Made by a program: the position numbers and the translations under genes
Part shown: positions 1 to 64,000 of the stretch, one piece after another
Layout: each line of letters starts with the position of its first letter
Numbering within the stretch: the stretch's first letter is position 1
Assembly (NCBI GenBank): GCA_944364615.1
Contig: CALVWF010000006.1
Location: forward strand, 51,603 to 115,602
Length of the DNA stretch: 64,000 nucleotides
Reading direction: 5' to 3'
DNA from: an uncultured Clostridia bacterium
GTDB lineage: Bacteria > Bacillota > Clostridia > Christensenellales > CAG-314
Notes under the pieces: model-generated
Databases searched by the model: none
What the model saw: only the letters and a program-made list of their open reading frames with translations
Told to the model about the DNA's origin: nothing

Positions 1-481
1 TTGTAAGATAGTTTTTGCGCAGTACGGTAAGATAAAAAACGACATACTGCTTGTTGCTTCCCGCAATAAACGAGTTGAATTGCAGTTCCTTGTAACTTTT
101 GTACAACTTTTGCAGTTCGGTGGTCAGAGCCGTTTTTATTTTGTTGTTGCTCATTAAAGGCAACGCAACGTTGTCCATCGCAACGGCGTTGTCAGGCAAA
201 ACCACGTACACAGCCAAAGAGTTGGATGTCGGCAACGTGCTTATATACTGAGCAAAAATGTCTTTAAATTCCGTCAGAAATTCTTCGGAAAGAAAATGAT
301 TGGTGTAGGCAAAAGTATCAACGGTCGATTTGTTGAAATTGAGCCCGAACATGCGCATTATCTTGACCTGTTTCAACACGCCGTCAAACCCTACAACAAT
401 GTTCAAAGCGTGCTTGGACGGTGGAATCTGACGCAAATCGGCAAAGGAAAAATCCGAAACGGAAGATTGAAAAAGATTCAT
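1..481 (-). CDS. PilM-like pilus assembly protein (partial, C-terminus outside window)
   Basis: The reading frame is open from an ATG at 481 to the window edge, giving about 160 residues. A GAGGTG ribosome binding site lies just upstream of the ATG. Residues from about 85 (YVVLPDNAV, then LPLMSNNKIKTAL and a Tyr-containing helix) resemble the start of the second subdomain of PilM/ComM-type actin-like ATPases, which link the inner-membrane pilus platform to PilN in the cytoplasm. It follows a prepilin-like gene by 9 bp and closes a run of pilin-type genes, which supports a role in pilus or pseudopilus assembly. The identification rests on weak sequence resemblance plus context. A different actin-fold protein is possible. 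Confidence 0.5.
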   Translation of the reverse strand, partial: MNLFQSSVSDFSFADLRQIPPSKHALNIVVGFDGVLKQVKIMRMFGLNFNKSTVDTFAYTNHFLSEEFLTEFKDIFAQYISTLPTSNSLAVYVVLPDNAVAMDNVALPLMSNNKIKTALTTELQKLYKSYKELQFNSFIAGSNKQYVVFYLTVLRKNYLT

Positions 482-490
482 CTTGACACC

Positions 491-1024
491 TCACTTAAAT
501 ACAATAAGACACAGAAACTGCAACTGCGAAACAGGACAGTTTATTTCAAACCGCACCGATCCCGAAACGTTGGCAACGTTGTCGGGGTACGCGACAATGT
601 CGATTTCGCTGACTGTTGTGCAGTCTACGTAAACGTAGTTGAATTGTCCGACCGTTTCGCCGTGGTAAATGCTTTCGGGGTAACCGAACCGCAACTGCGG
701 AACAACATTTCCATCCACAACGGAAGTGACCAAAGTTACCGAATACACGGTACCGTCGGTGTGCGTGGCGGAAACTACCGCAGTACCGTCGGTAGAAAAC
801 GTGTAGTCCTGTTTGTCAAACGCCGAAAACCAGAAGTCCAGTTCTTCCCTGATGTCCAACGTTTCGGAATTTCTGACTACCGAGTAGTCGCTGTTTTCCA
901 CATTCCGCCCCATAAAAGAAACAAAGGTCAGCACAACGCCCGCCACCAACGCAAAAAGCGCAATGGCGATCATAAGTTCGTAAAGGGTAAACGCCCTTTT
1001 AAAATTGCCGTGACCTTTAAACAT
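491..1024 (-). CDS. Prepilin-like protein (minor pseudopilin)
   Basis: This protein of about 177 residues begins MFKGHGNFKR and then has the type IV prepilin signature AFTLYELM followed by a hydrophobic helix (IAIALFALVAGVVLTFVSF). Prepilin peptidase would cut before Phe, and Glu5 of the mature form is present. The start at 1024 was chosen because AAAGGAC lies 9-10 bases upstream; an upstream in-frame start would add 12 residues that do not look like a leader. The remainder is a small beta-rich domain typical of minor pilins (GspI/J or PilW/PilX type). It lies 9 bp upstream of the PilM-like gene and is probably co-transcribed with it. The exact pilin class is not determined. Confidence 0.75.
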   Translation of the reverse strand: MFKGHGNFKRAFTLYELMIAIALFALVAGVVLTFVSFMGRNVENSDYSVVRNSETLDIREELDFWFSAFDKQDYTFSTDGTAVVSATHTDGTVYSVTLVTSVVDGNVVPQLRFGYPESIYHGETVGQFNYVYVDCTTVSEIDIVAYPDNVANVSGSVRFEINCPVSQLQFLCLIVFK

Positions 1025-1110
1025 ACACAAACAGTCCTTTAAAAAATACTGATACCGCACAGATGTTCCGAACCGTGCCGAAACATTTGTCCGGTATCAT
1101 TGTACCACTT

Positions 1111-1152
1111 TTTAAAAAAAAGGGGAATACAAAGACGCCCCTTTTTTTTAAA
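1111..1152 (-). terminator. Rho-independent terminator after the 236-aa prepilin gene
   Basis: An eight-base A run plus GGGG (1114-1125) pairs with CCCC plus an eight-base T run (1138-1149). The loop is 12 nt and A/T runs sit on both sides, so the hairpin would work on either strand. It lies between the prepilin gene ending at 1180 and the one starting at 1024, which suggests separate transcription of the downstream pair. Confidence 0.65.
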
Positions 1153-1179
1153 AATGTTAAGTTTTTAATACGATATTTA

Positions 1180-1890
1180 TTATACTCCAGGGTTGGGTTC
1201 AGGATCAGGTTCAGCAACAACAGTCAATGTAAGACCGTTTGCGGGGATGTTATTATCCTCTGTAGCCTCGCTGTCATAAGCGGAGATACCCGTATACGGT
1301 GCGTACAGTGCGCCTTCCAGTACAAATTCAGTAGGTTTTTCAGTAATATTGATTACAAAGTAACCTGCATATGCAGTTTCGTTTACTGTAATATTGTAGA
1401 CATACAGAGCATACGTTTCTTTGAGTTTTTCCCCATTGGGTTGGCCCTGTTGAGGAGTTTCAAGTACGAAATCTGTACCCTCAGTGTCTGCTCCGACTTT
1501 AATATTGAGTTTGGTAGCAGCTGTAAGACCTTCGCCGGCAATTCCTTGAAGTTCGCCTATATCTACAGCTCCGCTTTTCAATACAGCAACGTTTGCATTG
1601 CCGGACAATGTGCCGAGTGTTTGCAATTGATTGTTGATGTAAACAAATGCGTAGCCGTCACTTACAAATACCATACCGGTAAGATTGTCATTATTGGGAT
1701 CGTCGTCAGTTATTGACTGAGAAATATAATCAGTCATTGCGTTGTGGCATACTTGCATTGCTGCAGATTGCTTTGCGCTTGCAACAACGTTGCTGAATGT
1801 AGGAATAAGTACGGCTGCCAGAATTGCGATGACAGCAATTACAATTACCAATTCTGTAATGGTAAATGCATTCTTTTTCTTGTTGAGCAT
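1180..1890 (-). CDS. Prepilin-like protein, 236 aa
   Basis: The N-terminus MLNKKKNAFTITELVIVI is a short basic leader, a cleavage site with Ala at -1, and the Glu5 hydrophobic helix of type IV pilins and type II secretion pseudopilins. AAGGAGA precedes the ATG. The pilin helix runs to about residue 45. A globular part of about 190 residues follows and ends in a Pro/Asp/Glu tail (EPDPEPNPGV). The protein would be processed by a prepilin peptidase that is not in this window and assembled into an envelope fibre. It is larger than a typical major pilin (about 150 aa). Its leader closely matches those of the larger prepilins at 2018-3946, 4019-6022 and 7311-8894. Confidence 0.8.
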   Translation of the reverse strand: MLNKKKNAFTITELVIVIAVIAILAAVLIPTFSNVVASAKQSAAMQVCHNAMTDYISQSITDDDPNNDNLTGMVFVSDGYAFVYINNQLQTLGTLSGNANVAVLKSGAVDIGELQGIAGEGLTAATKLNIKVGADTEGTDFVLETPQQGQPNGEKLKETYALYVYNITVNETAYAGYFVINITEKPTEFVLEGALYAPYTGISAYDSEATEDNNIPANGLTLTVVAEPDPEPNPGV

Positions 1891-2017
1891 TTTACAATAT
1901 TCTCCTTTTAAAAATTTGTTTTTTTATTTCACGAACAAAGTCCGCAAATGTCAATTCAATCAAACTTTTCTGCTACTGGAATTCAGAAGCAGAAAAGCAA
2001 CGATTTTTAACGCTTGA

Positions 2018-3946
2018 CTATTCTGCCTTTTGCAAAATAACTGCCCAATTCATCCAACCTATTCTCGGTTTCTCGTATCTTTCGACAGCAACCCCGTCAA
2101 CGGTAAGATTTTCGATAACCAGATTTATTCCGTTCAAAGAAGATGTCAATTTCAAAAATTCTGTAGGAATAACGTTTTTGTCTGTTCCCAATTCCGTCTT
2201 TCCCGTAAGGCTGAAATAAACTCCGTCCACCTTCCATTTGATTTTGTCTTTATCCACCCACGTATTGATAGTTTCACAGTTTACGATGTTAATCTTGGTA
2301 AATTTTACCGTTTCAGCCGTAGCGGCAATATCCGTCGTCATATGCGAACAAAGTATACCGGCATGAGAGTCACCGGAATTTGGATCAAGTTCTGTAAGAT
2401 TACGGTTTGCTGTTACTTTAACATTTTCAAGCGAAACGTTATCTACAATAGCGGCGCTGTTCTGACCGCTTATTGCAATAATGCCGGCAACTTTTCTTTG
2501 TCCGTAAACTTCAAGATTTTTAACAGACGAATCGGTAATTTTAACTGTATGCGTTGCACTGAATTTTCCGTATGCACGGCCAACAATACCCGCCACAGCG
2601 TCATAGCCTTTTATGTAGCCCACTTCACCATTTTCATTGGCACCGTCAATATGAATATTGTCGAACTCTGCATCTCCAAGTACACAGCCGGCAATAATTC
2701 CTGCGGAGTCGGTAATGGACAGTATTCCCGACTTACCGTCAACTGTAATAGTTCTTTCGTTCAGGTCCAATCTGACATCTTTTACGTTAATATTAGAAAT
2801 TTTTACGGTTTCGCCTGCTTTGGCTATAACAGTCCCGAACAGTCCGTAAGAGTAGTTATATGCACCCTGCGGATATTCATTGTCGTCTTCTGTCTGATAT
2901 TGTGCTCCCTGCGGAACAAATTGAGCATCCAATTCGTAGCCTGTGATGGTAACGCCACCAAAGTCAACGGAAAAGCCGGAAGGAACATTGCCCGTTACAA
3001 CGTCACGGTGCGTAGCGGAAATTGCTGTAGGCGACACTTCGCTGAAACTGACCTCTACCTTTTTAAGACTGTCTCCGCCTTTACCAAACACTACTTTTTT
3101 ACCCGCAAGTTTTTCTGCCGTACTGTCTTCATTGGACATCGTAGACAGCGTTGCCATTGTTGCACGCATTACCTGTGCCTGCTGTTCAACAGTAACCGTT
3201 CCGCCACCTTCTATCGTCGCTCCGACTTTGGGCATTTCAAGACTGATTACGTTTGAATTGATTGTCTGAGTTTCAATGTCTGTTGCTATCGTTTCCGAAT
3301 ATGTATAACCCAACTTCTGATTATTGATTGCGGCAACAATCGTGTTTCCCCACATCTTATCCGTAACTTTATCTGCAAGGTCACCGTATTTACCCGAGAA
3401 AGACGTCTGGAACTTTGTTATATCTCCACCCGACATTACATAGAAGTCGTAGTAAACTCCTGCAATATACGGACCGTCGCTTTCTCCGATTGTGCACAGC
3501 AGGTAACCCTTAGATTTTTGCTGTCCGGATTTATCAAAGACATTTACGCCGTTGCCAAGACCGAAATCCGCCGTAAACGATACATTATATTGCTCGTCTG
3601 ACGAAGAAATCAGCGTAACGAAGTTGGCATTTTCATACCATATAAGATACATATTATCCTGCTTTAATGCAGTAGCAAGCAAGAACGGATTTGTCGTGTC
3701 GGTAAGTCCTTGTTGAGACAAAGCCAACATCAAATCGTCGTATGTTTCGGGGGCTTTGCCTGTTTCCGCTTTATACACTGACAATGCCGTATTTAAATTT
3801 TCGACCAGTTGCATGTCGTGCGACTTCTTAGAATTGTCTATTACTTCCGAGAAAGTAGGAATCAGGATTGCTGCCAGAATGGCAATTACTGCTATTACCA
3901 CAACCAGTTCGGTAATGGTAAACGCCTTTTTGTTCTTTGGGATCAT
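2018..3946 (-). CDS. Giant prepilin-like protein A, 642 aa, with repetitive C-terminal domain
   Basis: The leader MIPKNKKAFTITELVVVI gives a type IV prepilin cleavage site with Ala at -1, and AAGGAGA precedes the ATG. Residues 1-45 form the pilin helix. Residues to about 290 form a module that is nucleotide-identical to the neighbouring gene over 849 bp. From about residue 330 the sequence has repeating beta-strand blocks with GLUG-like glycine motifs (AGIVGRAYGK, VAGIIAISG), suggesting a beta-helix or adhesin-like domain. At 642 residues it is about four times a normal pilin. It is probably a surface-exposed tip or minor subunit of the fibre. Function and ligand are unknown. Duplication of this gene is described under findings. 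Confidence 0.75.
   Translation of the reverse strand: MIPKNKKAFTITELVVVIAVIAILAAILIPTFSEVIDNSKKSHDMQLVENLNTALSVYKAETGKAPETYDDLMLALSQQGLTDTTNPFLLATALKQDNMYLIWYENANFVTLISSSDEQYNVSFTADFGLGNGVNVFDKSGQQKSKGYLLCTIGESDGPYIAGVYYDFYVMSGGDITKFQTSFSGKYGDLADKVTDKMWGNTIVAAINNQKLGYTYSETIATDIETQTINSNVISLEMPKVGATIEGGGTVTVEQQAQVMRATMATLSTMSNEDSTAEKLAGKKVVFGKGGDSLKKVEVSFSEVSPTAISATHRDVVTGNVPSGFSVDFGGVTITGYELDAQFVPQGAQYQTEDDNEYPQGAYNYSYGLFGTVIAKAGETVKISNINVKDVRLDLNERTITVDGKSGILSITDSAGIIAGCVLGDAEFDNIHIDGANENGEVGYIKGYDAVAGIVGRAYGKFSATHTVKITDSSVKNLEVYGQRKVAGIIAISGQNSAAIVDNVSLENVKVTANRNLTELDPNSGDSHAGILCSHMTTDIAATAETVKFTKINIVNCETINTWVDKDKIKWKVDGVYFSLTGKTELGTDKNVIPTEFLKLTSSLNGINLVIENLTVDGVAVERYEKPRIGWMNWAVILQKAE
3083..3931. 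repeat. 849-bp direct repeat, copy 1
   Basis: No nucleotide difference was seen against 5153-6001 (offset 2070). It covers roughly codons 6-288 of giant prepilin A. Just past 3082 toward the 3' end of the genes, scattered mismatches appear, and beyond about 2940 the two genes are clearly diverged. Confidence 0.9.
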
Positions 3947-4018
3947 AACTCAATCTCCTTATCTTAACATATACAGTCTTGGATCAAACCAAACCGTGTG
4001 TATGTGCGAATATAAATT

Positions 4019-6022
4019 TTAATTTGCACTTGCCGTCAAAATTATTACTTTTGCCCCGCCGTACGCTAATCCCGGACTGGTAGTCCATGTTTTATTGATA
4101 GCAACTCCGTCAATGACGAGATTTGTTATAGTGAATGTTGCCCCATTGTCGGTAGACAATTCGCTGATGAGTTTGAGGAAATTGCTGTTACTCAAAGGTA
4201 CACTTCCGGTATTTCCCGGAACGTTTGCTCCTGCATGAACACTACTGGGCTTATACTCGGTCGTACCGTCTTCTGAATAGTAAAGACCTCCATCCTGCCA
4301 TATAGGTGTAGAATCAGCACCGGAAACGGGAACATAGTTATTTACGCATGTACATCCGTTAATTGTAATGTCTTTCCATTGTGCATCACTTTTGACCACT
4401 CCGAAACCGCCTACAATACCGGCAATAGAAACCTTTCTGTCGCCTGCAGTATCGCCCTCAACATTTCTCGAAGCACTTACATTGACATTGGTGAGAGAAG
4501 CACCGTCAATCGTAATTGTACCGTTCGACGAGTGAATACCGAACAAGCCCCCGGCACGACGCTGTCCGATTATATCGAGATTACTTACATTGCAGTTTTT
4601 CAACTCAACTACAGGATATGGATTAGTTCCTTCTTTCGAGTAAGCACGACCTACAATCGCGGCAGGACTGTCGTAAGCCTTAATATAGCCGTTTGATCCG
4701 TCTGCCTGTTTGCCGTCTATAGTTATATTCTCAAATACGGCATCGCCTAATACACACCCTGCTACAACTGCTGCCGAGTCTGTAATTGTAGGAACGCCCT
4801 CCTTGCCGTCAACAGTAATTGTTCTACCGTTTAGATCAAGACAAACGTCTTTGATCGTAAGATTGGATATTGTTACCTTTTCTCCGTTCTTTACTATTAT
4901 AGTTCCAAACAGTCCGTAAGAGTAGTTGTATGCACCGTTGGGGAAGTTGTTATCATCATTTGTCTGGAATTGTGCACCTTGAGGGGCAAATTGAGCATCC
5001 AATTCGTAGCCTGTGATGGTAACGCCACCAAAGTCAACGGAAAAGCCGGAAGGAACATTGGCCGTTACAACGTCACGGTGCGTAGCGGAAATTGCTGTAG
5101 GCGACACTTCGCTGAAACTGACCTCTACGTCTTTAAGACTTTCTCCGCCTTCACCAAACACTACTTTTTTACCCGCAAGTTTTTCTGCCGTACTGTCTTC
5201 ATTGGACATCGTAGACAGCGTTGCCATTGTTGCACGCATTACCTGTGCCTGCTGTTCAACAGTAACCGTTCCGCCACCTTCTATCGTCGCTCCGACTTTG
5301 GGCATTTCAAGACTGATTACGTTTGAATTGATTGTCTGAGTTTCAATGTCTGTTGCTATCGTTTCCGAATATGTATAACCCAACTTCTGATTATTGATTG
5401 CGGCAACAATCGTGTTTCCCCACATCTTATCCGTAACTTTATCTGCAAGGTCACCGTATTTACCCGAGAAAGACGTCTGGAACTTTGTTATATCTCCACC
5501 CGACATTACATAGAAGTCGTAGTAAACTCCTGCAATATACGGACCGTCGCTTTCTCCGATTGTGCACAGCAGGTAACCCTTAGATTTTTGCTGTCCGGAT
5601 TTATCAAAGACATTTACGCCGTTGCCAAGACCGAAATCCGCCGTAAACGATACATTATATTGCTCGTCTGACGAAGAAATCAGCGTAACGAAGTTGGCAT
5701 TTTCATACCATATAAGATACATATTATCCTGCTTTAATGCAGTAGCAAGCAAGAACGGATTTGTCGTGTCGGTAAGTCCTTGTTGAGACAAAGCCAACAT
5801 CAAATCGTCGTATGTTTCGGGGGCTTTGCCTGTTTCCGCTTTATACACTGACAATGCCGTATTTAAATTTTCGACCAGTTGCATGTCGTGCGACTTCTTA
5901 GAATTGTCTATTACTTCCGAGAAAGTAGGAATCAGGATTGCTGCCAGAATGGCAATTACTGCTATTACCACAACCAGTTCGGTAATGGTAAACGCCTTTT
6001 TAGAACGAAAACGGTTGTACAT
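4019..6022 (-). CDS. Giant prepilin-like protein B, 667 aa, with repetitive C-terminal domain
   Basis: The start at 6022 (MYNRFRSKKAFTITELV) was chosen because GGAGG lies 5-6 bases upstream. An in-frame ATG at 6034 overlaps that ribosome binding site and is unlikely. The pilin helix and the next 240 residues are identical at DNA level to giant prepilin A. The C-terminal half is homologous but diverged, and it again has glycine-centred beta repeats (AAVVAGCVLG, AAIVGRAYSK, IAGIVGGFGV). It differs from A mainly in the inserts and in the last 100 residues. The gene lies 72 bp upstream of A in the same orientation, so A and B look like a tandem duplication with homogenised 5' halves and variable 3' halves. 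The substrate or ligand is unknown. Confidence 0.75.
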   Translation of the reverse strand: MYNRFRSKKAFTITELVVVIAVIAILAAILIPTFSEVIDNSKKSHDMQLVENLNTALSVYKAETGKAPETYDDLMLALSQQGLTDTTNPFLLATALKQDNMYLIWYENANFVTLISSSDEQYNVSFTADFGLGNGVNVFDKSGQQKSKGYLLCTIGESDGPYIAGVYYDFYVMSGGDITKFQTSFSGKYGDLADKVTDKMWGNTIVAAINNQKLGYTYSETIATDIETQTINSNVISLEMPKVGATIEGGGTVTVEQQAQVMRATMATLSTMSNEDSTAEKLAGKKVVFGEGGESLKDVEVSFSEVSPTAISATHRDVVTANVPSGFSVDFGGVTITGYELDAQFAPQGAQFQTNDDNNFPNGAYNYSYGLFGTIIVKNGEKVTISNLTIKDVCLDLNGRTITVDGKEGVPTITDSAAVVAGCVLGDAVFENITIDGKQADGSNGYIKAYDSPAAIVGRAYSKEGTNPYPVVELKNCNVSNLDIIGQRRAGGLFGIHSSNGTITIDGASLTNVNVSASRNVEGDTAGDRKVSIAGIVGGFGVVKSDAQWKDITINGCTCVNNYVPVSGADSTPIWQDGGLYYSEDGTTEYKPSSVHAGANVPGNTGSVPLSNSNFLKLISELSTDNGATFTITNLVIDGVAINKTWTTSPGLAYGGAKVIILTASAN
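5153..6001. repeat. 849-bp direct repeat, copy 2
   Basis: Identical, as far as can be read, to 3083-3931. It includes the prepilin helix and the shared N-terminal module of giant prepilin B. Confidence 0.9.
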
Positions 6023-6060
6023 AATATCCTCCATGTTTGATTATCTGTATTTAAAGTTGT

Positions 6061-6825
6061 TTAAGCCTCTTTCTTGGCCTTGCGCAATTCTTTCTTGCGC
6101 TGTTTGCGATACGCCTGTTCTTCCTTGATCTGCGCTACAGTGATATCCACGGTCTGTTTGGCAAGTTCAAGATCGGCAGATGTTTCAAGACGCACCACAA
6201 CGGGGTTTATCTTGATGTTTTTAATGCCCTCTTCCTTGACGAACCTGTTTAAATCGCTGTTGAACAACATAAAGTTCAAAACCACTACACCGCGGCGAAT
6301 AGACGCACGCATTACCTTGTCGGTAGCAATCTTGAAAGTTTCGGCAGTAGACGAACGGCTGACCTTGGCTTTGTCGTGAGCAAGTATATACATGCTCAGC
6401 TGACTGTACATGTTGCGTGTTCCCTCGGGCAGATTGTCGTATTTGTCGGCAAAAGTCTTGCTCTCCTTGCCGGTAGCCTGGAACATTACGCTGTCTTCGG
6501 TAATTTCGCCGTACTTGTTGACAAAGTCGTCGATTGTTTCCTGATCGGCAGGCATCTGTTCCACAACAGGTTGCTGCTGAGGCTCCGCTGCTGTTTCCGC
6601 CACGGTTGCCGCGGGAAGATCCTGAACGATTTCTATCTTGCCGTCCTTGACTTTAAGATAAACGTCGTCGGACTCTTCGATCCTCATTCCTTTTCCGGCA
6701 TTGATTTTTTCGGAAACGGCTTTTTTCTTGCCTTCTTTAAGTCGCGATTCTATTGCCCACAGTACGATTGCGCCCAGCAACAGTACCACAAACACGCAAC
6801 TTATAACAATGTAAAAAACATCCAT
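6061..6825 (-). CDS. Membrane-anchored protein of unknown function, 254 aa
   Basis: I do not recognise a family. The start is the ATG at 6825, preceded by an AGGGGGG ribosome binding site. Residues 1-28 are one transmembrane helix (MDVFYIVISCVFVVLLLGAI). After a basic stretch and a Val/Gln/Pro/Glu-rich linker comes a cytoplasmic or extracellular alpha/beta domain of about 140 residues, and the protein ends in a highly basic helix (KQRKKELRKAKKEA). It sits between the prepilin genes and immediately downstream of a second small single-helix protein, in one transcription unit. This suggests an accessory envelope component of the pilus system. Confidence 0.6.
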   Translation of the reverse strand: MDVFYIVISCVFVVLLLGAIVLWAIESRLKEGKKKAVSEKINAGKGMRIEESDDVYLKVKDGKIEIVQDLPAATVAETAAEPQQQPVVEQMPADQETIDDFVNKYGEITEDSVMFQATGKESKTFADKYDNLPEGTRNMYSQLSMYILAHDKAKVSRSSTAETFKIATDKVMRASIRRGVVVLNFMLFNSDLNRFVKEEGIKNIKINPVVVRLETSADLELAKQTVDITVAQIKEEQAYRKQRKKELRKAKKEA

Positions 6826-6842
6826 AGTCTGGGCCCCCCTGT

Positions 6843-7070
6843 TTACTTGCTGACAAGTTCGACGTTGTCGCTGTTGACGTCCACACATTCAATGCGGACG
6901 GTCTTGCCATCCTGAACAATATCCAGCAGATACTGTTCGCTTTGCTCGATTTGCTGTACTTCCTGTTTGGATTGGTCAATGCGCTTTTTCATTTCGACGG
7001 CCTTGTAGACAACAGCCGCAAGCAAGGCAGCCGCAAGCAGAGAACTGACCACAATGATTACAACTTCCAT
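6843..7070 (-). CDS. Small single-span membrane protein, 75 aa
   Basis: The ATG at 7070 has AAGGAGA upstream. Residues 1-24 form a transmembrane helix (MEVVIIVVSSLLAAALLAAV), followed by a polar, probably coiled-coil segment rich in Lys, Gln and Glu (KKRIDQSKQEVQQIEQSEQ) and a short acidic tail. It ends 17 bp before the next membrane-anchored gene, so the two are probably translated from one message. There is no recognisable family. The architecture would fit a small scaffold protein. Confidence 0.55.
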   Translation of the reverse strand: MEVVIIVVSSLLAAALLAAVVYKAVEMKKRIDQSKQEVQQIEQSEQYLLDIVQDGKTVRIECVDVNSDNVELVSK

Positions 7071-7310
7071 ACCAACACTCTCCTTAAATATTTCGCTGTA
7101 CGTTTGTAAAAAAAAACGCGTTGAATATTGCGAAAAACACCGCAATACCACTAAATGTTACTGTAATATCAGTTTAGCACCAATACAGTGTCACGTCAAT
7201 ACCTTTTTTGAAATTTATTATAATTATTATAATAAGCAACGCATTGAACTGTTTTTTTTGTAAAAGTATTTTACGTATTATGCTTTCATTGATTTTGCGC
7301 CTTGCCAAGA

Positions 7311-8894
7311 TTAATTTTCGGATTTAGTTACTATGTAAGTAAATTCATCCGATGTAGGACCGTCTTGTCTAACAGCCTCGTGGCCATCAGCCACAAAATT
7401 CGCAACAGGATTTTCCGTTGTGCTTGCTGCGGGATTATATTTATCAAACGTTCCACCGTAAACATTAATCTTCGCATTTGTGTTATCTTGCAGATTCAAA
7501 AGCCAATAACCGCTACCGTAAGTAGCCATTGCTGTAAAATAACCGCCATAAATTTCACACACTGAATCGCCATCTGCCAATACGCATGTGAGTCCGCTTT
7601 TGAATGTTCCAGATTTCAACACAAGTTTGCTATTTTCGTTTGTTTCAAACATACGACCGTTAGAAGCACCGTCTATATAAGCCTGATCGAAATCAAACGT
7701 TCCGTTGCCGTCTATCGTCAATTGGGCAGAACCCATCAACACAATGTAACCAGCAGTATAAGACGTTGTAGCCGAATAAGTTACCGTGTGTCCGTTCATG
7801 TCGAGAAACCTTCTGCAATTAGAATCTCCACCCAACTTTAAAACTACCGTCAACGTGATGTCTTTTATTAATTTATAGTAACTGTCGCCGTCAACTACTT
7901 GCTTCATTCTTAACAGTTGCGCTTGGTTTTCAATGAGATACGGACTTGTCGCAGTGCCAACTCCTCCGGCAAATAAACTCATTGCTTCGCTGTCTGCTAC
8001 GTCGGTCATCACGTTTTCGGTTCCGGTTACAACTGTACTCAAGTTCTCTGCCACTATAGCATCTGTTGCCACTACGGTTGTATTATTATCACTGTTATCA
8101 ATAACAGCTATGGTATCGGCAGTAAAGTTTTCAGCAGTTGTAGTAATTACGACAGCTGGAACTTTTGCCTGACTTTCAAGAACCACCCTTCCTTGCGCAA
8201 TACTAAGATTGCCGAGTACCACGCCGAATTCATGATACGACTGAGATGCAACAGCCGTAATTTCAACAAGGGTTGCTGTGCCGTAGTGAGACACATTACT
8301 TTGTGGTCCATCAATGGTGAGAGTACCGCCGTTTGTGTTAAAAATCACTTCTCGGGCGTCGTTCGCAGAATATAAAATTGAAATATTTTGGTTATCACCT
8401 ACATCAATACCCGTAGAAACGGCCAAACCGGTTGCCGGTATTGCAGAGACATCTATAGCCGAAAGAAAGTAACTATATTCGCCCGTCGATGTTTCTTCAA
8501 CATTATCTGTTATTTTCCAAAATTTGTAACCCAGTTCGGATTTGGTTGCGGAATCTTTATAAACAAAATTTCCGTCTTTAACTAATGCAAACCTGTTAGA
8601 CACCTGGTCCCATACAATGTCCCCGTTTGAAACAGGAGTAAGATTTTCCACAGAATACCCTTCGCTTAATGCGACTTTCAGGACATCCTGCATTGTTGTA
8701 GGTTTTCCGTTCAACGTTTCGTCAGCATACAGCGCCGTATTAATGTTTCTAACGACTGATGTATCAGACGATACATTTGCCTGTTCGATGACATTTGAAA
8801 AAGTAGGAATAAGTATTGCTGCAAGAATTGCAACTACTGCTATTACAATCACGAGTTCGGTGATTGTAAATGCTTTGCGGTGTTTGATGCTCAT
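7311..8894 (-). CDS. Giant prepilin-like protein C, 527 aa
   Basis: The start at 8894 (MSIKHRKAFTITELVIVI) was chosen because AGAGGT lies about 10 bases upstream and a typical short basic leader follows. The longer frame would add 33 atypical residues. The pilin helix is followed by an alpha/beta segment and then a C-terminal region with GVGTATSPYLI, a motif common before beta-helix repeats in surface proteins, and repeated short strands (KLVLKSGTFKSG, IYGGYFTAMA). It is separated from the 75-aa gene by about 240 bp, so it may have its own promoter. It is only distantly similar to proteins A and B outside the leader. It is probably a fibre subunit with a displayed domain of unknown ligand. 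Confidence 0.7.
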   Translation of the reverse strand: MSIKHRKAFTITELVIVIAVVAILAAILIPTFSNVIEQANVSSDTSVVRNINTALYADETLNGKPTTMQDVLKVALSEGYSVENLTPVSNGDIVWDQVSNRFALVKDGNFVYKDSATKSELGYKFWKITDNVEETSTGEYSYFLSAIDVSAIPATGLAVSTGIDVGDNQNISILYSANDAREVIFNTNGGTLTIDGPQSNVSHYGTATLVEITAVASQSYHEFGVVLGNLSIAQGRVVLESQAKVPAVVITTTAENFTADTIAVIDNSDNNTTVVATDAIVAENLSTVVTGTENVMTDVADSEAMSLFAGGVGTATSPYLIENQAQLLRMKQVVDGDSYYKLIKDITLTVVLKLGGDSNCRRFLDMNGHTVTYSATTSYTAGYIVLMGSAQLTIDGNGTFDFDQAYIDGASNGRMFETNENSKLVLKSGTFKSGLTCVLADGDSVCEIYGGYFTAMATYGSGYWLLNLQDNTNAKINVYGGTFDKYNPAASTTENPVANFVADGHEAVRQDGPTSDEFTYIVTKSEN

Positions 8895-9628
8895 TTTTAA
8901 ACTGACCTCTGAAAATACTGTTTTTAACAACTCTGACGATTTTACCGCAGTAACGGGAGCGGAACAAGGCTCAATTTGTCCACAATCTTGCACTGAAAAT
9001 GTTTCGTCTTTGTTGTTTTAACAAATTTTAACACTATAACAAACTATTGTCAATATATTTACGTTATTTTTTGTCGATTTTTTGATTTTTTAAAGCGCGA
9101 AACTTGCCGTACGTCGGGCATTTTCGGGGGGGGGGGGGGGTAAAGGGCCGGTTTTTTTAGCCCGTAAAAACGCCTTAAAACGGCTTATTTTGCCACTTTT
9201 TCCCCTGTTGTTTTCGGCGTTTCGGCGCTTTTTTTTCGGCTGTTTCGATTTCAAACCGTACTCCGCGTCGTCACCAACAAACAAAAGTGCGTTTACAGCG
9301 CCAATTTTTTCCGTCGCGGCTTTCTTGCCGACCGCAATACTCTCTTAAAGCAAGACGTTCATTTTTACACATCGACACCGCCCCTATATACTATATATAT
9401 AGCGCGGTAGTTTTATTAACATATCTTAACGTTTTAAAGGTTCTGAAACCGAAAATCATGCGTAAGCGCTTGCCGACCGGACGATCCACAATTACTCAAG
9501 GAATATTTTCACGTTCAGGCAAAAACGGAAAAGACCTTATTTTCCGCAAATAAGGTCCTGTCGTTATATTTTAAATTATTATCTTGTATATCTTGTCCTC
9601 GCAAATAAACCGAAAATGTGCCGTTTCG
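8895..9628. other. Intergenic stretch upstream of the pilin locus
   Basis: No credible gene. It contains a 15-base G run at 9126-9140, a short alternating TA tract near 9390-9402, and the guaA terminator at 9533-9557. A minus-strand frame crossing the G run (9090-9284) starts at TTG with no ribosome binding site and is not called. Confidence 0.6.
9533..9557 (-). terminator. guaA terminator
   Basis: GACCTTATTT (9533-9542) pairs with AAATAAGGTC (9548-9557) around a 5-nt loop. On the minus strand it is followed by TTTTCC and TTTTT. It lies about 70 bp past the guaA stop. Confidence 0.7.
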
Positions 9629-11152
9629 TCATTCCCACTCGATGGTTGCAGGCGGTTTGCCCGTAACGTCAAGCACTACACGGCTTATTCCTTTTACCTC
9701 GTTGACTATACGCGACGTCACTTTGCGCACCACTTTATAGGGAATCTCCTGCGCCTCGCACGTCATAAAGTCGTTGGTAAGCACTGCGCGTAACGCCACC
9801 ACGTAATCGTAAGTGCGGTAATCGCCCATCACCCCAACCGTTTTTATGGGAGTAAGCACACAAAAACTTTGGTCGGAATGTACTTTTGCCGCCGCAAGTT
9901 CCGTATTGAATATATAGTCTGCCTCGCGCAAAATTTCCAGTTTTTCTTCGGTTATTTCACCGATACAACGCACGGCAAGTCCCGGGCCGGGGAAAGGCTG
10001 GCGGTTGACGAGTTTTGCGGGAAGATCCAACATTCTGCCCAATTTGCGCACTTCGTCTTTAAAAAATCCTCTCAAAGGTTCCACAATGCCTTTAAATCTT
10101 GTTTCCTTGGGCAAGCCTCCCACGTTGTGGTGACTTTTTATTACGGCGGAATTGTTTGCTCCGCTTTCTATTACGTCGGGATAAATTGTGCCCTGCGCGA
10201 GAAAACATTCGCCGTATTTGCTGCTTTCCTCTTCGAACACCTTTACAAACTCCGCGCCTATAATCTTGCGCTTGCATTCGGGATCGGTAACGCCCTTTAA
10301 TTTTTCCAGAAATCTCTGTTGCGCATTAACACGAACGAATCTGAGATTTTTGCCTTTGAACGCCTGTTCTATTTCGTCCCCCTCGTTTTTGCGCATCAGT
10401 CCGTGATCCACAAATATACACACTACCTGTCCGGGAACAGCCTTTTCGAGCACTGCCGCGGTAACCGAACTGTCAACACCTCCGGACAATCCCAGAATGA
10501 CAGTGTCGTTTCCTACACGACTTCGTATAAGTTGCTGTTGCCGTTGAAGCACTTTTCGTACAGAATACCCCTTTTTCGCTCCGCTGACGGCAAACAGAAA
10601 GTTGGCAATCATTTTTTTGCCGTAACGCGTGCGGTTGACTTCGGGGTGGAACTGCACCAGGTAAATGTTTTTGTCAACATTTTCCGCCGACGCTATGGGA
10701 CAATCGGCGGTCTGAGAAGTTACGACAAATCCTTCGGGAAGTCGCACCACTCTGTCCGAATGGCTCATCAGCACATCCCCCGCATTTACCTCTTTAAACA
10801 GCAGGCTGTCCTTTACCACTGTCGTCCTTACCGTTCCGTACTCGCCCGTCTCGGCGGCCTCTACACGACCGCCCAGCGTGTGACACACCAGTTGCATTCC
10901 GTAACATATTCCCAGTACGGGTATGCCCAGTTGCAACACTTCGGCGTCCATTTTCGGGGACGTTTCGTCGTAAACGCTGTACGGACCGCCCGTAAGAATT
11001 ATTGCCTTGGGCGCAATTTCCTTTAAACGGCTTGCGGTCGTATTTCCCGGAAGTATTTCACTGTAAACTCCCAGTTCTCTGACCGTGCGTGCTATAAGTT
11101 CCTTGTACTGACCTCCGAAATCGAGTACAACGACTTTGTCTTCATTTTTCAC
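9629..11152 (-). CDS. guaA: GMP synthase (glutamine-hydrolysing)
   Basis: This enzyme converts XMP to GMP with glutamine and ATP in the cytoplasm, the last step of guanine nucleotide synthesis. The N-terminal class I amidotransferase domain has the nucleophile in GICYGMQ (Cys83) and the His/Glu pair in QFHPE (169, 171). The ATP-pyrophosphatase domain has the PP-loop SGGVDSS (223-229). The C-terminal dimerisation domain ends in the conserved KPPATIEWE. The GTG at 11152 was chosen because GGGGGGA lies about 7 bases upstream, giving 507 residues, the usual family length. It is a single gene with its own promoter and terminator. Confidence 0.97.
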   Translation of the reverse strand: MKNEDKVVVLDFGGQYKELIARTVRELGVYSEILPGNTTASRLKEIAPKAIILTGGPYSVYDETSPKMDAEVLQLGIPVLGICYGMQLVCHTLGGRVEAAETGEYGTVRTTVVKDSLLFKEVNAGDVLMSHSDRVVRLPEGFVVTSQTADCPIASAENVDKNIYLVQFHPEVNRTRYGKKMIANFLFAVSGAKKGYSVRKVLQRQQQLIRSRVGNDTVILGLSGGVDSSVTAAVLEKAVPGQVVCIFVDHGLMRKNEGDEIEQAFKGKNLRFVRVNAQQRFLEKLKGVTDPECKRKIIGAEFVKVFEEESSKYGECFLAQGTIYPDVIESGANNSAVIKSHHNVGGLPKETRFKGIVEPLRGFFKDEVRKLGRMLDLPAKLVNRQPFPGPGLAVRCIGEITEEKLEILREADYIFNTELAAAKVHSDQSFCVLTPIKTVGVMGDYRTYDYVVALRAVLTNDFMTCEAQEIPYKVVRKVTSRIVNEVKGISRVVLDVTGKPPATIEWE

Positions 11153-11305
11153 AACAATCCCCCCATATATTGCAGGGCGCCTGCGTGCGTCCGCCTGCAC
11201 CCGACTGCGTCGCTCAAACAGTGCGTAGAAACATCTTCGAAAGACATTTTTTCATTGACGTTACGTGTTTTTAAAACAACAAACAGTCTGCGCAAATATA
11301 TATTT

Positions 11306-11335
11306 AAAATACATTAGACAATGCTCGGTTGTCAA
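11306..11335 (-). promoter_or_regulatory. Sigma-A-type promoter for guaA
   Basis: On the minus strand, TTGACA (11330-11335) and TATTTT (11306-11311) are separated by 18 bp. The leader to the GTG is about 150 nt. No purine-riboswitch core was recognised in it. Confidence 0.55.
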
Positions 11336-11447
11336 GTTTTTACCCGATACTTTTCGGCGCAACCGTTTTACTTCGCATCAGTCTTGTCGGGATGAAATGA
11401 TTTTCAACAGCGGACGGCAGTTTTTTTGACTTTTTGCAAAAAATTTA

Positions 11448-11477
11448 TTGACACCGCACCTGTTCTCTTTTTATAAT
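11448..11477 (+). promoter_or_regulatory. Sigma-A-type promoter for glnN
   Basis: TTGACA (11448-11453) and a perfect TATAAT (11472-11477) with an 18-bp spacer, about 70 bp ahead of the glutamine synthetase ribosome binding site. The glnN and guaA promoters are divergent within the same 400-bp gap. Confidence 0.75.
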
Positions 11478-11491
11478 ACCCACATATTGTT

Positions 11492-11520
11492 GCGCTCGTA
11501 AAGAGCGCATTTGCGCTTTT
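11492..11520 (+). promoter_or_regulatory. Leader hairpins of glnN, possible attenuator
   Basis: GCGCTC (11492-11497) can pair with GAGCGC (11503-11508). The overlapping AGCGC (11504-11508) can instead pair with GCGCT (11513-11517), which is followed by four T. The two structures exclude each other, as in an attenuator. The T run is short, so this is tentative. Confidence 0.35.
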
Positions 11521-11554
11521 AACAGAAACTGTGTACTCACAAAAGGAGAAGATT

Positions 11555-13636
11555 ATGAACGTTACCGAGATGTTTTCCGATCTTGTATTTGACGACAAGA
11601 AAATGGCGGAACGTCTTCCGCCATCGGTTTATCAACAGTTTCAGCAATGCTGCAAGGAAGGACGTCCGTTGACGTTAGAAACAGCCAACGTGATAGCCAA
11701 CGCAATGAAAGACTGGGCGACGGAAAAGGGAGTAACTCACTTTACGCATTGGTTCCAGCCTATGACCGGTATCACTGCGGAAAAACACGACAGTTTCATT
11801 TCACGTTCTTCCGACGGCGGAATCACAATGGAATTCGGCGGTAAAAACCTTATAAAAGGCGAACCCGACGCAAGTTCTTTTCCGTCGGGCGGATTGCGCG
11901 CCACCTTCGAAGCAAGAGGTTATACGGCATGGGATCCAACGTCCTACGCGTTTATAAAAGACGGCGTACTGTGCATCCCCACCGCGTTCTGCAGTTACAA
12001 CGGCGACGCATTGGACAACAAAACTCCGCTGTTGCGCAGTATGGAAGCGCTGAACAAACAAGCCGTCAGACTGCTCAGATTGCTCGGACGTCAGACTCAG
12101 AGCGTCAGCGTGGAAGTTGGTCCCGAACAGGAATACTTTCTTATAGACAAAAAAATGTGCGAAAAGCGCAAGGATATACTGTACACGGGTCGCACGCTGT
12201 TCGGCGCAAAACCTCCCAAAGGACAGCAACTTGACGACCACTATTTCGGACCGTTGAAACCGCGCGTTGTGGCGTTCATGAAAGAACTGGACGAAGAACT
12301 GTGGAAACTGGGCGTATTTGCCAAGACAAAACACAACGAAGTCGCCCCGTCTCAGCACGAACTCGCGTCCATATACACCACCGTAAATATTGCGTCGGAC
12401 AACAATCAGTTGACAATGGAACTGATGAAAAAAATTGCCTCACGGCACGGAATGACCTGTCTGTTGCACGAAAAACCCTTCGAGGGGGTAAACGGAAGCG
12501 GCAAACACAACAACTGGTCGCTTACCGCCGACGGAAAATACAATCTGTTTGATCCGGGCAAAAGTCCGGAGGAAAGCGCACAGTTTCTGCTGATACTGTC
12601 CGCCGTTATTTCTGCGGTAGACAAGCATCAGGATTTGCTGAGAATAAGCGTGACAAGCGCCGGAAACGACCACCGTCTGGGAGCAAACGAGGCTCCGCCT
12701 GCAATCGTTTCTATGTTTTTGGGCGAGGAACTGACAGGAATACTTCAAGCCGTTGCGGAAGATCGTACCTATTCCAAACGGGCAGGTTGCGCCGTGGAAA
12801 TAGGAGTAAAAGGACTGCCCACATTCCCAATGGACAGCACGGACAGAAACCGCACTTCCCCCATGGCATTTACGGGCAACAAATTCGAGTTCCGTATGCT
12901 TGGTTCGGCGTCTTCCATCGCAGGCACAAACGTCGTTTTAAACACCGCTCTTGCCGATGAATTCGACCTGATCTGCAATCGCCTCGAACAATCGGAGGAC
13001 ATCAACGCAACAATAAAGCAGATAATCAAAGAAACAATGCAAATTCACGGCCGCATTGTTTTCAACGGCAACAACTATTCGGCAGAATGGATACAGGAAG
13101 CGCAAAAACGCGGATTGCTCAATCTTCCGTCCACAATGGACTGTCTGCCCCTCTATACATCTGAAAAGAACATACGACTGTTCACCAAACACAAGGTTCT
13201 TACGGAAAGAGAACTGCGCAGCCGTCAGGAAATACTTACGGAAAACTATTGCAAATGTATCAGCATAGAGGCTATGACAATGACGGAAATGGCTTTTAAG
13301 GATATAATTCCCGCCGTTACTCGTTATATCAAAGACCTGTCGCAGACAATCGCCTGCCAACGGCAACTCAACATAGACACAAATCATTTAACAAAACTCG
13401 TAAAAACGCTGTCCGAACTGCTTGACCGCGCCTGCGAAAAAGCCGAAACGCTGTCTTCCAAGACAGAACAGGCCGCACGTTACGGTGAAAACAACGAAGG
13501 AGGAATGTTCTGTAAAAACGAGGTTATTCCCGCAATGAAACAGTTACGGGAAGTTTGCGACAAACTGGAAACGGTAACATCTTCGCAGTACTGGCCTTTC
13601 CCCTCCTACGGCGACCTGTTGTTCAGCGTCAACTGA
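11555..13636 (+). CDS. glnN: Type III glutamine synthetase
   Basis: This enzyme condenses glutamate and ammonia with ATP to form glutamine. The length (693 residues) and sequence fit the GSIII family, which is far longer than the roughly 450-residue GSI. Visible blocks include GGLRATFEARGYTAWDP, VGPEQEYFLID, AKTKHNEVAPSQHE, NGSGKHNNWS and GNDHRLGANEAPP, matching metal- and substrate-binding segments of the synthetase fold. The ATG at 11555 was chosen because of AAAAGGAGAA 5 bases upstream. The gene is monocistronic, with its own promoter, a structured leader and a strong terminator, so nitrogen-responsive control is plausible. Confidence 0.96.
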   Translation: MNVTEMFSDLVFDDKKMAERLPPSVYQQFQQCCKEGRPLTLETANVIANAMKDWATEKGVTHFTHWFQPMTGITAEKHDSFISRSSDGGITMEFGGKNLIKGEPDASSFPSGGLRATFEARGYTAWDPTSYAFIKDGVLCIPTAFCSYNGDALDNKTPLLRSMEALNKQAVRLLRLLGRQTQSVSVEVGPEQEYFLIDKKMCEKRKDILYTGRTLFGAKPPKGQQLDDHYFGPLKPRVVAFMKELDEELWKLGVFAKTKHNEVAPSQHELASIYTTVNIASDNNQLTMELMKKIASRHGMTCLLHEKPFEGVNGSGKHNNWSLTADGKYNLFDPGKSPEESAQFLLILSAVISAVDKHQDLLRISVTSAGNDHRLGANEAPPAIVSMFLGEELTGILQAVAEDRTYSKRAGCAVEIGVKGLPTFPMDSTDRNRTSPMAFTGNKFEFRMLGSASSIAGTNVVLNTALADEFDLICNRLEQSEDINATIKQIIKETMQIHGRIVFNGNNYSAEWIQEAQKRGLLNLPSTMDCLPLYTSEKNIRLFTKHKVLTERELRSRQEILTENYCKCISIEAMTMTEMAFKDIIPAVTRYIKDLSQTIACQRQLNIDTNHLTKLVKTLSELLDRACEKAETLSSKTEQAARYGENNEGGMFCKNEVIPAMKQLREVCDKLETVTSSQYWPFPSYGDLLFSVN

Positions 13637-13741
13637 CACGAATTGCTCTCTACGCAATCAACCGACATTTGCCCTTCCGTCGTCGGACGCGGGGCAAACC
13701 GCACACTTGCGCAATTAAAAATTTATCGCAAAACAAACAAG

Positions 13742-13780
13742 AGCGTCCCGAAACGGTATGTTTCGGGACGCTTTGTGTTA
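13742..13780. terminator. Bidirectional terminator between glnN and the YwaF-like gene
   Basis: A perfect 13-bp stem (AGCGTCCCGAAAC, 13742-13754, with its complement at 13760-13772) surrounds a 5-nt loop. T-rich flanks follow on both strands. It lies between two convergent genes. Confidence 0.85.
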
Positions 13781-13801
13781 ATCGCAATTATTCACTTTTC
13801 A

Positions 13802-14542
13802 TTACAGGTTTTCCCGATAAGGCTTTACGCGGTATCCGGCGAAAGCCCACGTCTGCAAACGGAAGAAACCCAAAAGCAACGGCAACATCGGATAAAGATA
13901 AAAATAATCCACAGGTATCCATCGGTAAAACAGTTCGAACAGGGCATTGTTGTCCCTTTTGAACAGAAAGGAATGCGTTTGCTCCACTGTAATAACCCCG
14001 TTGTCCAGCAAAACTTTGCTTATTACCGCCGATACGGTAAAATAGGCAAATACGGAAAGTAACACGGGAAGAATATATTTTTTCTGCGGTTTGAGTCTTC
14101 CGGAAGCGCACATCAGCACGGGCAAGGCGATCGCCATGGCATGATTGAGCCAAAAGTTTACAATCACTATGTCGTTCCACCTCAACGTTGCCCAACTTTC
14201 CGGAATGGACATAAACGTCGTCATTGCTCCCCACATTGAAAACATGAAAGAGTACTGACGGGCAAGTTCGTTTTTGGGAATGAGCATCAACGGCAACAGC
14301 ACAAAATTGAAGTTGCACACCTGCATCATCTGTTCGAACAGGGTAAACCAATAGAATTTGCCGTCAAATTTCATTGCCATCGCATATCGGAAGAAAATGC
14401 CCGCGCTGCAAACAAAAGCAACCACGGCAAATACCGCGTTCTGAGCCTTTCTGTTAAGTTTTCTGATCAGCAGACACGCCAAAGCCAGAAACAGGACAGT
14501 CAAAGCCACTGCCGCAATGTGTATCAACCCGTACCTTTGCAT
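13802..14542 (-). CDS. YwaF-type integral membrane protein
   Basis: This hydrophobic protein of 246 residues has about six or seven membrane helices. It resembles the YwaF/TIGR02206 family of uncharacterised membrane proteins, with a conserved central part around FRYAMAMKFDG, LPLMLIPKN and WLNHAMAIALPV. The ATG at 14542 has GGAGGA just upstream. The upstream extension to 14584 would add 14 non-conserved residues. It is a single gene with a good promoter. The function of the family is not established, and the assignment is by resemblance. Confidence 0.65.
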   Translation of the reverse strand: MQRYGLIHIAAVALTVLFLALACLLIRKLNRKAQNAVFAVVAFVCSAGIFFRYAMAMKFDGKFYWFTLFEQMMQVCNFNFVLLPLMLIPKNELARQYSFMFSMWGAMTTFMSIPESWATLRWNDIVIVNFWLNHAMAIALPVLMCASGRLKPQKKYILPVLLSVFAYFTVSAVISKVLLDNGVITVEQTHSFLFKRDNNALFELFYRWIPVDYFYLYPMLPLLLGFFRLQTWAFAGYRVKPYRENL

Positions 14543-14599
14543 TATTCCTCCGTAAAACCTTGTTCTGACAATCCGACCTATCAAGAGTCGAGTCTTTCG

Positions 14600-14628
14600 A
14601 TTATATCACACATTTGCTTCGATTACAA
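14600..14628 (-). promoter_or_regulatory. Promoter of the YwaF-like gene
   Basis: On the minus strand, TTGTAA (14623-14628), 17 bp, then TATAAT (14600-14605) preceded by TGA (extended -10). Confidence 0.65.
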
Positions 14629-14799
14629 ACAAAAGACATTCATTTGTCTTCATTTCGGAAATTACCCCGGCAAAAAAGCGCCATTGTAACTCACCTGACG
14701 GACAATTAAAACAACGTGTGACAATTCCGTTACGCCTCTTTTGTAAAGTCTACTCACATTTTCAGACGTCATACGGTTGTTGCGCAATTAAAAGGGGCA

Positions 14800-14830
14800 A
14801 AAAAATCCCCGTTGCAATAAAGCAACGGGG
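14800..14830 (-). terminator. ftsH terminator
   Basis: CCCCGTTGC (14807-14815) pairs with GCAACGGGG (14822-14830) around a 6-nt loop. On the minus strand a T-rich run follows. It starts 8 bp past the ftsH stop. Confidence 0.85.
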
Positions 14831-14837
14831 ACATCGA

Positions 14838-16802
14838 TTATTTGTTCTTCGGTTCGTCGGCGTTGTTTTCCGCAGGAGCGGCAGCGTCTTCAAACGCATT
14901 GTCCGTCTTTGCCTGTTCAACCGCAGGCGCCGCAGCGTCGCGCGCTACGTGTTTTGCGTAAAACAGTTTTGCCTGTTCGTCGATGTAGGCAATTACTTCT
15001 TCCGCACTCTTGCCGTCCATCAACATCTGCACTTCCTCGTTGTGTATCGTTTCGCGTTCGAACAATACTCTTGCCATATTGTGCAGCACGGGTAACTTTT
15101 CCGTAAGTATATCCGTTGCGCGTTTGTGACAGGAATCCACAATCGAGCGCACCTCTTCGTCGATTGTGTTGGCAATTTCGTCGGAATAACTGTGCTGTGT
15201 CTGGTAACTTCTGCCGACAAAGACTTCGCCTTCACTTCCGTAGAACAGCGGTCCGATGCGGTCGCTCATTCCCAGTTCGGTAACCATGACGTGCGCAATT
15301 TGGGTAAGGGATTTGATGTCGCCTACCGCGCCTGAAGAAATGTTTTTGATTACCAGTTCTTCGGCAACACGTCCGCCCAGATATTCCGTAATACGGTCAA
15401 GCAGTTTGGCTTTCGTTTCGTAGTTGTTGTCGTTGTCGGGACGAGTCATTGTGTAACCGCCCGCCTGTCCTCTCGGTATAATGGTAACTTCATGCACGGG
15501 ATCGCAATATTTAAGACTGCATGCAAGTATAGCGTGTCCGCTTTCGTGGTAAGCCGTAATACGCTTGTCGGGTTCGGTGACAAGACGGCTCTTTTTCTGC
15601 GGTCCCATTATAACCTTGTTTATTCCTTCGTTTATGTCCGCCATCGTGATGACGTTGTGTTTGCTTCTGACGGCAAGTATAGCCGCTTCGTTGAGCAGGT
15701 TTTCCAGATCGGCGCCGGTAAATCCTGCTGTGATTCTTGCAACCGTACGGAAGTCGACGTCCGGACCTATAGGCTTTTTACGGGAGTGAACGCGCAAAAT
15801 TTCCTCTCTGCCCCTGACGTCGGGTCTGTTGACGTATATCTGTCTGTCAAAACGTCCCGGACGAAGCAATGCAGGGTCAAGTATGTCAGCGCGGTTTGTC
15901 GCCGCCATTACAATGACGCTGGCGTTCGTTTCGAAACCGTCCATTTCGACAAGCAACTGGTTGAGCGTTTGTTCACGTTCGTCGTGTCCGCCGCCAAGTC
16001 CCGCTCCGCGCTGACGTCCTACGGCGTCTATTTCGTCGATGAATATAATACAGGGCATATTGCGCTTTGCCTGATCGAATACGTCTCTTACACGGCTTGC
16101 GCCCACACCTACAAACATCTCGACGAAATCGCTTCCGCTCATGGAAAAGAAGGGAACACCCGCTTCACCGGCAACGGCTTTTGCAAACAGCGTTTTACCT
16201 GTTCCCGGAGGTCCTACCAGCAGTACCCCCTTAGGTATACGCGCGCCCATGCTTACAAACTTTTGCGGTTCTTTAAGGAATTCGACAATTTCCTGAAGTT
16301 CTTCCTTTTCTTCCTCCGCTCCGGCGACGTCGCTGAAACGCACTTTAACGTTTTGCACTGCCCTTGCGCGGGATTTGCCGAAATCCATGTTCTGATTGTT
16401 TTGTTTGGATATCTGTCTGAATACCAGTATCAGCCCCACAACGGCAAGGCCCATCATTAAAAGAGGCCACAACATCGACCAGATATTGCCTTGCGCCACG
16501 TTGGTTGCCTTGTATTCGGTGTCGGAAGCAAGTCCGTTGTTGTTGGACAGCACCCACTCTTCGAAAGCGTTTCTGTCCGCAACGTTAAATTTGTAAAATT
16601 TACCGTCTACACCCTTTGCCGTTACCACGTAACCGTCAAGTACGACATTGCTGTACGCTCCGTTGACATACTGTTTGCGGAATTCGGAATAGGTTATTTC
16701 CTGCGCCTGATCCCCCAACATCTGCCATATCATAAGTATAAGCAATACAACAAGTATTGTCGTAACTATTGTAGAAATTATATTTCTTTTTTTAGCGTCC
16801 AA
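14838..16802 (-). CDS. ftsH: ATP-dependent zinc metalloprotease FtsH
   Basis: This is a membrane-bound hexameric AAA+ protease that degrades misfolded membrane proteins and regulators. Residues 10-30 and about 107-128 are the two membrane helices. The AAA domain has Walker A GPPGTGKT (197-204), Walker B with FIDEIDAVG (about 254-262) and the second region of homology. The protease domain has HESGH (419-423). The tail is rich in Ala, Pro, Asp and Asn. The length of 654 aa is typical. The start codon is TTG, preceded by AAAGGAGA, and no nearer ATG gives the N-terminal helix. The gene is monocistronic with promoter and terminator. Confidence 0.97.
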
Positions 16803-16885
16803 TTTTTTTCTCCTTTGCCGCTGCGCTTTTTAGATTACGGGCAGGGCAATTCGTCAGGCCGAAAGCGCCTGTAAAACCTTATAAC

Positions 16886-16915
16886 AGTTTACCACAATCA
16901 CGCCGTTACTGTCAA
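16886..16915 (-). promoter_or_regulatory. Promoter of ftsH
   Basis: On the minus strand, TTGACA (16910-16915), 18 bp, then TAAACT (16886-16891) preceded by TGG. The leader is about 80 nt. Confidence 0.6.
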
Positions 16916-17088
16916 TGTTTTAACTCTTTGTTTAACGTTTGTGTGACTGACACACACTGTACGGCAACAATATACGCTATCACGATATTATATCCGCAAT
17001 CCGTCACACGAAGTTTTTCCGACATGACGTGCCCGACGGCGGTTCTGCGGGTAAATTGTATACGCCGTGAGTTAAAATAGACTTAAAA

Positions 17089-17619
17089 TCAGACTGCCTT
17101 GTTACCGATTTGCTGAGTCGCCAGAATTATTTCCGCTATTTTTTGCGCTGTCTTGAAAACAAGACGGTTTTTGTCGGCACTTTCGCAGTAGAAATCCGCC
17201 ATATTGCGCTCGGATACAATTCCTATTAAAGAAACGTCTCCCACGGCAACAAGTTTCTTTTCCGTTGCCGCTCCGGGAATGATGTTGCCGTCGGTCAGTT
17301 GTATACATCCCACCTGACTGCTGTCCCCCACTCCTGCGTCCACCACCACAAGCGTGCTGTCCGGATGCAACTGTTTGATAAATTTGTGACAACGTTCCAC
17401 GTTTTCCGCGGTGATGTTGTACCCTTGTATTCCGTACACAAATGCAGGTTGTCGCATATTGTCGTTTAGCAACTGCCCGACAAGCGGGCCGAGACTGTCA
17501 GAACACACTTTTTCCGTTCCTATACACATAAACACAGGCTTTTTGTCCAAAAGTTTATAAAGTTGCCTCGACATCTCCTCCAACTGTTTGCCGTCGTTTA
17601 TGTTTGCCTGAGATACCAT
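17089..17619 (-). CDS. yyaC: Sporulation protein YyaC-type (germination-protease-like fold)
   Basis: This 176-residue protein matches the YyaC/DUF1256 family. Visible conserved segments are FMCIGTEKVCSDSLGPLVG at about residues 29-47 and VVDAGVGDSSQVG around 94-106, with an acidic pair resembling that of the Gpr spore protease fold. In Bacillus the gene lies next to the parAB locus, as it roughly does here. Its exact activity is not settled. Its presence suggests a spore-forming lineage or ancestor. A GGAGGA ribosome binding site precedes the ATG. It is divergent from the following CvpA-type gene. Confidence 0.85.
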   Translation of the reverse strand: MVSQANINDGKQLEEMSRQLYKLLDKKPVFMCIGTEKVCSDSLGPLVGQLLNDNMRQPAFVYGIQGYNITAENVERCHKFIKQLHPDSTLVVVDAGVGDSSQVGCIQLTDGNIIPGAATEKKLVAVGDVSLIGIVSERNMADFYCESADKNRLVFKTAQKIAEIILATQQIGNKAV

Positions 17620-17696
17620 ATCGTTTTTCCTCCGAAATTTTTTAAAATTATTGACAGCCTTTATACCGTTTAATTACATCTTTTTAAATAAAATGC

Positions 17697-17725
17697 TTTT
17701 ATTTTGTCGGATTTTGTGATATACT
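17697..17725 (+). promoter_or_regulatory. Extended -10 promoter of the CvpA-family gene
   Basis: TATACT (17720-17725) is preceded by TGA, with a poor -35 (TTTTAT, 17697-17702) at 17 bp. The same TGTGATATACTTTTA context precedes the NYN gene near 52878. A second possible promoter, TTGACA at 17651-17656, lies upstream. Confidence 0.5.
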
Positions 17726-17828
17726 TTTACATTGAAGTACGTTGAAATAATATATTACTTTGACGACTTGTTTGTTTTTGCACGATGGACGTCGTTGCGT
17801 ACAACATCAAATAAAACAAGGAGACTTT

Positions 17829-18581
17829 ATGACAGGTACAGTAATAGACATTATATTGGGCGTTATTCTGCTTATTGCGATAATATCCGGATTGGTCAAA
17901 GGGCTTTCAGGCCAATTTACAGTTATTTTATGCGCGCTGGCGGCGACGATATTCGCAACCGTTCTTACCACAATGCTTTCACACCCGATAATGAATATAC
18001 CCGTTATCGCATCGTGGCAATCCATTCCGACGGGATGGTTTACACAAGAACCGCTCAACACCGCCGTGGATCTGACAATGTCTGCAGAACTCGGCGCACA
18101 AAAAATTGCCGAACTGCTCGGCGAAACGCCTTTAAGTTTCATGAGTTTTTTCAGTGCAACAATCTATTCCGCAATGGTTAGCAAATCGCTGACCACAATC
18201 GCGCAGTTTTTCGGTGCGTTTTTGTTGGAGACATTTATAGACATCGTACTGTGGATAGTGCTGTATATAGCCGTTTACTATCTGCTGAGAGGGTTCAGGG
18301 CGCTTATCAGAAAAATCGCCGAAGTGCCTTTTTTCCGTGTGCTTGACAGACTGTTCGGTATTATCTGGTCGGTTGCGATGACCTATCTCGTAATTGTCGT
18401 TCTGTTGCTTACGGGCACCGAAATTGTGATTGCCAAGTGGTTCGCCGATTTTCAACCTACATTCTATCAGTATGTCGAACAATCGGTGTTGCTGTCAAAC
18501 GCCCACTCCACAAACGTATTAGGCGCAATGATTGCGCAGTTTTTCGATGTAGTGTTACCCACTCTTCCGTTTACCGTTTAA
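17829..18581 (+). CDS. CvpA-family membrane protein, 250 aa
   Basis: The N-terminus TGTVIDIILGVILLIAIISG is typical of CvpA/colicin-V-production family membrane proteins, whose role is poorly defined. There are four or five membrane helices: about residues 5-25, 30-52, 125-165 and 195-225. The ATG at 17829 was chosen for AAGGAGA upstream; the longer frame lacks a ribosome binding site. A second CvpA-type gene is at 23010-23519, so this is one of two copies flanking the gene-free parS region. A strong terminator follows 13 bp after the stop. Confidence 0.75.
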   Translation: MTGTVIDIILGVILLIAIISGLVKGLSGQFTVILCALAATIFATVLTTMLSHPIMNIPVIASWQSIPTGWFTQEPLNTAVDLTMSAELGAQKIAELLGETPLSFMSFFSATIYSAMVSKSLTTIAQFFGAFLLETFIDIVLWIVLYIAVYYLLRGFRALIRKIAEVPFFRVLDRLFGIIWSVAMTYLVIVVLLLTGTEIVIAKWFADFQPTFYQYVEQSVLLSNAHSTNVLGAMIAQFFDVVLPTLPFTV

Positions 18582-18594
18582 CGCAGACCTTTTT

Positions 18595-18625
18595 AAAGCC
18601 GTTGTTTGCAACGGCTTTTTTTATT
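18595..18625 (+). terminator. Terminator of the CvpA-family gene
   Basis: AAAGCCGTTG (18595-18604), a 4-nt loop, CAACGGCTTT (18609-18618), then a T run. Confidence 0.9.
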
Positions 18626-20082
18626 TGCCGTTTTTCGGCAGTAGCACGAATCTGACTTCCGAGGGAAACGTCGCAACAGAGGAAACAACACCGTTTCCTT
18701 TTATTTTATAAAACTTTTCTCAACTTTTTACACAGAACTTTAATCTCACTATTTAACGTTAGACGAAATTGCAAGTTGTATTTCGTCTAAAGCACGTCAA
18801 CAGCGATTTGATTTTACCGCCACAACTGAAAAGGTGACTTTAACGTTTACGGCTATTCTTTACCGTAACAATGCTGACTTTGCGGCAATACGCAAATACG
18901 CCCGTTAAAACGTGCGTGTCGGCCGATTATTTGAGACGCCTTGGTAGTATTGAGCGTTAATTTTATCGCACAACGGCTTTATTAGGGCGCCACAGACGTG
19001 AACTTAAATAAATGCGGAATAATGTTTACAGACGCTAACAAATGCTATATTTATGTTATTAAATAAGGTATGCCTGCAAATGCATTTATTATTTGGAATC
19101 GAATTGTACAAATATTTACTTGTGTTAAATTAAATTTTGTTTGTTTTAAACAAAACACCTTTAACGCCGTGTGTTATACTTATGTTATTTGATTTTACTT
19201 TAATCAGATTACTTAATATTGGACAATTAACTATTTTAAAATTTTCAAATCCTGATTTTCCATCTGCGCATTTATTTCTGTTAGCGTTACTGTTTAGGCA
19301 AACGCTTTCGGTGCACATAGTATATATAATTAAATTTACGTTGCGCAACGACAGAATCATTGCGACAGGGTAAATGATAGCAGTTGCGACCGACAGGCAG
19401 AACAGAGCCTTGTTGATGATGAGACCCGCTACCCGATTTAGCAGTTTTCTTTACCATATAAAATTCCTACCTATAACGATTTAGGGCATTGAATTAAATT
19501 TGCCTGCACTAAGCCCGTTTCGCTATTCTAATTAATAAATACTCAACATTTAACACCTGCATTACGAGTGTGCCAATCTGTTCCGCCAATTCAATCGAAT
19601 AAATGTACTGCAACGATTAAAAACGGTATTAAATTCAGACATTAAAAGGACAGTAAAATATCAGATTCATATTTATACGGCATTATTTGTTTTACCGAAC
19701 CGCCAATTTGTGTGATCTGTCATTCAATATATTTGCGTTTTGCGCTCAACCGCTTAAAATTATAGATCGAATGTGTAATTATTTTGCCGACAACTAAACA
19801 GTTAAACGGATTTAAAACGCTTTTCTCGTCTTTTTGCATTAAAGAACCGCCGTCGCACAATATTTTCCGACAGATTTAAATGCTTGGCGGGGTTTCGCTT
19901 ACCCCTGCCACGTAAAATTACGGCAAAAGCGCTTAAAAATCCCTGTTCGCAACTAAACAAATTTAAAATAGCAAAAAAAAGTCTTTTCAGTAAATACATC
20001 TTTGGAACACACTACGCAATTAATTAAAACGCGTATTCCCAAGCAAATTTTATCCATGGAAATGACTCGCAATAAAATATGT

Positions 20083-20098
20083 TGTTTCACGTGAAACA
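20083..20098. promoter_or_regulatory. parS: parS site 1
   Basis: TGTTTCACGTGAAACA, a perfect 16-bp palindrome identical to the Bacillus-type parS consensus bound by ParB. Confidence 0.95.
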
Positions 20099-20194
20099 AA
20101 CTACTTTGAGTTTTTATGTCTACGAATTGTTTATGCGTGATTTCAAATTCTGTATTTGCAACAATAGGCTGTTAGTAAAGCGGAACTGTTTAGG

Positions 20195-20210
20195 CGTTTC
20201 ACGTGAAACA
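20195..20210. promoter_or_regulatory. parS: parS site 2
   Basis: CGTTTCACGTGAAACA, one outer mismatch from consensus. Centre 112 bp from site 1. Confidence 0.93.
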
Positions 20211-20290
20211 TCTTTACTTTATAAATCATACAGTGACGGCGTTTGGTCAACCTCTTCCCCATATACCGCCGAACAGTGCACAAACATCAG

Positions 20291-20306
20291 CGTTTCACGT
20301 GAAACA
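20291..20306. promoter_or_regulatory. parS: parS site 3
   Basis: CGTTTCACGTGAAACA, with the same outer mismatch as site 2. Centre 96 bp from site 2. Confidence 0.93.
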
Positions 20307-20348
20307 GTAAAGAACCGTAGGCAAAACTTTTTGCCCGCAAACCACTGC

Positions 20349-20364
20349 TGTTTCACGTGAAACC
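20349..20364. promoter_or_regulatory. parS: parS site 4
   Basis: TGTTTCACGTGAAACC, one outer mismatch. Centre 58 bp from site 3. Confidence 0.93.
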
Positions 20365-21830
20365 ACTATATAAATTCAAACAAACTGCACGTTAATCCCC
20401 CGAATCGTGCTACACCATAATTAACCTGCTCAGCCATCAATCTACTTACCAGAGGTCTTAAAATCAAAACAAGACACGCAAAAACATACAAAAATACGGT
20501 TCACAAGCGACTATTTACGGTCGGCACATGTGAAATCAATGCAAAAATACACTAAAACGCTTATTTTATAACTATTAATTAAGGCGACATGTAGCCGCTT
20601 ACCGCTTATAGAAACAAGAAAAATGAGTCCTTGATTACTACGGAAAATTTTAATAAGTCATATATCTTATTTCCATGAAAACTTTGGACAAGAAAGAGGC
20701 AAACAGAAAGCAAATGTTTTTCAATAGTTAAAAATTACTAAACCAAGCAAGACACGTTTTCCCGATAAACACGCTTGCACACATTTTACAGACACGTCTG
20801 AAGGTAAAAATCTTTTTAAAACGACATAACAAAACCACACAACCGAACATTCGGCAGCAGATTTGCACCACCAACAACTGTCGACATTGCCTTATTTGTC
20901 CATAAACATCAGCGAACAAATTTCATTTTAGTTAAAGAAAATATACGTCCGTTATGTTCACTATTCAGACAGATTAACGCTAAAAGTAAACGGAAATTTT
21001 ACACGATTTAATAAAAATTCTGTCAGAATGCCTGTTTCAGCCAGTCTAAAAATCGCAAATTTATTAAAATGGTCGCATTTTACATTAAATTTAAATTATT
21101 TTAAATATAATTAAAGCAAAATTGATATGCAATCCCTGTCTTTTACAATATCTTAAATATCAATTTTAAGCAATGAAATGGCTGGAAATATATTGTTTTT
21201 ATAATATATACTGTACATTTGCACATTTTTCAGAGGTTGTACTACTAAAATCGACTTCAAACTACGAAAAACCCGTCAGTTTAAACCACCTCAGCAAAAG
21301 TTATGTTTACTTCGGCAAATAGAAATCAACAAAATTTTACAGGAAGGCGCTCGGCAGTAAACAGTCAGAATACAGATCACCGCAACAAAATACTATTTTA
21401 TTGCACGTTGGCACATCAAAAGCCAAGTGATATTCATAAAAAAAGCACTAAAACAAACTTTTTACAAAAAAAAATAAAGAAGTTATTGATTAAATAAGAT
21501 AAAAAACAAGAAAAACAACCGCACTTACAAGTCGAAACACACGTTCACAAACAAATTTACGCAAAATCCGGCAAGAAATTCGCTAAAAACCATATAAACA
21601 TACAGTAAAATTAAGCTATAAAGGCAATAAACCAAGCAAAACATCCGTTTTTAAGCCCAAAAAACGCAATCAAACACCGATAAATAAAGGCAAAACAGCG
21701 AAAACGAAGCAAAACTTGCAGATTTTAAGCATAAACTCGCTAAAACCACAAAAAATCGAGCATATTTATAAAATTTTCGAGCATTTTTCCTTGAAAATTA
21801 TCAAATTTGTAACATTTTAAAATGTTATAA

Positions 21831-22560
21831 AATTCGACAGAAATTCCGACAGTTTTTTCAATTCTTATTTTTATATAAATTGCCGTAAATAGGCAATTTA
21901 CGACAAATAATTGTTAGACTTAACAATGGCGTTAAGTATTAACATTTATAGATGAAAATTGCCCCAAACAGGCAGTTAAACAGAAATCGGACAGACAAGT
22001 TCGATGCAAAATGTATTAAAACCAAGTAACTGTCAGACACGACACAACTTTAAGAAGGCAAACTCCCCTGCGAAAACGGCAGATAAAGTAGTCAGATAGT
22101 GTGAAAAACTGATTTTTAAACGAAAATTTCGACAGTAAATTTGTTGCAATAGCCCTATTCACGGGACAATTCGTAAAATTAACAATCGCTTTAACATAAG
22201 CGTTAAGAACAAAAACAAGCACATCGCGCACAACAACTCGGAAGGAGCAGTCAAATAGTTCCAAAAAACGGCAAAAACAGTTAACACAAATTTCGACAGT
22301 AATTTTGACATAAAAAACCATCACACGGTCGATTTCGACAAATTAAGTATGAAGTTAAGCATAAGCACTTATTTAAATCGTAAATTTTTATTTTAAAACG
22401 TGCTTTTATACTAAAATACGCTGATACTCAGGTTTGAATGTTCGGCAAAACAATTAATTGCTTTAATTCTTATTTTGACTGAAAATTTAACATTGATTTT
22501 TACAAAATTGCCCGCAATACGACCAATTTCGACAAATTAACAATCGCATTAACATCGGCA
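21831..22560. repeat. Degenerate interspersed repeat family in the parS region
   Basis: Four related segments begin near 21890, 22160, 22325 and 22520. They share a core close to TTTCGACAAATTAACAATCG followed by CNTTAACAT. Copies 1, 2 and 4 are preceded by an AAATTGCC-like block, and a TTTCGACAG motif recurs near 21834, 22128 and 22291. Copies are imperfect and unevenly spaced by about 170-270 bp. No frame is conserved through them. Confidence 0.5.
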
Positions 22561-22895
22561 AAAAGTGTCAGACAACCTTTATTTCACTGTTTTTTGCGCA
22601 AAACATTTTCCATGGCATTTCACTTGCAATAATATTTTGCCAACAGCAAATCACACAACGTAACCGCTTTGCTTTGTCGAAAAACTTCACACAAGTACCA
22701 CATGCTCAGACCCAACTTTGTTTGACGGCAGGTAAATACAAAATATACGGCACGTTACTAAACATTTGATGTTTTAACGCCCAATATAGCCCCCAAATCG
22801 CTTGATAGAGTACACAGTTTCGCTCAAATCACAAAAATACGCAGTACGTTCCCAACTTAAAAGCTATATGACGCAAACTTTTCTGAAAATATTAC

Positions 22896-22909
22896 TACCA
22901 CACGTGGTA
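22896..22909. repeat. Short dyad TACCAC-AC-GTGGTA
   Basis: Six-base arms around a 2-bp centre, just beyond the terminator of the parAB-cvpA unit. It could be a protein-binding site, but nothing in the context identifies a partner. Confidence 0.3.
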
Positions 22910-22957
22910 CAAATTTTAGTTGAATTAGGTTCTTATAAGTGAATGTCTTAAATATTA

Positions 22958-22987
22958 AAAAAAATTACGGGCGCAATGAAGCGCCCG
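22958..22987 (-). terminator. Terminator of the parA-parB-cvpA unit
   Basis: CGGGCGC (22968-22974) and GCGCCCG (22981-22987) around a 6-nt loop, followed on the minus strand by TAATTTTTTTT. Confidence 0.85.
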
Positions 22988-23009
22988 CAACTTGTTTTAA
23001 ATTATCAGG

Positions 23010-23519
23010 TCAGGCCATAAAACCTGCCAGTAACTGCCCTATCGGATTTACCTGTCCGTAAAGAGCATTAAGCACCATGCTGTCGGAAACAAACTGCTGT
23101 AAGTTAGCAACGATATCCGTTGCCTCACCGGCGTTGATTGTAACTCCTGCAAAGAAATATACAGCGCCGAACACACAGTAAACTACTGCCCCGGCAAAGA
23201 CAAGGCCGAGTATTTTATCAAGAACGTTCAGCGGTTTTGCAACTTTAAGCAGTTTTCGCGCCGCCCATCCTATCAACCCGAACAACAGGCAGCATACGAA
23301 CATGACCAACAAACCGCCCACTAATTTGGCAATGTTTTCGTCCAGTATCCACTGATTGGTCATCAGCCACTTTGCAGGGTAATCGCACAGCAACACGGCA
23401 AGTGCAATTGAAACAACGCCTCCGATTACTCTGAAAATCTGATCGGCAAGACCGTTGACCAGACCTATCAGCAAAGACAGCGCCGCCACGATTATAAAAA
23501 CTATACTGATTACGTCCAC
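23010..23519 (-). CDS. CvpA-family membrane protein, 169 aa
   Basis: It has four predicted membrane helices at about residues 3-25, 28-45, 63-88 and 101-127, and the CvpA-type opening DVISIVFIIVAALSLLIGLV with the basic loop WAARKLLKVAK. The start is a GTG with GGAGGAAG upstream, inside the end of parB. The gene starts 4 bp after the parB stop and is the last gene of the parAB operon. The family is named for colicin V production, but a general role is not established. Co-transcription with parAB suggests a chromosome- or envelope-linked function, which is inference. Confidence 0.75.
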   Translation of the reverse strand: MDVISIVFIIVAALSLLIGLVNGLADQIFRVIGGVVSIALAVLLCDYPAKWLMTNQWILDENIAKLVGGLLVMFVCCLLFGLIGWAARKLLKVAKPLNVLDKILGLVFAGAVVYCVFGAVYFFAGVTINAGEATDIVANLQQFVSDSMVLNALYGQVNPIGQLLAGFMA

Positions 23520-23523
23520 GGGG

Positions 23524-24408
23524 TCAGTCTTCCTCCTTATAGAAACACTTTTCCATCCAATCTTCCACCAACTTGCACAGTCTGTCCAAGTCGTCAGCGG
23601 TGTAGTAATCTATAAAAATGCGCCCTTTATTGCCGTTTCCGACGGCGGAAACTTTGGTGGCAAAGGCACGTTGCATATTTCCGACAAGTTCTTTAAGTTC
23701 GAGATTGGGTTCTTCCTTAGGCTTTTCCGCCTTGGGGTTGAGAAACTCTCTTACCATTTTTTCCGCTTCACGGACATTCATCTTATTGTCGCAAGCCTTC
23801 AAAGCAAGTTTATACTGCGATTGTTTCGGAACAACGACCAGAGCCCGCGCATGTCCTGCGGAAAGCCTGTTTTGCTCAACAAGTTTCAACACGTCTTCGT
23901 CAAGAGTGAGCAAACGGAGAATATTGGCAACTGCCGAACGGCTTTTTCCTATACGGTCGGCTGCCATTTCCTGAGTCATATTGAATTCAGACATCAGTGT
24001 TTTTATTGCACGTCCCGCCTCAACAGGGTTGAGGTCTTCACGTTGAAGGTTCTCAATAATGCTGATTTCCTTTATCTGCTGAGGAGTGTAGTGTCTGATA
24101 AGGGCAGGTATCTGCGTTTTTCCCGCAAGTTTGGACGCTCTGAATCGTCTTTCGCCTGCAATTATCATGTATCTTCTGCCCATGGGTGTAACTACGATGG
24201 GCTGAATTACTCCGTGCACCTTGATACTCTCCGCCAACTCGGCAAGAGCCTGTTCGTCGAAATTTTTACGAGGTTGTTCGAAATTGGGGTCTATTTCCGC
24301 TATATCGAGCATCACCTCTCCGCCGGAAGATTGTTCGGAAGTGAGTTCTTCAACGTCGTTTAAACCCATCAACGAGGCAAAGCCGCGTCCTAATCCTTTG
24401 TTAGCCAT
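23524..24408 (-). CDS. parB: Chromosome-partitioning protein ParB/Spo0J
   Basis: This is a parS-binding CTPase clamp that loads around the origin and recruits SMC. Features are the MANKGLGRGF opening, the CTP-binding motif GERRFRA (85-91), the IENLQREDLNP block at about 118-128, the helix-turn-helix around MTQEMAADRIGKSRSAVAN, and a C-terminal dimerisation domain. The length of 294 aa is typical. The start overlaps the parA stop by one base (TAATG). Its likely targets are the four parS sites 3.2-3.4 kb away. Confidence 0.97.
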   Translation of the reverse strand: MANKGLGRGFASLMGLNDVEELTSEQSSGGEVMLDIAEIDPNFEQPRKNFDEQALAELAESIKVHGVIQPIVVTPMGRRYMIIAGERRFRASKLAGKTQIPALIRHYTPQQIKEISIIENLQREDLNPVEAGRAIKTLMSEFNMTQEMAADRIGKSRSAVANILRLLTLDEDVLKLVEQNRLSAGHARALVVVPKQSQYKLALKACDNKMNVREAEKMVREFLNPKAEKPKEEPNLELKELVGNMQRAFATKVSAVGNGNKGRIFIDYYTADDLDRLCKLVEDWMEKCFYKEED

Positions 24409-25181
24409 TATTTTTCCTCTCTTTTAAGAAATTGCTGTGCCAGCCGTTCGTATGCCACGGCTCCGCTGCTGCGAGGAGCGTGTTCCGAAACGGGCATTCC
24501 GAAACTGGGCGCCTCCACCAACTTGACGTTGCGCGGAACTGGAACGGTGTAAATCTTGTTGCCGAAATACTTGTAGATTTCTTCGGTTACCTGCTTGCTT
24601 ATAGTAGTTCTGCCGTCGTACATTGTCAGAATGACGCCGTTTATCGTGATGTCGGGATTGAGATTGGGTCTTTGTTTGATTACTTTAATAGTGTTCATCA
24701 ACTGACTCAAACCTTCCAGGGCAAAAAACTCGCTTTGAATGGGAATGATAACCTCGTCACATGCCACAAGAGCATTTAAAGTGATGAGTCCCAAACTGGG
24801 CGGACAATCTATAAATATGTAGTCAAAATCGTTTTTAATGGAAGAAAGGGCGTTTTTCAGCACGCTTTCCCTTTGCTGTTTATTTACCAGATCCACTTCG
24901 GCGGCCGCAAGATCGATATTTGCGGTTATCATGCTGAGATTTTTTACAGACGTAGGCAAAACCGTTTCTTTGGCGCCGGCATCGCCCATCAGCAAATCGT
25001 AAGCGTTTTTGGATATTACGTTTTTTTCAAATCCCAGACCGCTGGACGCGTTGCCCTGAGGATCGAAATCCAGAAGCAGAACTTTGCGTCCCATTGACGC
25101 CACGTATGCGGAAAGATTTATAGCAGAAGTGGTCTTGCCCACTCCGCCTTTCTGATTGGAAAAAGCAATTATCTTGCCCAT
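24408..25181 (-). CDS. parA: Chromosome-partitioning ATPase ParA/Soj
   Basis: This is a Walker-type ATPase that works with ParB in origin segregation and, in Bacillus, regulates DnaA. The deviant Walker A motif KGGVGKTT is at 11-18, the switch region LLLDFDPQGNAS follows at about 35-46, and Walker B is in FDYIFIDCPPSLG. The length of 257 aa is typical of Soj. The ATG at 25181 is preceded by a G-rich GAGGTG site. It is first in the parA-parB-cvpA operon. Confidence 0.97.
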   Translation of the reverse strand: MGKIIAFSNQKGGVGKTTSAINLSAYVASMGRKVLLLDFDPQGNASSGLGFEKNVISKNAYDLLMGDAGAKETVLPTSVKNLSMITANIDLAAAEVDLVNKQQRESVLKNALSSIKNDFDYIFIDCPPSLGLITLNALVACDEVIIPIQSEFFALEGLSQLMNTIKVIKQRPNLNPDITINGVILTMYDGRTTISKQVTEEIYKYFGNKIYTVPVPRNVKLVEAPSFGMPVSEHAPRSSGAVAYERLAQQFLKREEK

Positions 25182-25212
25182 AATACACCTCGCAAAGGTA
25201 TTCTACCAAATA

Positions 25213-25241
25213 ATAATAACACAAATACTCTGTTTTTTCAA
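25213..25241 (-). promoter_or_regulatory. Promoter of the parAB operon
   Basis: On the minus strand, TTGAAA (25236-25241), 17 bp, then TATTAT (25213-25218). The start codon is about 30 bp downstream. Confidence 0.6.
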
Positions 25242-25454
25242 CACATTGCGTGGAAACTTTTCGGTAAGAACAAATACTGCCCAATAATCGGACAGTCGTT
25301 TGCTTACATTCGTTTGTCTGACGATACGTTCGGCAAAGTTTTCCTTCACGTTTTAATTCGCTTAAACGAAACCGCGTCAGCAACCGTTCCGATGGTTATT
25401 GACGGTAGTGCACGTAAAACAAAGGTAATTTACGGTAACGCCTCCGTCAGATTT

Positions 25455-26132
25455 TTACAGCGGTTTTTTACGAGGAAGATTTTGTCCGCGCGGGTAAGCG
25501 GGCGGCGTGTCCTTGATCTTTGTATATCTCAACACGCACCTTTTGTCACCCGACGGAAGTCGGAAACAAAAAGCCCCGTCGTAATTAAGTCCCAGTATTT
25601 TTTCCGCGTTTTTTGCAATCTGCCTTTCTTCCTCATCCGTCTTGTAACAAAGTACGGATCCGCCCTTTCTGACAAGAGGAGCGGTGTATTCCAGCAGAAT
25701 GTTGAGCGGTGCGACCGCCCTTGCCACGGCAACGTCGAATTGCTGACGGTGAAGACGCGCAAAGTCTTCCGCACGGCTGTGCACGCAAACGCAATTCAGT
25801 TTCAGCATTGTGGCAAGTTGCACAAGAAAGTTTACCCTTTTGCCGAGACTGTCCACAGCGGTGACTTTTACGTCCGGCCTCACAATGGCGATGGGAAAAG
25901 AGGGAAAACCCGCTCCGCTCCCCACATCCACAACAGTGGCGTTTTGCGGAATAAATCCGACTCCCGCAAGGCTGTCCGCAAAGTGTTTTTCAAATACAGC
26001 CGACTCTTCGGTAATTGCCGTAAGGTTGAATTTTTCGTTGGTTTCCGTCAAAAATTCGTAATACCGCCTGAATCTGAGCAATTGATCTTCTGTCAGGTTT
26101 ATATTGAATTGTTTTAAAATAAAGTCCGTCAT
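25455..26132 (-). CDS. rsmG: 16S rRNA (guanine527-N7)-methyltransferase
   Basis: This enzyme methylates G527 of 16S rRNA with S-adenosylmethionine. The helical N-terminal region contains FLTETNEKFNLTAI and is followed by FEKHFADSL. The SAM-binding motif is VDVGSGAGFPSFPIAI (about 68-83), and ARAVAPL around 135 is a family block. The 225-residue length is normal. It sits between mnmG and parA, the classical Firmicute order, and is separated from both by gaps of 200-275 bp. A GAGGTG ribosome binding site precedes the ATG. Confidence 0.96.
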   Translation of the reverse strand: MTDFILKQFNINLTEDQLLRFRRYYEFLTETNEKFNLTAITEESAVFEKHFADSLAGVGFIPQNATVVDVGSGAGFPSFPIAIVRPDVKVTAVDSLGKRVNFLVQLATMLKLNCVCVHSRAEDFARLHRQQFDVAVARAVAPLNILLEYTAPLVRKGGSVLCYKTDEEERQIAKNAEKILGLNYDGAFCFRLPSGDKRCVLRYTKIKDTPPAYPRGQNLPRKKPL

Positions 26133-26338
26133 TTACACCTCACAAACAGTCCCGTTTCGCGCAACAATTACCGACTGCGACGCTTTGAATTTTGATTTTC
26201 ATACTATACAACCGTTCGGTTTGATTTGTAATCGAAGTGCACAGTCTTTTTTTTTCGACGCTCTGTTACTCTGTAAAACATCCGAACGTACGGCACAGAT
26301 ACCGAACAAAACGCATTGTATCCTATGCAAAAATGCGG

Positions 26339-28204
26339 TTACTTCTTGCGGTTTTGCGCAAGATACACTATAAGTATCTGAACGTCGGCAGGCGACACTC
26401 CGCTTATACGGCTTGCCTGACCGAGATTTAACGGTCTTATCTTGTCCAATTTCTGTCTTGCCTCTAACCGTAAGCCGTCCATATGCATGTAATCGATGTC
26501 GTCGGGGAGCAGTTTGCCTTCAAGTTTTTTAGCCTGTTCGATAAGATTCTGCTGTCTTTCTATATACCCGCTGTACTTACAGTTTATTTCCACCTGTTCC
26601 AACGCCTCGGGAGAAATGTCCTGCCAGATTCCGAGATGTTTTCGTATGAGTGCTGCGGTAATTCCGTTACGCCTCAATGCATCTGCGACGGAAAGCCCCG
26701 TTTTGGGCAGAGGTTCGCCCGCCTCGGCAAACATTTCTTCCAACTGTCTTGGCGGATAAATTTTATTTAAAAGTTTACCTGCCTCTTCTATTTCTTTAAC
26801 TTTATTGAGATAGCGGTTGTAACGGTTGTCGTCGACAAGCCCTATTTCGCGGCCTATGGGAGTGAGTCTGAGATCGGCGTTGTCCTGTCTTAAAACAAGA
26901 CGATGTTCCGCACGGCTGGTCATCATTCTGTAAGGTTCGAAACTGTCCTTTGTGGTGATGTCGTCGATGAGCACTCCTATATAACTGTTGTCACGCTCGA
27001 AAATGACGAGGGGCTGATTTTTTACATAACGTGATGCGTTTATACCCGCTACAAGTCCCTGACAACCCGCTTCCTCGTACCCGCTTGTACCGTTTATCTG
27101 GCCTGCGAAAAACAATCCGTCCCGTTTCTTGGACATAAGCGACGGCAACAACTCCGTTGCGTCTATACAGTCGTACTCGATGGCGTAGGCGTCACGCATT
27201 ATCTCAACGTGTTCAAGACCTTCTATGGAGTGATATATTTTTTCCTGTATTTCTGCGGGCATGGAACTGGAAGCCCCCTGCACGTAGTATTCGTTGGTAA
27301 ATTCGCCCTCCGGCTCGAGAAATATCTGGTGTTTTTCCTTGTCGGAAAATCTGAATACTTTGTCTTCTATGGAAGGACAGTAACGAGGTCCCACTCCGTT
27401 TATATCTCCGTTGTAGATGGGAGCAAGTTGTTTGTTTTCCAAAATAATCTGTTTGGTGAGCGGTGTGGAATAGGTAAGATAGCAACTGCGCTTATCTGAC
27501 TGTATGCTGTCCGTCATAAAGGAAAACGCCGTAGCGTTGCTTTCTCCCTTTTGCTCCGACATCACTGAAAAATCGATGGAATCCACCTTTACTCTTGCGG
27601 GCGTTCCCGTCTTGAATCGCCTTACCGTATGTCCCAGTTTTTTTATGGACGAGGTCAGTTTTTTGGCGTTTGCAAATCCGTTGGGACCACTCACCATGAC
27701 GTGCTTGCCCACAATGGTGCGACTGTTGAGATACACTCCGCAGCACAGTACGACTGCCTTTGCAAAATAATGAAGGTTTACGGCGGTAGTGACCTTGTAG
27801 CCCTCTTTTAATGGAGTTATTTTCACCGCTTCGCCCTGTCTTAACGTAAGCAGAGGCTGAGTTTCCAACGTAAACTTCATGTTTTCGTGATAACGGTGTT
27901 TGTCCACCTGCGCCCTCGGAGAGAACACGGCAGGTCCTTTACCCCTATTGAGCATTCTCATCTGCAACAGGCTTTTGTCGGCGTTCAAAGCCATCTGACC
28001 GCCCAAAGCGTCTATTTCACGCACGATTTGTCCCTTTGCCGTTCCGCCTATACTGGGATTGCACGCCAGAAAGGCTACCGTGTCCAGATTTGTGGCAAGT
28101 ACCAGCGTTGTACAGCCCAGCCTTGCCGAAGCAAGCGCCGCTTCACAACCCGCATGACCCGCGCCGATTACTATTACATCGAATGTTTTGTCTTTTACTG
28201 TCAT
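26339..28204 (-). CDS. mnmG: tRNA uridine-5-carboxymethylaminomethyl modification enzyme MnmG (GidA)
   Basis: This FAD-dependent enzyme works with MnmE to modify U34 of certain tRNAs. The dinucleotide-binding motif GAGHAGCEAA lies at 12-21, then NPSIGGTAKG and FKTGTPARV. ASSSMPAEIQEK and the GYEEAGCQGLVAG block mark the catalytic core, and the C-terminal helical domain binds MnmE. The 621-residue length is typical. Its ATG overlaps the mnmE stop by four bases (ATGA), so the partner enzymes are translationally coupled. Confidence 0.98.
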   Translation of the reverse strand: MTVKDKTFDVIVIGAGHAGCEAALASARLGCTTLVLATNLDTVAFLACNPSIGGTAKGQIVREIDALGGQMALNADKSLLQMRMLNRGKGPAVFSPRAQVDKHRYHENMKFTLETQPLLTLRQGEAVKITPLKEGYKVTTAVNLHYFAKAVVLCCGVYLNSRTIVGKHVMVSGPNGFANAKKLTSSIKKLGHTVRRFKTGTPARVKVDSIDFSVMSEQKGESNATAFSFMTDSIQSDKRSCYLTYSTPLTKQIILENKQLAPIYNGDINGVGPRYCPSIEDKVFRFSDKEKHQIFLEPEGEFTNEYYVQGASSSMPAEIQEKIYHSIEGLEHVEIMRDAYAIEYDCIDATELLPSLMSKKRDGLFFAGQINGTSGYEEAGCQGLVAGINASRYVKNQPLVIFERDNSYIGVLIDDITTKDSFEPYRMMTSRAEHRLVLRQDNADLRLTPIGREIGLVDDNRYNRYLNKVKEIEEAGKLLNKIYPPRQLEEMFAEAGEPLPKTGLSVADALRRNGITAALIRKHLGIWQDISPEALEQVEINCKYSGYIERQQNLIEQAKKLEGKLLPDDIDYMHMDGLRLEARQKLDKIRPLNLGQASRISGVSPADVQILIVYLAQNRKK

Positions 28205-29496
28205 TTTCCCAAGCAGAATTTACTGTATATTCTGTCTATAATGTCTTCGTTTGCCTGCGTTCCGGTTATTTCTCCGAGTACCTGCCATGCGTCGTGCAAT
28301 GTGGAGGCAACACAGTCAAGAGTGCCGTTTTGCGCGTCCTCCTCGGCGTTTTTAAGCAATTCGGATGCTGTTTTAAGGCAATCTATATGTCTTTGATTGG
28401 TAAGAATGAGGTCGGAATTGTTTATTTCTCCCATACGAAACGCGTCGTACACAGTCTGTTTCAACAGTTCAACGTTCTGTCCCGTTCTGGCGGAAACCAC
28501 GATGCCGTCACTCACATCGGAATAATCGTTGACGTCCCCTTTGTTGTACACTTTTATTATCTTTTTGTCGCACTGAAGGAAGTCGTCTTTTCTGTCTGTG
28601 ACGAACAAAACCACATCGGCGTCGGCAATGGCGAGATTCGTGCGGCGTATGCCTTCCTTTTCTATTTCGTCTCTTGCGTTTCTTATACCTGCGGTGTCTA
28701 CGAAATTGAATTTCGTGTCTTTATAGGCGATGCTTTCGTTTAAAGTATCTCGGGTGGTGCCTTCTACAGAGGAAACAATTGCTCTGTCACTTCCCAAAAA
28801 CGCATTCAACAGACTGGATTTGCCGACATTCGGACGTCCCGCAATAGCCACGTTTATACCGTATTTTACTATACGTCCCGCAGAAACGGTGCCGAGCAAC
28901 TGAGAAATTTCGCCGTGAAGTTCGGCAATTTCGCCGCGCAGCGACTGGGCGGTGGGAAGTTCCAGATCTTCTTCGGGGTAATCGAGCGCAACTTCCGTAC
29001 GACTTATCATGTCAGTGAGTTTGTCCTGCAGTTTTACCGTCAGTTCGCCCAATTTGTTGTTTAAAAGGTTGACGCCCGCTTTTACTCCCGACACCGTTTC
29101 GGCGTCTATCATTTCAATGATACCTTCGGCGTTGGTGAGATTTTGTTTGCCGTTGACAAACGCTCTTTTGCTGAATTCGCCGTTTGTTGCCATTCTCGCG
29201 CCGTTGTCGAGGCATGCCTGTATGACCGCCTGCGGAACGGATATTCCGCCGTGACAGTAAAATTCGACGGTGTTTTCACCCGTATAGGAGTGGGGCGCGA
29301 CAAAGTAGACGCACATTGCCTGTTCGGCAAAGTGCTCGGTCTGCAGTTTACCCACCCTGACAAAGTTGGGTTTGTCGGGCATGGGATGAAAAAATCTGCC
29401 CGCGATTTTTATACTGTCCTCTCCGCTCATGCGGACCACGGCAATCGCGCTGCGTCCCACCGGCGTGGAAAGAGCGACTATCGTCTGTTCTGACAT
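28201..29496 (-). CDS. mnmE: tRNA modification GTPase MnmE (TrmE)
   Basis: This dimeric GTPase acts with MnmG in wobble-uridine modification. The N-terminal formyl-THF-binding domain opens SEQTIVALSTPVGRSAIAVVR. The G domain is inserted in the helical domain with GRPNVGKSS (220-228), EGTTRD and DTAGIR. The C-terminus is FCLGK, which carries the catalytic cysteine. The ATG at 29496 was chosen because AAAGGAAGG lies just upstream; the longer frame starts inside the intergenic region. Length is 431 aa. It overlaps mnmG and is separated from khpB by a hairpin terminator. Confidence 0.97.
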   Translation of the reverse strand: MSEQTIVALSTPVGRSAIAVVRMSGEDSIKIAGRFFHPMPDKPNFVRVGKLQTEHFAEQAMCVYFVAPHSYTGENTVEFYCHGGISVPQAVIQACLDNGARMATNGEFSKRAFVNGKQNLTNAEGIIEMIDAETVSGVKAGVNLLNNKLGELTVKLQDKLTDMISRTEVALDYPEEDLELPTAQSLRGEIAELHGEISQLLGTVSAGRIVKYGINVAIAGRPNVGKSSLLNAFLGSDRAIVSSVEGTTRDTLNESIAYKDTKFNFVDTAGIRNARDEIEKEGIRRTNLAIADADVVLFVTDRKDDFLQCDKKIIKVYNKGDVNDYSDVSDGIVVSARTGQNVELLKQTVYDAFRMGEINNSDLILTNQRHIDCLKTASELLKNAEEDAQNGTLDCVASTLHDAWQVLGEITGTQANEDIIDRIYSKFCLGK

Positions 29497-29514
29497 AAAA
29501 TACCTTCCTTTATA

Positions 29515-29542
29515 AAGCAAAACCTCCCGTCAAGACGGGAGG
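29515..29542 (-). terminator. Terminator between khpB and mnmE
   Basis: CCTCCCGTC (29523-29531) pairs with GACGGGAGG (29534-29542) with an almost closed loop. On the minus strand TTTTGCTTTAT follows. It probably ends the rpmH-to-khpB operon or allows partial read-through into mnmE. Confidence 0.7.
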
Positions 29543-29556
29543 CGTGGAAAACAATG

Positions 29557-30234
29557 TTATCTGCGTCTTTTTTTGTCCGAACGGTACACAAAATTCAGAC
29601 TTTTACGACTGACGGGCGCATTGAGTATATCGCCTGTCAGTTTGGGGCTGACAATGATATGTCTGCCGTTAGCCGTTCCTTCGCTTTCCGTTGAAACATA
29701 TTTACTGTTTTGTAAAGCAGTGTGGATGATACGTCTTTCGTATGGATTCATGGGTTCGAGTTTGAACGCCTTTCCGCTGCGTCTGACTTTTTGTTCGAGA
29801 CTTCTGGCAAGTTTGTTGAGGCTTTCTTCCCTTTTACTGCGGTAGCCTTCCGAATCCACAACTACTCTGCGGTAGCCTTCCTTGTTGTTGATTATAAGGC
29901 TGGCAAGATATTGCAATGCGTCAAGCGTTTCGCCGTGGTAACCTATTACGTTGCCTTTGCCCGAACCGATGATGTTTACCGCAATGCGTTCCTCGTTTTC
30001 TTCCGTTTCGACAACATAATTGTCAAAACCCATTTTTTCCAGCACGTTTTCCAAAAAGTCCTTGACTTTTTCGCTGTCGGAAGGTAACTTTTCCACCAAA
30101 ACCTTGCTCTTGGTAAACAGCCTGCCTTCCTGCAAAACGGTAACTTTAACGCAGTCTCTTGTAAGGTTGAGTTCTTTCAACGCATTTGCGACAGCGTCTT
30201 CCACCGTTTTTCCTGTTGCTTCTGTCTTAATCAT
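29557..30234 (-). CDS. khpB: RNA-binding protein KhpB/Jag
   Basis: This is a cytoplasmic RNA-binding protein linked to cell-wall and division control in Firmicutes. The Jag N-terminal domain is MIKTEATGKTVEDAVANAL. The KH domain contains GSGKGNVIGYHGETLDALQ (about 112-130), with a GxxG loop. The R3H domain includes the NPYERRIIHTAL block. The basic tail is SDKKRRR. The length of 225 aa is usual. It lies 4 bp after yidC, the standard order. Confidence 0.94.
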   Translation of the reverse strand: MIKTEATGKTVEDAVANALKELNLTRDCVKVTVLQEGRLFTKSKVLVEKLPSDSEKVKDFLENVLEKMGFDNYVVETEENEERIAVNIIGSGKGNVIGYHGETLDALQYLASLIINNKEGYRRVVVDSEGYRSKREESLNKLARSLEQKVRRSGKAFKLEPMNPYERRIIHTALQNSKYVSTESEGTANGRHIIVSPKLTGDILNAPVSRKSLNFVYRSDKKRRR

Positions 30235-30238
30235 TTAA

Positions 30239-31438
30239 TTACCTCTTGTAACTTTCCTTCTGAGTGCCGGCACGGCTGTCCGCCTTGGCGACGCTCTTTG
30301 CAACGATCTTTTCGACCGGCACTTTAAGCGCTACGGTTGCAATGATACTCAACATATAGTTAAACACCATATACACTGCGAATGCACCGGTGTACATAAA
30401 TCCGAAAAACGCCATCATAAGGGGCATTATTATCATCATCGAACGGTTTGTACGAGCCTGCGTGTCGTTTGCCGGAGCAGGCGCGCCCTTTTTCTTGTCC
30501 AGCAACTGCGAAATGAATATGGACAGGAAAGACAGACCTACCGACATCAAAGGCAGAATCATCAATCCGTTCCAACTTCTGTCCGTGGAACCGAGCACTG
30601 CGTTACGGATGTTGTTGTATTCCATCTCGTTTACGTAGTTTTCTATGCCTTCGTTGTTGAAGTTGTTGACGAATGTCTGGTAATCTACCATTATAGGCGC
30701 CCAGGTGTCCGGTTGCCAGATATTCTGTATCCACAACCAGGATTCGTGATGTTCCTGATAATATTGAGGTATTTTCAGGAGAACTTCGTCTTTAAGTTGA
30801 TTGTTGAGTTGAATGTTGTTTTCGTAAAAATCTCTCAACGCCTTGTCGTGGGCGGCAGTTGTGTCCAGCCCTTCGGCGATGTAGCCGTCGTAATACTCCT
30901 GATAAGCGGGCTGTTCCTTTACGAGAGCGGTGTATTCGCTGTTGTAGTAAGAGGACAGTTGCTGATAGTTTACGACGCTGTTGTAGTTGGAGTAACTGGT
31001 AAGACCGCCGAACATTACAAAGAATACAACCATTGTAATGATCATCGGCAAGCACGAACCTGATGCGGAAAACCCGTACTTCTGATAAACTTTCTGCTTT
31101 TCTCTTGCGGCGCGCTGAGGATCCTTGCTGTAAACGGTGTCTATTTCGTCCAGCAGAGGTTGCATTTTGCTCATCATCTCGGATGTTTTGCGGGCAGACA
31201 CACGTTGCCAGAAATCCAGAGGCAAAGTTATCAACTTCAAAAATACGGTAAACACAACTACGGTCCAACCGTAATTGCCCACCCACGAGTGCATCCAACG
31301 AACGATTTTGCCCACAAAGTTGAGCAGGCTTTCGGGGTCTTCGGTGTAGGAAGGTTTGGATGAACATCCCGCCAGAAGCGTGACGCTCAACACGATAACC
31401 ATCGTCAGCATTATAATCAGTGACGTTTTTCTGTTCAT
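30239..31438 (-). CDS. yidC: Membrane protein insertase YidC/Oxa1 (lipoprotein form)
   Basis: This insertase places and folds membrane proteins independently of, or together with, SecYEG. It has a type II signal peptide with lipobox LLAGC (about residues 21-25), then the first insertase helix around GWTVVVFTVFLKLITLPLDF, which carries the conserved hydrophilic-groove arginine region (QRVSARKTSEMM). The protein has five helices in total. It is unusual in having a long insert of about 130 residues between the second and third conserved helices, giving 399 aa against about 270 for many Firmicute YidC proteins. The gene lies between yidD and khpB. Confidence 0.94.
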   Translation of the reverse strand: MNRKTSLIIMLTMVIVLSVTLLAGCSSKPSYTEDPESLLNFVGKIVRWMHSWVGNYGWTVVVFTVFLKLITLPLDFWQRVSARKTSEMMSKMQPLLDEIDTVYSKDPQRAAREKQKVYQKYGFSASGSCLPMIITMVVFFVMFGGLTSYSNYNSVVNYQQLSSYYNSEYTALVKEQPAYQEYYDGYIAEGLDTTAAHDKALRDFYENNIQLNNQLKDEVLLKIPQYYQEHHESWLWIQNIWQPDTWAPIMVDYQTFVNNFNNEGIENYVNEMEYNNIRNAVLGSTDRSWNGLMILPLMSVGLSFLSIFISQLLDKKKGAPAPANDTQARTNRSMMIIMPLMMAFFGFMYTGAFAVYMVFNYMLSIIATVALKVPVEKIVAKSVAKADSRAGTQKESYKR

Positions 31439-31461
31439 TTACGCTCCTTTTGTGCAACAGA

Positions 31462-31707
31462 TCAGACAAACCATTTTGCATCACCCCTGACGTTGAAGGG
31501 GACGGGATCGAAACCACCCTTGTGCAGAGGATTGCATCTCGACAGTCTTAAAACGGTCATCAGCGTACCTTTGACAAACCCGAACTGACGGTAAGCCTCC
31601 ATCGAGTAGACGGAACAACTGGGAGTAAAGATACATCTTTTGCCCCCTTTCAGTCGGGAAAGAGTAGCCTTGTACAGTTTGAGCAAAGCAATGGCGACGT
31701 ACTTCAT
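31462..31707 (-). CDS. yidD: Membrane protein insertion efficiency factor YidD
   Basis: This is a small protein of 81 aa with the family signatures CIFTPSCSVY (residues about 24-33) and RCNPLHKGGFDPVP near the C-terminus. It is an amphipathic, membrane-peripheral protein thought to assist YidC. The ATG at 31707 overlaps the rnpA stop by four bases (ATGA), and a GGCGGGAC site is upstream. The longer frame would start inside rnpA and is not needed. Confidence 0.95.
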   Translation of the reverse strand: MKYVAIALLKLYKATLSRLKGGKRCIFTPSCSVYSMEAYRQFGFVKGTLMTVLRLSRCNPLHKGGFDPVPFNVRGDAKWFV

Positions 31708-32036
31708 TGTAAAAGTCCCGCCTTGCAAAACAATTGTGTAAGACTGCTTTCGATGGTAGCGTAGTCGTAGGGCTGATGTTTACGCGGAACGACCACGATG
31801 TAGCGATGGTCAATGACGGACGGCATCAGTTTAGCCACAACGCTTTTCATCTGACGACGTATTCTGTTGCGTCTGACGGCATGTCCGTACTTTTTGCTTA
31901 CGGAAAATCCCGCCTGACTTTGTTTTTGATTACTTTTACAATACAGTACAACAAAATTTCCGTCCGAAACCGACTTGGACTTTTTGTAGACGATATTGTA
32001 TTGGTAGTTTTTTTTAAGCCTGTATTTTGCTTGCAA
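31704..32036 (-). CDS. rnpA: Ribonuclease P protein component
   Basis: This is the basic protein subunit of RNase P, which matures tRNA 5' ends. It opens with KYRLKKNYQYNIVYKKSKSV and has the RNR motif region GHAVRRNRIRRQMK (about 51-64). Length is 110 aa. The start is a TTG at 32036, positioned as in other RnpA proteins. Its ribosome binding site is weak, so translation may be coupled to rpmH, whose stop is 33 bp upstream. Confidence 0.95.
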   Translation of the reverse strand: MQAKYRLKKNYQYNIVYKKSKSVSDGNFVVLYCKSNQKQSQAGFSVSKKYGHAVRRNRIRRQMKSVVAKLMPSVIDHRYIVVVPRKHQPYDYATIESSLTQLFCKAGLLQ

Positions 32037-32069
32037 AGTTATTTACCGTAACCGGCAACAGTTGCCGTA

Positions 32070-32204
32070 TCAGGCAGACAACTTATGACGACCCTTGTTT
32101 CTTCTTCTTGCCAAGACTCTTCTTCCGCCCGTTGTCTTCATTCTTGCTCTGAAGCCATGAACCTTGCTTCTTTGTCTCTTTTTGGGTTGGTAAGTTCTTT
32201 TCAC
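32070..32204 (-). CDS. rpmH: 50S ribosomal protein L34
   Basis: A 44-codon frame starts with GTG at 32204 and translates to [20 protein letters not shown], then [20 protein letters not shown] and KLSA, which is canonical L34. AAGGAGG lies 8 bases upstream of the GTG. An ATG 7 bp upstream in another frame would give an unrelated Lys-rich peptide and is not the start. It is the first gene of rpmH-rnpA-yidD-yidC-khpB. Confidence 0.97.
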
Positions 32205-32288
32205 TTGTCATTCCTCCTTAATATTTGAGCAACGAGCGAAAAACCGTATTTTCCGCAAAATTGCACACTTTTCATTGTAACGCACAAC

Positions 32289-32317
32289 ATTGTACCAAAC
32301 ATTGAAGTTTTAGTCAA
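32289..32317 (-). promoter_or_regulatory. Promoter of the rpmH operon
   Basis: On the minus strand, TTGACT (32312-32317), 17 bp, then TACAAT (32289-32294) preceded by TGG (extended -10). Confidence 0.75.
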
Positions 32318-32370
32318 GTGTTTGAGTGTAACGCATTATACAATAGAGCGTCCGGAACAAAAAACCACCA

Positions 32371-32400
32371 TTGACAAAACCGTCGTAAATAGGTTATAAT
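32371..32400 (+). promoter_or_regulatory. Promoter of deoD
   Basis: TTGACA (32371-32376), 18 bp, TATAAT (32395-32400). It is divergent from the rpmH promoter, with about 50 bp between the two -35 boxes. Confidence 0.8.
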
Positions 32401-32436
32401 CAGTATGCACAAAAACATAAAAGGAGATAACGATTT

Positions 32437-33141
32437 ATGGCAATACCTACACCGCACATTTCTGCTAAAAAGGGCGATTTTGCACAGACAGTGCTTATGC
32501 CGGGAGATCCTCTCCGCGCTAAATACATTGCCGAAAACTACCTTACCGACGCCGTTCTGGTAAACAACGTCAGGGGAGTGCAGGGATACACCGGTTACTA
32601 CAAAGGCAAGCGTGTTTCCGTAATGGCAAGCGGAATGGGAATTCCCTCCATCGGGATATACTCTTACGAACTTTTCAACTTCTACGGCGTGGACAACATC
32701 ATCCGTATAGGCTCGGCAGGAGCAATCAACGCCGATTTGAAAGTGCGCGACCTTGTATTTGCGCAGGGCGCATGCACCAACAGCAACTTTATCAATCAAT
32801 TCGGCATACAGGGAACATTTGCTCCCATTGCCAGTTACTCCCTTTTGGAAAAAGCCGTGGAAACTGCTAAAAAAACAGGGCTTCGCTACAAGGTAGGCAA
32901 CGTACTGAGCAGCGACACTTTTTACGACGACACACAACCGGGAACGGTGTGGAGCAAACTGGGCGTATTGGCAATAGAAATGGAAGCGGCGGGACTGTAC
33001 GCGAACGCCGCGCGCGCAGGCAAAAACGCCTTGTGTATCTGTACCATTTCCGACCACCTGCTGACGGGCGAAGAACTGGATTCCGAACAAAGACAGAACT
33101 CCTTCCACCAGATGATGGAACTTGCGCTTACAATCGCGTAA
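32437..33141 (+). CDS. deoD: Purine-nucleoside phosphorylase, DeoD type
   Basis: This enzyme phosphorolyses purine (deoxy)nucleosides to base and pentose-1-phosphate for salvage. Hexameric-family blocks are visible: TPHISAKKGDFAQTVLMPGDPLRAK (phosphate-binding Gly/Arg), SGMGIPSIGIYSYEL, RIGSAGAI, the nucleoside-binding EMEAAGLYANA and the catalytic Asp in ISDHLLTGE. The length of 234 aa is typical. AAAGGAGA precedes the ATG and a strong promoter drives it. It is monocistronic with an unusual structured 3' region before the terminator. Confidence 0.96.
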   Translation: MAIPTPHISAKKGDFAQTVLMPGDPLRAKYIAENYLTDAVLVNNVRGVQGYTGYYKGKRVSVMASGMGIPSIGIYSYELFNFYGVDNIIRIGSAGAINADLKVRDLVFAQGACTNSNFINQFGIQGTFAPIASYSLLEKAVETAKKTGLRYKVGNVLSSDTFYDDTQPGTVWSKLGVLAIEMEAAGLYANAARAGKNALCICTISDHLLTGEELDSEQRQNSFHQMMELALTIA

Positions 33142-33142
33142 A

Positions 33143-33240
33143 GTATTAACTGAGGGGAACCGATATTCAGTCCCATTGGCAAAAGGAAGGGTTTTACCCG
33201 ATGGGTTTGAGCGTTGCACGTTGAACCAATACCTGCAACT
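33143..33240 (+). ncRNA. Candidate structured RNA in the deoD 3' region
   Basis: Nested pairings can be drawn. CCCAT with ATGGG encloses GGGT-TTTA-CCC. GTTGCA pairs with TGCAAC around 33213-33239. GTATT near 33143 can pair with AATAC near 33230. It does not match a known RNA family that I recognise. It may only be a stable mRNA tail. Confidence 0.25.
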
Positions 33241-33261
33241 TTTACAGCAAAAAACAATTTA

Positions 33262-33298
33262 AAAGCAGCCGTCTGTTTTTGCCGACGGCTGCTTTTTT
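33262..33298. terminator. Bidirectional terminator between deoD and gltX
   Basis: AAAGCAGCCGTC (33262-33273) pairs with GACGGCTGCTTT (33284-33295) around a 10-nt loop. T-rich flanks lie on both strands, between convergent genes. Confidence 0.85.
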
Positions 33299-33388
33299 AA
33301 GTTTTTGGTGTGTTTTGTACAGATTAAATTACAAAACGATTTTTATTTGTACCGCAATTGCTCTGTTGCGGCAACGAAAGAACGGTCT

Positions 33389-34825
33389 TTATTGAAGATT
33401 TTCCGTTGCGACGGCAAGACGGCGGAGGGTTTCTTCCTTGCCGAGCAGTGAGGCAATTTCGCTTGCTCCGCCGGGAGTGGCTTCCAGTCCCGACAATGCG
33501 ATACGCGCAGGCCACAGCACCTGTCCGTTTTTCCACCCGTTTTCCTGTGCGGTTTCCAGCAAGGCGTTGTACAGAGTTTCATTGTCCCATTGCTGAACGG
33601 CGGCGAACTTTTCCGCAACCTTGGGCAACACCTGCTTTGCAAATTCCGCGTCCGTCTTTTGTTTCTTGTTGAAGTACAAAGCGTTGTCAAACTTTTCGTA
33701 CTGATACAAGAACGACAGTTTGGGTACTATTTCTCCGAATGTTTCCACACGGCTCTGTATGAGTTTAGCCAACTTGTTGTAGTCGAATCTGCCCTTTAAA
33801 GGACTGTTGTCCAGCCACGGACGGGCGTATTCCACAAAATCCTGTTCGGGCATTTCCTTTATATACAACGAGTTGAGCCATGCCAGTTTGACAGGATCGA
33901 ATATGGACGGGCTTTTGTTGATGCCTTCGATGGAAAACTTTTCCTTCAGTTCCTCAAAAGACATCTTTTCGCTGTCGTCCTTGGGCGACCAGCCGAGCAA
34001 CGCGATGTAGTTTACTATGGCGTCCTTTAAAAATCCCTTTTTGACAAGGTCTTCGTAACTTGCGTCGCCGTTGCGTTTACTCAGTTTGTGCTGTGCGTCT
34101 TTCATTATGGGAGGCATGTGCACGTACATGGGCTTTTCCCAACCGAACGCATCGTACAAAAGGTTGTACTTTGGCGTGCTGGAAAGATATTCTATGCCGC
34201 GCATTACGCAGTTGATTGCCATCAGATGGTCGTCTATAACGTTTGCGAAGTTGTAGGTGGGCATTCCGTCGGACTTTATCAACACCTGGTCTTCCAGTTC
34301 GCTGTTTTCCACAGTTATGTCGCCGTAAACCTCGTCGTGGTAGGTAGTGCTGCCTTCCGTGGGCATGTTCTGGCGAATGACGTATTTTTCTCCGGCGTCC
34401 AGACGACGCTGAACTTCCTCTTTGGACAAAGACAGACAGTGCTTGTCGTATTTACGGGTACCGTTTTCGTCCAACAAAGTCTGCAAGCGTTCTTCGGTGC
34501 AGAAACAGTAGTAGGCGTGACCGCTTTCCACCAACTGTTTGGCGTATTTAAGGTATTCGTTCTTGCGTTCGCTCTGAATGTACGGACCGTAATCTCCGCC
34601 CACATCCGGACCTTCGTCATACATTATACCCGTTTCGCGCAATGTGCGGTAAATTATATCTACCGCTCCTTCGACGTATCTTCCCTGATCGGTGTCTTCT
34701 ATACGTAGTATCAGTTTTCCGCCCATTTTCTTGGCGTACAGGTAGGAATACAACGCCGTGCGCAATCCCCCTATATGAAGGTATCCCGTAGGACTGGGGG
34801 CAAATCTTGTTCTCAATTCTTTCAT
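33389..34825 (-). CDS. gltX: Glutamyl-tRNA synthetase
   Basis: This enzyme charges tRNA-Glu, and in many Firmicutes also tRNA-Gln before amidation. The class I signature APSPTGYLHIGG is at 9-20, and the KMSKS-equivalent HKLSKRNGD lies at about 253-261. A Rossmann core is followed by a helical anticodon-binding domain, ending at 478 aa, the usual size. It has its own promoter with a near-perfect -10. Nothing in the sequence distinguishes the discriminating from the non-discriminating form. Confidence 0.97.
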   Translation of the reverse strand: MKELRTRFAPSPTGYLHIGGLRTALYSYLYAKKMGGKLILRIEDTDQGRYVEGAVDIIYRTLRETGIMYDEGPDVGGDYGPYIQSERKNEYLKYAKQLVESGHAYYCFCTEERLQTLLDENGTRKYDKHCLSLSKEEVQRRLDAGEKYVIRQNMPTEGSTTYHDEVYGDITVENSELEDQVLIKSDGMPTYNFANVIDDHLMAINCVMRGIEYLSSTPKYNLLYDAFGWEKPMYVHMPPIMKDAQHKLSKRNGDASYEDLVKKGFLKDAIVNYIALLGWSPKDDSEKMSFEELKEKFSIEGINKSPSIFDPVKLAWLNSLYIKEMPEQDFVEYARPWLDNSPLKGRFDYNKLAKLIQSRVETFGEIVPKLSFLYQYEKFDNALYFNKKQKTDAEFAKQVLPKVAEKFAAVQQWDNETLYNALLETAQENGWKNGQVLWPARIALSGLEATPGGASEIASLLGKEETLRRLAVATENLQ

Positions 34826-34887
34826 ATTAACCTCATTGCGACCGATTTTCCGTCGGTTGTGATTGATTTATCTTATAACTGTCTACG

Positions 34888-34916
34888 ATTATATCAGAAA
34901 AAGTAAGTATTTTCAA
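34888..34916 (-). promoter_or_regulatory. Promoter of gltX
   Basis: On the minus strand, TTGAAA (34911-34916), 17 bp, TATAAT (34888-34893), preceded by TGA. Confidence 0.7.
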
Positions 34917-34943
34917 CGGTTTTCCGTTTTTATGTATCATTGT

Positions 34944-35654
34944 TCAGCCGGACGTCTCGTTGTACTTTTTGAGCAGATACTGCAAACGTTTATTTTCAAA
35001 GTAACTGTAATAGTCCTCGTCCTCGCCCAATATGATGTGATCTATAAGAGCGACGTTTATTCCCGACAACGTGACGAACAGTTTTTCGGTAAAATCATTG
35101 TCGTCGTTGCTGGGCTGAGTGGTTCCTTTGACGTGACAGTGAAACAGCATTACTCCCGACGCGTTGTACTGTACCGCTTCGGTGACTATCTGTTTGGGAG
35201 TCACCAGTATGGTGTTTGCGTTGTTGGAACTGTATTCCGTCTTTTTAAGAAAGTTGCTTGCGCTGTCCACGTAGACAACTATCATTCGTTCGCATGTGCT
35301 GTGACGTAACAGTTGTTTTGCGTAAATCATTACGTCGGAAAGGTTGTCAAGCGGTTTGGATTGAAGCACGCTTTTGTTGTATCTGTACCACACGTCACGC
35401 AGCAATGCAATGTTTACGGCGGTGACGTCGCTTATACCCTTTACCTGTTTCAACTGATCGGGCGACGCTTCCAGAACGTTGGCAAGCGTTCCGAACCTTT
35501 CAATCAGGGAATGGGCAATTTTGTTGGTGTCCTTGTATGGAATGTATTGAAACAGCAACAATTCCAGCACTTCGTGGTCTTTGAAACCGTCAAGACCTTC
35601 CGACAAATACCTTTCACGCAGCCGTTGTCTGTGTCCTTGATTGATGTTTTGCAT
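34944..35654 (-). CDS. radC: RadC-family JAB-domain protein
   Basis: An N-terminal UPF0758 helix-hairpin-helix region (DHEVLELLLFQYIPYKDTNKIAH and KQVKGISDVTAVNIA) is followed by a JAB/MPN-type domain. The metal-binding motif appears as HCHVKGTTQPSNDD instead of the usual HNHPSG form. The second residue of the motif is Cys, yet both His and the Asp remain, so metal binding is plausible. The family was named for DNA repair, but its real role is unclear. Length is 236 aa. It is divergent from the PepV-type gene across a 100-bp promoter region. Confidence 0.88.
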   Translation of the reverse strand: MQNINQGHRQRLRERYLSEGLDGFKDHEVLELLLFQYIPYKDTNKIAHSLIERFGTLANVLEASPDQLKQVKGISDVTAVNIALLRDVWYRYNKSVLQSKPLDNLSDVMIYAKQLLRHSTCERMIVVYVDSASNFLKKTEYSSNNANTILVTPKQIVTEAVQYNASGVMLFHCHVKGTTQPSNDDNDFTEKLFVTLSGINVALIDHIILGEDEDYYSYFENKRLQYLLKKYNETSG

Positions 35655-35756
35655 ATTTCTTCCTCAAAAGGTCGTATTTTGTATAAAATATAATAGCACA
35701 TTTAACAATTGTTGTGTATAATATTTACAAAAATATTCACAAGGAGAATATCGACT

Positions 35757-37073
35757 TTGACAGCAAAGCAAATAATAGACAACAGTTTTGACCAACTGGT
35801 GGAAACTTTACGTAAAACAATATCTTTCGACACGGTAAAATCCGCTGCCTGTGAAGGCGCGCCGTTCGGCAAGAACAACGCCCTTTGCCTGCAATACGTG
35901 CTGGACACCGCGCGTCAGATGGGATTCGATACTTACAACTGCGACGGTTACGCGGGACACGTAGACTTCAAGGGCACGGGCGACGGAGTGTTAGGGGTGC
36001 TGGGTCACCTTGACGTCGTTCCGGCAAACGCCGATGACGGATGGAAACACCCTCCCTTCGACGGAGTTACGGACAACGGCGAACTGTACGGCAGAGGCAC
36101 AATGGACGACAAGGGTCCGATGATAAGTTGCCTTTACGCTCTTAAAGCGTTGAAGGACAGCGGTTACAAACCTGCCAAGACCATCAGGCTTATATTCGGA
36201 TGCGACGAGGAAAGCGGAATGCAGTGCATGGAATACTATTTCAAAAAAATGCCCTTCCCCGACATATCCTTTTCGCCCGACGGAGATTTCCCCGTAATAA
36301 ACATCGAAAAGGGAATTTACCAGTTTACTCTGGACATGGGACAACTTCCCCGAGAAGTAACAGAGATCAGTGCCGGCACACGCACAAACGTAGTACCTTC
36401 CTCCTGTATCGCCCGTATCGTCAACGACTTCGACACAAAGGACGTGCCTTTTACTACGGACGGTTGCAAGGTCATTTCCGCCGTCGGCAAGAGCGCTCAC
36501 GGAAGCACTCCGCAGGAAGGTAAAAACGCCACATGGGAAGTCTTCCGTCGCCTTAAAGAACTTTTCCCCGAGCACAAGGCTTTTGCTTTCATTGCAGACA
36601 AAATGTGCGATTACACCGGCACAAAGTGGGGAATTGCGCTTTCCGACAAAGACAGCGGAGCACTTACCTGCAATATAGGCACCGCGCGCACGGAAAACGG
36701 CAGACTTATTCTCGGAATCGACATTCGTTTCCCTGCAAGTTACACCTGCGACGATATGCTGGCACTCCTGAAAAAGACAACGCCTTACGACATAATTCCC
36801 AATCACGTTGCCGAACCTCTGTACGTTTCCGCGGACAGTTTTCTGGTAACGACTTTACTGGACATATACAACACCGCAACGGGACAAAACGCCCGTCCCC
36901 TTGCAATCGGCGGAGGCACTTACAGCCGTTGTCTGCCCAACTGCGTGGCTTTCGGACCGCTGTTCCCCGACACCGAACAGACGATCCACATGCCCAACGA
37001 AAGGGTTTCTCTCGACACCCTGCGTACAATGACTTACCTGTACCTCGAAGCGTTGGAAAGACTCAGCAAATAA
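35757..37073 (+). CDS. pepV: M20-family dipeptidase, PepV type
   Basis: This metallopeptidase hydrolyses dipeptides in the cytoplasm. The M20 metal-ligand motifs are visible: GHLDVVPA (about 83-90), RGTMDDKGP (about 116-124) with the second Asp ligand, and CDEESGMQC (about 149-157) with the catalytic Glu. The lid-domain block VGKSAHGSTPQEGKNA follows. Length is 438 aa. A TTG start at 35757 was chosen because AAGGAG lies 10 bases upstream; the upstream frame has no ribosome binding site. A strong terminator follows. Confidence 0.9.
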   Translation: MTAKQIIDNSFDQLVETLRKTISFDTVKSAACEGAPFGKNNALCLQYVLDTARQMGFDTYNCDGYAGHVDFKGTGDGVLGVLGHLDVVPANADDGWKHPPFDGVTDNGELYGRGTMDDKGPMISCLYALKALKDSGYKPAKTIRLIFGCDEESGMQCMEYYFKKMPFPDISFSPDGDFPVINIEKGIYQFTLDMGQLPREVTEISAGTRTNVVPSSCIARIVNDFDTKDVPFTTDGCKVISAVGKSAHGSTPQEGKNATWEVFRRLKELFPEHKAFAFIADKMCDYTGTKWGIALSDKDSGALTCNIGTARTENGRLILGIDIRFPASYTCDDMLALLKKTTPYDIIPNHVAEPLYVSADSFLVTTLLDIYNTATGQNARPLAIGGGTYSRCLPNCVAFGPLFPDTEQTIHMPNERVSLDTLRTMTYLYLEALERLSK

Positions 37074-37140
37074 CGCAACGCACAGTAAGTCAATTAAAAT
37101 TTTAAATCATCCGTATTTCCGCTTTAACGGACATTACGGC

Positions 37141-37170
37141 AAAAACCGTACGTTCTTACGTACGGTTTTT
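37141..37170. terminator. Terminator between pepV and the SLOG gene
   Basis: AAAAACCGTACG (37141-37152) and CGTACGGTTTTT (37159-37170) form a perfect 12-bp stem around TTCTTA. It is symmetrical, so it serves both convergent genes. Confidence 0.9.
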
Positions 37171-37206
37171 GTCATAACAAGACTTTGTATTCGTAATGCA
37201 GGCATT

Positions 37207-37647
37207 TTACCATTCTGACGCAATGTTTACTACTTTTTTGTTTACTTTGAGAGCATACTGCAACGTTTTATACGCGCCTCCCCAACAACGTTGCACATAC
37301 GCAATCAGGAAATCGCAGTTGTCTACCATCCATCTGTTTCTTCGTATAATGGAATATCTGCCGTCAAACGCCCTTTGGGGAACTATAATTTCTTCGTACA
37401 CGTCAGAGTCTGCTACCGAACGGAGATACTTTTCGCTAAGATAAGGTGTAACAAAACACAATCGGGCGCCGTTGTTGACGGATTTGAACTTCTGACACGC
37501 CGACAACGCCAGTCTGTCAAACTGTCCGTAACCGCCAAGATAAAACTGCACGTCCGCCACAGCGTACTGTTGTAACAAATCCAATATACGCCTTTCGACG
37601 GCAATCGGATCTTCTATTTCTCTGTGTCCGCAAAAAGTTATCACCAT
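37207..37647 (-). CDS. SLOG-domain protein, 146 aa
   Basis: It opens MVITFCGHREIED, the phosphate-binding start typical of SLOG/YspA-DUF1273 proteins. A GGYGQFDRLAL block (about 38-48) and a C-terminal RNRWMVDNCDFLIAYVQRCWGGAYKTL follow, matching the second half of this Rossmann-like fold. Such proteins are thought to bind nucleotide-derived ligands. Here the protein stands alone. The ATG at 37647 has no clear ribosome binding site and lies 3 bp from a palindrome, so the message may be nearly leaderless. It is divergent from an XRE regulator with an identical palindrome, which suggests joint control. Confidence 0.7.
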   Translation of the reverse strand: MVITFCGHREIEDPIAVERRILDLLQQYAVADVQFYLGGYGQFDRLALSACQKFKSVNNGARLCFVTPYLSEKYLRSVADSDVYEEIIVPQRAFDGRYSIIRRNRWMVDNCDFLIAYVQRCWGGAYKTLQYALKVNKKVVNIASEW

Positions 37648-37649
37648 AC

Positions 37650-37663
37650 TGCTAAGTTTAGCA
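37650..37663. promoter_or_regulatory. Palindromic operator 1 (SLOG side)
   Basis: TGCTAAGTTTAGCA, with 6-bp arms around GT. It overlaps the likely -10 (TATGCT on the minus strand) and lies 3 bp upstream of the SLOG start codon. Confidence 0.75.
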
Positions 37664-37687
37664 TATTTTTGAATTTTTCTCAATAAA

Positions 37688-37701
37688 TGCTAAGTTTAGC
37701 A
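37688..37701. promoter_or_regulatory. Palindromic operator 2 (XRE side)
   Basis: TGCTAAGTTTAGCA, identical to operator 1 with a centre-to-centre distance of 38 bp. It ends at the -35 position of the XRE promoter, whose -10 is TATACT at 37724-37729. Outer flanks of the two sites are mirror-related (ACTGCTAA and TTAGCAGT). Confidence 0.75.
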
Positions 37702-37752
37702 GTAAAAATTTTTTGTCTTGACCTATACTACTTTAAAAAGGAGTATTTTACG

Positions 37753-37992
37753 GTGAAACTTGAAGACGCTGTCATTGTGCGGATAGAGCAACTGTGCATC
37801 GAACACAATATGACCAAATATCAGTTGTTCAAGGCAAGCGGAGTACCTCAGAGCACGCTTACTTCCATCAAGAAGAAACGCAGCGGTTCCGTCAGACTCA
37901 TTACGTTGTACAGTATTTGCGAAGGATTCGGAATGTCTCTGGAAGACTTTTTCCGTTCGCCATTATTTGCCAGAGAGGAACTTTCCGACTGA
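37753..37992 (+). CDS. XRE-family helix-turn-helix regulator, 79 aa
   Basis: This small protein is essentially one HTH domain. Residues 17-37 (HNMTKYQLFKASGVPQSTLT) make the helix-turn-helix, followed by the recognition-proximal KKKRSGSVRLITLYSICEGFGMSLEDFF, typical of the Cro/C1 class. The GTG at 37753 was chosen for AAAAGGAG upstream. It probably binds the two palindromes in the 105-bp region shared with the SLOG gene, repressing both (inference). Its terminator lies just downstream. Confidence 0.85.
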   Translation: MKLEDAVIVRIEQLCIEHNMTKYQLFKASGVPQSTLTSIKKKRSGSVRLITLYSICEGFGMSLEDFFRSPLFAREELSD

Positions 37993-38000
37993 AGCCGTTA

Positions 38001-38032
38001 CGTTGCGTACGTTTGTGCGCAACGTTTTTTTT
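38001..38032 (+). terminator. Terminator of the XRE gene
   Basis: CGTTGCG (38001-38007) pairs with CGCAACG (38018-38024), followed by eight T. Confidence 0.85.
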
Positions 38033-38302
38033 ACGCCCAACGGAACGGCGCGACGTTTTCATTTCTTTGCCCTGCCGTGCTTCGATGTTTACTGCATGGA
38101 ACGCCTGTTTCTATTATTTCACCCGTGTTTTACGGGAATCGTGCGCTGTCAGATAGCAATACACAGTATATTTAAATTTATTGTGTACAGTCTTTTGGTG
38201 AAAAATCGTGCAACATTTTCCATTTTTGTTTAATTAATTCATTTGTTTTTCAGTTTCTGTGTGCTATACTATTTAAGTTTAACTCAATATTTCAGGTAAA
38301 AG
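38033..38302. promoter_or_regulatory. Gap with the promoter of the PlsC-like gene
   Basis: No gene is seen. An extended -10 (TGC then TATACT, 38265-38270) lies 33 bp ahead of the ATG at 38303. No good -35 is visible. Confidence 0.45.
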
Positions 38303-39481
38303 ATGAAAAAATACAAATATCACAAGAGAAGACATACATTTTGTTATCACCTGATACGTCCCGTGTTCAAGTTGGTGGCAAGGACCAAATGCAGGGTAAA
38401 GTACGGCAAGGTACCCGATCCCGACCGTCCCTACCTGATACTGTTCAACCACCAGACTGCCCACGACCAGTTTTACATTTACGGACTGTTCAGGCGCACG
38501 ACGTATTTCGTCGCGTCGGAAGATCTTATGACCATGGGTGCATTGAGCAAATTTATCTCTTACACGTGCGGTATTGTTCCCATCAGGAAAAACACGACGG
38601 ACGCCACGGCGGTAAAGACCTGCTGCAAAATAGCGCAAGACGGTTTTTCCGTGGCATTGTCCCCCGAGGGCAACCGTACTTACACGGGCAAGACAATGTA
38701 CAGTATTCCCGCCATTGCCAAGTTTGTCAAGTTGCTTAAATTGCCGGTGGCATTCGTGCACATAGACGGCGGTTACGGAGTGGATCCGAGGTGGGCTCGC
38801 AAACATCGTTTCGGCACGGTCAGCGTGTCCGTACGCCGTATAGTGGAACCGGAAGAATACAAGCAGATGACCGCCGACGAAGTAATGGCAATGATCAACG
38901 AAATGCTGTACGTTGACGAAACCACCGACAGACGCGTGTACAAGGACATTCCCACATCTGCCGAATATCTCGAAAGGGTGCTGTACCGTTGTCCCGAATG
39001 CGGCAGTATAGGCACATTGTATTCCGACGGGCGTACATTCAATTGCCGTAACTGCAATTTGTCGGTAAAGTATCTTCCCGACAAACTGTTTGACGACAAG
39101 TCGCCGTTTCTTACCGTACATCAGTGGTGGGAATGGCAAAACGAGCAGGTGCGCAACAGCGACATTACAGACACCCGTTCGCTCATTGCGCAAGACACGG
39201 TCAGGGCGGACAAGGTGGATTTTCCCCGCAAACGTCTCATTAAAAAGTCCGTCGATTTGTGCTTGTACTGCGACAGAATAACAGCCGACGACGTGACGTA
39301 CTCCTTCAACGACATAGTTGCTTTTTCCATATGCGGAAGAAACAAACTGTATATGTATTTAAAGGACGGAGCAATTCAGTTTAAAGGGAACAAACGCTTC
39401 AATGCGTTAAAATATCTCAATTATTTCTATCACTATAAAAACACTACGGAGGAAATGCCCGATGATTTTCTCGGAATATGA
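38303..39481 (+). CDS. PlsC-type acyltransferase with C-terminal zinc ribbon
   Basis: Residues 1-200 are a 1-acyl-glycerol-3-phosphate acyltransferase domain with the catalytic HX4D motif NHQTAHD (His50, Asp55) and motif III SPEGNRT (120-126). It would acylate a lysophospholipid or similar acceptor at the membrane. Unlike standard PlsC (about 200-250 aa), it continues with a four-cysteine zinc ribbon (Cys230, 233, 248, 251) and about 130 residues of unknown fold. The ATG has AGGTAAAAG upstream. The 3' end overlaps the next gene by 20 bp, so the two are probably co-transcribed. Confidence 0.8.
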   Translation: MKKYKYHKRRHTFCYHLIRPVFKLVARTKCRVKYGKVPDPDRPYLILFNHQTAHDQFYIYGLFRRTTYFVASEDLMTMGALSKFISYTCGIVPIRKNTTDATAVKTCCKIAQDGFSVALSPEGNRTYTGKTMYSIPAIAKFVKLLKLPVAFVHIDGGYGVDPRWARKHRFGTVSVSVRRIVEPEEYKQMTADEVMAMINEMLYVDETTDRRVYKDIPTSAEYLERVLYRCPECGSIGTLYSDGRTFNCRNCNLSVKYLPDKLFDDKSPFLTVHQWWEWQNEQVRNSDITDTRSLIAQDTVRADKVDFPRKRLIKKSVDLCLYCDRITADDVTYSFNDIVAFSICGRNKLYMYLKDGAIQFKGNKRFNALKYLNYFYHYKNTTEEMPDDFLGI

Positions 39482-40895
39482 CGTCTGGTCGTTTTTGCTT
39501 ATACTGGGAACGTTGCTTTTCAGCATGCTGATTGCAAGCATATTGAAAAACGCCTTCAAGTTTTTGCAAAAGTCTCTTATTCCCGTTTCCGTTTTGGGGG
39601 GAATAATATTGCTTATAATATCTACCGTCGTATATTTTGCAACGGGAGATTACCTGTTCAATCTTCCGTTGTACAGTCCCAATCCCGACACCTATAACGG
39701 GATGGAAATTCTGGAACTCATCACCTACCATTCGCTGGGAATAGGATTCATTGCGATGGGAATGCGGTTTTCCGACAAGAAATTCACCAAACAGCGCAGC
39801 GAAGAAATATTCAACAGCGGTGTGACCACCGTCAACACCTATTTGCTACAGGTGTTTGTGGGAATGATCGTCGTTATAGTTGCAATGTACGTGTTTAATG
39901 TCAGCGGTCTTATCGAAGCGGCAGGCGTATTACTTGCTTTCGGTTTCGGTCAGGGAACGGGACAGGCACTCAACTTCGGCGCCATTTACGAACAGGCGGG
40001 GCTTGAAGGCGGTGCGAATTTCGGTCTTACAATCGCCGCGTTGGGATTTCTGGTAGCCTGCATCGGAGGAGTAATTTACCTCAATGTTCTGCGTCGTAAA
40101 GGAGTAATCGCCGTCAAGGAAGACAAAGACATGCAATTACAGGACTACGAAGACACCAACGAAATTCCCGTTGTTACGTCTATGGACAAATTTACCGTGC
40201 AGATAGCCATTATACTGACCGTTTATGTCATTTCCTATTTTGTGATGATGGGACTGTCCGCACTTGTACCCAGTTTCGAACTTACGCTTTACGGATTTAA
40301 CTTCTTTATAGGCACATTGCTCACACTGCCCACAAAGGCAATTCTGTCCGCTTTGTACCGCAAGAAAATTCTCAAACGCAAACCCGTAAACAACTTTATG
40401 ATGAACCGTATCGGCGGATTTGCTTTTGACCTGATGATAGTTTCCGGTATTGCGGCGATACAGTTGCCGCTGCTTGCAAATCACTGGGGCATACTGCTTA
40501 TCATGGCTGCAGTCGGAGCGGTAGTGACGTTCGTATACGTCTATTTTGTATCCAAGACACTGCACAGAGAGTATATGCACGAACAGTTTCTTGCAATGTT
40601 CGGTATGCTGACGGGTACAGCCAGCACCGGTATAATACTTCTGCGTGAAATGGACGGAACGTTCCGTACACCCGCAAGCGAAAACCTTGTCTACCAGACA
40701 TTACCCGCAATGGTGTTCGGTTTTCCTCTGATGTTGCTTGCTCCTCTTGCCGATGACGGCACACGTCAGGCTCTTATTGTGCTGGGCGTCGTCGTGGTTA
40801 TGCTGGTCGCTCTGAACATTCTGCTTTTCCGCAAACAGATCTTCCGCAGGAAAAAAGCGGTTTCCGCTTCTGCCGACGAATCGGAAGAAAAGTAA
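39462..40895 (+). CDS. GltS-type sodium/glutamate symporter
   Basis: This is an integral membrane protein of 477 aa with about ten to twelve helices and the re-entrant-loop signature GFGQGTGQA (about 165-173). A second glycine-rich stretch (LTGTASTGIILLREMDG) in the C-terminal half gives the inverted-repeat layout of the GltS/ESS family. The substrate is probably an amino acid such as glutamate, but it cannot be fixed from sequence. The ATG lies inside the preceding gene with AGGAAATG near it. A strong terminator follows. Confidence 0.75.
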   Translation: MIFSEYDVWSFLLILGTLLFSMLIASILKNAFKFLQKSLIPVSVLGGIILLIISTVVYFATGDYLFNLPLYSPNPDTYNGMEILELITYHSLGIGFIAMGMRFSDKKFTKQRSEEIFNSGVTTVNTYLLQVFVGMIVVIVAMYVFNVSGLIEAAGVLLAFGFGQGTGQALNFGAIYEQAGLEGGANFGLTIAALGFLVACIGGVIYLNVLRRKGVIAVKEDKDMQLQDYEDTNEIPVVTSMDKFTVQIAIILTVYVISYFVMMGLSALVPSFELTLYGFNFFIGTLLTLPTKAILSALYRKKILKRKPVNNFMMNRIGGFAFDLMIVSGIAAIQLPLLANHWGILLIMAAVGAVVTFVYVYFVSKTLHREYMHEQFLAMFGMLTGTASTGIILLREMDGTFRTPASENLVYQTLPAMVFGFPLMLLAPLADDGTRQALIVLGVVVVMLVALNILLFRKQIFRRKKAVSASADESEEK

Positions 40896-40909
40896 ATCAC
40901 AAGCGAATC

Positions 40910-40940
40910 GGGGCTGAACAATGCGTTCGGCCCCTTTTTT
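40910..40940 (+). terminator. Terminator of the GltS-like gene
   Basis: GGGGCTGAAC (40910-40919) pairs with GTTCGGCCCC (40925-40934) with one G-T pair, followed by six T. Confidence 0.9.
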
Positions 40941-41476
40941 CATACAAATTTTATTTTTTTCGGCGCAATTCGGCAACGGTACGTATTTTTGCCATACTTA
41001 ATATTATACGGTTTTTCCGATTTTTTTTGCTTTCCTTTCGTTGTTTCTTTTTTCCCTTCGGGAGCATACTTAATTTCCTGTTCGGTTTAAACCGCAACGG
41101 ACTGTGGAATACGATTGCAGACAACTTGGACGTTTCGGTAATTATGTTTCAACGGAAATTTGTTTTTTACAATTTACATTGTCTTTGCCTGTAATATCGG
41201 TTTAATGCGGTTTTGATTTGTTTCTTGGCGAAATACTCTCTTGAGTACAGCCAATGCGGTTGCATAGCATACTTTGTCTTTGCAAGACAGCGTATGGAAA
41301 AGCGCAGCACAAACTCAATTTCGGCACAAAAAAAACGTTCGAATCCGCCTAAAAATTGCAGTACGTTTCCGACAGGTTTTTCGGATTTTGTCTTTTTACA
41401 CAATCCGACACTCAACTTTTTTACTGTAGGCATTTAAACGATTTACATTCCTGCTTCGAACACAAAATCCCCGCCA
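40941..41476. other. Intergenic stretch without a recognised feature
   Basis: AT-rich, with a few short frames on both strands that lack ribosome binding sites and familiar composition. Nothing is supported. Confidence 0.5.
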
Positions 41477-41505
41477 TTGACTTTCGCTTTTCAATATGCT
41501 ACAAT
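41477..41505 (+). promoter_or_regulatory. Promoter of the 262-aa lipoprotein gene
   Basis: TTGACT (41477-41482), 17 bp, TACAAT (41500-41505) preceded by TGC. Confidence 0.75.
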
Positions 41506-41538
41506 GCATTTATAACAATATCGAAAAGGTGAAAGACT

Positions 41539-42327
41539 ATGAAAAAATTGTTTGCATTGTTGCTTTGCATGCTTATGGCGGCAACGGCGTTTTGGCTTGC
41601 AGGATGTTCCAAAGTGGTAGACACCGGCGGTATTTACAGAAAGTCCGACAATGTAACCGTCCAAAGTAAGTTGGAGAACGTAGATTTCCGGACTTTTTTC
41701 GAAGGAAACTTCAACATGTACGAACAGGCGGTAATCGAATCAAAGAGGGGCGTAGAATACTACAAGTCAACCGGTACTCTCACGGGGCTGATGGACATTG
41801 CGACTTTCAGCGTTAAAGGACATCTTAACACATCTACCAAAAGCAAAGGTATGGTAGACATGGTTGACCCTGCCGAACAAGCAACATCCAACGTAAACAC
41901 CGACTTTATAATTACTGACGGAAATCTGTATTTCACGCTGGACGGTCAAAAGGTGTATATGTCGTTGATGTCCGTCGGCGCCGAAATATTCAACAAACTG
42001 ATTAACAGTGTTGAAACTTCCATTGATAAAATCGCAAACATCGGATCATCGGACGCGCTGTATTACCTGCACGAAAAGGGCAACACGTTGAAAGTCAAGA
42101 TAGTAGTGGAATCGGAACAAAACAGCGCCGTATCCAAATATTATTACTATACGGAACTTTATATTGTTTGCGTTGACAATTCATTGACAGGCATTGCGAT
42201 GAATGTCAGAAGCGAATCGAGCGACAGCGATTATTCCGCTAAATCATCCGTTGAAATTCAACTCGGATCAACAACCGACACGTTGATGTTGCCTATGCTT
42301 TCCGACTACACGGAATATCTGGAATAA
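41539..42327 (+). CDS. Secreted lipoprotein of unknown function, 262 aa
   Basis: The N-terminus MKKLFALLLCMLMAATAF ends in the lipobox LAGC (about residues 20-23), so the mature protein is lipid-anchored outside the membrane. The rest is a beta-rich domain with no cysteines of note. Alternating strands such as TDFIITDGNLYFTLDG and KYYYYTELYIVCVD suggest a lipid- or ligand-binding barrel, similar in style to LolA/LppX-type folds, but no family is recognised. AAAGGTG precedes the ATG. It is a single gene with promoter and terminator. Confidence 0.75.
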   Translation: MKKLFALLLCMLMAATAFWLAGCSKVVDTGGIYRKSDNVTVQSKLENVDFRTFFEGNFNMYEQAVIESKRGVEYYKSTGTLTGLMDIATFSVKGHLNTSTKSKGMVDMVDPAEQATSNVNTDFIITDGNLYFTLDGQKVYMSLMSVGAEIFNKLINSVETSIDKIANIGSSDALYYLHEKGNTLKVKIVVESEQNSAVSKYYYYTELYIVCVDNSLTGIAMNVRSESSDSDYSAKSSVEIQLGSTTDTLMLPMLSDYTEYLE

Positions 42328-42350
42328 TCACTCTCCCAAAGGCGAAATTT

Positions 42351-42382
42351 AAGGACTTACCTTACGGCAAGTCCTTTTTTGT
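42351..42382 (+). terminator. Terminator of the lipoprotein gene
   Basis: AAGGACTT (42351-42358) pairs with AAGTCCTT (42369-42376), then a T run. Confidence 0.8.
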
Positions 42383-42633
42383 TATGTTCAGGGGTATTTG
42401 GGGCAGGTTTTGCCGATGTTTCACACCTTTGTTTTGCTTTGTTCGTGACTGCTGCACGTTTTTACGTCGGTGCGAATAGTGCTGTTTGATTTGTTTTTTA
42501 AGAACGATCCGATTAATTCCGCCTTGCGTAATGTGGAAAAGGTGTCGGCAAAAACGGAAATTACCTTATTTTTTGCCGTTTGTCCTGACAGCATTTGTTT
42601 TATCGGTACAAAACGACCGTGACAGGCTGATTT

Positions 42634-43395
42634 TCAAACACCGATTTTTGCGCTGCGTCTTAGCCAACGCGTGCCGTGTTTTATTACCGAACGGGCTTTT
42701 GTACCGAACTTTTGCTGCCAATGGGTGGTCAATTCCTCTCCGAGCGTTTTGTCGTACTTGTACAACTCGTTGAGATTGTTGGCAACCGATCTTGTAACGT
42801 ACGGATTGTAGTCGCACACGAGATTGTCCAGTACGGCGACGTATTTTTCCCACTGACTGACCGCGGCGGTCAGTTTTTTTGCCCATGGCAAGCCTACACG
42901 CATACATTCGCTTGACAGCCGACGTATGTAGGCATTGTCCGACATGCTCCAACGTTCGAGCGTTGTCATTGACTTTTCCGGAAACGCCTCTATGACGGGA
43001 CGCATTGCGTATTCGCCGGTGTAACGGCAAGTCAGCAGTTCGACGAAATTTACCGTTTCGTCGAAATACTGCGGAAATCGCGGAGCAAATATTTCCACGT
43101 ATTTTCCGAAAGGAGCGTAACGCAATCCCGTTGAATACATTACCGCGAAAGAGGGCAACTGTTCTTTGAACGTTTTTGACATAACCGTCAGCGCCGTCGG
43201 GTAGTGGGGTATATGTCTGTCGATTGCCATCGCTATTGCCGTCAGTCTTTCGCCGAACGCGCTGTCTTGTGCCGACAGAGCGTCCTTTACAAACAGGGAC
43301 GCATCTATTGCGGCACCTGCGTCTTGCAGTTGCAACGCAAGATTCTCAATATAGTTTTTGTCGAAATAGTCTTTAATTTTTACACCTTTTTGCAT
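42634..43395 (-). CDS. AlkC-like DNA alkylation repair protein
   Basis: This helical HEAT-like repeat protein of 253 aa resembles the AlkC branch of the AlkC/AlkD family, which removes N-alkylated purines from DNA. Family-like segments are MSKTFKEQLPSFAVMYSTG, RWSMSDNAYIRRLSSECMRVGLPW (about 163-186) and the block DYNPYVTRSVANNLNELYK. The ATG at 43395 (MQKGVKIKDYFD) was chosen because AAAGGC lies upstream; the longer frame adds an unlikely basic stretch. It is a single gene between two terminators. Catalytic residues were not assigned. Confidence 0.75.
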   Translation of the reverse strand: MQKGVKIKDYFDKNYIENLALQLQDAGAAIDASLFVKDALSAQDSAFGERLTAIAMAIDRHIPHYPTALTVMSKTFKEQLPSFAVMYSTGLRYAPFGKYVEIFAPRFPQYFDETVNFVELLTCRYTGEYAMRPVIEAFPEKSMTTLERWSMSDNAYIRRLSSECMRVGLPWAKKLTAAVSQWEKYVAVLDNLVCDYNPYVTRSVANNLNELYKYDKTLGEELTTHWQQKFGTKARSVIKHGTRWLRRSAKIGV

Positions 43396-43423
43396 ATCTG
43401 TTGCCTTTCCGTATGGCGGATAT

Positions 43424-43453
43424 AAAATAAACCGAACCCGTATACGGATCCGG
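43424..43453 (-). terminator. Terminator of the degV-GNAT unit
   Basis: On the minus strand, CCGGATCCG and CGGGTTCGG form a 9-bp stem with two G-T pairs (43432-43453), followed by TTTATTTTAT. Confidence 0.65.
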
Positions 43454-43504
43454 CTTATTGTAATACGTTGCAAATTTTATGTGAACGTCAGATTTTTGCG
43501 GCAG

Positions 43505-44647
43505 TCAGTCCACCTTCAATCCCCAGCATCTGTGCTTCTTGTTGAGCGTGCGTTCGAAGTTTTTCCACAGATTCTGTACGTTGTGGTTTTCTTCCAGTTC
43601 CGGACCCGTTTCAAGGTACTTTGTGCCGTTTTTCCACAGTCCTTCCAAGCAGTGCGCCATTATTATCGCCGTAACTCCGCGTTTAAGGTGTTCGTCCTTG
43701 ACGCCTATGGAACCGAGTTCGGCAACTTCCGGTCTGTGCATAGCCTTGATATATGGAATAATTCCGCAAGGAACGATGTTTCCTCTTGCCTTACGCAACA
43801 CGTTTGACATTCCCGGCCACATAAAACCGTATCCTATTACCTTGCCTTCCTGTAACACCACCGTTGCGTATTCCGGTTTAAGTACCGAATATATCGTGTC
43901 CATTTCGCGTTTCATCTGCTTTTCCGACAACGGACTGGTTCCGTACAGATTGCGGAAAGCCTCGTCCAGCACGTGAAGAGCCTCCATTATGTAACCGTCC
44001 AGTTGTTTTTTGGGCGTTTTTGCAACGTCAAGAACGGTGTAACCGTAACGCTTTTGTATTACTTCGCTCATTCGTTGAAGTCGTTTTACGTTTTCGTCGT
44101 CGGGAGAAGGCACCGTAATGCGGTAGCAGTTCCAGTCCACAACCTTGTACGCGCCGAGTTTTTCCATGTGCTGCACATAGTAAGGGTAGTTGTACAGTTC
44201 GATGTAGGTGCTGTCCTGATCGAATCCTTCAATCAACATTCCCTCTTCGTTGAAGTCGGAAAAACTCATCGGTCCGATTATTTCCGTCATTCCCAGTTCG
44301 CGCGCCCATTGCTTTAACGTGTCAAACAGTTTTTGCGTCACTTCGAAGTCGTCTATAACGTCGAATCTCGTAAACCGCAGTTGTCTGACGTTGTTTTTTT
44401 CGTTGACTCCTCTGTGCCAGATACCCGCTATACGTCCCGCGGGTTTGCCGTCCTTGTACGCCATGAACATACGGCAATCGGCAAAACGGAATGCGTCGTT
44501 CACCTCGGGATCGAATTCGGCAAATTCGTCCATGTACAGGTTGGGCGCGGCGTACTTGTTGTGTTTGTACATGTCTATCAGAAATTTAAAAAACTTTTTC
44601 TTGCCTTTTTTATCGTTTAAGGCTATCTCTTTTATTTCTATTGCCAT
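43505..44647 (-). CDS. GNAT-fold acyltransferase-like protein, 380 aa
   Basis: The protein opens MAIEIKEIALNDKKGKKKF and has two GNAT-like halves. The first contains ADCRMFMAYKDGKPAGRIAGI (about 57-77) and the second TVVLQEGKVIGYGFMWPGMSN and GSIGVKDEHLKRGVTAIIM, the pattern of large uncharacterised YghO-type proteins in Firmicutes. The donor and acceptor are unknown. The ATG at 44647 was chosen because AAGGAT is upstream, within the end of degV. The gap to the degV stop is only 4 bp, so the two form an operon. Confidence 0.75.
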   Translation of the reverse strand: MAIEIKEIALNDKKGKKKFFKFLIDMYKHNKYAAPNLYMDEFAEFDPEVNDAFRFADCRMFMAYKDGKPAGRIAGIWHRGVNEKNNVRQLRFTRFDVIDDFEVTQKLFDTLKQWARELGMTEIIGPMSFSDFNEEGMLIEGFDQDSTYIELYNYPYYVQHMEKLGAYKVVDWNCYRITVPSPDDENVKRLQRMSEVIQKRYGYTVLDVAKTPKKQLDGYIMEALHVLDEAFRNLYGTSPLSEKQMKREMDTIYSVLKPEYATVVLQEGKVIGYGFMWPGMSNVLRKARGNIVPCGIIPYIKAMHRPEVAELGSIGVKDEHLKRGVTAIIMAHCLEGLWKNGTKYLETGPELEENHNVQNLWKNFERTLNKKHRCWGLKVD

Positions 44648-44651
44648 AATT

Positions 44652-45539
44652 TCAATCCTTGTCCTGCGCAAGAGGTATGGGACGCTTTTCCGCGGCAAAA
44701 ATCACGCCCATTGTTCCCGGACCGCAGTGCGTTCCTATTACGGGACCTACCACCTGACGGACAATCTTTGCTTCGGGACGCTTTTCTTTTATCATTTGTT
44801 CCAGAAGATCCGCGTCTGCGGGACAGTCCGCGTCTACAAGATATACGGGCTTGTCGGTGTCGGCAAGTTCGTTGATTACCTTGTCGGCCATTGTGCGTAT
44901 AGCCTTTTTCTTTCCGCTGATTTTGGCAATTACATCCAATCCTCCCTTTGCATTGAATGTCAACATAGGTTTGAGTCCCAGCAACGTGCCTGCAAATGCC
45001 GCCGCGGCAGACAGTCTGCCTCCGCGTTTAAGGTGCATCAGGTCATCCACGACAAAGTAAACCGCAACCTTGTTTGTAAAGTCTTTAAGGTAATTTATTA
45101 TCTCTTCGTCGCTTGCTCCCTGCTGTTTGAGTATTGCAGCCTGTTCTACCTGTATTCCCGCACCCAGCGAAATGCTGTTGGTGTCAAATACCGTGCATTT
45201 GCGCTCGGGATACTTTTCGTACAGTTCCTTCAACGCCGTATTAAGTTGGTTGAATGTTCCGCTCATCGCGTGCGAGAAACTGATATACAGTATATCTTCG
45301 CCCTTTGCAAAGTAGGGTTCAAGTATTTCCTTGTAGTTTTCCGGGTTGAGAGCGGATGTAATGGGTACGCTTCCCTTGCGCACTCTGTCGTAAAAGTCTT
45401 TAAAGTCCGTTTTTTCTCCCAGATCGTAATAATATTCCTGACCGTCTATCGTGTATGGCATACTGATATAGTCCAGCCCCAATTCTTTGGCACGGGTATA
45501 CCACAACTCACAGTTAGAATCACATATAAGTACACTCAT
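44652..45539 (-). CDS. degV: DegV-family fatty-acid-binding protein
   Basis: DegV proteins bind fatty acids, and in some Firmicutes they hand them to fatty acid kinase. The typical opening is SVLICDSNCELWYTRAKELG, with the ligand-contact loops GSVPITSALNPENY (about 57-70) and YISFSHAMSGTFNQ (about 86-98). The C-terminal GPVIGTHCGPGTMGVIF completes the family pattern. Length is 295 aa. It is the first gene of a two-gene operon with a GNAT-type protein. A perfect 7-bp inverted repeat lies in its promoter. Confidence 0.93.
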   Translation of the reverse strand: MSVLICDSNCELWYTRAKELGLDYISMPYTIDGQEYYYDLGEKTDFKDFYDRVRKGSVPITSALNPENYKEILEPYFAKGEDILYISFSHAMSGTFNQLNTALKELYEKYPERKCTVFDTNSISLGAGIQVEQAAILKQQGASDEEIINYLKDFTNKVAVYFVVDDLMHLKRGGRLSAAAAFAGTLLGLKPMLTFNAKGGLDVIAKISGKKKAIRTMADKVINELADTDKPVYLVDADCPADADLLEQMIKEKRPEAKIVRQVVGPVIGTHCGPGTMGVIFAAEKRPIPLAQDKD

Positions 45540-45608
45540 TTTGTCTTCCCCTTTAGTTGGTGAATTTAATCGCAGAATTACGATTGTATTGACATTTTAC
45601 ACAATTTT

Positions 45609-45632
45609 ATTATAAATGACAATACTATTGTC
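45609..45632 (-). promoter_or_regulatory. degV promoter with palindromic operator
   Basis: On the minus strand the -10 is TATAAT (45609-45614). Directly upstream is GACAATACTATTGTC (45618-45632), 7-bp arms around one base, filling the spacer. No strong -35 is seen. The position suits repression or activation by a dimeric regulator. Confidence 0.5.
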
Positions 45633-45891
45633 TAAAAAACTTTGTATTTTGCCCTGTTTAATTGATTTTTAATTAGTATTTTCCCCCAACACTGTATATT
45701 TTTAATACAAATGTCGATTATATTCGGTGTACTTAAAGAAGCAAGTCGGTTTCTTTTCCAACGGGTGATTGATTGGTAAAAAAAACATTAAAACGCATTG
45801 CCCGAACAAATTCTTTTGTTTTCCCTACGACGATTTCGGGCGAGCGGAGCAAACAAACTTTTTTGCAACCGCAAAAACTCCGCAATAATCA
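45633..45891. other. Intergenic stretch upstream of tRNA-Pro
   Basis: AT-rich and without an open frame of note. Nothing is supported apart from the flanking promoters. Confidence 0.5.
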
Positions 45892-45920
45892 TTGCCAATT
45901 TGATTTTTTTAATATATAAT
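45892..45920 (+). promoter_or_regulatory. Promoter of tRNA-Pro
   Basis: TTGCCA (45892-45897), 17 bp, TATAAT (45915-45920), 17 bp ahead of the tRNA. Confidence 0.65.
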
Positions 45921-45937
45921 ATAGTATCGTGATATCA

Positions 45938-46014
45938 CGAGGTGTAGCGCAGTTTGGTAGCGCGCTTGGTTCGGGACCAAGAGGTCGTGGGTTCAAGTCC
46001 CGTCACCTCGACCA
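45938..46014 (+). tRNA. tRNA-Pro (anticodon CGG)
   Basis: A cloverleaf can be drawn in full. The acceptor CGAGGTG pairs with CACCTCG (46004-46010). The D stem is GCGC/GCGC. The anticodon stem CTTGG/CCAAG encloses TTCGGGA (anticodon CGG). The T arm contains GGGTTCAAGTCCC. The discriminator is A and CCA is encoded (46012-46014). It has its own promoter and terminator. Confidence 0.97.
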
Positions 46015-46048
46015 ATAGCGGAAAGCGACGGGTTTTTGTCGCAACGGC

Positions 46049-46080
46049 AAAAGGAGCAATTTCGGTTGCTCCTTTTTTCC
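46049..46080 (+). terminator. Terminator of tRNA-Pro
   Basis: AAAAGGAGCAA (46049-46059), a 6-nt loop, TTGCTCCTTTT (46066-46076), then more T. Confidence 0.9.
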
Positions 46081-46809
46081 GTTTCTCCCTTTTCCGTCGC
46101 TTTCCTTTTTTTTCGTGCCTGTATAATGAAATAATGTGACGGTGTTGCACACGGCGACTATGCCAAAGTAATATTTTTCCGTCTTTTTGAAAAGTCCTTT
46201 TGGCGACAGTATACGTGTCTTGTTCGGCACGCAAGCCAAATCTTTTGAACGCAGCGAAAAACATAATTTATCTTTTGCCGCGTCGATAGGGCGTCCTTCC
46301 TTACAAGTCACGCCTCCTCAAACAAGGATATATCGTTTGAATCATTTGCTGTTAAATAGCGAATGTTTCGGATTGTCTCTTTTATCGAACAATGCTAACG
46401 CGGTCGTGCTCTTGCGAACGATAAATTGTTTCAGCATATATATTCTTACGAATTTTTTGCATATAAAATCAGGTCTATGATTAAGAGCAATATAACAACT
46501 GTTGATTTTTACTCAATAGTATGATATAAATATTTTGATTCATAAGATTATTTGTGAATTACTATAGAAAAAGCAGATCGAAAATTAAAACCGAAGGCAT
46601 TACTCAACCAACTTTTTATTTCCCACTTTCATAGGGGGAGGATTAAATTGTCGGAGCAAATGGAGCAGTGACAATCAATCTGTTGATTTGCATAGACAGG
46701 ATTTGTAATAACTTATATCTTTGCCTACGCGCAGAGAGGTTATCTCAAAAAAATGAAAGGATGCCTTACTGTAAGTTACGGCTAAACGCTGAATTTGACG
46801 GAGAATTTC
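46081..46809. other. AT-rich stretch after tRNA-Pro, probably foreign
   Basis: No gene is supported. Around 46180-46320 both strands stay open for about 100 codons, but without ribosome binding sites. Composition and codon-like patterns differ from the flanking chromosome, and an interrupted acetyltransferase gene follows. Confidence 0.45.
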
Positions 46810-47325
46810 ATGAAAATAAATGTTATTGAAACGACAAGACTTTTATTAAGAGGGTTCACGAAAGAAGATGCTTTGTGAGCATATAGTATCTGGAACAATC
46901 CCGAGATGGGAAAATATTTGCCGGATGAAGCAAAAGAAGAAATAGATGATGAATATTTGAAAATGTTAGAAGGCTTAGGCGATGATGAGGAATGTTGTTA
47001 TTTAATTCCTGTTTTTAAAAATTCATTGGAACGGGTAGGGACATGCAGTTTCATCATAAGTGATGACAAGAAAGTATACGATATTGCTTATTGCGTACAT
47101 AAGAATTTTTGGTGTCAAGGTTATGCAACTGAAATGGCTCAGGGAATGATAGATTATGCACGTAGTCAGGGAGCAGAAAAAGTAACTATTTATGTGAGTC
47201 AGGAAAACGTCGCTTCTAATCGTGTTGCCCAAAAATGTGGCGGACAAATTGTCAGTGAGAGCACCTATAAGAAAAAGGGAACAGATATAATCATGAAAGA
47301 TTATAGATACGAAATTGTATTATAA
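46810..47325 (+). pseudogene. GNAT-family acetyltransferase, interrupted by an in-frame TGA
   Basis: The ATG at 46810 has GGAG 7 bases upstream and reads MKINVIETTRLLLRGFTKED, the standard opening of RimJ/RimL-like N-acetyltransferases. A TGA at 46876-46878 stops it at codon 23. The same frame then continues without interruption to 47325. The rest includes IWNNPEMGKYLPDEA, the acetyl-CoA-binding part around HKNFWCQGYATEMAQGMIDYA, and NVASNRVAQKCG, a complete GNAT core. AT-rich codons (AGA, ATA) set it apart from neighbours, suggesting acquisition by transfer. Translation from the internal ATG at 46906 would lack the first strand of the fold. A sequencing error is possible. Confidence 0.75.
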
Positions 47326-48203
47326 AGTATTTCATACATAAAAAGAAACTGGATATCGTTTTTCTTCTAAAGAATTTTTTGCACACTGATTTTAAAAAAA
47401 GGTGTGCCGCCAATGACAGAAGAACGCGTAGGGACAACTGATCAATATGCCTGCTCGACAAACTTTACCGTTCATAATGGAGTTATGAACATGCAGAGGC
47501 AGGGCAACTTTCGACCTTTCTTCACGTCGCGGGCTTCGGTAATTTACGTTGGAATAAACTCCCTCGCCATCGCATTTGAAAGTACACAATCCTCAGCCCT
47601 TCTTCTCTGTTTAATGGTAGCATTTTTATCTACTGAACCCGGTGCAGACAGCGACGCGTTTTCTTGTAAAACGCCGAACAAAATCACATTTTCGTTGCAC
47701 AACATAGTTTACAAGTCTGTTCAATCGTAACCTATTTGGAAATCGCAGAATTATTTAAATAGATACCGCGCTCAAAGCAAATTATTTATGTTGGTTTTAA
47801 ATCAGCAGATAAATTTCCAATTATTATTTCTTTTGTTCTCTTTAAACATCTGTGAATTTGCCGACGGTTGTTTATATAATGTAGACGAGAATATTTTTGA
47901 TTTACGTCTGAGACAACTCTTTTCGTCGATATTTCCTCATTCCTTTTATCTAACTTCTAAACAGGTATATACGGACTGTCTTTTTCGGGCTCACGGCGAA
48001 TACGTTTAAAAAGACAACTTGCCTGTTTATTCCCGTTGCAAGGATTGTTTTAACTGAATTACACAGCCTACTTCACTGATTTCACGGAAAACCGACAACG
48101 GTTTTCCCTTTTGTTGTTTTACGGATTATGATTTGACGGCATCCGATTTCTTGCCAACAGTTTTTAGAATATTTTCAGTTAACGCAAATAACGAAAGTTT
48201 TTG
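47326..48203. other. Gene-poor stretch between GNAT pseudogene and MATE gene
   Basis: There are several short frames on both strands (for example 47392-47589 minus and 47404-47730 plus), none with a ribosome binding site or a family I can defend. The block 47400-47730 is more GC-balanced than its surroundings and may be a relic of a coding or repeated element. Confidence 0.45.
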
Positions 48204-48232
48204 TTGTGGCATTTAACAAAAAGAGTTATAAT
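48204..48232 (+). promoter_or_regulatory. Promoter of the MATE gene
   Basis: TTGTGG (48204-48209), 17 bp, TATAAT (48227-48232). Confidence 0.6.
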
Positions 48233-48263
48233 TACTGCAAATACTACAATTCAAGGTGAAAAA

Positions 48264-49670
48264 ATGCAGGACAAAACTTTTCTTGCCACTAAACCTATAG
48301 GCAAATTGCTGTTTAATCTGGCTCTGCCTGCCGTTGTAGCGCAGTTGATAAACATGCTGTACAACCTTGTGGACAGAATTTACATAGGACACATCCCCGT
48401 AACGGGCGACGTTGCTCTTACGGGACTGGGCGTGTGTCTTCCTGTAATTATGATTGTGTCCGCTTTCGCCGCGCTGGTAAGCAACGGAGGCGCTCCGCGC
48501 GCGTCCATCTTCATGGGCGCAGGAGACAACGATTCGGCGGAAAAGACGCTTGGCAACTGTTTTGTGTTGCAATTAATCGTATCCGCCGTACTCACTGCGG
48601 TTTTGCTCATTTGGGGCGAAGATCTGCTGTGGGTATTCGGAGCAAGCGAAAACACCATTTCCTACGCAGTGGATTACCTCAACATTTACGCGCTCGGCAC
48701 TGTTTTTGTGCAACTTACGCTGGGAATGAACGCATTTATTACTGCACAGGGGTTTGCACGCACTGGTATGCTGTCGGTGCTGATAGGAGCGGTGTGCAAC
48801 ATTGCTTTGGATCCGCTGTTTATATTCGCATTCGACATGGGAGTAAAAGGTGCCGCCCTTGCTACAATCATTTCCCAGGCGATTTCCTGCGCATGGGTGC
48901 TGATTTTCCTCTTTGGCAAGCGGTCTTTTTTAAAGATGCGGCTGCGTTACATGAAATTGCAGGCACGTTACCTGTTGCCTTCCCTTGCGCTCGGATTGTC
49001 CACATTCGTAATGCAGGCAAGCGAAAGCGTTATACTTGTTTGCTTCAACTCGTCGCTGCAGAAATACGGCGGTGATATAGCGGTAGGGGCGATGACCGTT
49101 TTGTCAAGCGTAATGATGTTTGCAATGCTTCCCCTTCAAGGCCTCGGACAGGGCGCGCAACCTATAATCAGTTACAACTACGGAGCGAAAAACATTTCGC
49201 GGGTAAAACAGACCTTTAAATACCTTGTTACCGTCAGCCTCGCTTATTCGGTGCTTCTGTTCGCCTTTATAATGATTTTCCCCACGGCATTTGCCAGAAT
49301 GTTCACTCCCGAACAGAATCTGATCGACTACACGGCAAGAGCGTTGAGAATTTACATGGGAGGAACGGCAATTTTCGGCATACAGATCGCCTGTCAGATG
49401 ACGTTTGTATCGGTAGGAAACGCCAAAGCGTCCATTGCGGTAGCGGTTATAAGAAAATTTGTGCTGCTGCTTCCGCTGATATATCTGATGCCGCTGATAT
49501 ATACGGCGGACAAAGCCACGGCAGTGTTTATGGCGGAACCGATTGCCGACACCGTAGCCGTACTTACGACAATAGTGCTTTTTGCAATAATTTTTACAAA
49601 GAGCATGCGGAAACTGCAAGAGCAGAGGAAAAGCGATGTTTCCGACGCGTCTGCGAATACGCAAAACTAA
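48264..49670 (+). CDS. MATE-family efflux transporter
   Basis: This membrane pump of 468 aa has twelve predicted helices in two six-helix halves. Multidrug/sodium antiporter signatures are visible: LPAVVAQLINMLYNLVDRIYIGH near the start, GNAKASI in the second half, and PLQGLGQGAQPIISYNYGAKN around 285-305. It exports cationic or other small molecules using a sodium or proton gradient. The substrate is unknown. The ATG at 48264 was chosen because of AAGGTGAAAA upstream. It is monocistronic with promoter and terminator. Confidence 0.93.
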   Translation: MQDKTFLATKPIGKLLFNLALPAVVAQLINMLYNLVDRIYIGHIPVTGDVALTGLGVCLPVIMIVSAFAALVSNGGAPRASIFMGAGDNDSAEKTLGNCFVLQLIVSAVLTAVLLIWGEDLLWVFGASENTISYAVDYLNIYALGTVFVQLTLGMNAFITAQGFARTGMLSVLIGAVCNIALDPLFIFAFDMGVKGAALATIISQAISCAWVLIFLFGKRSFLKMRLRYMKLQARYLLPSLALGLSTFVMQASESVILVCFNSSLQKYGGDIAVGAMTVLSSVMMFAMLPLQGLGQGAQPIISYNYGAKNISRVKQTFKYLVTVSLAYSVLLFAFIMIFPTAFARMFTPEQNLIDYTARALRIYMGGTAIFGIQIACQMTFVSVGNAKASIAVAVIRKFVLLLPLIYLMPLIYTADKATAVFMAEPIADTVAVLTTIVLFAIIFTKSMRKLQEQRKSDVSDASANTQN

Positions 49671-49678
49671 ACAGAATT

Positions 49679-49730
49679 AACGCAAAACACATAGGTATTT
49701 TGTCTGCCTGAATGTGTTTTGCGTTTTTTA
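49679..49730 (+). terminator. Terminator of the MATE gene
   Basis: AACGCAAAACACAT (49679-49692) pairs perfectly with ATGTGTTTTGCGTT (49712-49725) across a 19-nt loop, followed by T residues. Confidence 0.85.
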
Positions 49731-49880
49731 GTACCTTCGTCAAGTTTGCCGTGAACAAAATACGGTTTGTCGCAATTACTTGTGTTGCAATTGAAAATAA
49801 ATGTGGTATAATATAAACGAACCTACACATCGATTGTATTATCACGTGGATGAATTTCAGCACGTTTTACGGAGAACGTT

Positions 49881-50291
49881 ATGACAGAACAAACCGCATT
49901 GAGTACGGTGGACTACAAAAATTACAAATCATTGATTTCACGGCTGACGGAAGAAAAAATGGTCATAAACGTTTCCAAAGGCGACCTTCGGAGGCTGTTA
50001 CAAACCTGTTTTTCCCAACTGTTCGTGACCGCTTCAGCCGAAACTCCCATCCGTGCGGCGAAGGCCGCGCTGTCGAAATTAAGTCGCGTACCTGTAGGCA
50101 GTTACGTAATTGCGGTAGTGGAATCTCCGTCGGAATCCACGCTTGCCGAAACGGAAAATGTCCTGTGTAACATAGCCGACACTTTAAAATGCGACAACAT
50201 CGAAACGGCGTTTGCCTTTTCCGAGGACAATTCGTGTCGCGTTTCGCTGATAGTTTTTCTTTTTGAAAGCGTTTCGGAAAGAAACAATTGA
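49881..50291 (+). CDS. Small protein resembling the FtsZ C-terminal domain, 136 aa
   Basis: There is a short N-terminal helical region. From about residue 48 the pattern ASAETPIRAAKAALSKL, then VGSYVIAVVESPSESTLAETENVLCNIADTL and AFAFSEDNSCRVSLIVFLFE resembles the alpha/beta domain that follows the GTPase domain in FtsZ (a VLVNITGG-like strand, a helix, a strand with DE, then a final VTVIATG-like strand). No GTPase domain is present. GGAGAACGTT precedes the ATG. The next gene, a lipoprotein, starts about 110 bp downstream and may be co-transcribed. The resemblance is by eye only, and the function is unknown. Confidence 0.5.
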   Translation: MTEQTALSTVDYKNYKSLISRLTEEKMVINVSKGDLRRLLQTCFSQLFVTASAETPIRAAKAALSKLSRVPVGSYVIAVVESPSESTLAETENVLCNIADTLKCDNIETAFAFSEDNSCRVSLIVFLFESVSERNN

Positions 50292-50398
50292 CAACATCCG
50301 CTTTCCCTTCGATTTTTAAACCGCAACGCGACCGCGCAAGGAGAAAATCGAACTTCTCGAACATACCATACAATATACAACCGTTAAAGGAGGAAAGT

Positions 50399-51490
50399 AT
50401 GAAAAAAAGTATTTTTACGGCATTAGTCTGCCTTGCTTTGTCCGTTGCGATTTTTGCAGGATGCACTCCCGCCGAACCTCAGACTATTGACTCGCAATAC
50501 AAAGTAACGTTACCGCAGTCCGCGGATTTTTCCGTCTCAGCCGACAAAACTTCCGCAAAGGCACAGGAACAGGTCACGTTGACAGTCACAATGACAAACA
50601 CCGACAAATACCTGACGGCGGTAAAATACAACGGCAACACCTGTAACGGCGAAAACGGGGTTTACACCTTTACGATGCCTTCCGAAGACGTTTCCGTTAC
50701 GGTGGAAACAGCCGATTACGTTACGGTTACGGAAGACGGCGACTTTGCGACTCTCGATGAAGGAAATCTCTATACGGTTGCGCAAAACGCTACACACAAC
50801 GGTGAAAACATTCTGCAAAAGCAATGGGGTTTTGACGTTTGGTTTGACTCTAATTACATGAGCATTCTTAACAGCGAAATCATTTCTTCCGACACCGAAG
50901 TGATAGGCGCCGACGCCCTTTCCGTCAAGAGTTATTCCAAACGGGATCTCGGAATGAGCGGTGACAACGATTTTGAAATAGTAAAAGCAAAGGTAATTAT
51001 CGACACGGAAAAAATAGGCACAGGCACTACATGGCTGACAATGACCTTCGAAAACGACAACCTTTCTCCCAAGCCGTCCTCTACGTTTTGCGTAAAAGTA
51101 ACCGTCGTGCCTTACGGACAATTACAGGTGGAAACTAACGACGCTACGGTAAGTATCGACGTGTCGTCGGCAGGCAGCGACGGAGATACCTTTACTTTGA
51201 GAATATGCGACAGGGATCACATCGACGGTTCTACGGTAAGCAGCGCGTTTACCGACTATACTCTCACCGTCGAAAACGGCAAGATTACCGTTACCTTCAA
51301 ATACGTTACGGGACACGGTTATTGGCTTCGCGTGACCAAAGGAAATGCGGACGATTACCTTACCACGCTGCTTATTTCCGCAAAAGAGACGGCAACGGCA
51401 GTGTTTACGGGCGACGTCAAATATGCCTCTACGGGCACGTTGATTATTACACAGCCGAATACTACCGTTGACCTTGTATTGGCGGACTGA
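50399..51490 (+). CDS. Secreted lipoprotein, 363 aa
   Basis: The signal peptide MKKSIFTALVCLALSVAIF ends in lipobox FAGC. After a short linker, residues 35-100 form an Ig-like beta domain with YTFTMPSEDVSVTVE, a motif common in Firmicute surface proteins. The remainder is a beta-rich domain without a recognised family. The start was chosen because AAAGGAGG lies 6 bases upstream. It probably acts at the outer face of the membrane. It follows the FtsZ-C-like gene by about 110 bp and ends at a strong terminator. Confidence 0.7.
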   Translation: MKKSIFTALVCLALSVAIFAGCTPAEPQTIDSQYKVTLPQSADFSVSADKTSAKAQEQVTLTVTMTNTDKYLTAVKYNGNTCNGENGVYTFTMPSEDVSVTVETADYVTVTEDGDFATLDEGNLYTVAQNATHNGENILQKQWGFDVWFDSNYMSILNSEIISSDTEVIGADALSVKSYSKRDLGMSGDNDFEIVKAKVIIDTEKIGTGTTWLTMTFENDNLSPKPSSTFCVKVTVVPYGQLQVETNDATVSIDVSSAGSDGDTFTLRICDRDHIDGSTVSSAFTDYTLTVENGKITVTFKYVTGHGYWLRVTKGNADDYLTTLLISAKETATAVFTGDVKYASTGTLIITQPNTTVDLVLAD

Positions 51491-51515
51491 ATTTGTAACC
51501 GAACTTAAAAATCGA

Positions 51516-51548
51516 GATGCGGAATAATTTCTTCCGCATCTTTTTTTT
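51516..51548 (+). terminator. Terminator of the 363-aa lipoprotein gene
   Basis: GATGCGGAA (51516-51524) pairs with TTCCGCATC (51532-51540), then eight T. Confidence 0.92.
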
Positions 51549-51807
51549 CGGCAATTTTCCGTAGGTCTTTTTATTGACGCGTTTAATGCGATCTGCTTTG
51601 CTTTTCGGTTAAATTTTAAGCATTTGTGCAAAAACGTTTGCGCAGGCGCTGTCATATACTGCAATAAACCTGATTTCCGACAGATTTTTTTTGCAAACAC
51701 ACTGACGTTCCGTGCAATTTACCAATCAATCATATATATAACAGTTAAACTTACTGTTGACTTTAACGGAAAGTCGTTATAAAATAAAACTTAACAAGGG
51801 GGCTTTT
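51549..51807. other. Intergenic stretch
   Basis: AT-rich. Nothing is supported beyond a possible promoter close to 51740-51790. Confidence 0.4.
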
Positions 51808-52719
51808 ATGAAAACAGAAATTGCAAAATTTTTAACCGAAAAGGGATTTTCCGTAAAAGACGGCAAGTTTTTTGCAACGATAAAGGGGTATCATTTCAAC
51901 GGCAGTTTTAAAGAAAACAGTTACTTTACGCCGTTGACGTTGCATGTATCCTTTTTTGCGACGCGCATTCAGCAGCAGACCATCGCCAGCGCTCTGTCCG
52001 TTACGTTGGGCAAACAAATTTCCGTTGTCGCTACCGATTACGGAATGAAATTCATTTACAACAATATGTCGGTAAAAGAACTGTTGCGCATATTGCCTTT
52101 TTCTTTGGATTACATACCGGATGTATTGGCGAAAGAAGGCGCGCTTGACTGTCGTTACTGCCCTATATGCGGTACGGAACTCAAGCCGGAAGAACAGCGA
52201 CTGCTGTCCGTTGACGGTATTTTCGTCGCATTGGACGAACACTGTCGGGCAAACTACGCTGTTACCGAGGTTTCCGCCGAAACGCAAAGCGACATTCCCA
52301 ACAACTATGCAAAGGGTATCGTCGGAGCATTGGCAGGATCTCTGATCGGAGCAGTAATTACATTTTTTGCTACAATGTATATCGGTCTGTCTTTTATTAT
52401 TTCCATTGTATCTCTATTGCTTGCCACCGCTTTGTACAAGAAAATGGGAGGCAAACCCAACAATGTAATGATTGCCGTTTCCGGTTGCTTTACGGTAGTT
52501 TTTCAGTTGCTGGCGTGCCTCGCGGCATATGTAATTGCCGCGCACGACGCTTTTGGACAGACTTCTGATATCTGGCAGTCGTTTATGGCGGCAATGATGA
52601 TTCAGGAATTCAGCGCGGCTTTTTACCTCGGGTTTATATTGAATCTGTTGTTTTCAATAGGAAGCATTGTTGTATATCTGTTTATTTACAAACGCAAAAA
52701 GTCCCGTTCGGTTTTATAA
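51808..52719 (+). CDS. Zinc-ribbon membrane protein of unknown function, 303 aa
   Basis: Residues 1-120 form a soluble alpha/beta domain. A possible knuckle (CRYCPICGTE) lies at about 125-134 and a further Cys near 157 could complete metal binding. From about residue 170 there are four membrane helices (GIVGALAGSLIGAVITFFATM and FIISIVSLLLATALY are the first two), ending in a basic tail. No family is recognised. The ATG at 51808 was chosen for AAGGGGG upstream. It is monocistronic. Confidence 0.6.
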   Translation: MKTEIAKFLTEKGFSVKDGKFFATIKGYHFNGSFKENSYFTPLTLHVSFFATRIQQQTIASALSVTLGKQISVVATDYGMKFIYNNMSVKELLRILPFSLDYIPDVLAKEGALDCRYCPICGTELKPEEQRLLSVDGIFVALDEHCRANYAVTEVSAETQSDIPNNYAKGIVGALAGSLIGAVITFFATMYIGLSFIISIVSLLLATALYKKMGGKPNNVMIAVSGCFTVVFQLLACLAAYVIAAHDAFGQTSDIWQSFMAAMMIQEFSAAFYLGFILNLLFSIGSIVVYLFIYKRKKSRSVL

Positions 52720-52741
52720 CGGCATTTAACCGGTCAAACAG

Positions 52742-52775
52742 AAATCTTTGCCTTTTGGGCAAAGATTTTTTTTTG
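52742..52775 (+). terminator. Terminator of the zinc-ribbon membrane protein gene
   Basis: AAATCTTTGCC (52742-52752) pairs with GGCAAAGATTT (52758-52768), followed by T residues. Confidence 0.9.
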
Positions 52776-52854
52776 CAAAACGTTATATTAACGGTTGAAG
52801 CCGAACGGTTTTTATCAATTGACATAATGCTCCATACACGGCGCAAATCGGCTA

Positions 52855-52883
52855 TTGTTTTTATAAAAAATTTGTGATATACT
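52855..52883 (+). promoter_or_regulatory. Promoter of the NYN gene
   Basis: TTGTTT (52855-52860), 17 bp, TATACT (52878-52883) preceded by TGA. It shares TGTGATATACTTTTA with the promoter at 17720. Confidence 0.65.
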
Positions 52884-52939
52884 TTTAATTGACGTTTAAC
52901 ATACGTTATTTACAAATTTACCAAAAGGGGTTTACATAA

Positions 52940-53668
52940 ATGCTTAACAACAACGTAGCGGTGTTTATCGATGCGGAAAACATCGGCAGTCAACACGCAA
53001 AAAGAATCTTTGAAACGGCGTCAAATTACGGCGACGTAGTAATAAAAAGGGTGTTCGGAGACTGGACTAAACCGAGCATCCTTCCTTGGAAAACGGCTAT
53101 TGAAAAATACGCAATAATCGCCGATCAGCAATTTTCCTTCGTGAAGGGCAAGAATTCCAGCGACATTTCTCTCATCATTCAGGTGATGATTGCATTGTTT
53201 GAAAAGAATATCGACACGTTTGTGCTTGTTTCGGGGGACAGCGACTTTACGCGGCTCATTCAGGAACTGCGCGAGCGCAAAAAGACCGTAATAGGTATGG
53301 GATCGAAAAACAGCATACATTCCTACGTCAACGCCTTCAGCGAATTTATTTATATCGACGAAGATCAGCCCAGACAGGAAACGGACAAGAGCGCGAAACA
53401 AACTCAACCTCGTCCGCGCAAGAGCGAATGTATACTGCCGCAGAAGCAACTCAATCTGTTAAAGGAAATCGCGGAAAATCTTATCGATCAGAACGGCAAG
53501 GCTCTTTATTCGCAACTGTCCATAATGATGAAAAACAAGTACTCCGACTTTATTCCGCAAAACTACGGTTGCAAGCAGTTCCGCGAACTGATGTTAAAGG
53601 TGCTTCCCCACCTGAAAGAATTCAAGGAAGAAAAGGAAGGCTTGCAGTATTCGCTGATTTTGAAGTAA
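52940..53668 (+). CDS. NYN-domain protein with C-terminal OST-HTH/LOTUS-like domain
   Basis: Residues 1-145 are a NYN (PIN-like) nuclease domain. The catalytic-site acidic residues lie in VFIDAENIG (Asp11), NSSDISLIIQ (about Asp75) and LVSGDSDFTRLI (about 94-105). Residues 165-240 (QLNLLKEIAENLIDQNG, then PQNYGCKQFRELMLKV) match the OST-HTH/LOTUS winged-helix fold, which binds RNA. The pairing suggests an RNA-processing enzyme of the LabA/DUF88 type. AAAAGGGG precedes the ATG. It is convergent with dnaN across a shared terminator. Confidence 0.88.
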   Translation: MLNNNVAVFIDAENIGSQHAKRIFETASNYGDVVIKRVFGDWTKPSILPWKTAIEKYAIIADQQFSFVKGKNSSDISLIIQVMIALFEKNIDTFVLVSGDSDFTRLIQELRERKKTVIGMGSKNSIHSYVNAFSEFIYIDEDQPRQETDKSAKQTQPRPRKSECILPQKQLNLLKEIAENLIDQNGKALYSQLSIMMKNKYSDFIPQNYGCKQFRELMLKVLPHLKEFKEEKEGLQYSLILK

Positions 53669-53754
53669 ATCGGCAACACTCGTTTTACTAAAAGCAATTC
53701 CGTTCCGTCGGCACCCCTCATCCGTTTGAAGGAAATTCCTATTTAAAAACTAAA

Positions 53755-53790
53755 ACAAAAAAGCGCGCCCGTGCGGGCGCGCTTTTTTGT
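53755..53790. terminator. Bidirectional terminator between the NYN gene and dnaN
   Basis: AAGCGCGCCC (53761-53770) and GGGCGCGCTT (53775-53784) around GTGC, with A/T runs on both sides. Confidence 0.92.
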
Positions 53791-53798
53791 TGTTTCAA

Positions 53799-54899
53799 TT
53801 AAAATATGCTTACGGGAAGGATGAAGTACAGCACTTCGTCGCTGTTGTTTACCGTGATTATACAACTGAGATTTTTTGCGAAATCCATCTTGATTGTTTC
53901 GGCGTCCAGCACCTTTATACAGTCGTTGATGTATTTGCTGTTGTAGGTGCACTTGATGTCCTTGCCGTTGAGAGAAATCGCAACGTCTTCTTTTACCGTT
54001 CCGTATTCGCTGGTGGAAGACATCTTCATGCTGTATTCTTCTATGTCAAGCAGTACAAGGTTGCTCTTTTCTCCTCTGGACATTATCGACGCGATGTTGA
54101 GCGACTTTTCGAAATCCTGTCTGTTTACCGTCAGCGTAGTCACAAATTCGGTGGGAATGAGGTTGTCGTACTTGATGTACTGTCCGTTTGTCAGCAGTCT
54201 CGTCATCAGTTTTGTATTTGTAAGAGTAACCATCAGATTGTTCTTTTCGATGTACACTCTGACTATTTCTTCGCCGTCCCCCAGCAATCTGGCAAGTTCC
54301 GCCATACTTCTCGACGGCACCGTCGCACTTATAAGGTCCACCTGCGCTTCGAGCGGCTTTTTGCACATCGCAAATCTGTAACCGTCCGTTGCCACTGCGG
54401 TAAGAGTATATCCCTTTGCTTCAAGATAAATTCCTTTCAGTATGGGACGTGTTTCGTCCGTTGCCACTGAAAAAATTACTTTGCCAATAATATCTTTTAA
54501 ATTGCTTTCGGTAATTGTAAAGTAGGTGTCGTTGCTTATCTGCTCAATGTCGGGATATTCCGACGCGTCGCGGCAAGTGATGTAACATTCGCTGCGGCTG
54601 GAGGTGATGAGCATACGTTCTTCCTTGAGTTCAAGTATAACTTCGCTGTCCCCCGCGATGTTGCGTATATACTCCGCAAACAGTCTGCCCGGTACGAGTA
54701 CCGATCCGCTGATGAGCACGCTTGCGTCGATTGTCTTTTCGATGGTCAGATCTCTGTCCGAGGCAAGCAAAGTCAACTTGTCGTTTTCCGCAACTATCTT
54801 TATACAGTCCAGTACGGGAACGACTTCCTTTACAGGCAAAGCCTTACTTACCTTGGCAATTGCGTCATTTAATTCCAGTCCGTTTACGATGATTTTCAT
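53799..54899 (-). CDS. dnaN: DNA polymerase III beta subunit (sliding clamp)
   Basis: This is the ring-shaped processivity clamp of the replisome. It has three similar domains. Typical segments are MKIIVNGLELNDAIAKVSKALP at the N-terminus, VLDCIKIVAENDKLTLLASDRDL, ETRPILKGIYLEAKGYTLTAVATDGYR in domain 2, and the C-terminal SDEVLYFILPVSI. The length of 366 aa is normal. The ATG at 54899 has AAAGGAG upstream. It is transcribed away from dnaA, unlike the usual dnaA-dnaN operon, and has its own promoter inside the putative oriC. Confidence 0.97.
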   Translation of the reverse strand: MKIIVNGLELNDAIAKVSKALPVKEVVPVLDCIKIVAENDKLTLLASDRDLTIEKTIDASVLISGSVLVPGRLFAEYIRNIAGDSEVILELKEERMLITSSRSECYITCRDASEYPDIEQISNDTYFTITESNLKDIIGKVIFSVATDETRPILKGIYLEAKGYTLTAVATDGYRFAMCKKPLEAQVDLISATVPSRSMAELARLLGDGEEIVRVYIEKNNLMVTLTNTKLMTRLLTNGQYIKYDNLIPTEFVTTLTVNRQDFEKSLNIASIMSRGEKSNLVLLDIEEYSMKMSSTSEYGTVKEDVAISLNGKDIKCTYNSKYINDCIKVLDAETIKMDFAKNLSCIITVNNSDEVLYFILPVSIF

Positions 54900-55432
54900 T
54901 CTGCCTTTCTCCTTTGAATGTGCGGGGTGATGCACAATTTAATAACAGTTTCTACTGTAGTAGTATTATTAGTGTGTGTGAAATTGTACACAACTTTCTT
55001 TATTCGCAGTCGACGACCGTTATTTAGCATTTTATTTGTGTAATAGCAACTAAATATTGTGTTATGCGTGAAATACCATGTGTACACAAAATGTGGATAA
55101 CTCGACAATCTTTCCACATGTTATGTTTACAACCGCAAACGCAACCGTTGTCGGTGGGTTCGGCGTCCGCTTACAGATAATATTATATAATAAAACAATA
55201 CAAAAAGCAAGGGCTTTTGCCCTAACTTTACACAGCGAAAAGGGCAAAGAAATTTTGGTTTTCGTCAACGGAAAAATACCCGCAGACAAACGGTTTGTGG
55301 CAGTAAAAGCAGGGGCGCCGAATTAAAAATTGCCCTAAAACCGTCCAAGGGGTTGCAAAAGTCCGCTAAAATGGTATAATAAATACATTATTAAACTAAG
55401 TGCAGTGAAATTGCATTGAAGCGACGGTAGAT
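54900..55432. other. oriC: Putative chromosomal origin (oriC) between dnaN and dnaA
   Basis: This is a 533-bp AT-rich gap between divergent dnaN and dnaA. It has a perfect DnaA box (TGTGGATAA, 55092-55100, minus orientation) and weaker matches such as TTTCCACAT at 55111-55119. An AT-rich block lies at about 55178-55200. A TAGTAGTATTATTAG run at 54957-54973 resembles a DnaA-trio element. Assignment is by position and motifs. The small number of perfect boxes is unusual. Confidence 0.6.
55353..55380 (+). promoter_or_regulatory. Promoter of dnaA
   Basis: TTGCAA (55353-55358), 16 bp, TATAAT (55375-55380) preceded by TGG. The leader to the ATG is about 45 nt. Confidence 0.65.
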
Positions 55433-56788
55433 ATGTTAAAGTTAAATCAGATTTGGGACAACATTTTAATTGAAACGGAAAGTAAGGTTTCCACGCTGTC
55501 TTACGACCTGTACATCAACACTCTCACGCCTGTCGGGATGTACCGTGACAGGTTCATTTTGCTTGCGGAAAACGAGACGTTGAAAAATATAGTCGATCAG
55601 AAGTACAAAGATCTGCTCAAAAAATGTACCAACAAGGTTTTCCCTTCCATCATAGACATAGAAATCGTAACGGAAAACGACCTTGACAGGCTGTGCGAGG
55701 TGGAAAAGGAAGTGGACATTCCCGTGTCCAACAAGTTTATTTTAAACACCGAGTCCACGAGCAGTTTTTCCGACAAGTATACGTTTGAAAGTTTTGTTGT
55801 GGGCAAAAGCAACGAATACGCCGCGGCTGTAAGCCGTGCGGTTGCGGAAAATCCCGGAGAAAAGTACAATCCGCTGTTTATGTGGGGAGGCGCCGGACTG
55901 GGCAAAACTCACCTGATGCACGCGATAGGAAACTACATAAACCGCAACAAACCCGAATTGCGTACCGCCTACGTCAGCAGCGAACAGTTTACCAACGAAC
56001 TTATAGAGGCTTTGAGAGACCCCGACAACAATTCGCGCAGAAACTTTCGCAACAAGTACAGGTTTCTGGACGTGCTGATGGTGGACGACATACAGTTTCT
56101 TGCAAAGACGGAAGTGACGCAGGAAGAATTTTTCCACACATTCAACGAACTTTATCTTGCCAACAAACAGATTATCATCTGTTCCGATCGTCCCCCAAAG
56201 GAAATAAACATCGAAGAAAGGCTTAAAACAAGGTTTGCCACCGGTGTAATTGCCGACATTCAGCCGCCCAATCTGGAAACGCGAATAGCCATTCTGACCA
56301 AGAAGTGTATGGAAAAGGGGCAGAAAGTGGATATTCGTGTATTGCAACTCATCGCCGAACGCATCACCACCAATATACGTGAAATGGAAGGAATGTTAAA
56401 CCGTATCATCAGTTACTCCACGCTGGTGGGCGGAAATTGCAACGACATGGCACTCGTTCAGGACGCATTGAAGGATTACTCGGACAGCAGTAAAGAAGTG
56501 ATCACCATTGACGACATAGTGCAGGAGACTTGCAACTATTTCAAACTGGACAAGAAAAACATTCTGGGCAAGAAAAAGAACAAGGAAATCGTCGTGCCCA
56601 GACAGATTTGTATTTACCTGATTACCGATATACTCAGCATGCCGCTTGTTGCGATAGGCGAATATTTCGGCGGAAGGGATCACACCACGATAATGCACGC
56701 AAGGGACAAAATAAGCGAACTTATAAAGAGCAATCAGGCTGTTTCCGTCAGTGTAAAAGACATCAAGGACAGACTGTACAACAGGTGA
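55433..56788 (+). CDS. dnaA: Chromosomal replication initiator DnaA
   Basis: This is an AAA+ initiator that binds DnaA boxes and melts oriC. Domain I is residues 1-85. The linker contains Ser/Thr-rich NTESTSSFSDKYTF. Walker A GGAGLGKT is at 152-159, Walker B is VLMVDDIQF, and sensor II follows. Domain IV has the DnaA-box recognition motif GGRDHTTIMHA at about 422-432. The length of 451 aa is typical. The ribosome binding site is weak. It is followed 4 bp later by an unrelated membrane protein gene, where dnaN would normally stand. Confidence 0.98.
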   Translation: MLKLNQIWDNILIETESKVSTLSYDLYINTLTPVGMYRDRFILLAENETLKNIVDQKYKDLLKKCTNKVFPSIIDIEIVTENDLDRLCEVEKEVDIPVSNKFILNTESTSSFSDKYTFESFVVGKSNEYAAAVSRAVAENPGEKYNPLFMWGGAGLGKTHLMHAIGNYINRNKPELRTAYVSSEQFTNELIEALRDPDNNSRRNFRNKYRFLDVLMVDDIQFLAKTEVTQEEFFHTFNELYLANKQIIICSDRPPKEINIEERLKTRFATGVIADIQPPNLETRIAILTKKCMEKGQKVDIRVLQLIAERITTNIREMEGMLNRIISYSTLVGGNCNDMALVQDALKDYSDSSKEVITIDDIVQETCNYFKLDKKNILGKKKNKEIVVPRQICIYLITDILSMPLVAIGEYFGGRDHTTIMHARDKISELIKSNQAVSVSVKDIKDRLYNR

Positions 56789-56792
56789 CTCA

Positions 56793-57464
56793 ATGAGAAA
56801 GACGGTATTGGTTTCGGCAATGTCGCTTGCCTTTCTGGTGCTCACCTCCTGCGTGGGATATGTGTTGCGAGCAACAAAACTGAATGCCACGACTTTGCTT
56901 ATCGGCGGAGCGGTCATTCTTGTGGTAAGCGCAATAATGGCAATATTCGTAAAAAAGAACATTGCGGGAAACGTCCTGTGTTTCATCGTCAGTGCCGTGG
57001 CGCTCGGGTTTTGTATCAGAGCGTGGTACGTGTTCCGCGGATTTGACAATTCGCTGTGGGTAATGCTCGCGGTATCTCTGGCAAGTGTCGCTCAGTTGTG
57101 GCTGTTTTACGGATTGTCGCGTATTCCCGCCCTGCAAAAACACTTTGCTTTGTACTTCTGGTTGTTTTTGTTGCTGTCCGTCGTGGCGTACGTACTGGTG
57201 ATGGCGTTTACCGTCACGACCTACGTTTCCACATTCGGGTACTATATGATTGTGCAGACGGCATTTATTTTCGCCCTTTGTTCGTTTTGCAAAGACACAG
57301 CGGACACCGTGCGCCGAATGACCGTTGCAAGTTACAGCGTGTTGATAGTGGCGGTGATTATGGCAATAGTGATGATCAGCGGAGACGGAGCGGATTTGGA
57401 CCTGTCGGGAGTGGGCGACATTGCCGTGGACGTACCCGACGTCAGGAAAAGAAACAAAAAGTAA
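56793..57464 (+). CDS. Integral membrane protein of unknown function, 223 aa
   Basis: It has about seven hydrophobic helices (for example residues 5-25, 33-52, 58-78 and 87-106) and a charged tail ending VPDVRKRNKK. It resembles YhhN-type multi-span proteins only in general layout, so no family is claimed. The ATG lies 4 bp after dnaA, with AGGTGA at the dnaA end as ribosome binding site, so it is translated from the dnaA message. Confidence 0.6.
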   Translation: MRKTVLVSAMSLAFLVLTSCVGYVLRATKLNATTLLIGGAVILVVSAIMAIFVKKNIAGNVLCFIVSAVALGFCIRAWYVFRGFDNSLWVMLAVSLASVAQLWLFYGLSRIPALQKHFALYFWLFLLLSVVAYVLVMAFTVTTYVSTFGYYMIVQTAFIFALCSFCKDTADTVRRMTVASYSVLIVAVIMAIVMISGDGADLDLSGVGDIAVDVPDVRKRNKK

Positions 57465-57525
57465 ACCGTGTCTTACACCTCAAAAATCATTTGTCGCAGG
57501 TGTTTTAGCGTAAAAACAAAAAAAC

Positions 57526-57552
57526 AAGACTGTCGCAAGGCGGTCTTTTTTT
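57526..57552 (+). terminator. Terminator of the dnaA unit
   Basis: AAGACTG (57526-57532) pairs with CGGTCTT (57541-57547) with one G-T pair, followed by a T run. Confidence 0.75.
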
Positions 57553-57609
57553 TGTGGATTTTTTCTGCGCAAAGTCGCTGACGCGTCGAATATATTCGGC
57601 TAAAGTCGA

Positions 57610-57661
57610 CCCGGCATAAAATTTCCCCGCTACAGGTAAGAAGCGGGGATTTTTATGCCGG
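57610..57661. repeat. Long 20-bp hairpin
   Basis: CCCGGCATAAAA (57610-57621) pairs with TTTTATGCCGGG, and inside it TCCCCGCT (57624-57631) pairs with AGCGGGGA (57642-57649). It is much stronger than needed for termination and lies between the dnaA unit terminator and the methyltransferase gene. It may be the methyltransferase terminator (minus strand) or an independent element. Confidence 0.6.
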
Positions 57662-57746
57662 GGAAAGTCGGCTGACAGGTGAGTATTAATTTCAAACGTT
57701 AAAACCGACTGCTAACAAATATATAAAAGTTCAACCTGCAAAAACG

Positions 57747-58888
57747 TCAGTCGTTGTCCGTCAGCAGTTTGCAGATAGTGGGGCGGAAGGAAAATTCCTT
57801 TAAAAGCGCGTCCACTTCCTCTTTGTATTTGTTTTTCAAGTTTTCCGACATTTCTTCCGCACGCAGTTCCGCGCGTATAAGCAGGTTTTTGGGAGTGTGG
57901 GTGATGTCGATAAACTCCATAAGTTGCGTTTTGTAGCCGCAGTACTGCAACACGTTTGCCCTTATTGCGTCGGTGGCAAGCGCGCTGAAACGTTCGGCAA
58001 CAATGCCGTAGCGTTTGATTATGTCAAGCGTCTTGGGCGCAAGTTGTCCGTTGAGCTCATGTTGACAGCAAGGTACGGAAAAGATATATATTTCGCCTTC
58101 CATCTGACGGCATTGTACAAAGCGAAGTCGGTGGCGGTGTCGCAGGCATGCAGAGTGACCACCATGTCGGTTTTGTCGCACTTATAGCCGTTTATATCTC
58201 CCACTTCGAAATGCAGTCCGTCGTAACCGTATTTCTTTGCGACGTCGTTACAGTGGCGTATAACGTCTTCCTTCAGGTCAAGACCAGTAATTTCCGCTTT
58301 CAATTTGCGTATATTGGTCAGGTAATGATACAGCAGAAATGACAGGTAAGACTTTCCGCAACCGAAATCTATAACGCGTATGGTGTCTTTGGGGAATGAT
58401 TTGACGCAGTCGTCCACAATTTCTATAAACCTGTTTATCTGACGGAACTTGTCGTACATATCGCTTGCCACTTTGTTGTCTTTGGTGACAATGCCCATGT
58501 CCCGCAGAGGTTTAATGCCCTCGTCCGGCGAAAGTATATAGTTTTTCTTCCTGTTGTGATCGGTGTCCGTTGCGCAGTTTACGTTGCATGACGTCTTTTT
58601 CATCACGCAGTTGCCTTTTTTGTTGATAAGAATAACGTATTCTCCGTCGGCGCACACGGCGTTGACGTTGAGGTAGTTGTCGGCAAGACGGCGCAGAACG
58701 TCCGTGACATCCTTTTCGAAATTCAGGTGAAACACCTGTTTGTCGGTGTACTGCGACGCCTGAAATCCTTTTTTCTTGCGCTCGATCACAGTCTTTTTGT
58801 AGGCGAATGACTTATCTTTCGGCTTGGACAGCGTCATTTTAAGCAACTCCGACCGCACAAGACTGTCTAAATATTGAGTAAGTTTCAT
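57747..58888 (-). pseudogene. SAM-dependent methyltransferase, frameshifted
   Basis: The first frame starts at 58888 (MKLTQYLDSLVRSELLKMTL). It has the SAM-binding motif VIDFGCGKSYLSFLLYHYL (about 172-190) and MVVTLHACDTATDFAL, then ends at 58019 in an unrelated tail. The expected continuation (IFSVPCCQHELN, then KYGIVAERFSALATDAIRAN and DITHTPKNLLIRAE) lies in another frame ending at 57747. The switch falls at an ATATATAT tract (58084-58091); removing two bases restores one frame. The full product would be about 380 aa, of the family with a VPCCQHE motif. It is either a recent frameshift, slippage or a sequencing error. Confidence 0.8.
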
Positions 58889-58919
58889 TTTGTCAGTCCG
58901 AAATTTTTAAATTTAAGTA

Positions 58920-59144
58920 TTATAACCACTTTGCTTTGTTTAACAAATCCCTGGAAGCGTCTTCAAGACTGTCTTCCGTCTGCAATTTTTCTCCGAGACA
59001 TTTGTCTATGTCCATCAGCACGAATTTGGGTCGGTTGTTTTTGAATATTACCACGCATCCGTCTTCCTCCGCCTGCTTTACTACTTTGGAAAAATTCTGA
59101 TTGGCTTCCGTCATGGAAACAATACGGTTGGTGTCCAGTAACAT
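58920..59144 (-). CDS. Phd/YefM-type antitoxin, 74 aa
   Basis: The start at 59144 (MLLDTNRIVSMTEANQNF) follows a strong GGAGGA site. The sequence TEANQNFSKVVKQAEEDGCVVIFKNNRPKFVLMD is the DNA-binding half of Phd/YefM antitoxins, which neutralise a partner toxin and autoregulate. The C-terminal toxin-binding part is short and acidic. No RelE, Doc or Txe-like gene lies next to it. The downstream neighbour on the same strand is the frameshifted methyltransferase gene. It is therefore an orphan, perhaps a regulator. Confidence 0.85.
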   Translation of the reverse strand: MLLDTNRIVSMTEANQNFSKVVKQAEEDGCVVIFKNNRPKFVLMDIDKCLGEKLQTEDSLEDASRDLLNKAKWL

Positions 59145-59539
59145 TGTGCCCGTCCTCCTCATTAAGTTACCATTAGAATACCACAATTTTACATTAACTT
59201 CAACACTTTGGCGAATTTTCCGACGTATTGCAGCCGTAAAAGCGAAATGGCAATTCTTCCTCTTTTGCGCGGGAGAGACGGGCGGTAAACTTTTTTAGTT
59301 TAAAAACGGTGCGTTACGTCGTTAAAAGTTTTAAACTACAACGTGCAGCGTAAGGTCTTATGTTTTATGATCAGCGGTCGCACGGCGCTACCGACTCCGC
59401 CTGAAAACACATCGTCGAAACATATCCTCTTAAAAGTGCATCGAAATTTCCGCTCTGTTTGCACCGTCTTCGGAAACGGGCGACGAAAAATACCTACGAT
59501 TTATCCTACATTTTGTCGGCAAAAAATTAAAAATGGGTA
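59145..59539. other. Intergenic stretch
   Basis: No gene or structured element is supported. Short frames are present without ribosome binding sites. Confidence 0.45.
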
Positions 59540-59569
59540 TTGACTTTGCATTCGTTAGTTTGGTATAAT
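59540..59569 (+). promoter_or_regulatory. Promoter of the UgpC-type gene
   Basis: TTGACT (59540-59545), 18 bp, TATAAT (59564-59569) preceded by TGG. The leader is about 75 nt. Confidence 0.8.
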
Positions 59570-59650
59570 TACTGTGACGTTTCTGAAACGGAAAAAAAAT
59601 AGGATGTTTCAGGGGTATTTTAACTTAATTTATTTGAAATGGAGGAAAAA

Positions 59651-61528
59651 ATGGCAAGTCTCAGTTTAAAACACATTTACAAAGTGTATCCCAACGGCGT
59701 AAAAGCCGTCAACGACTTTTGCATGGACATACAGGACAAGGAATTTATTGTATTTGTAGGTCCGTCCGGATGCGGTAAATCCACGACATTGCGTATGATT
59801 GCAGGTCTTGAGGAAATCACCGCAGGCGAACTGCGTATCGACGACGTAATAGTCAACGACAAGGAACCCAAGGAAAGAGACATAGCGATGGTTTTCCAGA
59901 ACTACGCTTTGTATCCTCACTACACCGTGTATGAAAACATGGCATTCAGTCTGAGACTGCGCCGTGTTCCCAAAGAAGAAATTGACCAGCGTGTACGTGA
60001 AGCGGCGCGCATACTGGGCATTACCGAATATCTTGAAAAGAAACCCAAGGAAATGAGCGGCGGTCAGCGTCAGAGAGTTGCGCTGGGCCGAGCAATCGTC
60101 AGAGAACCCAAGGTGTTCCTTCTGGACGAACCGCTGAGCAATCTGGACGCAAAGTTGCGCAGCGCAATGCGTTCGGAAATTTCCAAACTGCACAAAAAAT
60201 TGCAGACAACCTTTATTTACGTAACGCACGACCAGGTGGAAGCAATGACGATGGGTACGCGTATCGTTGTAATGAAGGACGGATTTGTGCAGCAGATAGA
60301 CACTCCGCGCAACCTGTTCCGCTATCCCGTCAACAAGTTTGTGGCAGGCTTTATAGGCACGCCTCAGATGAACTTCTACAACGGCAAACTGACAAGAAAC
60401 GGCGACGTGGTGGAAATGGTGTTTGACGACACGGGCGTTAAACTGGAAGTTCCTTACAGTTACTTTGTCAAGACGGACGAATCCTATCTTGACGGAAAGC
60501 ACACCGTAACTATAGGAATACGTCCCGACGACGTATCCGCAGACGCCAATATGTATCCGTTCAAGGCAAAGTGCCGTGTTTCGTTCGTGGAAGAACTGGG
60601 ATCGGAAAGTCAGGTTTACGGCGATTTCAATTTGGACAGCGAAGACACCGTCGCGGAAAGTCCCACAAAGGTCATCGTCAAGGCTCAGGCGGGCGTAAGT
60701 TACGCCGCTGGCGACGTGGTGGAAGTATCTCTGAATCTTGCCAACATGCATCTGTTCGACAGTAAGACGGAACACACCATTTCTCCCCGAATTCCCGCTA
60801 AATACGTGGAACACTGCACAGTCAGTGAAGGCAAACTCAATCTATTGGGAACTTCCTGCAAGTTGCCTCCCGCAATGGACATCGCCGACGGCGAATACAC
60901 CGTCACCATTCCTGCCGACGCGATAACGCAAGGCAACATTGCCGTCAAGAAACTGGCTTCGGAAGTTGTCAACGACGTCACCTACACCGAAGTGCAGTTG
61001 CAGGACAAGCATTTCTTCGTTGCCGGCTACGAAGACTTCAAGGGCGGCAAGATAGGTTTCGATCTCAAGAAACTGTCCTTTGCAAGCAACGGCGAAACGG
61101 TGTTCAACGCATTGAACGAAACAAACGTTGTGGACGGAATGTTCGTAAAGACACGAGTAACGGAAGAGGTGGAAAGAAACGGCGTAAAAGTCAAGGCAAA
61201 GGGCTGGGCGTTCTCATTCGACGCAGAAGGTTACAAATTCAGTTGTCCCGACAACATAGCGGAAGTAATACTCAACAGCAGCGACACGCGTATTTTCAAG
61301 ACGCCGTTAAAACTGTTGTTTAATCCCTATCAGGCTAAACTGGGCGAAGCCGAAGGATTGCGTTGCAGTGTGGAAGGATTTTTGGATTACGGCACGGAAA
61401 AATTCGTAAAACTCAATACCGGCAAACAGACCGTAATTGTTGCAACGGAAGAAAAGCCTGATCGGCAAGAAGTGTTCCTGCAACTGGACGCGTCGCAACT
61501 GTCGGTTGTGGAAACCGCTCACATGATG
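59651..61528 (+). CDS. UgpC/MsmK-type sugar ABC transporter ATP-binding protein, extended
   Basis: This is an ATPase of carbohydrate-uptake ABC transporters. In Firmicutes one such ATPase often serves several permeases. Walker A GPSGCGKST is at 37-45, signature MSGGQ at 135-139 and Walker B VFLLDEP at 155-161, then the D- and H-loops and a TOBE region to about residue 370. The family normally ends near 360-380. This protein runs on for about 250 residues of beta-rich sequence with no recognised domain. The ATG at 59651 follows GGAGGAAAAA. The coding region reaches the TGA at 61538-61540. No permease gene is nearby, consistent with a shared ATPase. Confidence 0.9.
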
Positions 61529-61554
61529 CGCCTTATCTGATGTAAATACCCATC

Positions 61555-61592
61555 AAACTGTCACAGAACTCCTGTGACAGTTTTTTTTTGCG
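61555..61592 (+). terminator. Terminator of the UgpC-type gene
   Basis: AAACTGTCACAG (61555-61566) and CTGTGACAGTTT (61572-61583) around a 5-nt loop, followed by T residues. Confidence 0.93.
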
Positions 61593-61783
61593 CCGGTAAA
61601 GACGAAGGAGCAATCAAGCGCACCCAAAACGCAACTGAACGTTTAACTTTCCGCAGTACGGAAAAAATACCCTTGCGGCGTTCTGCACAGGTGCGGTAAA
61701 GTAAAAAACGCCTTACGGCGGACGAGGCTAAAAGCAAAATCAGACAGTCGGTTGTTTTTTGTTATTACAATCTTTTTACAAGG

Positions 61784-61812
61784 TTGACTTTTGCGGAAGT
61801 ATGAATTACAAT
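61784..61812 (+). promoter_or_regulatory. Promoter of the phosphoglucomutase gene
   Basis: TTGACT (61784-61789), 17 bp, TACAAT (61807-61812). The rest of the 61.59-61.90 kb gap shows nothing else. Confidence 0.7.
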
Positions 61813-61907
61813 AAAATCGTACCAAAATTTGGTAATTGTGTTAGTTTAGGTTACCGTAAAGGCATATTTTTTTACATATCGGGATAACCCTATATCAAGG
61901 AGAATTT

Positions 61908-63563
61908 ATGAACTACATTGAAAAATATCGTTTGTGGGTCAGCAAAGTGACGGACGAAACGGTAAAAAGTCAACTCGAACGGATGAAAGGACACGACAAT
62001 CTCATCAAGGACGCATTTTACAAGGATCTGGAATTCGGCACGGCGGGACTGCGCGGAATAATGGGGGCGGGAAGCAACTGTCTCAACATTTATACAATTG
62101 CGCAGGCAACGCAGGGTGTGGCGACGTATATGAAGGCGCACGGATTCAAAAAAGCGGCAATTACCTACGACAGCAGACTCAACGCGCAGTTGTTCAGCCG
62201 CAAGACAGCCGAAGTGCTCGCGTTTAACGGAATCGAATGTGTAATGACTGAAGAATGTATGCCCACGCCTTTTATGTCCTATATGATCAGACAACTGGGA
62301 TGCGACACGGGCATAAACATTACGGCGAGTCACAATCCCTCCGAATACAACGGTTACAAGGTGTATGACGGCAACGGATGTCAGTTGCTGGAAGAGGACG
62401 CCAACGAGATTACGCGTTATTTCACAGCCATCGACGCCTTCGAAGTCAAGTTCAAGCCCTTTGAAGAATGTTTAAAAGAAGGAATTGTCACTTACAACGA
62501 CAAATCTTTGGAGGACCGTTACATCACTGCGGTAACGTCACAGAAAATATTCGGCGCAAAGGGGCTCAGCGTAACCTACACGCCGTTAAACGGTGCAGGT
62601 TACAGACTTGTGCCGAGGGCTCTTAAAGAGATAGGAGCGGAAAAAGTAGAGGTCGTAGCGGAGCAGGCTTATCCCGACGGAAACTTCCCTACATGCAGTT
62701 ACCCCAATCCCGAAAAGAAGAAAGCGTTGCAACTGGCGTTGAAATATGCCGAGGTCAACGGTTCGGACATAGTCATAGGAACGGACCCCGACAGCGACAG
62801 ACTGGGCGTTGCGGTAAGACATGACGGACAGTACGTATTGCTTACGGGCAACGAAGTGGGAATACTGCTTACCGACTACATTTTGTCAGACATGCAAAAG
62901 CGCGGAGTGCTTACCGACAAACACATTGTGGTAAAGACAATAGTCACGTCCGCAATGGTAGACAAGATCTGCGCTCATTACGGAGTAAAGGTCGTCGACG
63001 TGCTTACAGGTTTCAAATTTATAGGCAACGTCATCAATAAATTGCAGCAACGCGGATGCGAAGATCTTTACGTGTTCGGGTTCGAAGAAAGTTGCGGCTA
63101 CCTCAAAGGAACATATGTCAGAGACAAGGACGCGGTTGTGGCGTCTGTAATGTTTGCGGACATGTGCGCTTATTTCAAGTCCGAAGGTATAACTGCCGTG
63201 GACCGTCTCAATCAACTGTACGACAAATACGGAACTTATTTCAATGTGACGTACAGTTACCGTTTCGACGGCGCGGACGGCGCACGGCGCAAACAGGCTT
63301 TGCTCGATCAACTGCGCGCAAAGGCGCCTTCCGAAATTGACGGCAAAGCGGTCGTCAAGGTGACGGATTACCTCGTTGACGAAACGGGCACGCCCAAGGC
63401 GGACGTTTTGCGATACAATATGGAGGACGGCAGTCAACTGATAGTGCGTCCCAGTGGAACGGAACCGTTGATTAAGTGCTACGTGACGTTGTGCGGAACG
63501 CGTCAGTCCAACGAAAAGCAGAACGAAAGCGTCAAAAAGTATCTTGACAGGGTGTTCGGCTGA
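61908..63563 (+). CDS. Phosphoglucomutase/phosphomannomutase
   Basis: This enzyme interconverts hexose-1- and 6-phosphates, feeding glycogen, cell-wall and lipid precursors. It has the four domains of the alpha-D-phosphohexomutase family: active-site serine in TASHNPS (139-145), metal loop GTDPDSDR (about 284-291), sugar loop FGFEESCGY and phosphate-binding RPSGTEP. At 551 aa it matches the PgcA/Pgm2-like type, not the 450-residue ManB/GlmM type. The ATG follows AAGGAGAATTT. The choice between glucose and mannose substrate cannot be made from sequence alone. Confidence 0.94.
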   Translation: MNYIEKYRLWVSKVTDETVKSQLERMKGHDNLIKDAFYKDLEFGTAGLRGIMGAGSNCLNIYTIAQATQGVATYMKAHGFKKAAITYDSRLNAQLFSRKTAEVLAFNGIECVMTEECMPTPFMSYMIRQLGCDTGINITASHNPSEYNGYKVYDGNGCQLLEEDANEITRYFTAIDAFEVKFKPFEECLKEGIVTYNDKSLEDRYITAVTSQKIFGAKGLSVTYTPLNGAGYRLVPRALKEIGAEKVEVVAEQAYPDGNFPTCSYPNPEKKKALQLALKYAEVNGSDIVIGTDPDSDRLGVAVRHDGQYVLLTGNEVGILLTDYILSDMQKRGVLTDKHIVVKTIVTSAMVDKICAHYGVKVVDVLTGFKFIGNVINKLQQRGCEDLYVFGFEESCGYLKGTYVRDKDAVVASVMFADMCAYFKSEGITAVDRLNQLYDKYGTYFNVTYSYRFDGADGARRKQALLDQLRAKAPSEIDGKAVVKVTDYLVDETGTPKADVLRYNMEDGSQLIVRPSGTEPLIKCYVTLCGTRQSNEKQNESVKKYLDRVFG

Positions 63564-63625
63564 CGGGCAAATATACGGCAAAGGGCACATCCGGGCAACG
63601 GAAATGCAAACTGCGTGAAAAATCC

Positions 63626-63654
63626 TTGACTTATTGTGCGCAAGGTACTATAAT
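63626..63654 (+). promoter_or_regulatory. Promoter of rpmE
   Basis: TTGACT (63626-63631), 17 bp, TATAAT (63649-63654). Confidence 0.8.
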
Positions 63655-63705
63655 ATTTGGGCAACGGACATGGATCCGCTTGTAATACGAGTGAGGTGAA
63701 GCGAA

Positions 63706-63909
63706 ATGAAACAAGGTATACATCCGAATTATCACGAAGCGACTGTTGTATGTGCTTGTGGCGCTACCTTTAAGACGGGAACAACAAAGAACACAGACAC
63801 CATTAAAGTGGAAATCTGCAATCAATGTCACCCCTACTTTACAGGTAAGCAGAAACTTGTTGACGCAGGCGGTCGTGTAGATAAGTTCAAGAAAAGATAC
63901 GGTATGTAA
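63706..63909 (+). CDS. rpmE: 50S ribosomal protein L31, zinc-binding type
   Basis: This 67-residue large-subunit protein has the four zinc cysteines of the type A (C+) form: Cys16, Cys18, Cys38 and Cys41, in VVCACGATF and [12 protein letters not shown]. It opens [14 protein letters not shown] and ends DKFKKRYGM, both typical. GTGAGGTG precedes the ATG. It has its own promoter and probably forms a single-gene unit, with the terminator beyond or near the window end. Confidence 0.97.
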
Positions 63910-64000
63910 TAAATACGCTCCCATTTGAGGTGAACCCCAAAAGTTGGACAAAGAATTAATTAAATTGTATTTGAGTGAGTTCTGTATTGTACAGGACTCA

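What the first reader, a model, noticed from the sequence alone, without database searches (positions are those of the whole stretch)
2018..6034. Tandem giant prepilins with an identical 849-bp 5' module and diverged 3' modules
3083-3931 and 5153-6001 show no nucleotide difference, then identity falls within about 140 bp to a clearly diverged but homologous C-terminal beta-repeat region. A very recent duplication would leave both halves alike, so the pattern points to gene conversion or recombination that homogenises the pilin module while the displayed domain varies. It resembles the logic of pilin antigenic variation, here with 640-670-aa subunits.
Basis: partly seen in the sequence, partly recalled or inferred. 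Interest (0 to 1): 0.72.

Follow-up and report, generated by a model that had tools for sequence, protein, structure and literature searches.

The report
Twin giant pilins sharing one base
Two neighbouring genes for predicted, unusually large pilus subunits in a bacterium (likely an uncultured clostridium) are letter-for-letter identical over 849 bases and then differ strongly; recombination likely keeps copying the predicted filament-building half from one gene to the other while each keeps its own predicted surface head, and the same pattern recurs in other genomes.

Summary
Genes A (2018-3946) and B (4019-6034, start probably 6022) share an 849-bp run without one difference (3083-3931 / 5153-6001). 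The next 166 bp hold 5 differences, then identity drops to about 50%. The first 300 codons after the prepilin motif have 0 synonymous differences at about 203 sites, while most of the 3' half is saturated. A and B are old paralogs, not a fresh duplication: B's C half is nearer to a gene of another genome than to A. Across the few alleles from other assemblies there are 0 fixed A/B differences in 333 module columns but 155 in 296 C-half columns, with 5 shared polymorphisms in the module and none in the C half. The module therefore shows concerted evolution, best explained by gene conversion. The pattern recurs in two other genomes at DNA level (L077, L148) and in four more protein pairs with equal contig length. 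No silent cassettes, reverse transcriptase or long inverted repeats were found. I read it as different heads on one shared pilin base, not antigenic variation.

The parts
2018..3946 (-). gene A, 642-aa giant prepilin
   Evidence: PF07963 at 25.8 bits against cut-off 21.2; TIGR02532 at 21.8 against 16.3
4019..6034 (-). gene B, 671-aa giant prepilin (likely start 6022 behind GGAGG, 667 aa)
3083..3931 (-). identical 849-bp module in gene A
5153..6001 (-). identical 849-bp module in gene B; codes for the predicted pilin core (helix 17-68, strands to about 155) and a helical subdomain (164-286)
2917..3082 (-). near-identical transition in A (5 differences in 166 bp)
4987..5152 (-). near-identical transition in B
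2018..2916 (-). diverged 3' module of A (head homologous to B's predicted beta-helix)
   Evidence: no other copy in the genome beyond B
4019..4986 (-). diverged 3' module of B, predicted right-handed beta-helix (B residues 304-666)
1180..1890 (-). small prepilin directly downstream (236 aa)
491..1060 (-). minor prepilin (189 aa)
2..481 (-). start of a 473-aa ORF in the PilM position (by place; no Pfam hit); beyond the window follow PilD-, PilC- and PilB-type genes on the same strand
   Evidence: Peptidase_A24, T2SSF, T2SSE
6061..6888 (-). membrane-anchored protein upstream of B (by eye; no Pfam family over its cut-off); a similar ORF of about 280 aa precedes the giant prepilins in L049, L050 and L051
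7311..8993 (-). third giant prepilin (560 aa), not homogenised with A or B

Best explanation
A and B are two old tandem paralogs of a giant type IV prepilin whose shared 5' module is identical because gene conversion likely keeps copying it between them, while their 3' halves, which code for predicted beta-helix heads, have diverged and stay locus-specific in the strains seen. Shown by sequence: the 849-bp identity, zero synonymous change, largely saturated 3' halves, N and C halves with conflicting trees, no fixed A/B difference in the module among the alleles in hand, and the same pattern in other genomes. Inferred: the agent is ordinary RecA-type homologous recombination. Predicted: the module is the filament-forming pilin core plus a helical neck, and the C half is a right-handed beta-helix exposed on the pilus. 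Untested: that the shared module is kept matched so both subunits fit one filament, giving a heteropolymer that shows two different heads. New module variants would enter one gene from other strains and then spread to the partner gene, so the pilus base is strain-typed and the heads are not.
For: Exact tract and flanks. dS of 0 in the module and saturated in most of the C half. Old split: B's C half is 58.4% identical to P0007 and 42.2% to A, while the A and B modules are 100% identical to each other and 53.2% to P0007. Alleles: fixed A/B differences 0 of 250 columns (residues 39-288), 0 of 53 (289-341) and 155 of 296 (342-642); shared polymorphisms at 49, 146, 147, 291 and 298 and none in the C half. 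Second clade (7 alpha, 4 beta): the C tree separates alpha (98/98) and beta (100/99); on the N tree an alpha clade is rejected at p-AU 1.9e-48 and a beta clade at 2.3e-93. Structure. T4P gene cluster.
Against: Only one A allele besides the window's own is in hand (P0005), a 90%-cluster representative standing for 46 sequences, so allele counts are lower bounds. Its partner gene B was not seen, and its module differs from the window's, so that strain could hold unequal modules. That alpha and beta lie in one genome is inferred, and the 11 rows were picked because one search had shown N/C conflict, so the AU p-values are not unbiased. Homogenisation is not universal: 13 of 16 within-locus giant-prepilin pairs are under 90% in the first 100 residues, and 5 of 10 equal-contig pairs under 98% in the first 150; L049's own tandem pair is only 94, 80 and 72% identical in its first three 50-residue blocks. 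Of 10 proteins on five contigs, 3 (P0164, P0152, P0174) have their best module match off the contig. Short-read assembly can collapse near-identical repeats and inflate identity to 100%. Co-assembly, surface exposure and function are untested.
Confidence: 0.75

Rival explanations
1. Recent duplication of a 5' module, with one or both 3' halves replaced by recombination with foreign DNA (domain shuffling once, not recurrent conversion).
For: Also gives identical 5' and diverged 3' halves. In the L077-type family the C ends of contig mates are nearly unrelated (7-15%) and 28 proteins fall into 15 C types at a 40% threshold, so C-end import probably happens there.
Against: In the window's species both C types exist in other assemblies with module variants of their own, and polymorphisms are shared between loci. 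C orthologs at 97% sit on modules only 88% alike (P0168/P0172). A and B heads are homologous and old.
Confidence: 0.15
2. Pilin antigenic variation: an expressed gene is rewritten from variant copies, changing the displayed domain.
For: Pilin genes, recombination, a constant N part with a different C part; strain-level mosaicism of the module.
Against: Both genes are open from start to stop, each with its own leader and its own Shine-Dalgarno-like sequence. No further copies of the module or of A's C half in the assembled genome, no reverse transcriptase, no long inverted repeats. C halves are conserved in the few other-strain alleles.
Confidence: 0.05
3. Assembly artefact: repeat collapse or a mis-join made the two 5' halves look identical.
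For: The window's genome is a 14-contig assembly; reads were not available; an 849-bp repeat exceeds short reads. Other-strain fragments begin or end inside or near the module (P0003, P0004, P0006), as expected where assemblers break.
Against: Both heads recur on contigs of other lengths, so in other assemblies (P0001, P0002, P0005). The pattern recurs in other genomes, with small differences left in L148 and P0156/P0164. Collapse needs near-identity to begin with.
Confidence: 0.05
4. Strong purifying selection on the pilin module without any DNA exchange.
For: The module holds the conserved pilin helix.
Against: 0 synonymous differences at about 203 sites, while the same module is only about 53% identical in P0007 and varies among the window's near-relative alleles.
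Confidence: 0.01

Closest known systems
Streptococcus sanguinis PilE1/PilE2, two major pilins of a heteropolymeric type IV pilus (PMC10628169, PMC6497953: passages read)
   Same: Two paralogous pilins of a Gram-positive T4P with identical N-termini that co-polymerise; a mosaic surface is proposed.
   Different: PilE1 and PilE2 are small and 78% identical overall; here subunits are 640-670 aa with large predicted beta-helix heads. The main texts hold neither 'gene conversion' nor 'recombination'. Co-assembly here is untested.
Modular pilins such as S. sanguinis PilB (PMC8179133: passages read)
   Same: [quoted passage not shown] such pilins are reported widespread and diverse.
   Different: PilB is a single minor tip pilin; here there are tandem pairs with a recombination-matched pilin module.
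Haemophilus HMW1/HMW2 adhesins (PMC8262952, PMC4849778: passages read; the identical N-terminal parts are recalled)
   Same: Paralogous surface proteins with a common machinery-facing part and diverged binding domains; gene conversion is said to swap binding domains between loci.
   Different: Two-partner secreted adhesins, not pilins; exchange there moves the binding domain, here it moves the shared base.
Helicobacter pylori babA/babB (PMC5673166: passages read; concerted evolution seen only as a cited title there)
   Same: Duplicated surface-protein genes altered by gene conversion.
   Different: Outer-membrane adhesins (recalled), different layout.
Neisseria pilE/pilS antigenic variation (abstract starts in search listings; rest recalled)
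   Same: Pilin genes changed by gene conversion.
   Different: Silent copies feed one expressed gene there; none found here.
PilV shufflon of I-complex plasmids (PMC9045228: passages read)
   Same: Pilus subunit with a constant N part and exchangeable C parts.
   Different: Site-specific inversion by Rci at sfx sites; no long inverted repeats found here.

Membership tests
type IV prepilin (class III signal, N-methyl motif) | N-terminal prepilin motif above curated cut-off | tested here: met
   PF07963 25.8 and 21.5 bits against 21.2; TIGR02532 21.8 and 21.7 against 16.3
type IV prepilin (class III signal, N-methyl motif) | long N-terminal helix with a pilin-fold core | tested here: inconclusive
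   helix 17-68 and strands 105-155 are predicted (pLDDT 81, pTM 0.82), but Foldseek hits to pilins are weak (1ay2, E 0.3) and the VIA rows span only the C-terminal part
type IV pilus system | assembly ATPase, platform protein and prepilin peptidase in the same gene cluster | tested here: met
   T2SSE, T2SSF and Peptidase_A24 in L033 on the same strand as A and B
concerted evolution of paralogs by gene conversion | paralogs more alike than orthologs in the exchanged part, and not elsewhere | tested here: met
   within one genome at DNA level for the window, L077 and L148
concerted evolution of paralogs by gene conversion | observed transfer event in one lineage | not testable with these tools
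   no clonal time series or reads
heteropolymeric T4P (PilE1/PilE2 kind) | both subunits in one filament | not testable with these tools
   needs purified pili
pilE/pilS antigenic variation | silent partial copies in the genome | tested here: not met
   (assembly 93% complete)
pilE/pilS antigenic variation | displayed region varies within a lineage | tested here: inconclusive
   C halves conserved in the few alleles seen; no clonal sample
diversity-generating retroelement | reverse transcriptase | tested here: not met
   PF00078: 0 matches in own genome; the control rang in 3 of 14 genomes
shufflon | inverted recombination repeats in the variable segment | tested here: not met
   none of 25 nt or more in 1-9000; 3 imperfect pairs of 14-18 nt in 1800-6300
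shufflon | Rci-type tyrosine recombinase next to the gene | not tested
   no search made
beta-helix of the M26 IgA1-protease kind | right-handed parallel beta-helix like that of IgA1 proteases | tested here: met
   [not shown]

The most novel reading that the evidence does not exclude
A class of clostridial pili, seen in several genomes, is built from two or more giant subunits that share one strain-specific base. The base carries a type (in the second clade, a helical neck of about 120 residues with two classes only about half identical) that moves between strains by recombination and is then copied into the partner gene of the genome, while the beta-helix heads are fixed per locus. The pilus would work as a typed scaffold bearing matched but different adhesive heads, and concerted evolution would enforce assembly compatibility or self-recognition.
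Probability: 0.4. Interest if true: 0.8.

Novelty: new variant of a known kind. Interest (0 to 1): 0.62.

Why it matters
It turns an odd pair of genes into a testable rule: subunits that share a machine keep their machine-facing half identical by recombination, while the outward half diverges. It suggests heteropolymeric giant pili in uncultured Clostridia; the listings showed no paper on the pili of this group (the one paper listed that holds both 'Christensenellales' and 'type IV pili' speaks of pili in another lineage). It also warns that such pairs may break or mislead short-read assemblies and that trees of whole pilin genes mix two histories. If the module is a strain type, it is a candidate receptor or recognition site.

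Tried and rejected
Recent duplication: rejected by allele data and the old split of C halves. Purifying selection alone: rejected by dS. Silent cassettes, reverse transcriptase, long inverted repeats: not found. Viral carriage: a viral-contig scan gave only two matches, both to the prepilin N-terminus; plasmid and phage collections were not searched. Defence families: none in the 3 proteins scanned. A first genome-contig scan with B alone found nothing; the alignment reached 241 relatives, of which the best 80 were kept as 77 loci. Full-length relatives are rare: 2 of 396 order genomes (G000 and G370) have a match over nearly the whole model, and 4 of 396 any match at 1e-30. A hunt for a genome carrying both alpha and beta failed (1 of 395 at 1e-60, only G370, which has one copy). 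AU tests naming winA could not run because rows are identical (searches stopped there); a third planned AU test was therefore not run. Foldseek alone gave no PDB hit at E 0.001 or better; the beta-helix statement rests on VIA-align. A second model, of an L077-type protein, has pLDDT 80.5 and pTM 0.69; it was not searched further. A DnaA-box-like pattern in the window was at chance level (2 found, 2.8 expected).
Full report
What is there. Genes A (2018-3946, 642 aa) and B (4019-6034, 671 aa; likely start 6022) lie in tandem on the minus strand. Their longest common run is 849 bp, at 3083-3931 and 5153-6001, exactly as reported. It starts 15 nt into A and 33 nt into the longer form of B, so the leader starts, Shine-Dalgarno regions and upstream flanks are different. 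The next 166 bp hold 5 differences; after that identity falls to about 50% with indels. Codon by codon, the first 300 codons after the prepilin motif have 0 synonymous differences at about 203 sites and 4 nonsynonymous ones. Four of the five blocks beyond codon 360 have dS of 1.5 or more, or are saturated; the last has 0.90.

Setting. The window lies in a 1.69-Mb genome of 14 contigs, 93% complete. Its same-genus relative G001 has contigs of 106,144 and 112,067 bp, the lengths of two records of Candidatus Limihabitans stercoravium that carry the same matches, so the window is probably a Limihabitans species (Clostridia); this is inferred. Downstream of A, on the same strand and partly beyond the window, come a small prepilin, minor pilins, a 473-aa ORF in the PilM position (no Pfam hit), and proteins with Peptidase_A24, T2SSF and T2SSE domains. 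A and B therefore sit near the head of a type IV pilus cluster. In related loci the place before the small prepilin holds one giant prepilin (L050, L051) or two (L049).

Old paralogs, young module. A and B modules are 100% identical over residues 39-288, and their C halves 42.2%. The homologue P0007, from another genome (L049 holds a near copy), is 53.2% identical to both modules, but its C half is 58.4% identical to B and 38.2% to A; the C tree also joins B with P0007 and P0008 before A, with moderate support (83/87). So the A/B split is probably older than the B/P0007 split, and identical modules cannot date from the duplication.

Alleles. Searches of 5.8 billion proteins with B and with A returned B alleles P0001-P0004 and P0006 and one A allele, P0005. 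P0005 has no substitution against A in residues 342-642 and one 3-residue insertion, but 26 substitutions in 39-341, 16 of them in 114-147. Between locus A {A, P0005} and locus B {B, P0001-P0004, P0006} there are 0 fixed differences in 30 columns (9-38), 0 in 250 (39-288), 0 in 53 (289-341) and 155 in 296 (342-642). Five sites (49, 146, 147, 291, 298) are polymorphic for the same residues in both loci, against none in the C half. Shared polymorphism with no fixed difference is the mark of repeated exchange. The rows are 90%-cluster representatives, three are fragments, and P0005 stands for 46 sequences unseen here.

A second clade says the same. Eleven homologues form two C types, alpha (7) and beta (4), separated at 98/98 and 100/99 on the C tree. 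On the module tree they intermix; holding alpha or beta together is rejected (p-AU 1.9e-48 and 2.3e-93). I picked these rows because one search had shown the conflict, so the p-values describe it rather than test it blind. Fixed alpha/beta differences: 1 in 256 module columns (39-288), 5 in 54 (289-341) and 123 in 279 C columns. P0045 and P0048 have 100% identical C halves, yet their helical subdomains are 49% identical, and the two subdomain classes occur on both alpha and beta heads. That alpha and beta share genomes is an inference; a search of 395 order genomes found no carrier beyond G370.

How general. Among 127 prepilin ORFs of 150 aa or more in the loci then held, 25 pairs had at least 78% identity in the first 240 nt. 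Among 16 within-locus pairs of 400 aa or more, 3 reach 90% identity in the first 100 residues: the window, L077 (556-bp exact run) and L148 (two genes 13.5 kb apart); L090 and L049 are weaker (87 of 100 each) and 11 are lower. A protein search with the L077 gene (best 120 of 3070 listed) gave 10 pairs with equal contig length on 8 contigs, where 0.16 would be expected by chance; for one of them, L077, the shared contig is known. Of these 10, 5 have at least 148 of the first 150 residues identical with C ends mostly a quarter or less identical (one is L077 itself), 1 has 141 of 150, and 4 about 100 of 150. In that family C-half orthologs at 97% identity carry modules only 88% alike (P0168/P0172), while contig mates with C ends 15% alike carry modules 99% alike (P0150/P0168). 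For 7 of 10 proteins on five contigs the mate is the best module match; P0164, P0152 and P0174 are the exceptions. The three other giant prepilins examined in the window's genome are not homogenised with A or B, so exchange is partner-specific.

Mechanism. The evidence fits recurrent gene conversion (homologous recombination; agent inferred) confined to the pilin module. Why it is kept is not shown. My preferred reason is assembly: both subunits enter the same machine and perhaps the same filament, so their packing surfaces must match. S. sanguinis PilE1 and PilE2 give precedent for two co-polymerising pilins with identical N-termini (passages of PMC10628169 and PMC6497953). Modular pilins with grafted adhesive domains are known (passages of PMC8179133), and gene conversion between paralogous adhesins is known (passage of PMC8262952). 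In the listings, most of them cut to their top rows, I saw no report of giant pilin pairs whose base is homogenised within genomes and varies between strains.

Limits. No reads, no DNA for the other strains, possible repeat collapse, few alleles, and no experiment. Exposure, co-assembly and ligand binding of the heads are predictions.

Noticed in passing
window 18600-23000: A 4.4-kb stretch with no ORF of 150 aa or more and low GC (0.33-0.41 in 2-kb bins), holding four parS-like 16-mers at 20083-20364 (one exact, three with one mismatch; 0.04 expected) near a ParB-like ORF (23524-24408, named by eye); perhaps a chromosome-partition or origin region. parS and ParB labels are recalled.
   Followed up: partly
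window 3053-3082 and 5123-5152 (A residues 289-298): A small patch just past the identical tract is unusually polymorphic among alleles (sites 289, 291, 292, 296, 298); the 60-codon block around it has 4 nonsynonymous and 0 synonymous differences between A and B.
   Followed up: no
window 7311-8993: A third giant prepilin (560 aa) that by eye belongs to the same sequence family as the L077 pair; it is not homogenised with A or B.
   Followed up: partly
L148 3391-5616 and 16877-19117: In a same-family genome two giant prepilins 13.5 kb apart share about 500 bp at 98-100%, diverge, and come closer again near the 3' end; a 2057-codon ORF precedes the second.
   Followed up: partly
L087 16836-17391 and L111 13251-14067: Two prepilin ORFs of one genome (JAFSVU) are cut by locus ends and share about 500 nt at 95-99%, as if the assembly broke at a shared repeat.
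   Followed up: no
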